Shown here piece after piece: positions 1 to 64,000 of a DNA stretch of 64,000 nt. Numbering within the stretch: the first letter of the stretch is position 1; the number at the start of each line of letters is the position of its first letter. Source of the stretch: Lineolata rhizophorae (taxonomy: Eukaryota; Ascomycota; Dothideomycetes; Lineolatales; Lineolataceae); assembly GCA_010093515.1 (NCBI GenBank), contig MU001672.1, positions 1,244,582-1,308,581 on the forward strand, in the 5' to 3' direction. The notes under the pieces are model-generated. The model was not told the origin of the DNA and did not search any database. It saw only the letters and a program-made list of their open reading frames with translations. Made by a program: the position numbers and the translations under genes.

Positions 1-3000
1 ACCTTTCATTGCGTTAACTGTGACACGGTCTATTGCGGTGTCTGCTGGGATATGCAAGGACCTCACAAACCTGGGAAGGTGGGGCCGGATGGTCTTCCCC
101 ATGAGAAGGCCGACCTCAAAGTTGTCAATCGACTTCGGGAAATCCTAACCCCGTCCAATGACCCGCATATCCAGCAGGCGATGCATATGAGTGACGAAGA
201 TACGACGTGGTTTGGGGTATCTCGCGATGCCACTGGGTCGCCGATCTTCCAGGATCACGGACGGTACAGTACACTAATGGCCGACAGTGCCAGCTTTGAA
301 CATCGGGTCAGGTACCCACAACTCGTATCATTCATTGGTCAAACTGGCGCTGGAAAGAGCACTTTGGTCAAGATGCTGATCGAGGAACAAAAGAGTCAAG
401 TCCACCCCTCAAAACGTGTTGCATTTCCATCGCCGGTGGTTGGGTCCGCCCAGAACGACAACGTTCCCACTTCTGGAGATGTCCACCTATACGCCGACCC
501 TGGTACATCCTTTGGCATTTGCCCCATCCTATATGCCGATTGCGAAGGGCTTGAGGGAGGCGAGAATATACCCATGGGGAACAGACACCGGTCGCATAGC
601 CAAGCCGATCCGAAGGATAAACCGGATATGAAACCGGAGACACACTCACCGAGGAAAAGAAACAAGATCTCTCGTTGCTCGTCTCGGGGACTGCTATGGG
701 CAACTGAACCAGAGACAAGGAAACGCCAATATGCTGTCACAGAACTCTATCCGAGACTTCTGTTCACGTTCTCGGACGTGATCGTCTTCGTATTACGGAA
801 TGCAAAGTGAGTTCAATGCCGTGATCGCTTTAGAACTTCCTTGCACATACCACCCCGCTAAAGCCTTACTAATGTAAATATTAAGGGTATTTGAGTCATC
901 CGTTCTCGGTAAACTTTTGAGATGGGCAGCTGCATCTATTGAGAAATCGGTCAACCAACCCACTCTTCCGCATGCCGTTATTGCTCTAAATGCGACCGAA
1001 ATTGGCATCGATCAGAGAGAATGGGAGGTCGAGTTCTCTACCCGATCCCTCATGGAGACTGTCGCGGACGCAGTCAGAAGGGATCCGAAGTACGCTGAGT
1101 ATACAGATTTTTGGACACGTCGTGGTAAAAGCATCCGAACGATGAAGGACCTGCTCGGGTGCTATTTCTCCTCGATCACGGTCGTGCGAATCCCAAATAG
1201 AGGCGGAGGACGGTACATGCTCATCGACGAGCAAGTTGGGAAGCTCAGAAAAGTCATCACAACGAAATGTGAACTGTCCTACTACGCCAAAAGGAAGGCA
1301 AGGATGCTGTCCAGTTCAGAAGAACTGAATGTTTATCTCCAGTGTGCCTTCGACCACTTCGCCAATGACCTCGACACCCCGTTTAATTTCATTGAAGTCG
1401 CGTTCAAAAACAACCCAATTCCCTTAGATTTTGGAGGAAACATTCTGAAGCTTGCCGTAGCGATGCAGCGTGTCAATCAGTATGAAGCGCAACAGATCTT
1501 TCGGCGACTTGCGGTCATGGTGGCTTCGTGTGTCATGCTTGACTGTGTCAGGCACAGTATCAAAGGTAAAGTGCTTCCGCTAGTTCATCCTGCCCAGCTT
1601 TGAAGCTAATTGACTGGAACTTAGGCGATCCCGGGAAAGTGCTCGAAGAGCAATACCTAGACCATTGTGACAGTGCCTTGATAGATTTCTGCAGCTTCTT
1701 TTTGCAATGTTCGTATGAGAGTCCCAGGGGCGAACGCTGCATTGTATCGCGTGAGGGACACTCTAAAGGTCACCAGAACGAAAAGGGCAAATTCATTGGC
1801 CACGGGAATTTTTCGTCTCCCTTTTCTTTCGAGAAGTTCCAAGACGAGTGGCTCCAGCACCTCACCGAAAATATCGAAAGGTTCCAACAAAGATTGCAGG
1901 ATTCTATGCACAGGAACCACCATGTTCCAGAGATTAAAGTTGCCTCACAGATTCACTTGGATTGGGTGAACGACTTCTTCCGGAGCCTTGGAGATCCTCG
2001 GAAGTTCGTAAGTCATTCTGCTTGCTTTTGCTGCTTGCGCGAAATGCCCGAGCATCCCCTTCCCTGTGGCCATGTCATATGCCCAGAATGCGCCAAGGCC
2101 TACGCACTTCCGAAGCGAGAATGCAACATCCTACTGGACTCTTGCCCACTCCACTCCAAGGACACATTCCAAGGCCGTTACGCCATCCAGACGAAACCGG
2201 AACTTGCTGGCGTTCGCGTGTTGACGTTAGATGGGTAAGTCAAACATCATATTTCGCACTCAATCTCCACAATGAAGATTAACTTCTTTGCAGTGGAGGG
2301 GTTCGAGGCGTTGTTGAACTGGAAATCCTTCGCGAGATCGAACGCCAATTGGGGGACAAGATTCCCATTCAAGACTTTTTTGATCTGATCGTTGGTACGA
2401 GGTAAGACTGAAACTTCACTTAGATTGGAGCATTTCCAAAGCAAAGCGTCTGCTAATCTTGCACTGTCCAAGTACTGGGGGAATCATTGCTATGGGTTTA
2501 GGTGTCGAACGATGGTCGGTCAATTCTTGCATCGAGAGATTCACAAAGCTGGTCGATAAGGCTTTCACCCCTAAGTTTGCAAGCTTGCGGCTTAATATCC
2601 GGTACAAGACCAGACCTCTCGTTCAGGCCTTGCAACAAAGTTTCAAAAATGAGAATCTATTTGGAGGCCGCCGAGACGGTTACACGAGCTATCACGCCAA
2701 GGTCGCTCTTACGAGTACCACGGAGACAGGAGATAAGCCTGTCGTCCTCACAAACTACAATAGGCAGGGGGAAATTCAGCGTAAGCGAAACAATCGTTCT
2801 TTGCAACATTTTGAAGCTTGCCGCTAAATGATCCAAAGCAATGTATGAATTCGTACGGCCAGATGACCCAACACATGAACTAAAACTCTGGGAAGCGTAC
2901 GTATATGGCATCACCAGGTTTCCATTAATGACGTATTTTGCTCATTCAGCTGCATTATAGTGCCCGAGCAACTTCTGCGGCTCCGACATACTTCAAACCG

Positions 3001-4826
3001 TTTGTCAATGACAGGACAAACGAAGGGTATATAGATGGCGCCGCCTACTACAACAACCCGATTCGTGTTGCAGACCATGAACGCAAATTGATATGGCCTG
3101 AACTTGCCAATCAGCACCCTGACATTGTGTTATCTCTTGGAACTGGTCACAACGGCAACAGAACTAGGGGCTTCGTCGATCCTTCGTGTAGATACTTTGG
3201 CCATGGTTCCGATGAAGATAGTGTGTCGGACACTCGATCCTTTCGCAATGCTGCCACAGGCTGGCGAAAGTGGACTCCACTACTAAATATCATGGTAAGT
3301 AGGGGAGAGAGTTTGTTGGATTCCGAGCGCGAATGGCAAACATTTCGGAACGAAAAGTTCAGTACGAATTCGACACTGGACAGTCGGCGGTATCAACGCT
3401 TCAATCCCATGTTAAGCTCTCGAACACCGCACCTGGATGAGAAGAGCCAGGTGCCAAATTTGCAGGCTGAAGTTGGGGATCAACTCCGACGAAAGCCGCC
3501 CTATCAAACTAAGATCACACAAGTCGCTCAGAGACTCGTTGCGAGCTGCTTTTACTTTGAGAGACTCACACCAACGAAAGAGTTGGAGGACGGATTTGCA
3601 TGCGGAGGTAAGTACCTCGTAAGAATTTTAGTATTTTGTGGTTAAGCAGCTGACTAAAGAGTAAAATAGGCCGGCTTAGATGCAGATTTCCAGATGGCTC
3701 ACAAAACTTGCGCTATCTTGGGGATTACCTACGCAATCATCAAGATCCTACTTTCCAGCCCTACTTCACCGTCCAGGAGAGATGCTATCAACCAGTGAAA
3801 TATGAGATTTCTCCCGATGTCGTGCATAACATGATTGTCAAGGCAACGTTCGACATGGGAATAATGGAAATACGGGTTTCCCTCCAGCAAGGACACACAT
3901 CCATCTCTTTATGCCTGCGGAGGTGGAACAGCCGATCGGTTGAGGAGCATCCTATTAGCGGGTTTCCTCGGTCCCTGGCTTTAGAGGACTTGATCAAAAA
4001 TGGTTCGTGCTCCAATCATATATTTCTATTGAGACTATTCTAGCTTTCACCACGAACTAAGAATCTTCTAGTACACTCAGAACCTAAACCGCAACCATCT
4101 TTGGACCGGCTGAGACAGAACCGACACCGCTCCTTCCGACATCGGCGCGATAATTCCCGTACTGAGATACCTCAATCTCAGCCTGACCCACAGCAGCAAG
4201 AAAATACTTCCCAGAGTTCCGGCTCACCATCCGGACGAAGTCGTAATTCCGATGAGGATAGATGGGGCTTCAATGACTGGATTCTGCGCCGTGAACGATC
4301 CGGCCGGCCACCGATATTTGGTAACACCTTTCGACGATCGCGTGATCCCCGTCCGGCGCCCACAAATGGAGGATCTACTACTACATCTCCTGTTGTAGCG
4401 CCTGCACCCTCTGTAGCCACTTCAGGTAATACTCCTGAGCCTGGCGCTCCCAGAAATGTCTCTAGCTTTCCGCTGGCGCCTGAGCTAGAAGAGGAAGATG
4501 ACCGGCAATTACGCCAAGCTATTGAACGGTCTCTGCTCGAGAGCCAAGAAGCGGCTCGTGAAGAGCGCCGCCACCATCTCGCCGCTAGAAAGGTGGCAAC
4601 ACTGGCTCCGCCGTATAGCGCGGAGTTACCTGTGCCAGAACCTCCTGTGAACGATCACCAAGAGCAGAGCAGGCCCAGAAGGGAAGAAGCGCCGGCAGCT
4701 CCGATTGGTGTGCAGCAGCGAGCTACTCCGGAACAAGAAGAGTACACAAGACCGAAAAGGACCGGGTCCGGCACAGACCCAGAAGAATTGGAAGAGGCCC
4801 TGAAGAGGTCTATGATTGAGAAGTAA
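1..4826 (+). CDS. Multidomain patatin-like phospholipase (B-box/GTPase/RING-like/patatin/UIM), 5' partial
   Basis: Probable lipid acyl hydrolase whose catalytic domain is embedded in a signalling-type protein. Reading is open from base 1, so the true start lies outside the window. Exons are about 1-806, 886-1565, 1625-2234, 2294-2401, 2473-2780, 2839-2896, 2961-3607, 3670-4002 and 4072-4826, all in phase, giving 1,434 visible residues. In order they show: a Cys/His zinc-binding segment (residues 4-40); a P-loop, GQTGAGKS at 113-120, with a later DCEGLEGGE Walker B-like motif; a RING-like CxxC...CGHxxCxxC cluster (about 629-665); a patatin domain with DGGGVRG, nucleophile elbow GTSTGG (Ser about 735) and DGA (Asp about 882); then a disordered Ser/Pro/Arg tail. 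The tail carries two UIM-like helices, DDRQLRQAIERSLLES and DPEELEEALKRSMIEK, the second at the extreme C-terminus. Introns split both catalytic-site motifs. The last donor (GTTCGT at 4003) is weak. Membrane or defence-like signalling roles are inference. Confidence 0.85.
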
Positions 4827-5960
4827 TAGGAACCTGAGAAAAAATGTCAACGCTGATCTAATGACGATTTTTGATTGTGCTGTACTTCTTTCTAGAATGC
4901 CTTATCATTCAATATTTCCGATTTCATAACATGTTTTGCTTTAAGATTTTTATCTAGCAATATTCGTTTTAGATGCTGGCCTGAGCTCGATAGCTGAGTT
5001 ACCCGAAGGGGTGACCGATCTGATCACTTCGCGAACCTACTCGGTAGTGCTAGCATTCCAATCCTATTAAAGCATTCAGAATTCCAAGCAGATTCTAAGT
5101 TTTCATTGCCGAAATATTTGTATTAGAAAGCTCAGCGACCGGCTAGGTTTTTATCGGGTTCTTGATTCAGCAGAAACGAGCTCCATGATCGCTCGTGGAG
5201 TTCCAACGTATGGCCACTATACCGGGCACATCTTGACATCCCGCCGGCCCGTGGTAGCTCACGCCGCCAACGAATGTGAGATCTCTTTAGGTTTTCTCTT
5301 TGTCTAGAGGCTCAACTTGCCTCATGCCTGAGAGTCGAACGGCGTTTGTCGCCTGCACCCGGTATTAGAGAGAACCATGGTTCACGCGCCGCAGATTAAC
5401 ACCAGCGGTTACATCGTGTGGCGCTGAGATGGCTCATATTCTCTGAATGTCTTACTCGTTTCCAACCCTACTAGCTTCTCAAGCAATCCACGCTGTCGGT
5501 GAGATACGCGAAAGAAATTGTGACTCCGACGCTACGTGTATTCCTGTGTGCTTCGTAACGGGAAGCGTTCTGGAGTGGCGATTCAGCTTAAAGACTTTCC
5601 CGGCAGAAAGGGAGAGTTTCTACCCTCGAGCCGTTTGGTTGCTTAAAGACTGCGAGAAGACGCTGAGAAGGATGCGCAGCTGAAAAGGTTAGACTTTCCG
5701 GTCACAAGCGCCCGAATGTGAGCATGAAGGAAGTCACGCAGTAGGCAAAGCAAAATCTTTGGGTTCGGGTGAGGATTTTAATACCTTTTCTTCGTTTGCT
5801 AATAGCCGGATAATATTGAGGGGGCAGGATCAAGAAGTAAATCTGCATTATTACGTGACTCACGTATGAAATTCGACGCCTCTTGAAAGTGGATATAAGA
5901 GATATTTACTGTATTTGACAGTATCTACACAAATATCCAGAATCTTTAGTGGGCACTTTT
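4827..5960. other. Convergent intergenic region
   Basis: This stretch holds the 3' flanks of the patatin gene (+) and the MFS gene (-). It is AT-richer than the flanking genes. A 78-codon frame at 5447-5683 has no recognisable motif, and no RNA gene was seen. Confidence 0.5.
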
Positions 5961-7864
5961 CTAAATAACATACTTAAACGTAATCGCCTTATCTCCCAGC
6001 TTGCTCATCTCGTCAAGCTCCGCATCGGTGAGATCGCGCTCCGCGAGCTGGCGCTTGCGGTTCGCATTGATGCGGCGATAAGACATGACTAAGATAATGA
6101 GGGCCACAATGCCCGCACAGATGAAACCCAGTTCGAGGGCGTGGCCAAGAATATAGCGCGGCGAGTCCTTGGAGCGGTAGAAGTTGGACGCCATGGCTAC
6201 GAAGAATGGAACAATTAGTCGATGAACAACCCAAACTAGACGTGCTCACACCGCGAGGGCGCACTTACCGCCTGCCAGATTCCCAACTCCGATTTGAATC
6301 GCCATGCCGCAAGCACGCTTCGAACTGCCTGCCAAGTTGCTCGCCAGCCAGGCGATAATGCCAGGGAAAGCTGGGTAGATGGCGCACGCGGCGATGAAGA
6401 CGCCGGCGTAGACGACGCCGGGCAGCGGCGACGAGATGGACATGATGAAGCCGACGGCCATCACGCAGAGGAAGAACAGGATGAAGGGAGAGCGGATACC
6501 GGCACGGTCAGCCACGTGCGCCATTCCGATGGCCAGGCAGGCCGCCGTTACGTAGATCGGCACGGTGAGGAGCTGCGCGGTGGCGGATGTATAGCCCATG
6601 TCGTTTATGATGGTAGGGAGGAAGAGGGAGATGCCGTAGAGGGGTGCGACCTATACCGTTGGTTAGGGCTGGCCATCTGCAGTTAATATTAGGTGGAAAC
6701 GATGGGAGTCTTACAATGCCCCAGTACACCCAAATGTTGACCCAGATCTGCCAATCCAAAAAGGCGTCTTTAACATAGGTCCACTTGAATTCATCGGACT
6801 GCGCAACCTGCGGCCTCGACTGCTCAGGAGCACCTTCTTCTCCGCCTGCCCCGGCAACGGCCTCTCGCCTCGCCTGCTGCATCGCCTTGTTCGAGTTGGA
6901 TCCTTGGTACTTGAGCCTGTATACGACAAAGGCGCGCTCCTCAGGAGTCAAAAAGCTGGCCGTTTCGGGAAAATCAAAAAGTGTAAAGAAGGCAATAATG
7001 GCGACGAGGACGGTGGCGATGCCTTCGAGGATGAAGATCCAGCGCCAGCCTTCGAGGCCGCCGACGCCGTCCATGAAGGCGATGCCGTAGGCGAGAAGGC
7101 CGGAGAATGCACCAGCGACGCTGGCGGCGCTAAAGAAGAGGGCTTGTCGGTACTGGGCTTCGTGTCGGCAGTACCACATTGTGATGTAGTAGGCAACGCC
7201 AGGGAAGAGCCCGGATTCTACGCGGAATGAGCAATTGGAAGAGAGAACGTTTGACGGGGTAGAGTGTAGTGGATAGTAGCAAAGATACCACTTTCACTTA
7301 CACTTTCGAGAACTGATTTCTTGACTGATAGGAAAGTTGTTCTCACTTACCAGTGACACCCAAGAAGAACCGTGCTGCCAAAAGACCGCTGTAACCTTGT
7401 ACAATACCCATCAACGTCATGACAGTTCCCCAAGCCACCATGATACTCGGCAGCCAGATTGACGGTCTGAGCTTCTTCAACAACAAGTTGCTCGGCACTT
7501 CGAAGGCCGAATACGAAAAGAAGAAGACCGTTAGTGTCCAATTGAACTCGGGACCGGTCATGTTCAGGTCCTCGACAAGGCCCTCTATCTTGGCGTTGCC
7601 AATGTTGCCGCGGTCGAGGAAAGACAGCAAGTACAAGAGGGCGAGCATTGGAATGAGGCGCATGTCCATTTTGCGCAAGACCTTCTTCTCGTCGATGTGG
7701 GCGAACGAGGCCATGGTGGTGCCCGGCGCGGTGGCCATGGCATCCACATCGTGGATCTGCTCGGACTTGGACTTGTGCCTTTTGCCCGCATTTTCCAGGT
7801 GGACGTGGGTCGGCTCCTGAATGGAGGAGGATTCAGGCGACTCGGCCTTCTTCTCGCCGTCCAT
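5961..7864 (-). CDS. MFS permease, allantoate/anion:cation symporter family
   Basis: Plasma-membrane 12-helix transporter resembling the fungal Dal5/Tna1-type anion:cation symporters that import small organic anions or vitamins. Exons on the minus strand are 7864-7351, 7217-6715, 6650-6269 and 6196-5961, totalling 1,635 nt (544 residues), with GTAAGN donors and YAG acceptors in phase. Residues 1-60 form a hydrophilic cytosolic N-terminus. The first transmembrane segment is followed by the family hallmark LDRGNIGNAKIEGL. Further hydrophobic helices (GLLAARFFLGV, WRWIFILEGIATVLVAIIAFF) match the family layout, and a charged central loop (about residues 280-315) separates the two six-helix halves. 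The C-terminus is short and cytosolic. The substrate cannot be read from sequence. The GH17 gene lies about 2.5 kb further along on the same strand, but nothing links the two functionally. Confidence 0.9.
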
Positions 7865-10335
7865 GGTGACGACTGACAGTGATACACAGCACTGTGATCC
7901 TCAACTGGAAGTAAGTCGTGACTCAAAGAATGAACCAACAGTCCAGAACTGGCAGAGAGTGAAACACAAGGATTTGGGTAGAAGCTTAACTGCACAACAA
8001 CCCGTGAGCAGAAAGATCAACACCCGAGCAAGCAAGAGCAAAAGCAGGGCCCCGGGAGAGGGGGCATCAGCCCTTCAAATACCGAGCATGGTACCCTGAC
8101 TGAGGGCCTGAAGATCGTCAACCAAACAGAACAACCATAAAATCCCCTCGGGGAGATCCCCACGACCTCCGCAACCAGCACGCTAATCACATTCCCGAAA
8201 AGCGTTGGGGCTCGAGAACCCTGGCAACCCACCGCCCATATCTCCGCTGGGGAAGGTATTCCCGTCTGCAGCCCGCTCCACCTACGCACGCTCGGCCGAC
8301 GACGTCCTGGCGTTGCCGCACGTACGCAGCTATGCCGGGCGATCTCTCAGGCGCCTCCCCCATTCTCGCGTGCGCCCAACCAGGGCGTGCTTGCATCCGA
8401 CGACGTACGTACGTGGGTCGGTCCCCCGTTTCCCGCGCGGAATCATCCCGAAGAGCGGGTCCACGCACGACGATGGACGGTACATAGGGCCGAAGCCAAG
8501 GTGCCGAGAAAGGCGGGGGGCGGGACCGCATCCGCTCGCCATCGAGGACGCCAAGGCCGAGGGTACACAGCGCAAGCTCTTCGCGGATCGCTACCCTTGC
8601 GCGCGTCTTTGTGCTGTAGCTCCGGGGCGGCGTATCCCGCCGGGGTGGCGGAGGTGGGCTAGGTGTGCAGGACGGAGCCGTGTTTTCTACACATGGTTGG
8701 ACACCCCAGAGAGACTGAAGGAAGAGGCGGGGATAAGCGTCCAATACGTAGGGGCGCGCCTTTTTGCTTGGCCGTGGCGAACCTTTGGGGCACCCCCGGA
8801 TTTTAAACCTCCATGCGAGGACGTCGGCAGACCTGCCCCCGTTTCTCGCTTCTTCTTGCCCCGGCGCGGCCGCGTTGCCGAGGGCGGGCAGATCTTGGTG
8901 TGAGATGCGCGGCCGCCGTAGACGTCAGCCAATGCTTCCCTCGCAGTCGGCCGCGCGCTGGGCACACGCGACGTTCGGCGTCTTGTCCGGTGCCAACGCC
9001 GCGGGCCAAGATTTTGCTTTGCTTCCCTGGCGCCGAGAGCGTTCCGAATGGGCCGTTTGTCGTTTGGTCGTTTGTCGTACAGGGTAGGACGCGCGATGCC
9101 TGCAAAACGTTTCCCTGGACTGGGGACTTTGCGGTCGAGCGGTTACGACTTTCCTAACGGCGTATCCTCGGCTGTACATGGCGTATATCCTTTTCCCCGA
9201 CTAATCATGATGCCGCCAACTGATGGGACGATCGGTGGCTCGGGCGGATCCACGCAGGGATCGAACTGGGCCCACGTGCTGCACGTACGGAGGAATAATT
9301 CGGCACTTGGTTAACGTGTAGTGAAAACGGCCCGTTGAGCAATTGGTGATCTTGAGTTGGATTTGAAATCCGAGGGTTTGCGGGGTAGCGTTCGACCCGA
9401 TGGACACATCTCCGGTGCTGATTTCTGCTGGGTCAAGTGTGTGTTAGTTCGGGTCAACCTTGGCATCTCGCGCGAAAGAAATGAGACCAGTATTTAAATT
9501 CAGTTAGATGATACTGCTTCTCATGTGAGAACTTTGCTGGTTGTACTACCTTCCGGCGGAAATAGGCCAGTGGGCCACTACATGAGCCAAGCTTCATTCA
9601 CTGTATAAGACCACGGGCCGCTAGTATAGAAGAGTGTATGCCGCAATTTTAGCGCGTAGGGCCAAATTCATCCCCTAGCGAGTTAGCCTCGAGGGTGGCG
9701 CTATCTCAGCGAAATCTTTGAAAAGAGCCGTAGAATTGTCAAGACCAACGCAAGTAGTGCAAACAGTACTCTATACTTGAGGTTCAGCTTGTTACTTCGC
9801 GTCATGACACGATCTAGCCGCTTGAATACAGGCGGGAGCAGTAGACCTCTTCACAGCATTCAACAGCCAGGCTTTCAGCGTGCTCATAAGTATAAGATTC
9901 ATTTGTATTAGACAATTGTAGAAGTGGAAGGAAACTGAGATGTTGTATTCCAACAGTAGCACCTCGAACAAGGAAAGAATATCCCCTTGGCCCAAACAAA
10001 GATTAAAGACGCAGATCCCATGCAAACTTGACCCGGAACCGTGGGAACGGACGAAGGAGTACCGAATTGAACCAACCGGACCTACCCAAGGCCACGGAAC
10101 CTCGAAGCTAGCGCCAAAGCCATGAGCAACAAAGAGCCAAAAATTATTCTCTATTTTGTTTTGATTCTGGTAAATGCACACACGCACGTACGCACACTCG
10201 CACACCCCTTCCTATACAAAGGGTTACCGCACAACTCAAACTACTGATTACCTTGCCAATGCCAATGGCAGAACCCTAACTCAAAAGACCGGGCCAGACC
10301 ATCGTTTCGGCGTCCGTGCCACACCCAGATCACGC
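7865..10335. other. Gene-free region upstream of MFS permease
   Basis: The 5' flank of the MFS gene and the 3' flank of the GH17 gene meet here. 8180-9250 is strongly GC-rich, which produces long overlapping frames on both strands without protein-like composition or motifs. 9300-10300 is AT-richer. Nothing else is supported. Confidence 0.5.
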
Positions 10336-11350
10336 TTAGCACTCGAGCGAGAACTTCAGGTCGCCATCGACCGTCATGGCGCCCCAGTGCTTCTCATCAG
10401 CGGCCTCGCCGTTGTCGCCAATGCTGTCCGGCTTCCAGGGCTCGTCGAAGGCCTCGAAGTAGAAGAGGCTGACGCCCCACTCGAGCATGCCGCAGACGCC
10501 CTGCTGCCAGTACTGCTGGGCGTTCTCGGTGCTGGCCTCGGCGGGGCCGAAGTCGGAGCCGCCCGTGGTCGGCCAGCCCGTCTCGCCGTTCCAGAGCTCC
10601 GGGCTGTCCAGGGAGCCCGAGACGTCCTGGATGTGGCCGAAGGCGCGCTGCATGTCCTCGAAGTAGGTGGCGGTGGCGTTATCGATGTCCTGGCCCTGCC
10701 AGTAGGCGAAGGCGTTGACGAAGAGGATGTCGACGCCGCCGCGGATGACAGCGTCGGCGGTGCCGTCGTCGAACTTGTTCCAGCTGTCGGCCGTGCCCAC
10801 CTTGATGCTCGACGGCAACTGGTCCTTGACCGTGTTGATCTTGTCCAGCAGCTCCTCGCCCGTGAAGTTGCCCCGGTAGAGCGTCTCCGAGCCCACCGTC
10901 ACGGCGTAGATGTTGTCTTGGTATTCGTCGGCCACAGCCGTGATGGCCGAGGTGTCGGCTTCGAAGGACTCCTGGACGTCGGGCCTGCGTCAAGAAGCCT
11001 GTTAGCATGCGCACACGCTCCTCCCACCACTTGCAAAAAAAAAAAAAATAATAAATAAAGAGGCAGATCGAAACGTACCAGATGCCAAGCACGACCTGGA
11101 AGTTCTTGGCCGCGGCCGCGGGCATGATCTCCGCCGCCGCGTTGCAGTCCGACGCCGAGTAGCCGCGAACGATTGAGGCGCTCGAGTGCTGGGAGATGAG
11201 GTCGAAGTCGTCCTCGTAGTCGGCCTGGAACTTGCACGTCCCGTCGGCCTTCTTGGTGCCGAGCGCGAAGCCCAGCGTGCCGGTAGCAGCCTGGACGGCG
11301 GCAGGGGCGGCGACCGAGAGCAGCGCCAGAGAAGCGGTCGACACGCGCAT
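10336..11350 (-). CDS. Secreted GH17 beta-1,3-glucanase / glucanosyltransferase (Bgl2-like)
   Basis: Cell-wall enzyme of glycoside hydrolase family 17, acting on beta-1,3-glucan by hydrolysis or transglycosylation. Two exons, 11350-11079 and 10984-10336, give 306 residues, the usual length of the Bgl2/Bgt1 group. The 94-nt intron has a GTACGT donor and an oligo-T tract. Residues 1-21 form a signal peptide ending in AVQA. The family acid/base glutamate lies in VTVGSE (E124) and the nucleophile in NGETGWPT (E225); the FEAFDEPWK segment is also typical. No GPI signal is visible at the C-terminus (SLEC), so the protein is probably released or held loosely in the wall. A CT-rich leader (minus strand) lies just upstream of the ATG. 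The enzymatic mode cannot be separated from sequence alone. Confidence 0.93.
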
Positions 11351-12560
11351 GATGATCGGGGCGATTAAGCTAAGGCAGGGACGTGGGTGGTGGCTCTTGT
11401 CGAAATCCTAGAGGGAAGAGAGAGAAAGAGAGAAACAGCAAGGGACAAGTGTTGGGCTGCTTCTTCAGGGGGCTGAAAAGGAATGTGAAAGGCGAGAGCC
11501 TCAAAAGCGTCCAATGACGAACAGCAAAGGAGCGTGGGAAAGAAGAAACGGGCGGACGTCGCTGCGAACAACGACAAGTTAAAAGAGACAAAAAAGGGCC
11601 CGGTTGGAGGAGGAGGCAAAGGTGAAGGCGGGTTGGCGAAGGGAAGAAACGCGAAACAGGAAACGGGCGGCGAGCAAGCGCGCGGGCCGGGGCCAGTCAC
11701 GGGAGACGCAGGCACGGGCGCGCCGCCATCCCTGCTCCCTGCTCAGGGGCGCCCCAGGGGCTCCGAGTTCGCGCGCGAGCCTACGTAGTAAATTTGGCCC
11801 GCCCGCCGCCGGCCTTCGCGCGCCCCCATTCGCCCGCCGTTTTGCAACTTTGCGTTCTCGAAGCACGGGGTGACGTGTTCGTGGCTCCGGCCCTTTCGTG
11901 TTCGCGTTCCGATGGGGCGTCGTCGGGCCCCGTTACGTTGTCCGCGAGCGCGGCCGTCTGCACGATGCGGGCGAGCCTTGGATGCTGTTGCTCGCCACGG
12001 AAACGTCTCCTCCTTGCCAATCGTTTTCTCTTCCGCGCTCCTGTTGCGCGTCGCGTGGCCGAGTTGCACTAGCCTCGAGAGATCGTGCCTAGATCGGGCC
12101 GCGTGGCCCGCCAAGGCCGTGGACGGGTGTCGCCGTCGAACGAAATTGAGAAATTGAACGAATCAGGCCCTTGCATTGGCCCTCTGGTGGCCTTACAAAC
12201 GCCTCTCAGCACCTTGATTCAACAGCGAGCAGTGCGCGACGACGAGATGAAAAGTCTCAATCTTGAACATCATTAGATTGGAGCCTTTTTTAAGATCCGG
12301 CCCCTCCTCTAAATGCAACTATAGCTACGAACGTATGAGAATAATCCTCTGTTGCGAACACGGTAGCTTCGGACTCAAGTATCCGGAGAAAGAAACAACG
12401 CTCCGTAGAGAACTTGCGATAGCTGCCGACAGCCCTGCGCCCGTCCGTCTATAACGTTCAAGGAAAGATTACCCGAGGCTTAATGCGATGATTCCCACAA
12501 ACTCCCTCCCAATGCAAAGCCTAGGTACCGCCGTAGCCGATTGCCTGGTGGCATGCAACT
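11351..12560. other. Gene-free region between GH17 and DHA1 MFS genes
   Basis: This is the upstream flank of the GH17 gene and the 3' flank of the DHA1 MFS gene. 11530-12130 is GC-rich with overlapping frames on both strands that lack recognisable motifs. 12200-12480 is AT-richer. Confidence 0.5.
11400..11440 (-). promoter_or_regulatory. Pyrimidine-rich leader upstream of GH17 gene
   Basis: On the plus strand this is an AG-rich run, so it is CT-rich in the sense of the gene. It sits about 50-90 nt before the GH17 ATG. CT-tracts in this position are common in core promoters and 5' leaders of expressed fungal genes. A regulatory role is inferred from position only. Confidence 0.35.
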
Positions 12561-14600
12561 TCACTTCTTGTCATTATGATGATGATGATGATGATGGTGA
12601 TGAGAATGATGGCTCGCGAACGACTCCCTCGTGTGCACCCGATCGATGTCGAACGGATCCGGCTCGTACTCCAATTCCTCCTCGCGCCTCGACTCGGTCG
12701 ACCGGCCCGACCTAACCGGCTCGAAGTGCGGCCGCTCCTCCGCCGGCGACTCGCGGCCCGACGACTCGGCCGCCTCCTCGCGCTCGCGCTTCTCCTTGTC
12801 CTCGTCCTCGGCCGCCTCGGCCGCGCCGTCCACGTCGCTCGTCTTCTCCTTCGCGGGCGCCGCCCTGGTGCGGATGGACTGCATGAAGCGGTCCGCCTGG
12901 GCCGCGTACGTGCAGCGCAGGCGGATCGCCGCGCCGTACTTGTAAAAGAGGAACGGGAAGGGCAGGCAGGCGAGGCCGAGGAAGGCCGGGATGGACGAGG
13001 CCCAGTGGATCCCCAGCCCGTCGTACATCTGGCGGGTGAAGAGCGGAAACGCGGCGCCGAAGCAGGACCGCAGGATGGACGAGCCCGCCAGCACCGACGC
13101 CGCGAAGATGGTGTACGCATCGATCAGATAGTTCATGACGGACAGGAAGACGAGCACCATGCTGAAGCCGAACGGGACGCCGGCGGCCACGGGCGAGAGC
13201 CAGTGCACCGAGCTGTCGTTGGTCCACGCGAACCAGAAGAGGCCGATGGGGAGCGTCACGGCGCCGACCATGGAGGCTGGGAGGCGCGCTTCCGGCGGCG
13301 CGAAGCCAGACGGGCTATTTTTGACCGCTTTTAGGTACGCCTTCTTGTCGATGACCATGCTATAGGTGATGGCGCCGAACATGCCGATCATGACGCCGAT
13401 GAAGGCGAGGCCGGCGATGCCTTGGCTCCAGCCGCGCTCCCCTTGGAAAACTGTTTTCGGATGTGAACGTCGTTAGCATGGGTGGTCTTGTTGATCTCAA
13501 CGGCATCGTCATCAAGGAGTGAAACGAACTTACCGATGGGATACGCGCCGAACAGCATGTACAGCGTCCCGTATATGATGGACATGTACAAGCTCAGAAT
13601 GAGCACGATGGGCTCCATGAACAGCAGGATCCACGGCCGCCCGATGGCGGCCCCGAACGCCTCGCCCGCCGACACCGCCCCATGATCGATGTCCACCTTG
13701 CTCCTGTACACCTTTTCCGGGTTCATGGCGGCTAGGCGCTGCGCGCGCCTCCGCAGCAACACCGGCGCGTACGTTTCCGGAATCATCAGCGAGCCCCAGA
13801 CCCACATGACGCCCGACAGGATGGCCATGATGCCCTCGATCCACCGGAAGCCGGGGCCCTGCCCCACGAAACCGCCCACGATGGGCCCTAGCACGGGACC
13901 CATGAAGGGGGCCGCGCTGAAGAACCCCATGGCGACGCCGCGCTCCTTGGGCGGGAAGATGTCGGCGATGACGGCGCCAGCGTTGGTCAAGGCGGACGCG
14001 CCGAAGGCGCCCGAGAAGAAGCGCAGCACGATGACGGTCTCGATGTTCTGCGCGCCGGCGGTGGCGGCGTTGAAGGCGGTGAAGGCGCCGAAGGCGATGA
14101 TGAAGACGACTTGGCGGCCGTAGAGCTCGCTGATGGGGGCCCAGATGAGCGGGCCGACGGCGAAGCCCATGACGAAGAGCGAGAGGCCGAGCGTGGCCAC
14201 TTCTTGGCTGACTTGCCATTTGAGCATTATTTCGGGCATGCCTGTGATGATAGATGTGGTCAGGAAGGGATAGATAGCCTCGACAAGCTAAGTAGACTCC
14301 TTTGCAGAACTTACCTCCTGCGTATGCCGACGAACAGAAAGCAACCGCGAGCGTTGTAAGGGCCTGGGCCAATGCGATCTGCCACTTGTAGTATGGGTTG
14401 AAGAGTTGCGGGTTCCTCGAGTCATTCTCTATCCATTCGACGACATAGGGGTCCTCAACAGTGCCTGATCCGTCGTAGTGCGCCTTCGCAACTTCAGGAG
14501 TGACGAAGCCCTGATCGAGCAAGGCCTTGAAGTGGGGGATATTTGTAGGGCCTGGAGAGTCCCCGGACTCGACGTCCATTTCTTGGGGCTTTTCTGTCAT
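12561..14600 (-). CDS. MFS transporter, DHA1 (multidrug/polyamine-type) with His-rich C-terminus
   Basis: Drug:H+ antiporter-like exporter of the plasma membrane. Exons 14600-14315, 14241-13534 and 13450-12561 total 1,884 nt (627 residues), in phase with GTAAG donors. The ATG at 14600 opens a roughly 90-residue hydrophilic N-terminus (MTEKPQEMDVESG...). Family signatures follow: GPLIWAPISELYGR after TM2, the ALTNAGAVIADIFPPKERG loop, and AAPFMGPVLGPIVGGF. The second half contains the conserved FLSVMNYLIDAYTIFAASVLAG helix region. About 130 residues after the last helix form an acidic/basic low-complexity tail with RSTESRREEELEYEP, ending in a run of histidines (SHHHHHHHHHNDKK) encoded by CAT/CAC repeats at about 12570-12605. 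Substrate is unknown; the family exports fungicides, mycotoxins or polyamines. Confidence 0.9.
12568..12607. repeat. ATG/CAT trinucleotide repeat coding poly-His
   Basis: A run of atg units on the plus strand reads as CAT/CAC histidine codons on the minus strand. It lies inside the last exon of the DHA1 transporter and encodes its histidine tract. Confidence 0.85.
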
Positions 14601-16566
14601 GATGAACAACACTCGGAACAGGGACGAACGTTGAATTAGGGGGTGGAAATTGTTCCGCGAAAGGAGTGCCGTAAGGTTGGTTAAGTAAGTCGAGTTCAGC
14701 GGGTATGCATGGAAGCAAGAAAGTCGAAGGGTGAAGATATACAAGTAGGTCTAACGAAGAATACTATATACTAAGTGCTACGCGTCACGAAATGGACGGT
14801 AGTAAAAAGATGATTGTGAAAGGTAGAGATTCGAGGGAGCGTTGCCGAATTCCCGGGACTAGGCCGGGTACAACCTGCTTGATATAGGGATTGTAGCCTG
14901 GACTGCTATCTAGCGGAGCCAGTCACACTTTCCCAGCAGCACAGTTCCCTTTCGGTGACAAGATCCCGTGTCGCCGTCCCAACAGCCAGCCGACCGGCAC
15001 TTGGCGGCTCCCGTAGTACCGGCGTGACCGATATTATATCCGTGCCACAAACATATCTTCCTACATACCTACCTACATAGGAGACTTTCCTGAATCATAA
15101 CCCTGTTAGCGTGACGACGGGCGCTACCTACTTAGCCGCGGGCGGCCCCTTGTCCGCAAGCGACTACATCCAGCCCTATCGCCGTAGCTTTGCTGTAGTT
15201 GGGTCATGTCCCGACTGAACGTCAGCACGGCACGCCCACAGAAATTTCTCTCGGCCGCAGGAGGAGACTTATCGGGCACGGCGCGGACTGACGGCGGACG
15301 CCGCTGGATGAGGCAATGTCCGACGGGAGCGCATTGGGCGTGCTGCGCGGCGCGTGGGCGCACCGGAGCCCCATCCCGCCCACCAGGAACCGAGGCAACT
15401 GGGTTGCCAAGAGCCGCGGCGGTGGGTGTTTAGTGTGCGGCAAGCGCCACTGCCGCGTGTGGTTCGGCGGATCGGTCGGGTGCCGGCACGGCGAGACACC
15501 GATCTGGACACGGCCAGGTCCGCTCCCGCTCCGCCGTCCTTGGACCTTCAGCTCTTCATCTCATCCCCACGCATCGTGTGGCCGTTGTAGGATCAGACAA
15601 TGGCAAGTCTGGTCGGCTGTACATGTGCGCCCACAAGTGGGCTTAACTAAGTCCGCTGGTGGGGCCGCTTTCCTAGAGAGTTCCCTACGGACGTAACTGG
15701 TTTCAGTCACGTGTTTGGAGGAGCAACGGACACGGACTGTTCTTGGCACCGACTTTCATACCCGCTCGTCCTCGTACGACGGCGATAACCCTTGTAAACC
15801 AGGAAAGCGACGGATAGGCAGCAATGCTGATAACTAGTGAGAGAGGACTTCATAAACACGTTCGTATTTCGCTCGACACCGACCTATTTTGAGACAGAAT
15901 GACGTGCTTGATTACTATTTCAGTGGAATCAGTTCTCTGAGTCCTCATAGAACACCGATTATCCATGGATCTCCCTGGAACATATTGGATTCAAAACCAC
16001 TTTTATTCTCTGCCTCCATAAAGCCCACATTACACTCTTGCTCACTTTGGACGAACTCGGGAGAAAAGTCAGTTGTCCTTTGAATTTCACACCATCAACT
16101 TTTCTACCTGCAGCGTTTCCCGCTCCAATCTATACCATCTCAACTAGATATTTTAGCAGAGAACCCGCAACCTTCAACGGCATCCCAAACGTACATGCAC
16201 CGAACCTTTCTTTTCCAACCCCTACTCGCAGCCAAAGAGCGGTCTGGCTCACCGCGGTCCCTAACTCATTACAATCTCCCTTCATATTCTTGGCCCAAAA
16301 TGTTCTCCACCTCGATGCCTATTTCTGAAGAAGCTCGAGAATCTCGCGCAAACTAACGCCTTCTACGCGCCTAAGCAGCGTGGCGCAGCTGTGAGAGAGT
16401 TGCCTAGCATCTAAAACAAAGTCTCTAGACAGAGATGCCCGCAAATTTCAACAAGAGCCTATCATTTCTCTTTTTTGAGGATCAACAACCCAAAAACACT
16501 TCACCCTGGCCCATCTAACTCCTGAACTTCCCACCATTATGACACTCTCCAACAACGCACGCCCTC
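14601..16566. other. Gene-free region upstream of DHA1 transporter
   Basis: The 5' flank of the DHA1 gene and the 3' flank of the methyltransferase gene. It contains a short TACCTACCTACATAGG-type repeat near 15065 and a GC-rich patch at 15120-15750. Frames there lack motifs. Confidence 0.5.
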
Positions 16567-18075
16567 TCACCCAACCTCCTTCTCAGTCCTCACCATAACA
16601 TACAAATAGTGATATATCTTCGGCCGATGCACCACCATACCCTCACCCTCCCATCCACCAGCCCTCGTCCCCCTTCCCCCTTCCTTCCCGCCTCCCCCTC
16701 CCCCCCTTTCCCGCGCCCTCTCCGCCGCGTATGCCGCCCCTCCCGGCGCGCTCTCTGGCGCCTCGATCGCCACTCTACTCTCGAGCCGCCAGAACGCCGC
16801 CGGGTGCGGGAACCCGCGCGGCACGGCGCCGGGGTCCTGGCTGTCGTCGAGGGCGTCCTCGCCCTCGGGTTTCCCGGCCGAGCCGTCTCCTTCCTCGCTA
16901 CTGGCAACGGCGGTGGCGGGAGCCGCCGCAGCTGTCGCAAACGACACCCCATACCCGTCCCTCGCCGCTGCGGGCCCGCCGCTCGCTCCCACGGCGACCG
17001 CCTCGCCGCGGTCCGCAGGCGCGGAAGCCGACGGCGGCGTGCCCGGCGCCGTTGCCGCCGGCTCGCCCAGCACGTCGTCGATTTCCTCGTCGGGCGTCGC
17101 GTCGGCGTACTCGAAGAAGGGGAAGCGGCTGCGCGAGTAGCTGAGCGCGACCCACCTGCTGCCGGGCGCCGTGAGGGCCGCCAGGTGCACGGCGAGGAGG
17201 TGCAGCGGGTGGACGTACCTCGCGGCGGCCGGTGTGGATGTGGCTGGTGCTGACGTGGACGAAAGCGTGTAGGGCAGCTCGATGGGTATGTCTTCTCCGC
17301 AGGCGATGCTGTCGGAGGTGGACTTGTCGACGATGAGGGCGTAAGGGGCGGAGGGGGCGCAGGCTGAGGAGAGGGAAGGGTAGGAGAGGAGGTCGGCTGT
17401 CGTCCAGAGCATCGACGGGGTTGCCGGCTTTGTGGCTGCGTCGGCGGTTGTCGTTCGCGATGCGGTTGACCCGTTCTCACGCACACCGTTCCCCGCGCCT
17501 CCATGCTCCGCAACCCCGTTCTCATTGCTTTCTCGCTGCCGATCGCCTCCGCTGGCGTGGGCTCCGTTCCTTTCCGAGTCCAGCTGCCCCTCTAGCTCTT
17601 CCAGACCGCTGAATATCTTCTCCTCCATCATCCTCCCCCACCGGACAGCCTCCTCCGCGAAATCCACATTGCACACATGCTCCGGCCGCTCGACCAGCAC
17701 CCGCAGCCGGAAGGATAAGTCCGAGTTCCCGCACCCGATGTGCAGGATCGATGGTGGTGGCTGCTGTTGCCGCGACACCGTCACCAATGTTGCAGGGGGA
17801 GCGGAAACGGCGGGCGCTGCCGCCGGCGTCTTCCCTTCTGCTGTCGTGGTCACCTCCTCCGCCGTTGTCACAGCGGATACAGACTGTTGTGGCCGTGCTC
17901 CTGTCTGTTGCTGTGGGAGCGGTAGAGGTGGAGTGTAGGCGCTAAAAGCACGGGCGATTACGGGAATGAGAGTGTTGCTTGGAAGGAGCCAGTCGAAAGG
18001 GAGAGGGTGCGCAGCGAAGCGCTTGTTCCAGTACTCACGGTCGGCGAAGGGGGGCGGTTGCGAGTTGGAGGACAT
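16567..18075 (-). CDS. Class I SAM-dependent methyltransferase, EEF1A-KMT4/METTL13-like
   Basis: Single-exon gene of 502 residues. The N-terminus REYWNKRFAAHPLPFDWLL matches the YWxxRY...FxWL entry of the METTL13/EEF1AKMT4-like family. Motif I is ILHIGCGNSDLS (residues 110-121), followed by VCNVDFAEEAVRWGRMM (motif II region) and LIVDKSTSDSIACG, the family D-K-x-T-x-D block. The late WVALSYSRSRFPFFEY and YHYLYVMVR strands complete the Rossmann fold. Relatives methylate lysines of translation factors or other proteins; the target here is unknown. Ala/Thr/Pro-rich insertions (about residues 52-108 and 165-215) and a long Gly/Ala/Glu-rich segment (about 330-470) expand the protein well beyond the usual 200-250-residue fold. 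These insertions stay in frame and probably form surface loops. Confidence 0.8.
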   Translation of the reverse strand: MSSNSQPPPFADREYWNKRFAAHPLPFDWLLPSNTLIPVIARAFSAYTPPLPLPQQQTGARPQQSVSAVTTAEEVTTTAEGKTPAAAPAVSAPPATLVTVSRQQQPPPSILHIGCGNSDLSFRLRVLVERPEHVCNVDFAEEAVRWGRMMEEKIFSGLEELEGQLDSERNGAHASGGDRQRESNENGVAEHGGAGNGVRENGSTASRTTTADAATKPATPSMLWTTADLLSYPSLSSACAPSAPYALIVDKSTSDSIACGEDIPIELPYTLSSTSAPATSTPAAARYVHPLHLLAVHLAALTAPGSRWVALSYSRSRFPFFEYADATPDEEIDDVLGEPAATAPGTPPSASAPADRGEAVAVGASGGPAAARDGYGVSFATAAAAPATAVASSEEGDGSAGKPEGEDALDDSQDPGAVPRGFPHPAAFWRLESRVAIEAPESAPGGAAYAAERARERGGGGGGKEGGRGTRAGGWEGEGMVVHRPKIYHYLYVMVRTEKEVG

Positions 18076-20685
18076 GATGGAGTAGGTAAGTTGTAGAGGG
18101 TACGGTGGTCGTGGTATGAGTCTAGTGAGCCGGAGAAAGTTTGAATTTGGTAAAAATGCTGAATGAAGTCGATTCGACTAGGTAGGTGATCAATCGCGCG
18201 CTCTCTTAATTGAAATATTGAATCGTCTCAAGTGAGGCGCCCTCCCGCTGGAAAGCGTAGCAACTACGGCGCCGGCCTACTAGCTATCGGGACTTTTTCC
18301 GCTTCGTCGGTAACTTCACGCCTTTGGCTGGCGGTATTGTTAACATCATATAGTGAGAGCGTCAACTTTAGAGCCGCGGCACCGGTACTGACGATGCTGC
18401 GCCGGCGAAACGGGGCGTTCCAACCACGCCTCAATTCGCTCCTTCCGGAGGTTTGCAGTACTATGCTATGGCAGTCGGTTCGACGATTCGCTTTACTAAA
18501 GCTGCATTTATTGCAGTAACGTGGGAAACCAGTCAGTGTCGCGCCGCTAATAGAAGAACACAATGAGCTTTTGTGAGCTACATTCCGCAGAACATCAGGT
18601 CAAAGAGTCTTTGGAGCACCCTACATGCCATCGAAGTAAGAGTGGACAACTTTGGAGGTCAAACAACGTCGCAAATGCAGCGCGCAAAATATTATAAATG
18701 CGGGTGGGCAGGTCGGCCGCAAAGCGTCGCAAAGTTCGGAAGGGACCTTTAGGTAGGACGAGGACATACGTCAGCGGAGGCCGCGTGCATGCAGCATTGA
18801 TGTGCGTTGCGCGTTCGCGTAATTAGAACCACCGGTTGGCGCCCGGATTCAGGTTCCTTAGGAGCCGGCCGGCCCTGTCGTAGCATTCTAGGGCCCTGGC
18901 ACGACGCGCTTCTTAAATGAATTTAGTGTGCTGGATGGCTTCGGCGTTTGATGAAGCAGCTGCCATGATTGCACGGTTTACAGAATCAGTGGGAGTGAAC
19001 TAGCCATTTCACTCCATCTCCACAATGCTCGCATGGATGTGCGCGACGGGTTTCGATTTATTTTACGACTAGTGTTCTGTGACAAGGTCCAAAAGATTTC
19101 AGAATTATTTTGCCAAATGCTGTATTCGAACTGTTATAAGAAAATCAAATACTAAGAAGGCGTAAATAAATCTCATCGTCACTCCAAACAAATAATGGCG
19201 CCGGTTCCCTAACCTAACAATCAGCACTTGACACTTAATCAAAAGTAGGCTGAAATTTATCACGCAGACGCCTTCGTGCGGCTAGAGACGTTAATTTCAT
19301 ACATTACTGTACTATTGGTCAATATATGATGCCCTTGAAGATTACGAAGCGTACATTTGTATATATCTAGCTAACGTGGGCCTACTTCTTTGGGGTTTAA
19401 AACCTGCATGAGTATATTTCCTTGACGACCTCCACTAGCCAAACTTGGATTTTCCTAAGCGCTTGGTAGAGTCATAAGAGCCCTATAGGGATGTGTTTAT
19501 TGCCGTTAGGGTGTACCATGACATATTAGTATCATTTGAGGAATTCTTCGCATGTCCGCAAACGGTAGAAATCTCGAAAGGGAGAGTCGAATGCAAAGGA
19601 GCTTGGCTTAATTATATGTCCCTTCCAAGAAGTTTCTCCCTTTCTAGACTAGCCAAACCGAGGCTATTGCTCGGGACATCTCATCATCATTCTGACTGAC
19701 CCGCTCGGCATTATACATGGTTTCGTTGCCGCATTTCAGCTCCTTCTGGGTCCCCAACATGTGGATCTAGATCGTCCTAAGTTGCACCTCTAGATACAAA
19801 GTTTATAGGTAGATAGAATAGGCACGTCGAGTTAAACAGACGAGGTATAACCATTCAAATGTGTATATAGGGCATCCGCAAATCCTGCCCAACTTTGCCA
19901 CAATGCATCCAAGGTCACTCCAAGGGCTCTCTTTCGTATATACCTTCGGCGTGATCGGTCTCCTGATACCTCCTTCAAAGTCCCTTAGTAAGTTCACGCC
20001 TCTACTTCGCTACATGGGGCAGTAATATTAGTTAAGTCCATCTTCGGTTTGAGTTTGCACTGCTGTTATTGTTATTTATTTTGACGCAGAGTGAAATACG
20101 CATTAGTCCACAGCAACCTTAAACTCAATCAAGACGCAGTATAATAACAAGTCTTCATACAGCTCATGCTCCTCACCTCATTCTCCAACCAACCACGCAA
20201 AACGCCATGAAGTCTCGATAGTTCTTGATAGCCCCTGGTATATTTATCGAATCGTTCTCACGCCGGCATACCAAGTTAATATACATATACATAAGCCATA
20301 CCTAGCACACACCCATGGCTTAAATGCGACCGGAAGCACACTTGAGCATTCCGGCCCAATATCTCAAGAACACGGAGTGCACTCGAAGTCTCCAGGCCCA
20401 TTCAGAGACGCAAAAGCGGCGGATCAAATCCGTCCGTTCTATAGGCACTCGAGGGGCCGTTCCTTGCAGGAAGAGCGCTTATCAGCGCCAGTCTACAGCC
20501 TAGACAGCAGTTCTCGGCAGCAGAAGTTGGAAGCGCTTGAAAACTCATCCAAAAAAAAAAAAAAAGTCCGCAAGCAGAAGCTAAAGTGGGGACATTCAAG
20601 GGTCCTCCCCCACTGCAAGCGGCGGCTTCAAAAGCCAGGCAAGCCACTCCGTATCAGCGCGCGACCCGTCACCCAGCCGCTCTAC
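18076..20685. other. AT-richer gene-free region
   Basis: The upstream flank of the methyltransferase gene and the 3' flank of VPS37. Many stops occur in all frames and no frame exceeds 100 codons before 20377. No RNA gene, transposase fragment or clear inverted repeat was recognised. A 15-nt A run lies at 20551-20565. Confidence 0.5.
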
Positions 20686-21815
20686 TCACCGCCACCCCCC
20701 TACCCTACCCTCATCCCACCTCTCCTTCCTCTCCCTCCTCAGCCACTGCCCCTTCCACGCCTCTCTATTCCTCCTCACAAACTCAGCCGTCTCCCTCTCG
20801 CTCGCGCGGCCCGCCCCATCGACGCCATCCCCCTCGGCCCCAGCCCCAGCCCCGACCCCCGCGCCGGCACCAGCACCGGCCCCACCCTCCAAGAAGCTCT
20901 CCTCGAGCGCGCGACAGACGGCGTCGCCCTCTGCCACGGCGGCGGCGAGCCTCTGGTAGAGCCCGACGGGCGAGAAGTCGCGGAGGGCGGCGTCCTGCTC
21001 GGCCTGCTTGGCGCGCCAGGCGCGCTCGAGGGCGCGCAGCGCGAGCAGGCGCGACTGGGCCGCCGTGCGGGTGTGGCCGAGCGTCGACTCGAGCGCCGAC
21101 AGCGAGGTGGCGAGGGCCTCGTTGGACGAGAGGAGCTGGGTGAGGGGCGCGAGCGAGGCCGCGAGGGCGGGGTGCGCCGTCGTGGGCGAGAAGACGAGGG
21201 CGTGCTGGAGCGAGGGCGAGGAGAGGAGGGCGTGCAGGTCAGGGGTCCTGGGGAGTTGCGCGCCAGGTGTTTAGTTTGGGAGGCGGCTTTTTGTGTTCGG
21301 AGAATGATGGAAAAAAAGGGTAATGTGCATGAGTTGGAGAGCGAGCGAGCGACATACGATTTGTCTTTCACGATGTCCGGGAGCCAGCCTTCTTCGGGAA
21401 ATTCTATCTGCGGCGCTGTCGCTTCCTCGCCCGCCACACCCCCCACTCCGCTCGCCTGCCGCTCCGCTCCTCCTGTCCCCCCGGGCCATTGTTGTTGCGT
21501 CGGCTGCTGTGCAGCGCCCTGCCCTCCGCCACCGCCGCCGCCATACTGCTCCCCGCCATACTGCGCCTGCTGGGCCTGTGGGGGAGGAGGCGGCAGCGGC
21601 GGTCCGCCGCCAGTCGTGGGCGTGCCCCGCCCGCTCGAGTGCGCCGAGGGCTTTGGCGGAGGCGGTGGCGGCGTCGCCGAGTCGTACGAGGCCGGGCTGA
21701 AGGCGGCCTGATGTTGCGTGGCGGGAGGAACGGCCGAGGGAGGCGCCGGCGGCGGAGGGTATGCTGCGCTGGCGGACGAGGAGGAGGGATGTGGTGATTG
21801 GTGCGGATACGACAT
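20686..21815 (-). CDS. vps37: ESCRT-I subunit VPS37 (Mod(r) domain)
   Basis: Probable component of the ESCRT-I complex that sorts ubiquitinated cargo into multivesicular endosomes. Exons 21815-21358 and 21247-20686 give 339 residues; the donor is GTATGT and the junction is in phase. Residues 1-135 are Pro/Gly/Ser/Gln-rich and disordered, as in fungal VPS37 proteins. The conserved block begins at GWLPDIVKDKS, continues across the intron as TPDLHALLSSPSLQ, and runs through a helical Mod(r)-like domain (LLSSNEALATSLSALESTLG, then LRALERAWRAKQAEQDAAL, then LYQRLAAAVAEGDAVCRALEESFL). The C-terminus WLRRERKERWDEGRVGGWR is also typical. An Ala/Gly-rich linker (about 275-295) interrupts the last helix pair. 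The gene is divergent from the coiled-coil gene 2.1 kb away. Confidence 0.8.
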
Positions 21816-23952
21816 TGTCTACGTTGCCTTGAGATTGTAAGAGGCAGGGCGAGGCGAAGTGAAGTTGGTAGAAGGTTGGTCTGGGATGGGCGGCCTTGTC
21901 GCGGTAGGGAGGGCCTTGGTAGGCGGGTATATCGGCACCTACTACGTAGGTCGGTAGGCCGAGGCAAGGCCCGCGGCCCGTTTGGAGAGAGGAAACAGCG
22001 GCGGTGACTGTTTCGTTTCAGGAGATGAGAGACGGCCGGGGCGGCACGTATGCCGAGGTCTGTCTGCCTAGCAGAGCGCAATTGGGCCGAGAAGTAGAGA
22101 TGACGTGAATGGTCGAAACAACCATTGGGCGCAAGAGCTGTCGTGAGTCCTTTGAGTGGGTGGGGGAGCTGGAATAACGTTGTCCCGGGCGGTGAGGCCT
22201 TGGCCCACCGCTCAAGGCGCGCCGCGGCTGCCTGCTTGGAGCGAGGCAGGAGACGCGCCCGCCGGGACATGATTGGGCGGCGCGCTCATGACGGCCATTA
22301 CAACCACGTCTTTGCTGTCTGCCAATGCGATGCCGTTGTTCTGGTGTTTGCATTCACCGGTCACAAATGGGTGTGTGGAGACCGAGCGCCTCGTGGAGGA
22401 GGCCTCGTGACCCCATCTAGTTGATGAAGATCATAAAACGTCTGTCGAATCGGTCTGCAGTCTTTCGAGATCGAGGAGCCGATCATGGTTCTGCCTGCTG
22501 CCCGTCACCTATCACCTATCACGGGAGAATTGGGGTGGGGTTGTGCCAAGGTCTTCCCCTTGGAGTTCTGGAAAGATGTCGCGGAAATTTGTGTCTTGCA
22601 TTCAAGGCACAAATCCTCATGTATATGGCCTTGCACCGTCTGAGATGCAATAAAAGATGCAATGTGCAACAGGTATCTAATCGGCACGTCTACATATAGA
22701 GTGGTACCAGATCCGCGTATGTATAAGATGCCCTGCACGGCGAAAATCATTTGACCTTCACTAAGATAAAGAGTCAGGGGCCGCAGGGGCCGCGCAATCC
22801 GCATTGAAAATTTGGACGCCAGGGAGTGGTGGACGAATGAAAAGGGGCACCCACCGACAAAAAGCTTTCGGCGCGGGGAGCCTGGGACTCGAAATGCCCT
22901 TGGAGATTGGTTGTAAAGCACGTCCGGCTTTAAACAAATTCGGGCGATGCGCAGCGGCCATGGGACGGCCGCGTCGCGGCAGCACAAAGTGAGGGGTGCG
23001 AATTGGCGAGAATACGAGCGGGCCAAGGCCTGGGGCAAAGATGCAGATGTGGCTGCCGTTGAGGTTGACGGTGTCGGCCGTCCGAGCGCCGCTCAAGCTT
23101 TCAGGGCGCGCTGCCCTGGCGGCGATGGCGCGCATTGCTGCGCGGGCCTGCAGCGGTGAAGGGGAAAGTCGAGGGTGTGTACGCATGTCGTGCCGTGCAT
23201 GTGGGTTGCTCCCGTGTGTTTCAGCAGCGCCCATTCCCTGCGTTGGCGATTCGTCCATGGCGCGGCAGGCGGCCGTTCATCGCTGCTTCTCTGCTGGAAA
23301 GTTGCACCATACCAACAGAGCACGTAGTTTGGCTGCGAGCATTCGAAGAGCACGCATGCGTCGAGGGCGGGCATTGCGCAAGCACTCGGCCGGATGGTCC
23401 CTCGTGGGCGGCTGGATCGAGGAGTTCGCCCAGTCGCAGCGCTCTGGATCGGCGGGCGGTGCCTGGCGCCGGCAGGGCTTGGCGGGCCGGATTGGGGTGG
23501 TCCCTTGCAGGCGGCAGGCGCGCTGGGCGCACTCCTGGCGGGAGCGACGCTCGGCCGCCTTCCCCGTTTCGCGCCGCGCCCGCCGCCGGGCTGGCCGCCC
23601 GGCAGGCGCGCCCAGGGGCCCCGGCGGCCGCCGGCCACTCAGACGCCGCCAGGGGAGCCGCCCGCGCCCGATCCGGGGATGGCGGCCGAGCGTCCCTCCT
23701 TTTCTCGCCCGCCTCTCGTGAGCCCGGCCGCCGGCGACCGAAAGAGCTCGCAGCCCGCCTCGACCAGACCACCTGGTCCCTCTCTCCCACGAAGCACGCC
23801 CGTGCTAGCCAGCAAGCCCGGCCAGCCCAGCCCCAGCCCGAGCCCGGGCGGTTTCGTCCTTCGCTCTATTTTGCGTCTATTCGGAGGAGGCCCGTGTCTA
23901 TCGCCATCTCACACGTACCGCGTGTCTGCTGCACCTCCGCCGCGGGATAATA
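21816..23952. other. Divergent promoter region of VPS37 and coiled-coil gene
   Basis: About 2.1 kb separates two outward-facing genes, so both 5' leaders and promoters lie here. 23000-23950 is very GC-rich and yields long frames on both strands with no motif support. One TACTACGTA motif lies at 21940-21948. Confidence 0.5.
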
Positions 23953-26900
23953 ATGCACGCCCACGCCGCTGCGCCCGCCGCTGCCCTCGAGCCCGCGCCC
24001 GCGGCCAGCTACGCCCACCGGCCGGACTCTCCTCACACAACCACGGTTCCGGACTCGCCCTCGTCCCGACTGCCGCCGCCCGCCGCCTGTCCTCCGCATC
24101 ACCACCAGCCTCGACAACCCCCGGCCGCCCTCCCTGCCCCCCTCACGTCAGTGCGAAGGAAACCTCTGCCGCCGACCGCCTCGCCCATCGCGACCCGTTT
24201 CTCCTCCGCCGCCGACGACTCTCCCACACTCGACTCCGCCAGGCCTCGACGCTCCTTCACCGTCGACAGCCCTCCTGCCACGGCCCTCCCGCCGCAGCGG
24301 ACCTCGCCGACCGCCCGCTCGGCCTCCCTGAGCAACGGCACCGGCACCGGCAACCACGTCGCCGCCGCCTTCGTACCCCGGGATCTGGATAAGTACGTTC
24401 TGTTTCACCCTAGTCCTCTGCTGCGCACTTGCAGCCGGTTCCTGCAGACGAGCCATGCGCTGACCGCTTCTTGCTCTCTCCTCGTCTTTCCCAGGAACCC
24501 GCATGGACTCACGCCCATAGCGTCGCCCGCCCTAGACCTAGGCATCGAATATTCCCCGGTCAGCCCAGAGTTGCCAGACCCCCAGCGCTCGGGTGACGAC
24601 GCACACGTAGCGCCCGGGTCGTTCCATCACTTTTCCAGACCTGTTCCCCCCGAAACACGCTCCTCTTCCTCCCTCAACACCCGGCCCGGGCGGCACGACC
24701 GCTTGGCTGCCGACTTCATCGACCAGCACTACCCGACAAACCGACGTTCGCAGACCCAGGTCAGCGAAGACGAAGGCGTGCCGGCGTCGTCGTCAGCAGC
24801 AGCGGCAGGAGGCTCAGGCGAGTTAGGGTCGGAGAGCCGCGCAAGGAGCAACAGCAGTCGCCCGTCTACTATGAGCTCGTATGGACGACTGGCCACTCAA
24901 CCACCACCCAACCTTACGCTGCAGCTTGATGGCATTGCCAACGGCACTAGCGCACACGACGACAACACGAACAACGGCAACGACCACGACCACAACTACA
25001 ACACTGCCACCACGATTATAGATGACGTGGCACACGGAGACAATTCGCCTGGCTCCGCCCTATCGACGAATACGAACAAACCTAAATCACCAGGTCAGAA
25101 GTTTACGTCTTTCTTCGGGTGGAACTCGTCCTCCAAATCCCACGGAGGGACCGAGTCCCCCACGACTACCTTTTCGGAGCAGTCCCCTTCGCCTGGCGCC
25201 TCCCCAATGTTCTCTCGGTTCACGGGTGGAGGCGGCGGCGGCGGCGGCGGGGGAGGAGGGGGAGGAGGAAATGGAAGCAATGACCACTCCCACAACCGCA
25301 GCAACTCGTCCTCACGGAGTCCCGCTCCGGCCGCTCTCGATATTCCGAAAGCCAACGCCATGGGCCCTTCATCCTACTTCACCGTACCTGGCACGCCCCT
25401 CCTCTCTACTTCACCAGCCATCAACGCTCATGTCGAGGAGCTCGAGCGTGAGTTGCGCGAGGTTAGCGCAGAGTTAGCCGGTAGCATTCGCCGCGAGATG
25501 GAACTAGAAGATGAGATCGAGCGCTGGCGGGCCGACAACACGATGCCACCAGCCTCGGCTGCTGGTACGGACGTCGGCGGCCGACGCACTAGCGACTACT
25601 ATTCAGATTCAGGTGCGAGCTCCGTACGGTTACCCCTCGGAGGAGGTGGCATGGATGGTGGGAGCGACAAGTTGGAGGAGCTGGAGAAGCTGAGGAGGAA
25701 GGCCGAGCAGGAGAAGGCGCAGTTGAAGGTCGAAATGGCTCAGAAGGTGCAAGAAGAGCTACGAAGGCGGCGCGATCTCGAAGCACAGGTGGACGAACTA
25801 GAGAAGCGCCTGGAGACGACTGCTGCGGCGGTCGCGGAAGGCGCTGGGTCGTCGTCAGATGGCACGGCACGAGCGGCCGGAGGCCCTAAACCGGAGCAGA
25901 TGCAAGAACTTGAGGCTCAGCTCGACGACGCGCACCGCCGCCTCGCCGAAGAGCGTACTATGAAAGACAACTTCGAGGCGCTGATCACGGCGTTGCAAGA
26001 CGAGCTTGAGCAGCACCGCCAGGAGCGTGACAACCTGCGCGACGAGGTGGTGCCACAGCTGCGTGCCCGGGTCGAGGGCCTCGAGTCGGACAGCTCTGAC
26101 CTGAGGAGCTTGACGTACGAGAATACAAGGATGCAGCAGGAGCTGCAGAACCTGAGGAACGAGAACGCCACCCTTGTGGGCGCGAGGAGGATGCAGATGG
26201 AGCTCCAGCAGCAGCAGGCGCGCTTCAACTCCATCGCCGAGGAGCCTGAGTCGCCATCCAAGGCGGGTGTCGCCGCAGCCGCCGGCGGCATGGCGAGTCC
26301 TCGCGTCGGGCTCACGCGGTCTAACTCGCTAGCCCGAGGATCTATCATCGGCGGCATCAATGCTGGCACCGCCAGCAAGCGCGGTTCGTTGTCGCGGTCA
26401 AGCTCGGTCAAGGAACCCCGGCCGTCCGGTAACGAGTCGCCGCGCGAAGGTGGCGGCAACGTGTCGGAGCGCGTGCGCGATCTGGAGAGCCAGCGCGACG
26501 CGCTCCACCATGCGCTGCGCAGCCTGCTTCGCCGGCAGGAGTGCCAGGCGCGGCACTACGAGAAGCGCCTGAAGGTGGTGGAGGCGGAGCGCGACCGCGC
26601 GCTCAACGCCACACCGCGCCGGACCGCCTTCAGCAAGGAGGTCAGGCACCTGCGGGACGAGGTCAACCATCTGAGGCGGCGGGCCGACGACGCGCTGGAG
26701 CAGAAATGGCACTGCGAGAAGGGCCTTAGCGGGCTCAAGATGGACCTGGACCGCGCCAAGCAAGAAACGGGCTCGCTCCGGGTGCTTCTGCACGAGCACG
26801 ACATCGTGCCTCCCGACCACGAGGACAGCAAGCTCGTGGCCGACTCGCAGGCAGCGCTCGCGCTCGACCGGGCCTACTCCGAACTGCAGACCACGCACGC

Positions 26901-28012
26901 GCTGTCGCTGGCGCGGCTCAAGGACATCGAGGACGGCGGCGGCGTGGCGGGCGCGGCGCTGACGGCCGACGCGGAGCGCACCGTTGAGCTGCTCAAGCAG
27001 TCCATCTCGGACGCCGAGACGGAGCGGCTGGCGGCCCAGCGCGAGGCGGCCGAGTACCGGCACCAGGCGCGCGCTCTGCAGCAGAGCGAGGCGGCCCACC
27101 TATCCAAGGAGCAGCACCTGGCCTCGGAGCTGCTGGCGGCGGCGCGCCGCATGGACGCGCTTGCGGCCCAGTGCGAGGCCCAGCTGTCGGCGAACCGCGA
27201 GCTGCGCGCCCGCCTCGCCGACGCCATCGGCCGCGGCGAGCGCGAACAGCGCGCCTCGGCCGACCGCATCGTCCGCCTCCAGGCCGAGCTGCGCGCCCTC
27301 GAGGACCGCGTCCTCGCGGCCCAGTCCCACTCCGAGGACGTCGTCGCCAAGCACGAGGACGAGGTGCGCCGGCTCAAGGAGAGCCACGTCGTTACGCTGC
27401 AGCGCCTGGGCGCCGGCGCCGGCTCGTCGTCGTCGGCGTCGGTGGACGGCAAGCCGGGCGCGGGCGCGGGCGGTAACGCCCCCAACGGGGAGGCCGGTGC
27501 CGGCGCCGCTGCTGCTGGTGCCGCGGCAGCCGCGCTGGGCGCCGCCAACTCGACGGCCGTGCCCGTGTCGCCGGGCGCGAGCATGTTTGCGCTGCGCTCG
27601 CCGCGGCTGGATAGGCGCGCCCATGGCGGTGCGAACGGGCAGGGCGTCGCGGGCGCGGGCGCGGGCACGGGCACGATGGCCGAGTTCAGCCGGACGGAGT
27701 TCCTGGAACGGCGGGTCGGGGAGCTGGAGAAGGCGCTCGCTGGGGCGGACCGCGAGATGGAGGAGGTGGTGGGCAGGATGAATATGGCGCAGATTGAGGT
27801 GGCGGAGCTACAGGCGGAGAGGTGAGTGACTTGGATTTTTTTCTTTTGGAGTTGGCTTGGGTTAGATCTTGGAGGGGAATGGGCGGGGTGAAGACGTTGG
27901 CTAACATGATGCGTGTGTGAATAGGGACAACGCTATGAAGCATACTAGGAAGCTGCAGGCGGACATCGAGGCCGAGAGGGAGAAGGTCAGGGTGTTGATG
28001 GAGGATTATTGA
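23953..28012 (+). CDS. Large coiled-coil protein, likely ApsB/Mto1-related MTOC component
   Basis: Exons 23953-24392, 24495-27821 and 27925-28012 give 1,284 residues. The first intron (102 nt) is stop-free but has a GTACGT donor and a TTTCCCAG acceptor, and splicing joins LDK to NPHG in phase. The last exon adds DNAMKHTRKLQ...LMEDY. Residues 1-450 are disordered (Pro/Ser/Thr-rich) with a poly-Gly run at about 393-407. From about residue 456 (HVEELERELREVSAELAG) nearly the whole protein is heptad-rich coiled coil. The central NFEALITALQDELEQHRQER and NLRDEVVPQLRARVEGLE segments, followed by ENTRMQQELQNLRNEN, resemble the fungal family annotated as anucleate primary sterigmata protein B, which sits at spindle poles and septal MTOCs. 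That assignment rests on recall of the family and is moderate; another coiled-coil scaffold is possible. Confidence 0.75.
24393..24494 (+). other. Stop-free 3n intron in coiled-coil gene
   Basis: 102 nt from GTACGTTCTG to CTTTCCCAG. It reads through without a stop, so an ORF scan includes it. The splice signals and the non-conserved, Leu/Cys/Phe-rich translation favour an intron. Confidence 0.7.
25228..25272. repeat. GGN repeat coding poly-glycine
   Basis: A run of ggc/gga/ggg codons inside the coiled-coil gene encodes about 15 consecutive glycines in its disordered N-terminal part. Confidence 0.85.
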
Positions 28013-31000
28013 GAGGTTGCTCTTGACTCGGCGAGGTGAGGTGAGGTGAGGAGAGGTGGGAAAACCCGCCTTGGGGACCTAATCGATTAGAATGGCGTCT
28101 ACGAGCATCAACTTCGTCACGAATATGGAGAAAGAGGGAACAGCTTGCCTATTCGACGTTCCCTGTTTTATATCTAGCATCTACTTTGGGCCTCATAGTG
28201 GGCTAGGATAGCTTTGTTTTTTCCTTTTTGGTTGGCATAGCAGCACTTGCTGGCGCTTTTTGTGTTTCTTTTTTTGTTTTGGCTTTTTTTTTTTTTTTTG
28301 GGTTCCTGTTTGCTGGCGTTACGCAGCAGATGGGCTCTATCGTTTTAATCACGGGGTTTGTGTCGGCTTTTCTTTTCTTTTCTTTGCTTTTTCTTTCCCT
28401 CCCAGGTATGGCTGGGTGGATACGTGGTGTTTATTATATCAAAAATCGGCGGGGGCGCAGTTAAAGACGAGTCAGTTCCAGACGAGTCTCTTTTAACTCT
28501 TAACTTTTTTCTTTTAGCCTCTTCTTATTCCTTACCTTTCGTCACGCTTGTTTCGGTTACATGATTGTAATTTCGACATATCTTGTTTCTAGCTCTTCGG
28601 AACTATACTTCCCTTTCCCGTTTTCTACGCGCCGGTCCGTCCTTCCTGGGCTCCTGGTGTGAGATGACTCGTTTTGGTTACTCTACTAGAGGGGTGGTTC
28701 CTGCTATCTTCGTTTCCTCTTTGGCTTTCCGATACCCCCTCTACAGCCGGCGTGCCTGCGTGCGCCGTAGGGCGTCCGTGACCGGCTGGTAGGAATAGCG
28801 TGTCCCCTTATTTGGCTGCGGCGACGGTGGCAGTGGGAGCGCGTCGTCTCTGTGTGTGTCCACGTGTACTACTAGGTTACAGCGCCTTTTCACTTTGGTT
28901 ATGCGAATAGCAGTCGCTTTCTTTTACTATATAAGTCTAATTGCGGGGGAAAGGAGGAAACTGGTTGTATGGATTGGGCGTGGGTAGAGGTGTGGATGGG
29001 CAGGGAGTTGGTTATGTGTGTATATAGTTTTTGCGTGGAAATATGGCAATATCAGAAGTGATTGACACTAAAACGTGGATATTTGGTGTTGATGCAAGTT
29101 TGTTGGGCGGTTAGCGTGCTATGTATGCTGTCTCGTTTGAGCGTTTGGTTGGGTTCTTTTGGCAGGATCGAAACGCGTTTATGGGGTTGCTTTTGCTCAT
29201 TAGACATGGACTGCGAAAGAGGCGCTTGTACCACCTGCGGTTGTTGGGCTGCGTACTACGTAGGAGCGCGGCTTGGCGGCGTCACCAGGTGGTGAATGGC
29301 CCTTTACTACGACGTAGTACGTAGTATACACGCGCCATGTGTTGCCTCCCATTGGATCGCTGGCTTGCGCGAAGGCAGCGCCTAGCCTGACCGACCGGTC
29401 GCACACTCGAGCTGCGGCGCGACTCGCGCGTCCCGAATCTCTTTACCGCCTACGCAACTCGACCTAGTGCTGTAGTATCTCACCGAGTCAGGGCTCTCTT
29501 TTTGGCTCTGCTTGGCTAGTCCGTTCGTGACGCTCTGGCGCCGCCTCCGTCGCACAAACTACAGTACGTACACAGGAGCGGCCGCGTGTACTTTTCGAGC
29601 CGCCAAAGGACCGCAGCGAGTAGGAAAATTAACTCGGGCCGCTTTTAGGGGGTTAGGGCGGAAATACTACGTATGCGCTTCCTTCCCACGTATAGACCCT
29701 TGTAGGTCGTAGAGGCATGGGGCATGAGGGCGGGAAAGTGAAGGGCTCTAGAATGCGGCTAGACGGTGTTTTGCAGCCAAGAATCCTGGAGGCACACACA
29801 CACACACTCTCTCTCTCTCTCACACATAAGGAGGGGAACTTGTCAAGCAGCAACGCAGATCGGATCGCCCGTCGTCCACGTGTGTGGATTTTAGCCGGTG
29901 GGCGGCCATCCGGGGCCCTGTCCGGGGCTCCGTTTGCATTGCGGCTTGAAGCGGAGGGGCTCGCGGGGGACTGGCGGGAGAGCGAGACTGACATGGAAGG
30001 GCCTGTCAGCCAGTCAGTCAGTCAACCTGCTCTTTCTTCCTTTTGATTTTCCTTTTCCTTATTCCTTTTTTTTTTTGCTCTCCTCACCTCTGCATGCCGG
30101 TCTTGCAGCACCACGGGCAGAGGTGGGGATGTGCTGGGGACTCGTGGCGTCGACCTTGAACTTCGGCGGGATCTACGGTAGTTGGCGTATACGGGAGACT
30201 GTAGTGCAATAGTATACACCAGGCGAGAGACATCGGGCATCGTCAAGTCGGGAAGCCCTCACGTCGTGGCTGGTCGGCCGCCGGCTTGCAAGGGGCTCCG
30301 GTCGGCTTCGCGCAGAGACGGGACGGCGCCGGGTCGGCCAAGGCGCCGGCGACAATCGATAAGGGAGCAGCCCGGGCAGCGGCGTCTCCTCGCTGCTTCT
30401 GCTCACGCCGCTTCACTCTGCTGCGTGCCGCCGGGGCGTGTTTTCGCTCCTTCTCACTTGCGCAGCCGCCGTCCTCGCTCACGACCGCCCTTCTCTTCCC
30501 CTCCCGCCTCCCCCTCTCCAATTTCACTCCTCGCTCGGCGGCCCGCATCGCCCGTTGCTGCCCGGCCAGTGATTGACGCCCCTTCGGTCGAGACGTGCGG
30601 GTGCTCAGACCGCACGCCGGCCACAGGCTCCAGAAGCCGCCGCTGCCCCCTGCTAACCCGGCGCCGCTAAACTCGACTCCTCCCGCCGCACGGCTCCCGA
30701 CTCACCACTGCTGCTCGCCATTCACCACGCCTCGGGACTGCCTGCCGTTCCCGACGCAAAAACCTCTTCTCCGCTTCTCCTCTGTTCTGTCCTCTGTCAC
30801 TCCGCTGCCTGCCTCTTTCCCCGCCCGAGGTTGTGCGTCTGTGCCGGGCCCGTGTGCTGCCCGCGGAACATACCCCGTTCGCCTTCCGCTCTGCTCGCTT
30901 GGCGCTTTCACCCACGGCCCAGCCGCTGCTCGCAGACCGCTCCGTGCTGGTTGGCAGTCGGATCGAGCGTGAACAGCTGCAGCGGGCGCTCTCTCCTCCC

Positions 31001-31248
31001 CACGACCCGCTGTACTCCGTCCGCTCGCCGCTCGCCCGACAGACAACACATCGAACGGGTAGCTCCCGTCGTAAAGGCTAGGTGCCTACTCCTCTAGGAG
31101 TGGCCGTCCACACGCCAATCCGAGTCTCCGTCAACCGTCGCAACTACATCACGCATCCTACGAACCAAACCATACCCGCCAGCAAAACCGGAGAAGCCCA
31201 GCACCTGAGACCCCGGCCCGAATCCGAGCGCCCCTCGAATCCGGCACC
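28013..31248. other. Long intergenic / 5' leader region of cot-1
   Basis: The 3' flank of the coiled-coil gene (T-rich to about 28600) and a long upstream region of cot-1. It contains three TACGTAGTA-type motifs (29254, 29318, 29665), a CA/CT microsatellite at 29793-29826, and a GC- and pyrimidine-rich leader from about 30230. No protein-coding gene is supported. Confidence 0.5.
29793..29826. repeat. Compound CA/CT/CA microsatellite
   Basis: Consecutive (CA)n, (CT)n and (CA)n dinucleotide runs in non-coding DNA upstream of cot-1. Confidence 0.9.
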
Positions 31249-31541
31249 ATGAACCAAAACAACCGGCTGCAGCTCAACTTCGGCTTCAACGACCGCAACC
31301 CCAACAACTACAATGCGGGCGGAGGACCCAACGGACCGGGCGGCGGCGGAGGCGGCGCTCACGGCTCCGACGTCGGCCGCGCTTTCCCAACTACGCCTTC
31401 GACCTTCCCCCAGCCCATGTACCCGAACCAGCAAGGCCAGCAGGAGGTCTGGGGCCAGCAGCCTTCGACCGGCTACGCCAACGCCGGCTACTTCATGAAC
31501 AACCCGTACCAGCCGCAGTTCCAACCACTGCCGCAGCAACA

Positions 31542-31576
<35 letters not shown>

Positions 31577-33618
31577 GTTACCGCGGCCCGCCGCCCACCA
31601 CGGCCGCCTACGATGCCGCCACCAACGGCCTCGTGCACCAGTTCTCGCACCAGAACCTGGGCGGCGGCGGCGGTGGAGGAGGCGCGGGCGCGGGTGCAGG
31701 AGGGTCGGCCGCGCCCCGGGCCCAGAGCCCGTACGGCAGGCAGCCGTCGCCGAGCCAGCGGCCGCGCACGGCCGGCGCGATGCCGTCGGCGCAGCAGTAC
31801 GGCGGGTACCTGAATGCGCCGGGCATGCCCCAGGGCGGGTTCGGCGGCGGGCAGATGGGGGGCGGCGCGCCGTCGCATACGGACGACGAGCCGCCGGCCA
31901 AGAATCCGGACCGGTACGCGGAGAACTTGCAGAGGAGGGCGAAGCTGTCGACGGAACTGGTGAGCAATTTTTTCAAGGAGAATGTGCAGAGGGCGAGGGA
32001 TCGGAACGGGAGGTGAGTGCTTGGTTTTGGCTTTTTCGTTTTGTTTGGGCTTGGGGGGTTTCGGTTGTGCTACGAGGGGAAACAAACATTTCGTGGGTTG
32101 CGATGGACTCTTGGTTGGCGAAGGCGTCGATGAGCGAAAGGTCGCGTGGGCTAATATCTCGTTCTCATCTTGGCAGGGCTCTCGAGCTGGACGGCATCCT
32201 GAAGGATCCTGCCATCCCCGAGGCCAAGAAGGAGCAGAAACGCAACACGATGCGCCGGGCCGAGGCTCAGTTCCTCCGCTTCCTGCGCACGAAGGAGTCG
32301 CCGGACAACTTCCAGACGGTGAAGATCATCGGCAAGGGTGCCTTCGGCGAGGTCAAGCTGGTGCAACGCAAGAATGATGGCAAGATCTACGCGCTTAAGT
32401 CGCTCGTCAAGTCGGAGATGGTGAGCCGCGCCCCGAAAATATGCGGTTTCAAATATGGTTGCTAACACTGCAGTCCAGTTCAAGAAGGATCAGCTGGCGC
32501 ACGTGCGGTCGGAGCGCGACATCCTCGCCGAGTCGGACAGCCCGTGGGTAGTCAAGCTGCACACGACGTTCCAGGACAACACGTTCTTGTACATGCTGAT
32601 GGAGTTCTTGCCCGGTGGTGATCTCATGACGATGCTCATCAAGTACGAGATCTTCACTGAGGACATCACGCGCTTCTACATGGCGGAGATCACGCTAGCC
32701 ATTGAAGCAGTACACAAGCTTGGTTTCATTCACCGGTACGGATGAGTTTTTCGTCTTCTTCTTCCCCCTTAGGTTTTATTTCATACTCCCTTGAGATCAT
32801 ATGGTGAAGATACTTATGTATGCAACTCCACCACAAACAGCGACATCAAGCCGGACAACATCCTGCTCGACCGCGGCGGGCACATCAAGCTGACCGACTT
32901 TGGTTTGTCGACGGGGTTCCACAAGGAGCACGAGGCGTCGTACTACCAGCAGCTGCTGTCGGGCGCGAAGCATAAGAACCGCGACAACCGGTCAAGCATG
33001 TCGCTGGACCAGATCCAGCTGACGGTGTCGAACCGGACGCAGATCAACACGTGGCGCAAGAGCCGGCGGCAGCTGGCGTACTCGACGGTGGGCACGCCCG
33101 ACTACATCGCGCCCGAGATATTCTCGGGCAAAGGGTACGACTTCGGGTGCGACTGGTGGAGCCTGGGCACCATCATGTTCGAGTGCCTGATCGGGTGGCC
33201 GCCCTTCTGCGCCGAGGAGCCGCGCGACACGTACCAGAAGATCGTCGACTGGCCGCGGCACCTGCACTTCCCGCCGGACCAGCAGCTGTCGCGGCGGTCC
33301 GAGGACTTCATCCGCAGCCTGGTGACGGACCCGGAGCGCCGGCTCGGCCGCGTCGGCGGCGCGCACGAGATCAAGGCCCACCCGTTCTTCGAGGGCGTCA
33401 ACTGGAGCCAGCTCCGGCTGATCCGTGCCCCCTTCGAGCCCAAGCTCCAGAGCAACGTCGACACGGCCTACTTCCCCATCGACGAGATCGACCAGAGCGA
33501 TACGAGCGCGGCGCTGCGGGCCCAGAGCGAGGCCAGGGGCGAGGACCTCGCGGCCGAGATGAGCCTGCCGTTTATCGGGTATACGTATAAGAGGTTCAAT
33601 GCGTTTCATGGGACGTGA
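31249..33618 (+). CDS. cot-1: NDR/LATS-family Ser/Thr kinase COT1
   Basis: AGC-group kinase of the MOR/RAM pathway that controls hyphal tip growth and branching. Exons 31249-32012, 32177-32420, 32479-32735 and 32841-33618 give 680 residues. The N-terminus (LNFGFND..., [19 protein letters not shown]) follows the Neurospora COT1 pattern, with an added poly-Gln run (about residues 95-109). The MOB-binding N-terminal regulatory region ([20 protein letters not shown]) precedes the Gly loop GKGAFGEV (about 308-315), Lys329, HRDIKPDN (Asp423), DFG (Asp441) and the long NDR insert before [14 protein letters not shown]. The hydrophobic motif [11 protein letters not shown] is near the end. The acceptor at 32478 is preceded by a competing CAG at 32473; only the downstream one keeps EMFKKDQ in frame. 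The HRD codon is split by the third intron. Confidence 0.95.
31531..31576. repeat. CAG/CAA repeat coding poly-glutamine in cot-1
   Basis: Run of cag and caa codons in exon 1 of cot-1, encoding about 15 glutamines in the disordered N-terminus. Confidence 0.9.
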
Positions 33619-34897
33619 GTATGTTGGGGGCGTGGGGAGGGAGCGGGTGTATGGACGGGTGTGGGACGTTGGTGGGGGCTTGGTAGTGTCTGGTGGGACG
33701 TGTGCGGGAGGGATGGGCGTCCTGGGCAGAACGTGTTGAACGTGCGTAGTATGTGTGTGTGTGCTGAGAGGGCTCCGGCGGTTGGCTTGATGGTTTCTGG
33801 CGGTTTGGTATTGAGGGGATTGGTTGAACAAATGGCAACTTTGAGTGGTGGGGCGGGCAGATGGCAGGCTAGTGGTAGAGAGCGCGCGTAGGCTAGGCTG
33901 GGCTAGGCCACTAGTCATTGACTATGTGCACGGAGGACTGACGGATGGATGGATGGATGGTTAGTTGATCGGTTGGGCCAGGGAGTCGAATGTTCAGAGG
34001 GGCAGGCAGCTGTATGCAAGAAATGACTTTTTTTTCTTTTCTTTTGCCTTCATCTCCTAGGGTTTTCCTATACACTTGTGCGTGCTTGCTGGTCTGCTGG
34101 GGGAATTTTCTCTTTTTCGACCTTTATTAACCTTTGCTACCTCTTTTGCCACGGAGACTTGCATTCCCAGTTCTGCCCTCCCCCGGTTGATACGTGAGTT
34201 GTCCTAAGGACGGATTGACGGGACGAATTGACGGGAAAAGAAGAGAAAGCATTGAATATGAAAGAAAAGGAGAAAACTGAATGGATGGATCCGATGGTTT
34301 GCTAGTTGGTCAATAAATCACAGCGCCACTAGAAATGGGGATGGAAATGGATAGACGAAAGGGGGGTTAGGAGCCTGTGACAGAAGCGCATTTATAGGTG
34401 CGATAGATACAATGACACAGTCGAGAGTCTACAGCGAGTGAGTGGACGAAGGTATAACGCGTGCCATTCGAGTCAGGCTCAGATTTTCTCATGGTGACGC
34501 TTGAGGTAGTACTCTTATGTACCGTGCCAACAAGTTTTTTGGATGTGTGACGGCCGATATATGTGGTAGGTATTTTAATCTCGAGTCCCATCAACGCCTA
34601 CTGCAGCCCATCAAAACTCCTGCACTTTTTATCTAGCACCTCATAGCTCCTGGTGGACATGCAATGTTTGTGCCGGGCCGCTCTCCACAGTTATGACTGC
34701 ACTTTGCTGCCCTGCCTCCCTTGCTCGTGGTCCTTTTGAAGTTGACAATGCTGCAATCGAAGCATAAAGTACAACCGTTTCAGCCCTCCATTTTATTAAT
34801 CCTTATCTCACGCCAGGCCACTCCATCGCCCGACCCGCTTCAGCAGGTCCCGCGCCCGCTATTCCGACAGGCACGGTTGTCGGAACCCGCCCGTCGA
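33619..34897. other. Convergent 3' region between cot-1 and RPB12
   Basis: Both genes end toward this region. It holds a GGAT tetranucleotide repeat at 33943-33960 and T-rich stretches near 34030. No gene or RNA was recognised. Confidence 0.5.
33943..33960. repeat. GGAT tetranucleotide repeat
   Basis: Four and a half perfect GGAT units in the 3' flank of cot-1. Confidence 0.9.
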
Positions 34898-35320
34898 TCA
34901 CCGCGCCTCGAACTGCACCATCCTACCCGGCGCCGAAAACCACATTAGCACCCGCCCATCTCACCTATTCGTCCTCTCCTTGTATAACACCCGATGCCCG
35001 CACTCCTTGCACCGGATCACGTCCCCGCGCCTCAGCAGCACCCGCGCGTCGCAGTCCCCGCACGCGTACTGCACCGCGCGGCTCGTGTCCTCGTACGCGC
35101 CGCCCGCCGTGGCCGCGAAGTTGGCGCCCACCGCGCCGCCGCCGCCGCCGCCCGCCGTCGCCGCCCCCGTCGATGAGCCCGCCAGCGTCGCGCTGGCGCT
35201 CGCCCCGCCGCCGTACACGCTGCTGTTGCCGAGGGTCGCGCTGGAAGCGCCCCCGCCGCCGCCGCCGCCGCCGGTGCTGCTGCCGCCGGGAGGCGGCGTG
35301 TACATGGGGGTCTGGGACAT
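34898..35320 (-). CDS. rpb12: RNA polymerase I/II/III shared subunit RPB12 (RPABC4)
   Basis: Small zinc-binding subunit shared by all nuclear RNA polymerases. Exon 35320-34965 encodes the CxxC...CxxC ribbon (YACGDCDAR then VIRCKECGHRVLYKERTN) and would stop at RTNR. A 41-nt intron (34964-34924) with a GTGAGA donor, TGCTAAT branch site and GGGTAG acceptor joins a 25-nt last exon that supplies the family's invariant RMVQFEAR ending. The spliced protein has 126 residues. The zinc ribbon and tail make up the last 45 or so; the preceding 80 are a Gly/Ala/Ser-rich extension longer than in most relatives. The ATG at 35320 is the first plausible one before the extension; a start further upstream or a 5' intron cannot be excluded. 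The gene is head to head with NAR1. Confidence 0.88.
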
Positions 35321-35947
35321 TTGTTCGGTGGCGTCTGTAGGCGGTGGTGGTGGGAGCAAAGGTTGTCGAAGTTGTGGAGGTTGTGGAGGTGGTGGTGGAG
35401 ACTGGAGCACCCGGCAGAACAAAAAAGAGAGAAGGCGGTGATGGCGGCGGCATGCGGCTCCCGTCGGGGAATTTCTCTTGGGGGGCCCGCAGGCGGTGAA
35501 AGGCGGCAGATTGGGTCATTGGTCAGGGTTTAGAAATCGCGCGCTATCGATAGGGCGGGCGTCCCGCCACTGGCGTCCTTCTTCCTGCACGCCGACGCCG
35601 GAGATGCAAAGTCCGTCTTGATGTTGTGTTTCTCCTTGCGTGACTCCGAAGTTTTCTGGTTTGTACGCTCACTTTCTGTAGCTCCTTGGGTTTCTTCTTT
35701 TCCATTTCCCCTCTTATATTTACTTGCCACGCTCGAAGATACCCCGGGTTTATTAGACGCGTCTGCATTGTGGTTTACGGGTGAATTTTTTCTAGCATCT
35801 TCGCGCCCGAGGAAGAGCTTTATCTTCCCAGACCTCTCCGGCACTGTGGCGGACAGGATCCGCATACGGTTCGATCCCAATCAGTATAGCCTTCTAGGGG
35901 CTTCCCCCTGCTCTTTTCGCACTGGAACGTAGCCGCAGAACCTCACC
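35321..35947. promoter_or_regulatory. Bidirectional promoter between RPB12 and NAR1
   Basis: 627 bp separate the two divergent start codons, so both promoters must lie within it or overlap the genes. The RPB12 side carries GGTGGT/GGAGGT repeats (35340-35400); the middle is AT-richer with T-rich runs (35640-35720). No specific factor site is claimed. Confidence 0.5.
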
Positions 35948-38275
35948 ATGAGTGCCATTCTATCCGCCGACGACCTCAACGACTTTATCTCTCCCGGCGT
36001 CGCCTGCATCAAGCCCGTCGAGACGCTACCAAAGCCAGCCGAGGAGAACTCGGTACGTCACTTGCTCCCCTAGTACAACACGCCCGTCCTAGTTACACTA
36101 GCATCGACCCTCCTTATTCCGCCTTCTCTTTCCTCAGAACGTGGTACTCGAACCATCCAGCTAACCAACCCCTTTTTCGCTCCCGAGCAGAACCCCTACG
36201 AAGTCACCACTGAAGACAAGGTTGCAGCCAGTGCCTCGGATGCGCCCCCCGCCCAAATCTCCCTGACCGACTGCCTCGCCTGCTCCGGCTGCGTCACCTC
36301 CGCCGAGGCCGTCCTCGTCAGTCTGCAGTCGCACGCCGAAGTCCTCTCCACGCTCGACGCGCACCCCGAACTACGCGCTTTGCCGTGGAAATCTAGCACA
36401 TGTACATTCTCTCCCTCCATTCCTAACAATGCTATCCCCGCCAACGGCACCGCCGCGGCCGGCGTGGACGCCGGACTCGAACCCAAACTCTTCGTCGCCA
36501 CCGTCTCCCCGCAGGCCCGCGCCTCCCTCGCCGCTACCTTCGGCCTCTCCAGTCGTGACGCTGGAAACATGATCTCTCAGTTGCTCAGCGGGCCACGCGG
36601 TCTGCGCGGTGGCGGCCCGCACGGTTCCGGCTTCGCCTGGGTGCTGGACAGCAACGCGCTGCGTGAAGCGGCGCTAGTGGCGGCCGCGGACGAGGTTGGT
36701 GTGGCGCTAATGGACGGGAAAAGCGGGGGAAGAGAACGAGGAGAAGGCGTGAAAAGACCAGTGCTGAGCTCCGCCTGCCCGGGCTGGATCTGCTACGCGG
36801 AGAAGACGCACCCGCACATCCTACCGCACCTATCGAGGCTGCGCTCACCGCAGGCGCTGGCCGGCGCTCTGATCAAGTCGGTGCTCGCGGCTAGGGGCGT
36901 CCCGCCGGACAGGGTGTGGCACTTGGCAGTAATGCCGTGCTTCGACAAGAAGCTCGAGGCGAGTCGGGCGGAGCTGACAAGCTGGGCATGGATGGACGGT
37001 GTCAATGGTGCGGGAGGGGATGGAGCGGGAGTCAGAGACGTGGACTGCGTCATCACGGCGAGGGAACTGCTGCAGGTGGCTGCAGCCAGGGGTATCAGCT
37101 TCGTCGACCTACCGCGGTCAGACCCATTTTCGCCCCAGTGGGGAGGCGTAAGCAGGCCCAGTTTCCCGGACGACGAGCTCGAGCGGTGGCTTTTCCCTCG
37201 TGCGTCTTCGGGGTCGGAGACCAAGTCCGAGAACGCGCCGACTGCGGGTGATGGGGATGTGAACGCGACGCCCGCGGCCGTCGGCACGTCGGGCGGGTTC
37301 TTGTGGCACGTGCTGCGAGCGAGGCAGGCGGCAGCGCCGAGGGGCAGCAGGATCGTGGTCGAGAGGGGGCGGAACGCCGACGTCGTCGAGTACGTCTTGC
37401 GCGGCCCTCGTCCTAGTCCGCCTGTGGGCACGGAGGTGGACAGTGTGAACGGCTGGCCGAGAAGAGGCGGGACGGCCGACGGAGAGGTCCTGTTCCGTGC
37501 GGCGCGGTACTACGGGTTCCGGAACATTCAGAACCTCGTGCGGCGCCTCAAGCCGGCCAAGAAGTCGCGGCTGCCCGGCGCAGCGGTGCGAAAGGGTAGG
37601 GGTGCCGCGGCTGCGGGAGGTGCTGGTGGCGCCGATGGGTGCGAGTACGGCTACGTCGAAGTGATGGCATGCCCGGGGGGTTGCACGAATGGCGGTGGTC
37701 AGGTGAAGGTCGGAGAGGTGGATGAGGTGAGGGGGTTAGGTGGTTTGGGTGGCGAGGCGGCAGACGGAGGGGAAGCGAAGCCGGAAGCCAAGGAGAAGGA
37801 GGAGCGGAAGAAGAAGCCCGGTCCGCAGGAGCAAAGGGAATGGTTGGCCAAGGTGGACGAGGCGTATTGGTCCGGCGAGAGCAGCGGGTCTGAGGCCGAA
37901 GCCGAAGCCGCGGTCAGTGATGAGGACGAGGCCATGGCGGACGCTGCGGAGCAGCCGCCGCGGCCGCAAGCCGAAGTGGACACTATGGAGATCGACGTCC
38001 CGCACCCGTCCGCTACCACAAACGGCTTCGCCGTCAACGGTTCCGCCGGAGGCCCCGCCGTGCAGGCCTCGCGGCCGGGCCTCGTCGTCGACGGCATATC
38101 CCACGCGCGCGTGCACGCGCTGCTGCGCGCGTGGTCCGCAGCGGCGGGCGGCGTGCCCGTCGACAAGCTGCTGTACACGAGCTTCCGGGAGGTGGAGAGC
38201 GATGTCGGGAAGGAGAAGAAGAGCGATGTCGAGAGGGTGGCGGGACTGGCGAGTAGTTTGGGGGGTGGGTGGTAA
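35948..38275 (+). CDS. nar1: Cytosolic Fe-S cluster assembly factor NAR1
   Basis: Iron-only-hydrogenase-like protein of the CIA machinery, which delivers Fe-S clusters to cytosolic and nuclear apoproteins. Exons 35948-36052 and 36191-38275 give 729 residues. The start [20 protein letters not shown] is the fungal NAR1 signature. N-terminal cluster ligands are Cys20 and the DCLACSGC triad (Cys63, 66, 69). The C-terminal H-cluster-like site has [14 protein letters not shown] (Cys231), [13 protein letters not shown] (Cys285) and [14 protein letters not shown] (Cys529, Cys533). The C-terminus contains the [10 protein letters not shown] motif. Between about 545 and 650 a Lys/Glu- and Asp/Glu-rich, then Ala/Pro-rich linker lengthens the protein over yeast Nar1 (about 490 residues). 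The intron is 138 nt with a GTACGT donor. Confidence 0.95.
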
Positions 38276-41200
38276 GGGAGGGGGTGAGTGGTCCGGATTC
38301 TGTCCGGATGCGTGGGTTGGTTTTTGGTTGGGGGACTCTTCTTTGCTTTTTCGTTCTGGGGGTCGGGATATGGTTTGGGCTAGAATGGACATAGGATTGC
38401 ACATGGATGCTGGGTCTGAGTTTTGAATGGGCGTTTTGTGGGTTGGCGAGATTCTAATGAATGCGTAGAATAAGCATGAAAACTAATGATGAACGGGAAG
38501 AATTGATGGAAACACATTTATCACGGAAAGTGGGAATGCCTGCAATACATTTGGGTAGCAGAACCTGGTGTTATGGAGTAAGTACTATTTCGCATTTGGC
38601 CATGCCGATTCTAAAAATGAATAAATGACCCAGCAACATGAAAGATGGGGATTTATGATCAGGCTAGTAACCGGATGAGACTGTTCTCTTGCTCAATGTA
38701 TGCAACTTTCGGTTCCGTTCAGGATGCACACCCGGAACAGACAATTGAAATGAGGAATATTTACTTGAATGTTGATTATTCTCGAGAACTTCTAAGCTCT
38801 TGCACTAGTCGAGCTTAAACCTAGTGTTTCGCTGCGGCTTTGGTGTTCGCCAGGACGGAGGCTGGCCTTAGGGCGCGTAAGATGCATCCTCCCTCTGCGG
38901 GAAGGTCGAGAACCAAGTCCCAGCGGGGCAATGGAACACTCAAAGGTTACTTACAAGCACTCGGCCTATAAATGCACTAATTCGAGGCTGAGATTTCAAT
39001 CCATACCTCCTTACACCTACTTAAGCTAGTTTTCTCATGGTCAACTTAGTTTCACACTGTACTGCGACACGTGGCGCGGGTGAATGCCGTATAGGTTCGA
39101 ATCTCGGGCTTAAGAGCTGGACTGGCAAAGTAGAACGGCACCGATATGCGGGAACCGAGACGCATTTCGCCTAGCCGTAGTGCTGAGGCTCCATGGATGG
39201 ATGGGCGGTCAGATTCTAGTCCAAAGCAGGCATTTCGCTAGTGTTTGATTTGACATGCACAATGCATTCCAGTCGTGCTGCGAGTGCGGCCACTTACCTC
39301 CCCAAATGGGGCTCGGCGTCGGATTGTGCGAAATCGGGCTCTTTCGGTAATGATCTAGAAGTAGGTCATAGATATTGCGTGGCGGAGACTTCTGAACCTT
39401 ACTAATGGAAGCACGAGGTTATATTTTCAATGGAACGGGGAGTCACAGTCACAAAAGCACGACTCTTGCGAGTGCGTGGAGTCCCGTCTAAGTCCAACCG
39501 ATATATATCTGTAGATTCAAGGGATGTCCCTAGATAACCATCAAAATCAAACCAAACCAAGCGCGACTCGAAGCCGTTACCTACATAGTACGCAGTCTTG
39601 TACAACTACGTAGTTCTTTGCCTCCCTAAAGGCTTGGCCACACCACTGCCCGATATGTACAAAGTCGGCCGGTTTTCTCAAAGTCAGCCTGGGACCCTCT
39701 CTGCTCACATACCTAACGCGAAACTAGCATGTACTGTACAGTAGTCCCTGAAGCCGAACCGAGTCGCGCGTGTACTACGTACAATGTGGCATTCGAGCGG
39801 TGAGCGTTGTCTCAGGCTGGCCGGCCGGCGGTGACGGTCGTGGCGACCGTGGCGGCGTTCGTTTCGGGTCGGGCATTCTTTTTAAGGTTGGCCTATTATC
39901 GATTCGGTGGGCTAGCGGCTGCTTTGGGGGTTCATCTAGGGGAAGTAGGCAGGAAAAGTACGTAGGTATGTACATGGTAGGGAACGGCGGTGGAGACGGC
40001 GAAGGTTGGGAGGCGAGGGTAGGAGGGCTAGCTTGGCGAAGTGTGCTAGCAACATGCTTGGGAGCGAGGAAAAACAACACATTTTGCAGAGAAAGAAAGG
40101 GTTTCGGCCAACAGGCAGTGAGGAAGACTGTAAAAGAACAGCAAAATACTTTGTTCCGACTTTCTCCGACCTGCCCGCCAGAGCCTCAAAATTCTCCCTT
40201 CAAGCCCTCCTCCTCGGAGCCCGCCAAACAAAAACAAACGAAAAGACTGGAGCGAAACGGGACAACACACCCGCCCAGACCGCCCTCGGTTCCCAATGAT
40301 GTTAATCCCGCAAATTCTCTTTTCCGCCATTGGCTCGCCTGCCAAACCCCACAGGCGCACCGCTAACCAAAAGGTACTAGTAATCCGGCCCCGAGTGCGC
40401 TGCTGCAGGGCCGCCGTGGCTGCCCCTGAATGGCTACACGTTTTGCGGCTCACGGGGTGGCGAGTGGGGGTGGAGCTGCACGGCGGGCCGGGTCCGGAAT
40501 GGGACAGCGCGGGCGCCTTGCCCGGTTGGGCGGTGCGGACCGGGATCCAGCCGTACGTAGTAGGCTTGGGATGTTTTCGTTTCGCGCTTGACACGGCTTT
40601 TGCTGTGGATGATGTGGGATGAGAGGAGCAATCAACACGCGGGAGAGCCGATCAAGCGAGGTGAGGTGGGTGGACTGGGGACGACAACTCAATTGAATGC
40701 ACGACGAGTAAAGCTTACCTACAGTAACGCCTGCCCGTTGATCGGATCTTTACTGTATAGCGCCCCTATAGACATTAGAAGCAAAACACCATGACATGCC
40801 CAGTAAAAGTAGGTAGGTTACAGAGTGAAGCAAAACACAACGCCCGTCTCAGGCCATCAACACTCCACATCAACACGTCTCACACCAGTCTCCATCGAAC
40901 GCCCCGTAGCAACCCACGATCGCACCACCACCTCGCCCCTCCTCCTCCCTCCCACCGAGCCGATTCCGCCCGGCCACCCCGTCCCCAGCCCAGCCCAACC
41001 ACGTCCTTCCAACCCAGCAACCAGCTCCAACCATCCATACCCTTCCCCGCGCCCCAGCAGCTCGGCAGCAGCAATCAACACGCAAAGCACACCATGCAGC
41101 GAAGCACATGACCGCGCCGGAAAGCACGCCAAACGCAAAAAGCCAGCCGGCGCCCGCACGCACGCCCGCATCGAGACGCGTGCATATGTGCATACCGCGG

Positions 41201-42768
41201 AAGCCGAGGAGCAAGCGGGCACGGGCAAGCGCGCGCAGGGGGATTTCAAGCGCGGCAGAGGAGGCGGCAAGCTGGAACTGCGCCCTACTAGGTATGGTGT
41301 CTTGGGCAAGCACGGAGGCCTGCTAGGTGGATAGGGCAAACTTCTGGATGCCATTCCGTTCCATCTCATCTCTGCGAGGAGCAGCAGCAGCAGCAGTAGT
41401 AGTATCAATAAGGCAATGCAGTATGTAAAGGCAACCTAACCAGAGCCAGGCCAGAGGAAAAAAGTCACTGCGCAAAGGACAAAATCACGTCTAAAGAAAA
41501 ATCTGCACAGCTACCAGTCAAAGATAGAAAACCTCAGGCAGGGCGCAAACAGCGCGCGCATGCGTGCGAGCATGGCTCATTAGAGTTTACTAACAAAGGT
41601 ACTACTAGATTACAAAAAGTTTTTCCTTGGGTTTCTGCAGACGAGCGGTCCACGGATTGGGAGACGACTGGCGGGTTTGTTGCTGAAGCCAGAGCAACTG
41701 CCGCCGGGCCCGTCCTGCCGGGTAAGAATCCTCGAGGCCTCCTCCTGCAAATGAGTGACAGTCTGGATGGTGTGGCACCTCTCCCTCACGCACTCCACGC
41801 TAAACACACGCTTCATCAATCAAGCCTTTCATTCTTCACACGCACTTGCTTCGCCCAAGAGAAAAGGAAAAGCTGCTTTCCATCGTCTCCTTTACTATTC
41901 GAAGAAGTCCCAAGATGCAAAACCAAGGAGAATAGGAGCAAAGGAAAATGGCAAGGAGTGTGCTGAAATAGGAAAACAGAATCCACCGCGAGGTCTGATA
42001 GCTGTACAAACTAGATGTCCAGTGCCTGGCCCGGAACCTAAGTTACGCAATTTTTCTGATCGCGAAAGCGCCGAGCCAACCCCCCCCCCCCATTATAGAA
42101 CGAAGGAGATTCAGAAATCAAAACACTAAGCACGAAGTTATGATGAACAAGGAAAGGCCAGTCTAGTCTCCGAACCGCAAACATACACAGAGGTATCTGG
42201 TGAAAGTAAAAGTGACAAAGCAAGGGAAAATTAGAAGGCGGAATGAAAGACCACAAAATATCCCGAGACTGAACCGGGCAAAACGGTCGAACAAAAGTAG
42301 GAAGGTGAAACTAACCACAGTATCGAAGGGGTATGAAACGTAAGGAAAAAAGGTTTGGCAGAGAAGATACAACTCGCTGACACCAAGATCCATGCCGCCA
42401 ATATCACAAGTGTGTAAAGTCGAAGAAAAACACAAATGGAAAAGCAGGTGTACGTCGGTCGAGATGTGAAACGAATGTATGCCGACGGAAAGAACGCCCT
42501 TGAACACCAAATGCCCGCTTGTCAACATCAACAAACCGCCCATAGTTCTGAAATGATGAAACTCATCGATCCGAGTGTCGACGGTAAATCTCGAGGTTAT
42601 TGTAACGTACGTGTCACACGTACTTTCAATGCAGGCCGTCTCAACGCACTCATTTGGCGTGATCCCATGGGAACGACATTCGGATCGTTGAACGGAGGTC
42701 GAAACAAAAGAACTTACGGGGAGCCGACTCAATCCGCCTCTTTTATGGGGATACTAAACTATCGGCAG
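38276..42768. other. Convergent 4.5-kb intergenic region
   Basis: The 3' flanks of NAR1 and the Ime2-like kinase. 38450-39700 is AT-richer. TACGTAGTA-type motifs occur at 39773 and 40554, and a 12-nt C run at 42080-42091. Frames at 39770-40366, 40825-41334 and 42163-42732 have no family motifs and biased or random composition. No tRNA was found. Confidence 0.5.
42080..42091. repeat. Homopolymer C tract
   Basis: Twelve consecutive C residues in non-coding DNA downstream of the kinase gene. Confidence 0.85.
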
Positions 42769-45443
42769 TCATCGATACGCGGCTTGAGCTTGAGCCGCGA
42801 AGATGCTGGCTGCAGCAGAAGCTGCCCATTCATTCTCGTCGTACGGCGGCGTCGGCCACTTCGGCGCCAGATCCTCAGCTTCACTACGCTTCTTCGCAGC
42901 GATGTCAACCGGCTTCGACGGGGTATTAAAGTAGTCCGATCCGAAACCGACGCCGTTTCTGTTCGCTGATGGTGAAGGCGTAAGATAGGCGGCCGAACCT
43001 CGAAGGTCTGCTGCTGATTGTCCGGGAGGAATCATCCCCGGGAAGACGCCGGATCTCCTCGGAGTGGCGTTCTGCTGGGCATGACGATCGAGCCTCTTCG
43101 CAATCTTGTGAGCGGAGGTAAGAGCCTCGTTGAGGAGTTCTTCCTCCTCGTTAGGAGCCTCATAGCGGTAACTGGGATGTGTCTGCTTCTGCACGGCCCG
43201 ACGAGTCCGACTGGAGACGGGTCCGGTACCAGTACCGTTCGCCACCCCATCATCTGCCTGCCGCTGGTCTTGGCCGTGAGGCACTGAATGGTGCCGCTTG
43301 AGCATCGGATTGCTCGCTATCCGCTGAGCATGCTTCGTCCCGTTCCCATTCGAAGCTTGCATCGTAGAATCGACGGTGTACTTCACACCTTGCAAAGCCT
43401 TGTCCAGCTCGGTAAAGTCATTTTGATTGGGATTGGTCGGCATCGGAGCGGCCGGATTCGAATCAATCGTCATTGACTGGCGGTTGCTACCCCACGGGGA
43501 GCAGCCTGCTTTGGCTTCGATGTCGTCCGAACTCGGAGACATGGGCGCGGCTTGGTACCGACCAGACAACCGCCGGGCTCGCTTCCGTAAGTGCGAAAAG
43601 AAACTTTCCTTGTGTCCATTCGATGGGGACATTACTCCACTACCATTGAGCCTCGCCTCTGCTTCTTGCCGATGAATGTCTGCATAGTGGTTGGTTTGCG
43701 AGGCGACTGATAGTTGACGCCCAATCTTCTTCGCAGCCTTTTCCTCCGCATCGGCAGGTTTTGCGCTGGCTTGTGCGTGCACTGCATTGGAGAGCGGGGA
43801 GATAGGCCTGATAGATGGAAGTATTGGAATGGGTGCAGCATTTGACGGCACCCCGTTTGTCCACGTGGCTCGCTTGTTCGCGTTAGGGCGAACTTTCGCT
43901 GACGCTGCTGCTGCCGCCGCAGGCTCTGCGTTGGTCGGCTGTACTACCATCGGCAGAGGACGGGGAGAAGCCACGACTGTTATTTGCTGCTGCGACTGCT
44001 GGACCTGCTGGATTGGTGTGGCGTGTTGCGGGACCGTGGGGGCATTTTCGCGGGGTCCCAGCGACTTCCTAAACCAGGATGAAGTCTTGGACGAAAGGCT
44101 TGGCGACGTTTCCGAGCCATCCTTTACTGTCGCAGTACTCAAATCGGATTGCTTGCGTCCAAGAAGACGGGATGAACTCTGACTCTTCGGGCGCAATGGA
44201 TCGACCGCATCCGCAAAGTACTCGTGACGAAGCGCTTGTGTTGAAGTTGGCCGATTTTTAGGGTCCCACATTAAACACCATGTGACAAAATTCGCCAGAC
44301 TAGCAGGCCATTGAGGCGGCTGGAGAATAGTGTCCATCGAATGAGGTGCCATCTAAACGTGAATCATAACTCGTCAGCATATCTATAATATTGCGTGATG
44401 TGACGAGAAAAGTCTGAACGCGCATGTACGGGATGACATACCTTAGGGAAAGAGAAACCCAATTTTTGAGCCAATCGAACGCCGTCCTTCCATTCGCCGC
44501 CTCCAACGGGAACACGCTGCTTGTTTACCCAGCTCCCAGGGCTTCCCATAATCTCACAGACTCTCCAAACTTGATCCACCTCGTTGCTGCCGGGGAACAA
44601 TGGCTTCAAAGTAGCGATCTCTACGGCCATTGCACCAATAGCCCAAATATCAACAGGAGCGGAGTACTCGCCCGCTCTGAGAAGGACTTCGGGAGCACGG
44701 TACCAGCGCGTCGATACGTACGTGGTGTAAGGTAACCGTGAATGCGTTTCACGAGCGAGACCAAAATCGGCAATCTTGATGGAGTACACCGGAGGCGTCG
44801 ATGGAGGCGTGACGAGCTGCGAATATCGCTTAAACGCACTTGCCGAATCCTGGGGAGCGGACGTGGAAACAAGAATGTTTTCAGGCTTAATGTCGCGATG
44901 GAAAAAGTTGTGCTCGTGGATGTGCTCCAGGCCCGATATGATTTGGAACAAGATGCTCTTGACGCTGCTGCCGTCGAGATGCTTATGATCTCTCGCCTTC
45001 ATCAACTGGTAGAGGTTGCCATCCATGTACTCCATGGCAATGTGCAGCTTCCTGCTGTAAGGATCCAAGAAGATGTCCAGAGCAGGCACTAGATGCGGAT
45101 GGTTGGGCAGCGATCGGAGAAAGATCACTTCCCGCAGTTCCAAGCACTGGTTGAACGTGTCGAACGTCTTCTTCATCGTCTTGACAGCGACCTGTGATGT
45201 GATCATGTGAGCAGCTTGAAGATCGGTTGTGCGACGCGTCTTGCGTGAATGTGTTATGTTACTCACAAGCGTGCCTCTCCGCGCGATATGAGCACCGGCG
45301 CTTCGCACGCGCGCAAGCGCGACACTGCCAAAGCTGCCATCCCCAATCTCCTTAAGCATCTCAAACTTGTCGTCCAGACCCACCGCTCCCCCGTGGGAGC
45401 CAGAAGACCAGCTCCTGAAGGACGCGTCGTACGCAACCGTCAT
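42769..45443 (-). CDS. ime2: Ime2-type (RCK/MAK/CRK1) Ser/Thr protein kinase
   Basis: Meiosis/development-associated kinase of the CDK-MAPK-related RCK group. Exons 45443-45267, 45191-44442 and 44352-42769 give 836 residues. The Gly loop is EIGDGSFGSVALAR (about 33-45). The 75-nt stop-free intron separates RRGTL from VAVKTMKK, placing catalytic Lys63 in register. HRDIKPENIL (Asp159) and ADFGLARE (Asp201) follow, with a Ser/Thr/Pro insert between them characteristic of fungal Ime2. The activation loop has TTYVSTRWYRAPE, a MAPK-like TxY (Thr215/Tyr217). The second intron lies exactly between FSFPK and MAPHSMDTILQ. The kinase fold ends near WDPKNRPTSTQALRHEYF. About 500 residues of disordered tail end in a conserved-looking PPYDENEWAASAAASIFAAQ. 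The ATG at 45443 is the first in frame, and an upstream exon is possible. Confidence 0.9.
45192..45266 (-). other. Stop-free 75-nt intron in Ime2-like kinase gene
   Basis: GTGAGT donor, GCTCAC branch-like site and ACATCACAG acceptor. Length is a multiple of three with no stop, so both spliced and retained forms are readable. Removal restores canonical kinase spacing before VAVK. Confidence 0.8.
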
Positions 45444-45769
45444 CTTGTCAACAGCCTTGTGTCACTCCGTGATGAGAGACGAATGATCGATTGACAATTG
45501 AGGTAGCTGCAACGAAGCAAAGCCCTGAATGCTGGTCCTCGGTTGCTCGAAGCCTGGGAGGAGATATTAGAGGACGACATGGTCGCGTTATTTTGAGCGT
45601 TCAATTGGGAAATACTAACCAACACCGTAGACTTCTAGTAAGGTCTATAATCGCTACAGCCTAATGGCGAGCTGCATGCATGGCCACTTTGGTACGGTAT
45701 GGATAATGTAGGTCGGTCCTCCCAGCGGCGATGATTGAAGAAATTGAAGAGGGGCTCCTTGGTTGAGGA

Positions 45770-45830
45770 AAGAAGGAAGTGAGTGAGAGAGGGGAGAGAG
45801 GGGGAGAGGAGAAAGGAGGGGGGGTTGGCA
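45770..45830 (-). promoter_or_regulatory. Long pyrimidine tract upstream of kinase gene
   Basis: A continuous AG-rich plus-strand run, hence CT-rich in the gene's sense, about 330-390 nt before the ATG. It resembles fungal CT-box core promoter or leader elements. The role is inferred from position and composition only. Confidence 0.35.
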
Positions 45831-46754
45831 GGCCTGCGGCAGGGATGGAAGGAGTTGCGGCAGGTGCGGCTGGGGGTGGGTGAGGCGGAGAGCGGGAGCG
45901 AGGAAGGCGCGAGGTGAAAGGTTCCACGAGAGTGGTTCGAGTGCTTAAGGGTCCAGCAGGCAGCCGACGGTGAACCGGGAAAGGGACTTGGTGAGACCCA
46001 GAAGAAAAAAGAACGGCGTCCGAGTGGAAAACGGCTGGCAGTCCGGTGGAGAGACGAGTCCAGGACCACGGTACGCGGGAGCCCTTCCGATGAAGGGGAT
46101 CGATCAACGGCGCAGACCCGGTCGACTTGTTGAGGATAGCGCGCGACTGTGGCTTGAGGGCAGCGGAGCGGGCCCGGGAACGTGCGCTATTGAGGTCGAC
46201 GAAAAGGAGAGAGCCTCTTGGCGGGTGAGAAGGGACTTCGCTAATTAGTCGCTCCAGCTGTCGAACAACCGACGCTTGCGCGCAACTGGATTCGCCGTCC
46301 GGTCTGGAGCAGGAGGAACAGAAGAAGATGCTCCTACTGGCCACGGCCAGGGTGGTCGCGGTTCAGTCGTTTCGAGCTTCGAAAAGGTTTCTGGTCCACG
46401 GGCGGCCTGCTTGCGAGCATGAATGGGGCCAGGCTTGAATAATCTCGGATGAGTTTGAGGCGGCGGCCGGGCCCACTGACGACACGACGAGATTAACGGC
46501 GGACGGACCCCCAAACGAACGGCGCGTTGGAAAGGCGGCGCGGGGAAGGAATTAGGTCGTGCGGGTTATGTTCAAACGCGGCGAGAGGGAAAGGCGAAAG
46601 GAAAGGGGAAAAAACGAATGACAAAAGAGCGGCGACGTTTTGCTGTGTCTTCGTTTTCTTTACTGTTGCCCTGGGAAGGGGGGAGGGCGGTTGCCGGGAA
46701 GGCGCAACGGGGGGGCTCCTTCTGGCTGGCGGTCGCGGTTGCCGTGAGTGACTA

Positions 46755-46780
46755 ACGCGCGCGCGCGCTCGCTCGCGCGC
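46755..46780. repeat. GC / GCTC simple repeat
   Basis: Alternating CG run continuing into CTCG units, potentially Z-DNA-forming, in the gene desert. Confidence 0.85.
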
Positions 46781-49700
46781 TGAGTGCTGCGCTGGCAAGG
46801 CGGCACGGGCTGCTTCCAACGCTTGGCCGCGGCGGACGCTCCCCGACGCCTCGCTCAGCAAAGAGCTGCAGCAGGTCTCACGGGGCGGTGTGGGCGCCGA
46901 ACAGAAGAGAGACGGGCAGCGCGTGCTGGGCGGGCCGCGACGGTTGCAAAACGGTGGAGAAGCCAGTCGGGGGCAGTGGCCGGCGCTTTCTTGTTGCGCC
47001 GCCTGCCGCGTCGTGATCAATGCGGGAGAGCGGCAGTCGCGAGCTGGAGCACCAGGCGGGCCTCGGGGAGTGCAACCATGTAGAACGATACGGCAATAAT
47101 AACAACGCCGCGAAGGGGGGGGCTCGCCCGATAGTAGGGCGTGCGGAGAGAGCGCCTTTCAGGAGAGGCCCTGCGAGGCACCACCGACGACTGACTAGCA
47201 GCCGGCGCGCAGGCTGGGTTGTTGGGTGCTGATGGGAGACGACGCGACAGGGCATGGCGGCGATGTCTCTCGCACAGGCGGCGATCGCGGCGGATGCGCA
47301 GCCCCCTTCTCCTTCCATCCCGAGCGGGCAGAGCACACCACACCACGCCCGGCAAGGGCAGCCGGCGCGCGAGAGCCCGCCCCGAAGCGTCCGCGTCGCA
47401 CCCGACGGCGCCGGGGCGGGCGCTCGCCGGACCAACGTGCGGCCGCCCGCATTGGCCGGGGGGCTCCAGGTGCCGCTTCCTTTTGATTAGCTGCCCGGCC
47501 CGCCACCGGTGCATGGGTTTTGATTTTTCCTTCTTTTCTTGCGACCACAGCAATTTCTTGATTCACTTTCGGCGGCCCAATATTGTGACCTCAACCCCTG
47601 CCCGCCCCCAGCCAATTCCACGCGCGCCCCGTCCCCCGCCGGCTCCTTCTCGCCGCGCCTTCCTCTCCCTCCCGTGTCCGCCCGCCGCCGCGCCGCCGCC
47701 GTCGCTGGTGCTCCCTCACCCGCCGCCCCGGGCGCCCGCTCGTGCCCGACAGGACTCCCGCCTACGCGCCTTTTCTCTTTACAACCAGTCGCCGCCAGCC
47801 GTCGCCCACTTGGTGTCGTAAACTCGTAAACTCTTTTTGACTTTCGACTTATTTTTGTTTTTCGACGAGTCACAGGACAGGCATCGAGCCCAGTCCCTCA
47901 CGGGCTCTGATGGCCAATCTACGAGCGTTTCCGACTGACGAAGCATAGACGCGCTGATCGCTCGCGCTGACCGCTTCCGGAGCCAGCGCGCCCGTCTTTC
48001 CAACGGGCAGGAAGCGCGTCTTTTTTTTTTGGTTTTTTTTGGTGTGTCGTTGCTTTGCTCGCGCCATCTAGGTATGACACGGGCTTTTCTTGTTTACACC
48101 GTTTGTTCCTCCGGGCCTACCCTAGTCACGACGTATGTACTTTGCTACACAAGTGACAAGCATCCAGGTACCTCGTGGATTCAAGGAACGCGTGCTCCCT
48201 TTATCGGAGATAGATCATCATAGAGCACTTTGAAAGCGTAAGTATAGTGTATTCACGGTAGTATATACTTACGGAGCTAGATGGTCCGAGCAGTGAGCAC
48301 TGGGCAGGCACGGTGTGGCGTGTGGAGGTCGAAAAGGTGCTCGGTACCTGGGTACCTACGCGGGCGGGATGCCGCGCCCCCTTTTTTTCCCTCCCTCCCC
48401 TACCCGCGGGCTAGGCAGACCCCGAAGGCCTAGCGAGCGTGGAAGCGGCAGATTCGTTCCTGGCTCACCAAGCCGCGGCCGGCGCACGACATGACTCTAT
48501 GGCGCAGCGCCCGGGCGCCCGGGCTTTATCCCGTTTCGAGCGGCCTGTTCCTGACTATCGCCAGCCCTAATTGGCGGCGGCCAAGAGGGAGGGGCCGCCG
48601 CGGCGCTTGATTGGCGGCGCCGCCGTCCGGCCGGCTCGACGCCGCCGTCACGGCTCCCCTCGAGGCGGGCGCGGGCGCGCGGGCGCGCGCCGGGCGGTGA
48701 CGGACATGGGGGCAGGGAGGTGCGACCGGCGGGCCGACTGGGCAGAAAGCGGTTAGAGCAAAACCCAAGAGCTGCTCGAGCTCGCCCGGGGCGGGTGCCG
48801 AGGCGAGCGCCGCCGGGGGGCGGGACTGCCAGCCTGCCTGCTGCTAGCGTCCGGGGAGCCGCGGCAAGTCTACCAAGGTTTGCACCTCCCGGGCCTGACA
48901 TAACTTTGTGCATGGCAGCCACAAGGTTGAAGCTAACCCGACTCGGAAATTGTGGATGAGCATCACTGGGCGCGTAGGCACTCGCTGGAACTGTTGCCCG
49001 CTCGGGGCCAGAACTTTTGTCTTTCGACGCAGATCTTCGATTCCCTTTTACTCGGCGCTGTTTTTGTTTGCTAGACGCGCGACATGCCCTCTTTGTCGGG
49101 GCCGACGATCGCCAAAAAGCACCGCTGTCGTTGCCGTCGCCCATTTGCTGCCTCATGCGTGAGGGGAGCGCGTCGCCGCACTACGCGTCAGGCACGCCTG
49201 TTGGTCCCTCACCACTTCCCACCCACACCAAGTCAGCGGCCCACACACCCACGCACAACCCCACAAATATGCCTTCACTCGCGCACGCGCAACCCTGAAG
49301 CAAAGTGTGCCCCGCGAAACGGCCCGCTCGCTCACTCCCTCGCCGAAATGCTTGATGGGTGTGTGACGGCTGTGTGGGACTCGCGGGTTCAAGCCCCTCC
49401 CCCTCCCCTGCCCGTGCGAAACTTCGAAACTGGGGTTTGCCATGCGCCCCTGCGACGCGGGAGCCGTTTCATCTGCAAGCCTCGCTGCTCGCCACCCACG
49501 CGCTCCCAAAAAGCAACATACCTACGGAGTACTCCCCCCTTACGTTCTCTATTACACTGGATTCACCCGGGTCATTATTGGGCTTCTTATCCCGCCTACT
49601 ATCCGCCACGGTTAAGCCATTTATTGTTTTTTCAAAAAATAAAAATATTAGTGACGCGCCACACACACACACCTCGCGAAAATTCGCGAAGGAAGCCGCG

Positions 49701-50862
49701 TTCGGCGGGAGAAGGAGCTTCAAGGCGCCACCGTCCTTCCACAGTAGCCCCCTTACCCGAACCCGCCGCCTCTTCTGCTTCGGCTGTCGCAGGTGCGCGT
49801 CATGGTGCAAAAGCAACCATACTACGTCGACGCTTTTAGCAATGGCGGGACCGGGCCTGGACGAAAGCAGCGAGACTGGATGTTCTTGTCCCAGGCCAAT
49901 GGACCAGGTGAGCCACGGCGTGATTAGTACAACTACAATAGGTATGCGCCGAGCGCATGGCTGTCTATGCGCGGAGTCACGACATCACGGCATCGCCGTC
50001 AGTAATACACGTGAGAGTTGTGCGCCGGTGAGCGCACTGGGCGAGAAGAGCCAGTGCGCCCCTCCCGGTGGCTCGAGCCTAGTGTTCGCAGCGCGGGTCG
50101 AGTCGTTGGCGCCGGAAAGATGTGAGCCAGAATCAAGTTTCATGTACGACATCTGCTAGGACGCAGCTCTGGGCGGGGCACGCATCCGTTGAAATGTTGG
50201 TCCGTACCTATAGCAAGAGCACGTTCCTAGAGAGAAGTCCGTGAACCGGCAAAATGAGTGCGTAGAAGCGATCGTGCATCTACAACGTCACCATACCGCC
50301 TAGTTTGCCCAGCAGACGACTGCGAACTTGGAGGAACTGGGAGCCGTTTGCAAGGGTGGCTACCGAACTGACATTGGTGTAGCTTCTCTATCCCTACTCA
50401 CATATCTCGACCCTACTTCATTTCCGCCTACACGAGAGCCAATCTCGTTTCCGAGTCCCCACTGCATCTATGCACTACTACGTACGATACCCACATAGTA
50501 CGTACATACTCACATATTGTAGTCAATCTTCCCATCAGTAAATCTAGCATACACTCTCTCTTCCGCCCTCCCCCCCCTCCTCCTGCTCCATCGAAATTTG
50601 ACCGCAGTACCTGCTGCACATCTTGAACGCCCCCTTTCCCCTCATCCTCTGGAGGAAATTTTTGGGAAACCGAAACCCGGGCTCGGGACCCGCCCCACTT
50701 TGGGCAGCGCAACGCAACCGGGGTGCCTTTCCGGCGATCCGATACTGCGAGCTCCCTGGCCGTGCCTCAATCTTGACTTGGGTACGGAGTAGGTTTAGGT
50801 AGATAGCAAAGGCTGTTCAAGCTTTCCCGTCGCTACCGTGGCAAGTCAAGTCGCCAGTGATC

Positions 50863-50884
50863 TAGGTAGGTACGTACCTACCTA
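50863..50884. repeat. 22-bp perfect palindrome
   Basis: The half-site TAGGTAGGTAC is followed immediately by its exact reverse complement, centred on TACGTA. It lies in noncoding DNA. Confidence 0.9.
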
Positions 50885-51880
50885 AGCACCCAGTTTGGTA
50901 CGGTACTCGCTTACCATGTAGAATTGGGCCCAGCCCCCGAAACGCCAAGCAAGCGCCCAAGTTTGCCCCTTGCGTCGGGGGTGCTGGTGTGCGGCAACAA
51001 GGCAAGCATGTCGTGTGTGAACAGAACAGAACAATGCCCTTTCGGTCGTTCGGCTCCCTCCCACTGGGCTCGTCTGATTTGACTCCCGGCGTGACGAGAA
51101 CCCGTTCTAAATATATTCGCTCGACCCCTATAGGCCCGTCCAAGAGAGCAATTTACCCATTTTCTGGCCTTCTCTCTTCCCTTTTAAAATCGCGCTTACG
51201 GCCTACTAATCGAGCTGGTCAGAACAGTGTAAGCGAAGCACGCGAGTGGGCGTGAGACTAAAGAAAAATCTCCAAAAGTGGCAGCAAAATGACATACCCT
51301 CCAAGATGCCCTAAATGAGCACCCTTTCTAAAGAAGAACAAGTCCGTACCTACACACAAACTACTAATCACCGGTGGAAGCTTATCCTGGGACCGTCCCA
51401 CGCTTGCGCTCCGCGCCACGGGGCGCGCCGACGCGCAACAAGCGCGTGCGGCTTTTGATGGCTCTGGAATCCTTCTTGACGTCATAACAACCTAAGGGAA
51501 CAAAGAAAGCCTAAAGATTTGACCCGCTCCCCTTCTGCGATAGGGTCTGCACTCCAGCACGCCCAAATCAACGGGCCAAGCGCTTATAGCGCGAGCGCGT
51601 CGATCACCTGCCCTAGGTACTCCGTACTTTGCAGCGCTTCTCCGTAGCGCCTCAGCCTCACCTGCGCTCAGAAAATAGCGCCTACCATCTACCTACGTAG
51701 TACATCACCCAGCGCCCGAGCCCACCCAGCCCGCACGCGCGACGCGGGCCCGGCAGAGACGAATGACGTGAGACGGAGCGGAACTTCAGGGGGCAGACGG
51801 CCGGGCCTTCGGCAGCCGCCGCCCTGTCCTTCTTTCCTTCCCGGCGGACCGTCCCATGGGCCCCTGGCCGCCGGGCTTCC

Positions 51881-51901
51881 CGCTCGCTCGCTCGCTCGCT
51901 G
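51881..51901. repeat. CGCT tetranucleotide repeat
   Basis: Five consecutive CGCT units immediately before a cluster of TACGTAGTA motifs. Confidence 0.9.
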
Positions 51902-51903
51902 CA

Positions 51904-51926
51904 TACGTAGTACGTACGTAGTAGTA
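51904..51926. repeat. Overlapping TACGTAGTA motif cluster
   Basis: Two copies of the 9-mer TACGTAGTA (51904-51912 and 51915-51923), continuing into GTAGTAG. This is the densest site of a motif scattered through the intergenic DNA of the window. Confidence 0.85.
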
Positions 51927-53007
51927 GCTTCTTGCCAGCTGCGAGAGGCCGGTCCCGGTGGGCTTCGGCGACGGCCGTTCCCGCGGCTCAGGGGTGCGCG
52001 TTCGGTGCCACGGTTCGCGCGCGCGCGCGCCTTCAGCCGCGGCCCGGCGCTGGCAACCCGTTCGGCCAACGCATGTACAGTAGGTAAGTACCACGGGCAG
52101 CTCTGGCCGGGGCTTTTTCGCAGCCTCGCTGCGCGGGGCGCACGTGCATCGCTCGACTGCCCGGGCCGGGCGTCGGGGGCTCCCTTGCCGGGCCTGTCCC
52201 GGAAGGAGCGGAGCGGCTCCGCCGCAGGCAAAATACAGTAGAGCGCCTTGGGTTCGCGCATATTGGCTGGCAGTTGAGCGCGATGGAAACAACAAGTTTT
52301 TATCTTATCTGCTCTCCCTCGCACGTTTCCACGGGCCAAGCGTGGACCCCGGCGCCGGCCTTCGCTCCGGCTATTGTGCTGTTATGTCATGGCGGTGCTG
52401 CGCGGCGGCTAATATCCAACGGGGCGGCCTTGTGGCTAATAGAGTGGCTAATACATAGGTACATGGTACGCATCATGAGAGTGAAAAGGCAGAGAGATAG
52501 AGAGAGAGAAAGTACCAGGGTGGCTCCAGCCTCCTTCGTACCGTGTATACTGCACTCTTCGCGCTCCGCCGTCCCGCGGCGCCGCAGGTGTGGCGTTATC
52601 GCGACTTGTGCTCCGCACGCCGTTGAAGACGGGCCAAGCGGCTGGTGTCACACGCCGCCCGTCTCAGCGGAGGCGTGGCTCAGAGCAACGCGAGGTCACT
52701 ACGGGGGCTCTGCGGTGCGAACGGGATGGACGGGAGCCACGGTGATACGGGACGGGCGGAAGACGAGCAGGTTGTCTTACGACGGAGCTCGAGCTCGCCA
52801 GGAGAAAGCCCTTTTACTGCCTTTCGACGCATCATTGCGTCTTCTGTGCGACGTTCAGGATGCGACCTATAGGGAGCAAAGACAGCTGAGAAGAATAGAA
52901 TCACCCCGTCCCACAGCACCATCACAACAAGCACCCTCTTAACCGTAGCCGTGACAGCGACGGCCAGGCCCAATCTCCACAGCCACACCCTCCCGCTTCC
53001 CCAAACC

Positions 53008-54588
53008 TCACTTCGCCAAAAGATAATCCCCCCCAACCACCGCCCTCCACACCCCATACAACCCATTGAACGGCCACACCCCCCACAGCCTCCCCTTCAC
53101 CCACCCCACCCAACCCAGGCGCTTCCCGTCCTCCTCCCCCCCCTCCCCAGGTCCCCTCACCCTCACCTTCTCAAACACGCTCGGCAGCCCCTCGGCCCGA
53201 TACTTCCTCCTCAGCCCCCCGTACGCCTCCGCGTCGTAGATCTGCCAGAACTCGTCCTCGGTGTAGTACGCGTGCGCGTAGAGGCACTTGAGGCCGCCGG
53301 CCCGCCGCACGGCGGCCTCGACGGCGCGATTGGCCGCCACGAAGCGCGCGCGGTCGCGCGGGCCCATGCCCCAGACCCCGACGTTGACGAGCATCGGCGC
53401 GTCAGGCCGCAGGTCTCTGCCGGTGTAGAATGCCGGCGGGCGCGGTGCCCCTTCGGCTCCGGCCTCGCCGCCCTGCTGCTGCTGCCGCGCCCGCGCCCGC
53501 GCCGGCGGCAGCAGCGGGCACAGCCAGAGCGGGAAGATGCCGAGCTCGGCCCGGACCCAGTCGATGAAGGAGCCGGCGGTGGAGAAGGGGAAGGCGACGT
53601 CCTGGGCCATGACGCGGTCGCCGATGCCGCTGGCGTGCAGCGCGGCGTACATGGGGCGCGCCCGCATCAGCCCGTCCAGCACGTAGCGCGTCACGCGGTT
53701 GAAGGGCGTCGCGAAGTAGCGGAAGGCGTACGCCCCGCCCCAGAAGGCGCCGCGGTCGTAGCGGAAGAGGTAGTCCGGGGTGGGGATGGCGATGCGGAGC
53801 GCGTCCGCGCAGGCGGCCGGCGAGCCGGGGGAGAGCGGCCGCTGGCGGCGGGTTAGCCGGTCGGCGTGCATGTAGAACCAGGGGTCGTGGGCGCGCGTGA
53901 AGCGCTGGACGGGCAGCGACGGCGACGGCGCCGCCGTGAGCACGCCCGTCATGACGACGCTGCGCTCGGCCGAGAACATGATGGCGTCGACGAAGTCGAG
54001 GCTCTCGTCCCGGGTGAAGGCCTCGACCACCTTCAGCGTCTCCTCGACCCCGCGCACCGTGCGGTACTCGAGCTCGACGAAGCCGCCCGCCTCCCTCAGG
54101 TCCACCTCGAGCAGCGTCACGACGCCCAGCGTCCCACACGTGCCGGCCGCCCCGTAGAACAGGTCCCGCCGCTCCGTCCGCGACGCGCGCACCACCTCGC
54201 CGTCGCCGAGCACCATCTCCACCGCCCCGATCGTGCAGTCGAACAGGCCGTACTTGAACGACGAGCTCTCGCCCGCCGTGCCCGCGAACCCGCCGCCCAC
54301 CGTGATGCCCGGGAACTCCATCACGACGGGCGGCAGGCGCCCTGCGGGCAGCGTGGCCGCGACCAGCGCGTCCATGGGCACGTTGGGCTCGACGACGGCG
54401 ACGCCCCGCGATGCGTCCACGGATAGGATCCGGTTCAGCCCGCTGGTGTCGACCACCCGGTCCCGCGACACCTTGTTCATGCGCGTGCTGTTGGTCGAGC
54501 CGTGGTAGATGCGGAAGCTTTGCTGGCGCTCGTGGAAGGCGCGCACCGTGGCCGCGATGCGGGACACGGCTTCGCGGTGGGCCTCCAT
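53008..54588 (-). CDS. FAD-binding oxidoreductase, delta(24)-sterol reductase (DHCR24/DWF1)-like
   Basis: Single-exon gene of 526 residues. The N-terminal half is a FAD-binding type 4 (PCMH) domain: FRIYHGSTNSTR, VVEPNVPMDALVAATLPAGR, then PVVMEFPGITVGGGFAGTAG and ESSSFKYGLFDCTIGAVEMV, a stretch typical of DHCR24/DIMINUTO proteins. TCGTLGVVTLLEVDL closes the FAD fold. The C-terminal part has the family AFWGGAYAFRYF, LVNVGVWGMG and LYAHAYYTEDEFWQIYD segments. There is no N-terminal membrane segment. In animals and plants this family reduces C24 double bonds of sterols. Fungi making ergosterol retain a C24 methyl group and use Erg4 for the terminal reduction, so the substrate here is open. A Gln/Ala-rich insertion lies at about 360-385. 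Confidence 0.88.
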   Translation of the reverse strand: MEAHREAVSRIAATVRAFHERQQSFRIYHGSTNSTRMNKVSRDRVVDTSGLNRILSVDASRGVAVVEPNVPMDALVAATLPAGRLPPVVMEFPGITVGGGFAGTAGESSSFKYGLFDCTIGAVEMVLGDGEVVRASRTERRDLFYGAAGTCGTLGVVTLLEVDLREAGGFVELEYRTVRGVEETLKVVEAFTRDESLDFVDAIMFSAERSVVMTGVLTAAPSPSLPVQRFTRAHDPWFYMHADRLTRRQRPLSPGSPAACADALRIAIPTPDYLFRYDRGAFWGGAYAFRYFATPFNRVTRYVLDGLMRARPMYAALHASGIGDRVMAQDVAFPFSTAGSFIDWVRAELGIFPLWLCPLLPPARARARQQQQGGEAGAEGAPRPPAFYTGRDLRPDAPMLVNVGVWGMGPRDRARFVAANRAVEAAVRRAGGLKCLYAHAYYTEDEFWQIYDAEAYGGLRRKYRAEGLPSVFEKVRVRGPGEGGEEDGKRLGWVGWVKGRLWGVWPFNGLYGVWRAVVGGDYLLAK

Positions 54589-55503
54589 TTGTTGTGGCTT
54601 GCTTGCCTTGCTGATCTGGAAACGTTTAGACCGAAAACGAGAGGTTTAAGAGCGCGAAGAACGGGAAAAAAAAACAACTTAAGACGAAACGGCTGGAGAT
54701 GAAATCAATAGTTGACTATGAGAAAGGCAGCGAAAATTAGATGGAACGGAGTCGAACAGAAATAGATGTCAATATGATGCTTGAAAACGCGCACAACAAT
54801 GTTGCAATCAGGTCAATGGTGATAGACAGAGCCAATTCGTTTCAATGGTCAAGCTTTTTCAGTGCGAAGAGGTTCCTAAGGCAATGCTCGCCAACAATCG
54901 ATCCTGACACTTTGAGAGGCTTAGTGAATGCTCCTATGAGAGGAGGTTGACGAGCTGTGGTGTACAGTAGTCGAGGTTGTCGTTCACAAGCTGCATGCCG
55001 CGCCCCAAATCGGGTTAAGCGCTTCCGCGGCTTCCCATGAAACGAACACCACCGAATCTCTTATAGCAAACTCAGGTTGTTTCTAAGCTCTAGTACTTCT
55101 TAAACTGGTGCAGTTCATTTGCCTAAGTCCTGACCTGTAATTCATTCTAGAGGAAACCTTACAAAAGCATTCGTCACTAATCGAATACAATGGTAAGAGC
55201 GAGCAAAATGTTTAATAATCCAGAGAGTCACAACATCGACGGTGTATTAAGACCCAAACCTTTGCAATTCTTATTCCAAGGAAGAAAATCGTGTTTAGTA
55301 TCTATTTTCTTTTCTATGCATACAAGTTTTAGCAGGATGCTCCACTTGTTCTTGGCGCTAATCATGCTATTTAGGGATTCCTCACGATTGTGACCCATTT
55401 TCTCCTCCGCTAGACTTTCAAATTACTAAAGGGTTATATCATCCTCCCATATTTTAATACCGAACCTCATCTCTGCCTACCCCTTAAACTAATTGCTTTC
55501 CTT
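54589..55503. other. Intergenic region between FAD oxidoreductase and rvt
   Basis: AT-rich DNA holding the upstream flank of the DHCR24-like gene and the 3' flank of rvt. Two short plus-strand frames (54741-54950, 55190-55393) have no recognisable features. Confidence 0.5.
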
Positions 55504-58239
55504 TCAGCCCTGCCAACGTACCCTCTCGCTCCTCAGCACTTCCAAGAGCCCAATTGGAAGCATATCTTTCTCACCCATAGACAGGCCAGCAAACTTCTCA
55601 ATCACTTCGCCCGCATACAGTTGCACGATCCATTTCCAGTATGGCGACGCCTTGTTCCAGCCTCTCGTGAGCCCACTGCGGTCGATCGAATTCGGAGCTA
55701 GGTCACTCAGTGCGCGGTCCACTTCTGGCGTTTGCGCCACCACGGCCTCCTCCGGTACCTCGAGCAGCTTCTCGTACACTGTTCCCATGCGCCTAGACGT
55801 GTGCTCGCGGAAGCGGACGTACTCGTCCAAGCCCATGAAGGTTTCAGTCTGCGGGTCGAACTCGGCCGAGAGTTTTACCGGTTCACCTTCCTTGGCTGCG
55901 GCTTTGTACTTGAGGACTTTGGAACGCAGCGAGTAGTCGGGCTTGAAGTCGCCGTTGTGGAACCTGTTCTTGGCCCGCTCGTACGATGTCTTGTCCGTCT
56001 CGAAGGCCTGGAGGACATCGTCGACCGGGTCCTTGGGCGCTTTCTCGTATCGCGCCAGGAACGTGATAAAGGGGTTGCGAAGCTCTAGGCCGCCGAGCTC
56101 AGCTGGCAGGTAGAAGAACCCGTCCGGCAGGCCTTTAAAGTTAAAACGCTTCTCGATTTCGGAGCGTAGGAAGTCGGTTACGTTAGCGTCAAACCCCTCG
56201 TTCGGACTGTTCCCGGCGAAGACGGCTTTCTGCACGCGCTTGAACGTCTCGATGACCATATCGATATGCTGCCGGCCTAGGCAGTTTGCGGCTTGCCCAA
56301 AGTTGGTCGAGAAGAAGCGCGATACGTAGCTGTTCCAGGCTTGGACCCAGGCCAAGACGCTGCGGCAGGCGCCTAGCTGACGACGTAGCTCCTCGATGTG
56401 CTGATCCACCTGTTTTTGGTCAATGATCCAGCGACCATGTTTGGCATCGAGAATCAAAAATCCCCAGCGGACCGGCCCCTGAGGCAATGGAGACCGAGGA
56501 GAGCGGAACAAGCCCGGATCATCGAGGACAAGGGCGGAACCAGTCTTTTCTTCGTTCAGAGAGAGACCCATCACATTCGCAAACTCATCCAAGGCCGTCC
56601 AAGCAGTCTGACAGGAATCTTCCTGACCCCAGTACCACAGGTCATCGTGTAGACGATAGAGATTCCCGCCCTCAGTTCGCTGGTTAATCGCATAATCGAG
56701 GCAAAAGAGAATTGGTTCGCTCAAGGCATTGCTCAACATGTGGCTCATTGGAACACCACATTTCCGGACTTGGACGACAGCATCAGGGCCATCGTGGGAA
56801 AAGGCAAGAGGAGTCTGGAGGAACTTGCGAAAGAAGGCCAGCCACTTGGTCGGAACGCCGAAGAACCGGAGCACTTCGTAGATTGTAGAGTGGGCCAACG
56901 AAGGCCCATACCACTTGAAGTCTGATTGCCATACGCAGAATTGCCCGTGCACCTTCTTATTGATCAGCATTTCTGTCGTCGCCAAGCGGAACATCTGTTC
57001 CTTCAATAGGGCCGCGCCCTTTGCCTTCTGGTTAGTCGCTTTGTCGATGTCATCATCGTCATCATAGGGCATAGAAGGCCCGTCAAAGTGATCAGGAAGC
57101 TGTGTGAGAAAGTAGTTATCCCTAAAGTCCGATTTACGCCTATGCCAGACGGAGCCGGGAATTGTCCTCCTCTCGTTGGCTCCAAGGAAGTATTCGCGGC
57201 GGTCCTGAGCATGCCTCGGAATTAATTCGCTCTGGAGGATTTCATGCCATGCGGGCGAGTCGTACAACATCCCCAAACCCTTCTTGAGATAGACAGCAAA
57301 CTTCATCCCGATGAAGTGACAGAAAATGGCTTGGTGGATTTCCTCGTCCATATAGACACGATATTTCCCGCTTAACTGGCGCCTCATGTTTAGGCGCACT
57401 GGAGACGGTTCCCATTGCCACGTGTCCAAGGAGTCGAGGTCCATATTCAGCACGTCTGCCATTTCCCTCAGGACCGTGCTCGTTTTGCTCCGTAAATCAA
57501 CCAGCGCCTGTCGCTTCTTGCCAGCGAAAAGGTCTTCCCTAAGGACTCCGTCGATGCAGGTCACAACGATGTCCGAGTCGAACCGACTCGGAGAAGATTC
57601 GTCGAGCTTCGCAAACATCTTACGGATTTCATTCAAAGGGCCGGTCTTGAATTTGCCTTCGGAAGCCGTAGCAAACAGCTCCGTCAGGTATTTCCGAATG
57701 TTTTCTGTGTCCGTCATTTTTAGAGTGAACGCGAACGTCTCCCACTGCTTCCGCTGTTCATGCATCTCCTCCCTCCCAATGGGCTCGAAACCCGACGCCG
57801 AGCTGTCTGCGTCTGCCGTGGCTGCATCGTCATCGCTCGCAGCCGATGCTGGCATTGCCGGGTTCTGGTTCTGAATCCATTCAGTCAATAGCTTCCCAAA
57901 CAGCTCTGCATAGTCGTATTTCAAGCTCTGGATTTCCAAGTCATGTAACAGGCTATTCTCCCACTGTCGCATCAGCGCTGGTGTTACGCTTGGGTCGTAG
58001 CGTGACTGGTTTAGGAAGCGCTCCACATTCTTGACCGACATGCCACCGCGTCCAGCCTCGAGCCCATGCTTCTTGATGCCATCGAGGAGTGCCTGGACCT
58101 TCTTGTTTGGCTCTGTCTCCTTCTCAGCCTCAGCTAGGATCAAGGCCCGCTGCGATATAAACTTGGCTTGGTGCTCAGCAAGCTTTCGAAGCTTGCGGTC
58201 CGTCACGTGATGTAGAGTGGAGAGTACGGCGTTGGCCAT
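55504..58239 (-). CDS. rvt: Reverse-transcriptase-related cellular gene (RVT protein)
   Basis: A domesticated single-copy reverse transcriptase-like polymerase of the rvt class known from fungi and a few other eukaryotes, distinct from retrotransposon RTs. Intronless; the ATG at 58239 gives 911 residues beginning MANAVLSTLHHVTDRKLRKL, which starts the coiled N-terminal region. The frame is open 38 codons further to an ATG at 58353, which is less likely. Motif A is WQSDFKWYGPSL (Asp440). CGVPMSHMLSNALSEPILF follows (motif B region). Motif C is YRLHDDLWYWG (Asp532, Asp533), with the rvt-specific LHDD in place of YADD. LSLNEEKTGSAL follows as motif D. A His-rich or integrase/endonuclease domain, LTRs and a partner ORF are all absent. 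The C-terminal region (LPAELGGLELRNPFI, then RGWNKASPYWKWIVQLY) is conserved in the class. The frame is intact with no sign of decay. Confidence 0.95.
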   Translation of the reverse strand: MANAVLSTLHHVTDRKLRKLAEHQAKFISQRALILAEAEKETEPNKKVQALLDGIKKHGLEAGRGGMSVKNVERFLNQSRYDPSVTPALMRQWENSLLHDLEIQSLKYDYAELFGKLLTEWIQNQNPAMPASAASDDDAATADADSSASGFEPIGREEMHEQRKQWETFAFTLKMTDTENIRKYLTELFATASEGKFKTGPLNEIRKMFAKLDESSPSRFDSDIVVTCIDGVLREDLFAGKKRQALVDLRSKTSTVLREMADVLNMDLDSLDTWQWEPSPVRLNMRRQLSGKYRVYMDEEIHQAIFCHFIGMKFAVYLKKGLGMLYDSPAWHEILQSELIPRHAQDRREYFLGANERRTIPGSVWHRRKSDFRDNYFLTQLPDHFDGPSMPYDDDDDIDKATNQKAKGAALLKEQMFRLATTEMLINKKVHGQFCVWQSDFKWYGPSLAHSTIYEVLRFFGVPTKWLAFFRKFLQTPLAFSHDGPDAVVQVRKCGVPMSHMLSNALSEPILFCLDYAINQRTEGGNLYRLHDDLWYWGQEDSCQTAWTALDEFANVMGLSLNEEKTGSALVLDDPGLFRSPRSPLPQGPVRWGFLILDAKHGRWIIDQKQVDQHIEELRRQLGACRSVLAWVQAWNSYVSRFFSTNFGQAANCLGRQHIDMVIETFKRVQKAVFAGNSPNEGFDANVTDFLRSEIEKRFNFKGLPDGFFYLPAELGGLELRNPFITFLARYEKAPKDPVDDVLQAFETDKTSYERAKNRFHNGDFKPDYSLRSKVLKYKAAAKEGEPVKLSAEFDPQTETFMGLDEYVRFREHTSRRMGTVYEKLLEVPEEAVVAQTPEVDRALSDLAPNSIDRSGLTRGWNKASPYWKWIVQLYAGEVIEKFAGLSMGEKDMLPIGLLEVLRSERVRWQG

Positions 58240-59585
58240 TTTGTCTCGCGGCAAGGAAAGACGCTGGAATTGTCGGAATCGGCAATTTAAAAAATAATGC
58301 GAGGAGTCAGCTTTGGAGATTAGACGTGGAGACAAGTGGCTGACACCGAGCAACTCCAGGAGCGGAGAGTCGACTAATCGAAGCCGTGCAGCTATTTAGA
58401 TGTAGAAGCTTGATGCCTAAACAAGGTCGAAAACGGCTCTTTTGTACCTCAGCTTCGAAGGTCCGAACACAGTATAACCTACTAAATTGAACGCGAACGT
58501 CAAGTCAAACCCGCGACTGAAACTATCAATAGGAAGTCGCCATTACGTAGATCTGTGTCGCCTAACAGGCTAGCCGTTGCCAGGTCACCCTCACCGCCAC
58601 CTTAGTACCAGACAAATATCAAAACCAACAATCTCAAAGTGACTCAGAGGAAGAGAGAGCGGGGAAAGAAGGAGAAAATTAAACCAAAATCTGATATCTT
58701 CTCTCACTCTACCCCCTCCGTAGCCTGCATTGCGACATGGACGCTAATCCTACCTCGGCGCAGGCAGCGACGGGCGCGAGTCACGTCTCATGATCTCACA
58801 TTTGAAGGTAGTCCGCGAGCCCGCCTAGTTGGATCGACACGTCTACACTTGTTGCTTCATAGATCGGATCTTGCAAATGCCAGATACCTACGTAGTAGGT
58901 AGCTACCTATGCACAGGATTACCCGTGCATGCCTAAGTAATTCGTAGTTAGTTACCGGTGACGCGGCGAGAGATCTGCGCTCTAACGGCTATGGCCACAG
59001 CAACCATTCCACAGTTTGTGCCTCGAACGTAATTAACTCCCATAAAACAAGCGCCGAGTCGACCAGCCTAGAAACCAAGTGGGAACAGTCATGTCCCGTG
59101 TGCGTCTAAAATAAACCAGAAGGAAGCCATCGAAATTAGGCAAACTCTGGAGTTGAACTGATTCATATGGTGGACATTTATTGGATATCGACATCTAGCC
59201 GAATTCATTTTTATAGTGACTCATTCACTGCGCTAGCCTTGTGGTTGGCGCATTCAAGCACAGGTCAAACCTGACTAAACTAACAATTCCATCAATCTGC
59301 TATTTGAATGTAGAGGCGCTGAATTGGCCACGCTTCTCAATACTGAACAGTAGATGTTAGTATCGGTTGTCGTGTTACTATTACTTCCATTCTGTGTTTG
59401 TAAAATTGCGTTAGTATAAATAGCTTACACTAGACAGCAATAATAATGAGATGTGTAGGTAAGATCAGTTCCCCAAGGTGAAAAGAGAGATAAAGTTTCT
59501 TCAACGTGTGAGCTCGGAAAGAACACAGCGATGAGGTGTTCATCATAAAAACAAAAAGGTTACAAACTGCAATACGCACTTACCA

Positions 59586-61442
59586 TCAGGGCGGAGTGAT
59601 GGACCTAGTATTAGCTAACAACAGAAACTCATTCGGTAGCTTTAGCTGATACATGCATAGCAAACAAGGTATCACTCCAGGAATGAGTTCAAGTGCAGGA
59701 GCGATTTGACTACTAGAAAGGACAAGATTAGGTATGAGCCCGTCGGAGTAGGTGTGAACTGGCGGCTTCCATGTGTTGGAAAGAATGACTAGGTATCCTT
59801 GCGGCGCCACTGCTTGAGCATATTGATGTCATGTTAGTAGATTGCCTACGGCATAGATCGAAACCCTATAATCCCGCCCTCTATCAATTAGCCACAGTCC
59901 TAGGAAGAATATGAGACTCGGGCGGAAGTTTTGAAGTGAAGGGCCATCTGCAATCAGGCTTTCGCAAAATGTTAGTATACCGGCCTTTTATGGCGCAAGG
60001 TCAGTGGAGACATACCTCATTAAATCAGAATTTTCAGTGTAGCGCTCATCTTCGAGCCGCGCTCGTTACAACGCGGTCGATCACACAGTGTGAATATCGT
60101 ATCATCATCTAAAGAGATGGCCTGCTGCTGAAGAACGGAGAATGATACCATACCTTCTGCTATAACGTTAGCGTGAGACTCAACAATGCAGCATGAGATC
60201 CATGAATGTCGAAATTGGTGCGATTAATCAGGTGACGAAGATCTCAACAAGCACATCCTAGCTTCGAGACCAGCAAGGTTGTACAGCCTTGCATACAAAA
60301 GGATCCGACCAGGTGTACGCAGTCTGTCCGCCCGTTCGTTCAAGATGTCTTCATGTAAGGAAGGTGCGGGACGAAACGCCGAAAATGGAAGAAGGGCATA
60401 TACCTGTTTTCAACATTTCAGGTCAGCTTAGTTCAGAGAAATAACGTAATGCATGATATGCGATAAACCCAGCGAAATCAGACAAGGCTGAAACTTTTCA
60501 AGATGTGGTCTACATAATGTATTCTGATTGAGGAATGCCTATTCCGTTGTCTTTGATGGTCATCACTTCGAGGGAGCGGGAAGAAGAAACCTGGAAGTCG
60601 TACCTTTCCTGTACTACATTAGATAAATCAAAGCTCTATCTTGCGATAACAATTCGGACCTGTGCTGTTCAAAAGCGAGGCCACCTCATCTAGACGGCTG
60701 GCTTCGGATAAACGGCTTTCCTAGAGACCGCATTAGCTTCGAGCTCAATGAGGGAGCCCGCTGAAAATAATGAGAGAGGGATTCTCTGTCAGAGTAATTC
60801 TAGAGTCTTGATTATGTCCTTCATGACGCTGTAGGAGTTGGATTGTTCGTGTTTGATATTTCATCACAAGACTTGCAGACAATTAACAGAGGCGCAACCG
60901 GCAACTTACCATTCGCGTAGCTACACCGGTGGGCGGCGAAAGCAAGGCCTTGGTCTCGGCTTAATTAGGGCAGTCATTATCGGCTTCGGCGAGCGATCTC
61001 GACACTGATCGTCGATGTTTCGACCCAAACAACTTATGTGGAGAAGCACAGAAGCGGGAAATTTTTCGAGCCCGAGGCGAAAGGTAGTTAGATGTTCGGC
61101 ATGGGTCGGCCCGAGTTCGCCGTCGCCGCAAACTCTGCTTACGTAACGACGGCCACTACCAATCAACCGCCGATCTCAAGCCTTTCAAACAACTCCTAAG
61201 AGAACTACATACCTACAGCTCCAAGTTCATCTGCGTCGCAGGTTTTCGGGTCAATGCTGTGCGTAGTAATTATCTGTCGCAGTCTTGCAGTTTCACTCTA
61301 CAAAATGAAGTCAAAATGAAGTTCTGACTGTTTCTCGCAGGAACCCAGATCATAAGCGGAAGATCAAACCACAAAACAAAGGTACCAAACTAACCTCAAA
61401 CAATTTGCCTAGACTGCAGCAAGGCTGTGCAGGTTGCCGCAT
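59586..61442 (-). pseudogene. Possible intron-rich or decayed gene, family unknown
   Basis: No long frame exists, but several segments read like protein and are bordered by plausible splice sites. One pair, 61442-61395 and 61297-61213, joins in phase: MRQPAQPCCSLGKLFE, then SETARLRQIITTHS and IDPKTCDADELGAV, with donors GTTAGT and GTATGT and a TTTGTAG acceptor. Further down are segments around 60650-60715 (SRLDEVASLLNST), 60270-60410 (LHEDILNERADRLRTPGR) and 59586-59810, a 74-codon hydrophobic frame containing LVILSNTWKPPVHTYSDG. I could not connect these into one model without frame conflicts and do not recognise the family. It may be a real gene with many small exons, a pseudogene, or chance. 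Confidence 0.2.
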
Positions 61443-62027
61443 CGATCAGTGGCGCTCGCGCGTGCACCAGTCAGGTTTCAAGGAAGCACTTTCGTCAGTA
61501 GAAATAGAAAGTAAAACCAGAAGTCTCGCTTTCGGCAGCCGTCGGCCATCTATGGCTTCGGAACCGTCTTGGCCTTTCGGCGCAGCTTTCAGCTCTGTGG
61601 GGTTGTGGTTGGGCCACAATATTTGCGCATATGGGTTTGTTTCACAAGCGGTCAAATATGACACCGGTCAAGCGCCTCAGCTGCTGCTGCCTTGTGGAAC
61701 ATGCGGTCAATACTCGCCTTTTACTCCGTCAAGCACTCTTGGTCGACTTGTTAGAGCGTAGATTCCGCCGCACCTCAAACACGTGGCTTTTGGGGCACTC
61801 CAATTATCGTGATAATTTGTGATTTTACTCCTTGGGCGCTCGGAATGACAGCTTGGCTATGCAGACTGAGGCTGAGTGGCGCCGATGTGTTGTCGAAAAT
61901 ATTTTCAGGGGCAACTCCGATGATGTGCCAAAGGTGGAATGCTGACTTGGGTAGTATCTTCTTAAATAAGAGCCAGAGTACAACAGTACGCTCAGTCACT
62001 CCTAGGTCTTTCGCCCAACCATCACTC

Positions 62028-62085
62028 TTCGTTCTTGTCTTTTCTGTTTTTTCTTGAGCTATTCCTTCCCCTCCCTTTGAGCAAG
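62028..62085 (+). promoter_or_regulatory. Pyrimidine-rich leader of vWA gene
   Basis: An almost uninterrupted C/T run just before the proposed split start codon. It resembles the CT-rich core promoter or leader tracts of expressed fungal genes. The assignment is by composition and position. Confidence 0.4.
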
Positions 62086-62094
62086 ACAGAAATA

Positions 62095-63545
62095 ATGTAA
62101 GTCAATTTCCTTTTCTTCTTGTACAAAATTTCCGATATGTATACTACATTACACCTGTTGAATTGCTATCAACTACACGCTTCATTAAGCTATCCTCCTG
62201 TGATGCTACTATTTGCAGGCCGATATCAAACATATGGTTACATTACTCCCGTTTACTAGGACTTAGTGCTTGCAGATCACAATCTATAAAGTCCAGAGGT
62301 CTGACTTTTCCTTCTAGGCTTCAGCTCATTCACTTAGCTGCAGCGACCGGCTTCCTAGCCAGCGTCGGCCATACCTTCGCTCATCCCGATCTAGTCCTTC
62401 CTCGCCAGTCCGCGCCAACAGCCCTCTGCCCCGACCTACAAATTCCTTCTGGTAGCGGTGGCCGCAAAATTGCTGTCGTGATCGACAGCTCCAGCTCTAA
62501 CCATGGAACGGACCCGGACGACCTGCGCGTAGCGGCTGGCCGGAGCCTGGCCGATGTGCTCGTGAGCACCGCCGAAGCCACGGCCGACCTACAGGCCGAT
62601 CAACTCGCTATCGTAGACTTTGACTCGAGCGCTACCGTCATCTACGAACTAGGCGACCCGGCCGCCGCCGACTTCAGCTCCATCGACAGCTTTGGCGGCA
62701 CGTCGATCGTGTCAGGCGTCGAGGCGGCGGTTGACGAGCTAACCAAGCCCGAGTCTGGCCCCACGGCCGACCGCGCGGGCATCGTCGTTCTCACCGACGG
62801 CCAGGGCGGGAGTGTCGCCAGCCTCGTGGAACAGATCAATCGCGCCATTGGCCTGGGCATCCGTGTTAGCTTTGGCTTCCTGGCCGCTGACGCCGAGGGC
62901 GCCGGCGATCCGGACGTGCTCGCGGCGATTCTAAGCTCTAGCGGCATCTACTCAGCCTTTGACAACGCGGCGGCGCAACAAGGCTTCGTCAACCTGGTCG
63001 TTTCGCACGGACTAACCAACGGGGGTGCTGGCGACGGAGATACGTCCACCTTGCTAGCGGGCTTGTCCATCGCCGCGAAAGTCGATCCGGATGGACCTAA
63101 CACCTTCACCTACGCGGCCCAGGACGGCGAAGATCTCGGCTTCACCGTCACCTCCGTCACAGCGGGCAACCTAACCTGCGCGCTGTCCGACGCTAGCGGC
63201 GCCGAGCTAGCCACTGCATCGTCGGACGAGAGCGGCCTGGCCACTATCAACGTGACTGCACCCGCAACAAGCGAGCTCCAGCTTAGCGTCAGTGCCAGCA
63301 ATACCTCCGAGGATGCGACTTTTCTCGTCATGGTGAATTCGTCGCTCGGTATTGCAAATTGTACATTGCCGGAATCGAACGGAACGACGCCGTCCCCTTC
63401 GAACTCAGCAGAGAATGGGACCGCCTCGCCAACGCATTCGCTACCGCCGCAGTATACGGGGGGAGCAGTGGCTATGATGGCCGGCGGGAGTGGAAGTGCG
63501 ATGTTTGCGTTGGGAGGGTTTGTTATGGCTGCCTTGGTGTTGTAG
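62095..63545 (+). CDS. GPI-anchored von Willebrand factor A-domain surface protein
   Basis: Proposed model: AT at 62095-62096, a 221-nt intron (GTAAGT donor at 62097; CTGAC branch, pyrimidine tract and CTTCTAG acceptor to 62317), then G CTT CAG from 62318. The split ATG starts a clean signal peptide, MLQLIHLAAATGFLASVGHT, and a 409-residue protein. The unspliced frame from 62163 lacks a signal peptide. A vWA domain carries a complete metal-ion-dependent adhesion site: DSSSS (Asp57, Ser59, Ser61), Thr129 in GGTS and Asp161 in LTDG. A beta-rich region follows, with several N-glycosylation sequons (NVT, NTS, NSS, NCT, NGT), a Ser/Thr/Pro stalk and a hydrophobic C-terminal tail (MFALGGFVMAALVL) typical of a GPI signal. 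Ligand unknown; adhesion or wall attachment is inference. Confidence 0.8.
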
Positions 63546-63784
63546 GGATAGCCTCGCACTCGGAAGTCAAATTGACCTCAGAAACTTCCAAGAAACACAA
63601 TGTGCAAATGGATAGGATGTGGTAATTTTGGAGGGCCAAAGTTGGCAGGACGACTGTGCGCAAATTGTTGAATTAGGTATACTTACTGAAAGCTGACATT
63701 CATTTTCGGTTCCGTTATGTTACACAATATCGGCTCTAAATCGAGTATCACCATGATATACTTAGTTAAGTTGTAACGTGGTCC

Positions 63785-63818
63785 ACCCCCTGGCTGCGTT
63801 GACCCCCTGGCTGCGTTG
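63785..63818. repeat. Tandem 17-bp direct repeat in transposon end
   Basis: ACCCCCTGGCTGCGTTG occurs twice back to back (63785-63801 and 63802-63818) with no mismatch. It may be a transposase binding repeat. Confidence 0.9.
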
Positions 63819-63820
63819 AC

Positions 63821-63836
63821 ACGCGTCATGACGCGT
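63821..63836. repeat. 16-bp perfect palindrome in transposon end
   Basis: ACGCGTCATGACGCGT equals its own reverse complement and follows the tandem repeat by two bases. Confidence 0.95.
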
Positions 63837-63870
63837 CTGCTAGCTTTACACCTCAATTTCTTCACCACCA

Positions 63871-64000
63871 ATGCCTCTGGACGCGTCAAAAAAGGCCAGA
63901 ATCAAGCTGGCCATCCAATCCATCCAATCCGGCCATTTTCCAAATGCTGGAGTCGCTGCCAAGGCCCTGGACCTCAATCCCAACACCCTCCGCCACAGAA
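63871..64000 (+). CDS. Transposase N-terminus (psq/CENP-B-type HTH), 3' partial
   Basis: An open frame from the ATG at 63871 to the window edge, 43 codons. KKARIKLAIQSIQSGHFPNA followed by GVAAKALDLNPNTLRHR fits the pipsqueak/CENP-B helix-turn-helix of fungal pogo/Fot1 transposases (charged helix, A-I-x-x-I-x-x-G, A-A-K, then NTLRxR recognition helix). The DDE catalytic domain is outside the window, so intactness cannot be judged. Confidence 0.75.
   Translation, partial: MPLDASKKARIKLAIQSIQSGHFPNAGVAAKALDLNPNTLRHR

Follow-up and report, generated by a model that had tools for sequence, protein, structure and literature searches.

A single-copy rvt gene of Lineolata rhizophorae and its homology with the bacterial UG37 reverse transcriptases

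We found that an intact gene of the fungus Lineolata rhizophorae, which encodes an rvt-type reverse transcriptase (RT), is homologous with the bacterial RT class UG37. The homology spans about 750 residues and includes both termini of the protein, and by sequence the family of the Lineolata rvt and UG37 are one family. We regard it as very nearly certain that the gene is intact and that it belongs to this rvt/UG37 family. It lies in a window of 64,000 nucleotides, by which we mean the whole stretch of DNA analysed here.

What rvt genes do is a long-standing question. According to PMC10680173, rvt is single-copy and widespread in free-living organisms, aids bacteria, fungi and rotifers under amino-acid starvation and antibiotic stress, and carries out a non-templated polymerisation that requires the catalytic residues. 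PMC5718144 gives loop 2a as an rvt feature and records members in both bacteria and eukaryotes. The Lineolata gene is apparently an ordinary member of this known yet unexplained family. Its added interest lies in the homology with UG37 and in two pointers to amino-acid starvation.

The reading frame and its product

The frame was initially annotated as full length and uninterrupted, which is correct, coordinates included: 911 codons run on the minus strand from an ATG at 58239 to a stop at 55504-55506, without an internal stop (Table 1). Upstream of the ATG the frame stays open to 58395, and this ATG is the start that matches the homologues. A deposited Lineolata rhizophorae protein is 100% identical to the rvt frame; the host is a Dothideomycete, so its initial placement among the Sordariomycetes was wrong. 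The GC3 of the frame is 0.675, compared with 0.61 to 0.95 in four other frames of the window.

A search of 5.8 billion proteins gave 280 proteins with E <= 1e-3. Among the 120 matches listed, 112 cover at least 92% of the query, and identity, leaving aside the entry already deposited for this gene, ranges from 36 to 54%; after that entry, the next best-scoring match listed is 52% identical. Judged by sequence, the resemblance to the homologues is far above chance. A second protein search, made with the alignment, brought up largely the proteins already listed.

Table 1. Coordinates of the rvt gene, its predicted domains and its neighbourhood in the window
Feature	Position	Strand	Basis
rvt coding sequence, single exon, 911 aa	55504..58239	-	N-terminus lines up with the P0003 start
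N-terminal helical domain, aa 1-270 (long helices aa 2-39 and 87-123)	57430..58239	-	structure model; collinear with bacterial proteins
Loop 2a insertion separating motifs 2 and A, aa 299-430	56950..57345	-	alignment and model; limits approximate
RT motif A, aa 439-448, D440	56896..56925	-	D in 120/120; 27/27 fungal and bacterial
RT motif C, aa 529-537, D532 and D533	56629..56655	-	120/120; DD in 27/27 fungal and bacterial
Thumb-like helical region, aa 608-735, limits approximate	56035..56418	-	model; inside the range aligned to RT structures
C-terminal domain, aa 736-911, YW.W motif (Y867, W870), P895	55504..56034	-	residues common to bacteria
TGASTCA box, 401 nt upstream of ATG	58640..58646	.	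sequence match; putative
Second TGASTCA box, 978 nt upstream of ATG	59217..59223	.	sequence match; putative
C/D snoRNA Afu_294	59462-59550	-	Rfam, over gathering score
snR51-like C/D snoRNA	60013-60115	-	Rfam, under gathering score
C/D snoRNA Afu_455	60476-60570	-	Rfam, over gathering score
VWA-domain frame, beyond the snoRNAs	62058-63545	+	
FAD-binding protein, downstream of rvt	53008-54588	-	Pfam

Conservation was assessed across 120 aligned proteins (of 121 records including the Lineolata rvt, all but the fused deposited model P0002). D440, D532, D533, R529, H531 and K565 are present in all 120. The polymerase aspartates thus stand in motif A (SDFKWYGPSL) and motif C (RLHDDLWYW), where the initial annotation had placed them. 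The HDD string of motif C was found in 132/132 fungal-type rvt proteins, and W909, near the C-terminal end, is conserved in 115 of the 120 aligned proteins. RT motif 2 is SGKYRVYMD (aa 290-298), and about 130 residues separate it from motif A. An AlphaFold2 model of the protein (71 sequences; mean pLDDT 88.3, pTM 0.88) shows long N-terminal helices, the palm, the insertion that separates motif 2 from motif A, helices resembling a thumb and a helical C-terminal part; it is uncertain at aa 130-152 and 401-404. The thumb-like region lies inside the range aligned with structures of a group II intron RT, R2 and DRT9.

No profile or protein named rvt was returned by Pfam, PADLOC or the protein-database searches, so the name rests on features described in print and on general knowledge of the rvt class. 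Those features were found: the catalytic aspartates, an insertion of the loop 2a type, a single copy, and members in bacteria as well as eukaryotes. On these grounds the Lineolata gene is almost certainly an rvt gene.

Homology with bacterial UG37

The PADLOC profile RT_UG37 matched the rvt protein with E 2e-63 (aa 10-727, profile positions 7-659 of 778), and the next class, UG17, reached E 9.4e-6. Five other fungal proteins likewise matched the UG37 profile with E 2.2e-69 to 5.8e-75. In contrast to the UG37 match, those to generic profiles were weak: RVT_1 in Pfam gave E 0.0052, under its cut-off, group II introns gave E 0.0056, and the group II intron profile TIGR04416 scored 15.9 bits against a cut-off of 300. 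A Pfam match to PhyH (E 0.021) is implausible, and a lone sequence match in PDB (E 0.23) was taken as chance. When a fungal and a bacterial profile were compared by hhalign, they aligned over 746 columns with 21% identity (E 1.1e-62), and one fungal-bacterial pair was matched by BLASTP with E 3e-37.

Among 400 genomes of the phylum to which Ktedonospora formicarum belongs, Chloroflexota, 14 had a single match to the UG37 profile at E <= 1e-40, with no more than two candidates scored per genome. Twelve of these matches are full length without stops and two are partial. The same profile gave 0/395 in the phylum of Rhodocytophaga at 1e-40, a count that does not imply absence.

Residues were compared in 27 proteins, namely 15 hand-picked fungal-type proteins (from the 132) and the 12 full-length bacterial ones. 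The catalytic residues, W274, W276, R368, H658, P712, G716, G717, W870 and P895 are shared by 27/27, and Y867 by 26/27. Of these, W276 and the catalytic residues recur in 13/13 group II intron RTs, whereas all 13 have gaps opposite H658 and W870 and a different residue opposite W274. Y392 was considered as a priming tyrosine and is conserved in 27/27, yet a tyrosine also occurs there in 11/13 group II intron RTs, so it is unspecific. In a tree built from 27 fungal-type proteins, the 12 bacterial ones and the 13 group II intron RTs as the only other RT class, rvt and UG37 together split from the group II intron RTs with support 0.999; the group II set is not monophyletic under the rooting of this tree, and only this split is used. 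Because the UG37 and hhalign matches, the shared residues and the tree split agree, we treat the family of the Lineolata rvt and UG37 as one family by sequence.

Peptide-pattern scans derived from the fungal alignment returned 62 stretches in genome contigs and 34 in viral contigs, with 0 confirmed in either. The negative result in genome contigs reflects a limit of sensitivity, because the UG37 profile later found bacterial relatives. With tblastn, neither phages nor plasmids gave a match to rvt at E 1e-3, and at E 10 the plasmids yielded nothing beyond short, weak RT matches.

We found no statement equating rvt with UG37 in the literature searched, a scope that stops short of the founding rvt paper and the 2018 biochemistry paper, and the string UG37 was absent among the matches listed for literature on UG37, reverse transcriptase and defense. 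The papers listed for UG37 by itself dealt with HIV or West Nile material and, in one instance, a solar cell. Telomerase is placed among UG RTs in PMC12632851; rvt is unmentioned in its sections 9 and 10 and occurs solely in the reference list. If rvt and UG37 are one family, the tools of DRT research, such as RNA immunoprecipitation, adduct mass spectrometry and phage assays, become applicable to rvt, and hypotheses on starvation in fungi can be tried in bacteria.

Starvation pointers and proposed function

Both TGASTCA boxes listed in Table 1, which we take to be of the Gcn4/CPC1/AP-1 type, stand between rvt and the nearest snoRNA. The window holds five such boxes against 5.86 expected by chance, and two of the five fall within 1 kb upstream of rvt. 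The probability of at least two in 1 kb is 0.003-0.004, and at least two occur in 41 of 6300 sliding kilobases of the window, but the statistic is a small one in which the choice of 1 kb was post hoc and the background is this one window. The pair of boxes is suggestive as a pointer to starvation. The string TGASTCA was not found in the papers examined on fungal cross-pathway control, and no paper on rvt together with cpc-1 was among the matches listed.

The second pointer comes from bacteria. At six bacterial loci of shared gene order, rvt begins 28-29 nt after hisG, which was assigned by Pfam in L110 and by BLAST clustering in the five other loci. The six loci form one clade, so the arrangement counts as one event; hisG adjacency was unseen in the other 6 full-length bacterial loci, two of them examined over only 4-5 kb. 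Between the six relatives the omega of rvt is 0.066-0.153 over 15 pairs, which shows purifying selection on the gene in these bacteria. The hisG-rvt arrangement of this one clade may be taken as a pointer to amino-acid starvation.

We propose that the Lineolata rvt is a starvation-induced, probably protein-primed, untemplated nucleotide polymerase, and consider this account, taken whole, to be fairly probable. The protein combines an RT palm and fingers, the loop-2a insertion and a thumb with N- and C-terminal helical domains specific to the family. By analogy with published rvt proteins it would add nucleotides without a template, and synthesis would probably be primed from an amino acid of the rvt protein itself, as suggested by other members. 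It would also act as a multimer, as published members appear to; Yushenova and Arkhipova reportedly described 'multimerization, protein priming' for a bacterial rvt in 2018. Induction would be expected when protein synthesis is limited, again on the model of published members, and we suggest that in Lineolata the general amino-acid control (CPC1/Gcn4) acts through the two upstream boxes. The product may serve for nucleotide storage, self-tagging or signalling.

A wider picture can be drawn tentatively. Eukaryotic rvt and UG37 would be one family, so that fungi would own a UG (defence-type) RT apart from telomerase and Penelope; starvation control would operate in both kingdoms, by CPC1/Gcn4 boxes in the fungus and a hisG operon in a bacterial clade; and the protein-primed, untemplated polymerase would consume or store nucleotides, or tag itself, at stalled translation. 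As a whole this picture is possible but doubtful.

Alternative functions

Membership in UG37 raises the alternative that rvt is a eukaryotic defence RT, which makes DNA against viruses or genetic parasites as is presumed for UG37, stress induction being secondary. PADLOC lists UG37 among the defence-associated RTs. According to PMC12632851, every UG enzyme characterised by experiment has been linked to phage defence, and according to PMC13275509 the synthesis by DRT1 is template-free and protein-primed. Among 10 neighbour proteins scanned at five bacterial loci, one was defence-like, and at one of these loci, L111, a TIR protein adjoins rvt. However, the six relatives keep rvt beside hisG over synonymous distances up to dS 0.8, and the 4 neighbours scanned in the hisG-rvt loci are of metabolic type, without a PADLOC match. 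Moreover, each of the 14 bacterial genomes (at most two candidates scored) has one UG37 match, and the published rvt phenotypes concern starvation, antibiotics and translation inhibitors. We therefore consider a defence role rather unlikely.

It is less likely still that rvt is a templated enzyme with a non-coding RNA of its own to copy, in the manner of DRT2, DRT9, DRT10 and telomerase, so that the reported untemplated activity would be a side reaction seen with the protein alone. The best solved fold matches of the rvt model are R2 and LINE-1 proteins (10-13% identity), which are templated enzymes, so that templated synthesis by rvt keeps some probability; the likeness of the model to these proteins is read as shared architecture. 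A conserved block 3' of bacterial rvt (L110:11243-11437) was considered as a general rvt RNA, which was not supported: its repeats do not recur as a set in the six further bacterial rvt loci. Next after the block comes another gene, conserved still more strongly at its start. The whole gap from rvt to this gene has an invariant fraction of 0.73, equal to that of the rvt frame, against 0.28 in another gap; the block may be a promoter. Rfam gave no match in the 7 loci scanned. In the fungal stretch 58240-62160 its matches were to C/D snoRNA families of the ordinary kind, besides a single weak one to a cis-element. This flank of rvt had been described as AT-rich and without obvious partner genes; it is AT-rich, but by its Rfam matches it is a C/D snoRNA cluster. 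The starvation-induced, untemplated polymerase is the most likely reading.

Gene model, copy number and mobility

The deposited model P0002 (BDY21DRAFT_369193) is a protein of 1441 aa, in which rvt up to ...RSER is joined to the downstream FAD-binding protein through an implied intron of 906 nt (55521-54616). That the true product is this fusion of rvt with an FAD-dependent oxidase is very improbable. The implied intron does have a GT donor and a CAG acceptor, but it bypasses the proper stop and removes the conserved C-terminus with W909. Three other rvt models among the 132 (P0011, P0061 and P0123) exceed 1000 aa, and the extra domains recorded in two of them, PF09351 and P450, differ from the FAD-binding partner, as model errors would give. 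From this pattern we infer that all four long models are annotation fusions. The public annotation is very probably wrong and needs splitting.

The initial annotation regarded the gene as a cellular, non-mobile rvt, and the evidence fits an intact, single-copy, non-mobile gene. In the 31-Mb Lineolata assembly rvt gives one match, and each flank likewise one genome match, these counts being lower bounds; multiple near-identical copies, which would have spoken for mobility, were thus not found. As a control, RVT_1 recovers 15 other RT stretches in the Lineolata genome, with rvt not among them, and several other Lineolata RT frames are long and have identical length and score in different contigs. 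Between 53500 and 60500 there was no LTR and no inverted repeat, and direct repeats amounted to a single, chance-like 28-nt pair. Pfam detected neither RNase H nor endonuclease, integrase or gag domains in the rvt protein, so the absence of LTRs and of retrotransposon accessory domains was described correctly. The TA/AT ratio is 0.59 in the rvt frame, 0.84-0.98 in the flanks, with its peak of 0.98 in the upstream stretch 58240-59300, and 0.78 in the window; from these values there is no clear RIP bias at the locus. A best match to LINE or LTR elements had been named as contrary evidence: by sequence the protein goes with UG37-type RTs and with neither LINE nor LTR elements, while the best solved folds are those of R2 and LINE-1, a likeness read as shared architecture. 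An intact LINE-type retrotransposon copy that survived by chance would account for this fold likeness of the RT part, but is extremely improbable, given the single match, the unique flanks without terminal repeats, the UG37 class of the sequence, the N- and C-termini that are the same in homologues of many other ascomycetes, and the lack of a clear RIP bias.

Comparison with known systems

R2, LINE-1 ORF2p and Prp8 resemble the Lineolata rvt at the level of fold only, with 10-13% identity. R2 and LINE elements are mobile, whereas rvt bears no sign of mobility and, by Pfam, no endonuclease domain. DRT9, DRT2 and AbiK share the RT palm, fingers and thumb with rvt at about 10-15% identity, and DRT9 and AbiK are reported to be protein-primed. 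These proteins are shorter, however, and the aligned ranges of DRT9 and DRT2 stop at model residues 735 and 690, respectively, before the C-terminal domain of rvt. The rvt genes of the class of Gladyshev and Arkhipova, known from fungi, rotifers and bacteria, agree with the Lineolata gene in many respects. Both are single copy without sign of mobility, have an RT palm in which an insertion separates motif 2 from motif A and the catalytic aspartates are intact, carry extra N- and C-terminal domains, and have members in bacteria and eukaryotes; the Lineolata protein itself is at most 54% identical to any other protein among the matches listed. The UG37 RTs, which PADLOC lists under DRT, differ from fungal rvt in motif C, which reads VDD, IDD or MDD in the 12 bacterial proteins and HDD in fungi, and their identity to fungal rvt is 20-22%. 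Nevertheless, the homology covers about 750 residues, and W274, H658 and W870 are invariant in both.

Gene model and surroundings of the fungal rvt gene

In the public model of the fungal gene, the 1441-aa protein BDY21DRAFT_369193, window positions 54616-55521 (-) are treated as an intron, and rvt is thereby fused to a FAD-binding gene. Besides this protein, 3 of the 132 rvt models are over-long. Two rvt proteins of fungal type carry plant names on their records, Calypogeia fissa (P0116) and Carpinus fangiana (P0070), possibly owing to contamination of the plant assemblies by fungi or to transfer.

Upstream of rvt and on its strand, three C/D-box snoRNA genes are clustered (table), and this cluster is probably a non-coding snoRNA host gene. 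A putative upstream ORF of five codons (ATGGCGACTTCCTATTGA) lies at about 58543 (-), about 300 nt 5' of the rvt ATG.

Features of the window and of a bacterial rvt locus (L111)
Feature	Position	Strand	Basis
C/D-box snoRNA gene Afu_294	window 59462-59550	-	Rfam, above cut-off
C/D-box snoRNA gene, snR51-like	window 60013-60115	-	Rfam, below cut-off
C/D-box snoRNA gene Afu_455	window 60476-60570	-	Rfam, above cut-off
Frame with iron-only hydrogenase large-subunit domain	window 36380-38275	+	Pfam PF02906, E 2.2e-41
TIR-domain protein adjoining rvt	L111:11248-12660	-	one bacterial genome

Elsewhere in the window, we take the hydrogenase-domain frame to be probably a Nar1-type iron-sulphur assembly protein. 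Across the Lineolata rhizophorae assembly, reverse transcriptase frames of 1329 aa (contigs C19, C25, C26 and C48) and of 1403 aa (C27 and C35) have equal or near-equal scores within each length, so that they are apparently recent retrotransposon copies.

Bacterial rvt loci

Directly 3' of the bacterial rvt gene lies a conserved non-coding block (L110:11243-11437 and its equivalents in L105-L109), in which 159 of 190 columns are invariant among the six genomes. Within it, GTGATTAA/TTAATCAC recurs, and there is also a palindrome, TGTAAACGTTTACA; the block may be either an RNA or the promoter of the next gene. Among 10 neighbour proteins scanned at five loci, the TIR-domain protein of L111 is the sole defence-like one.
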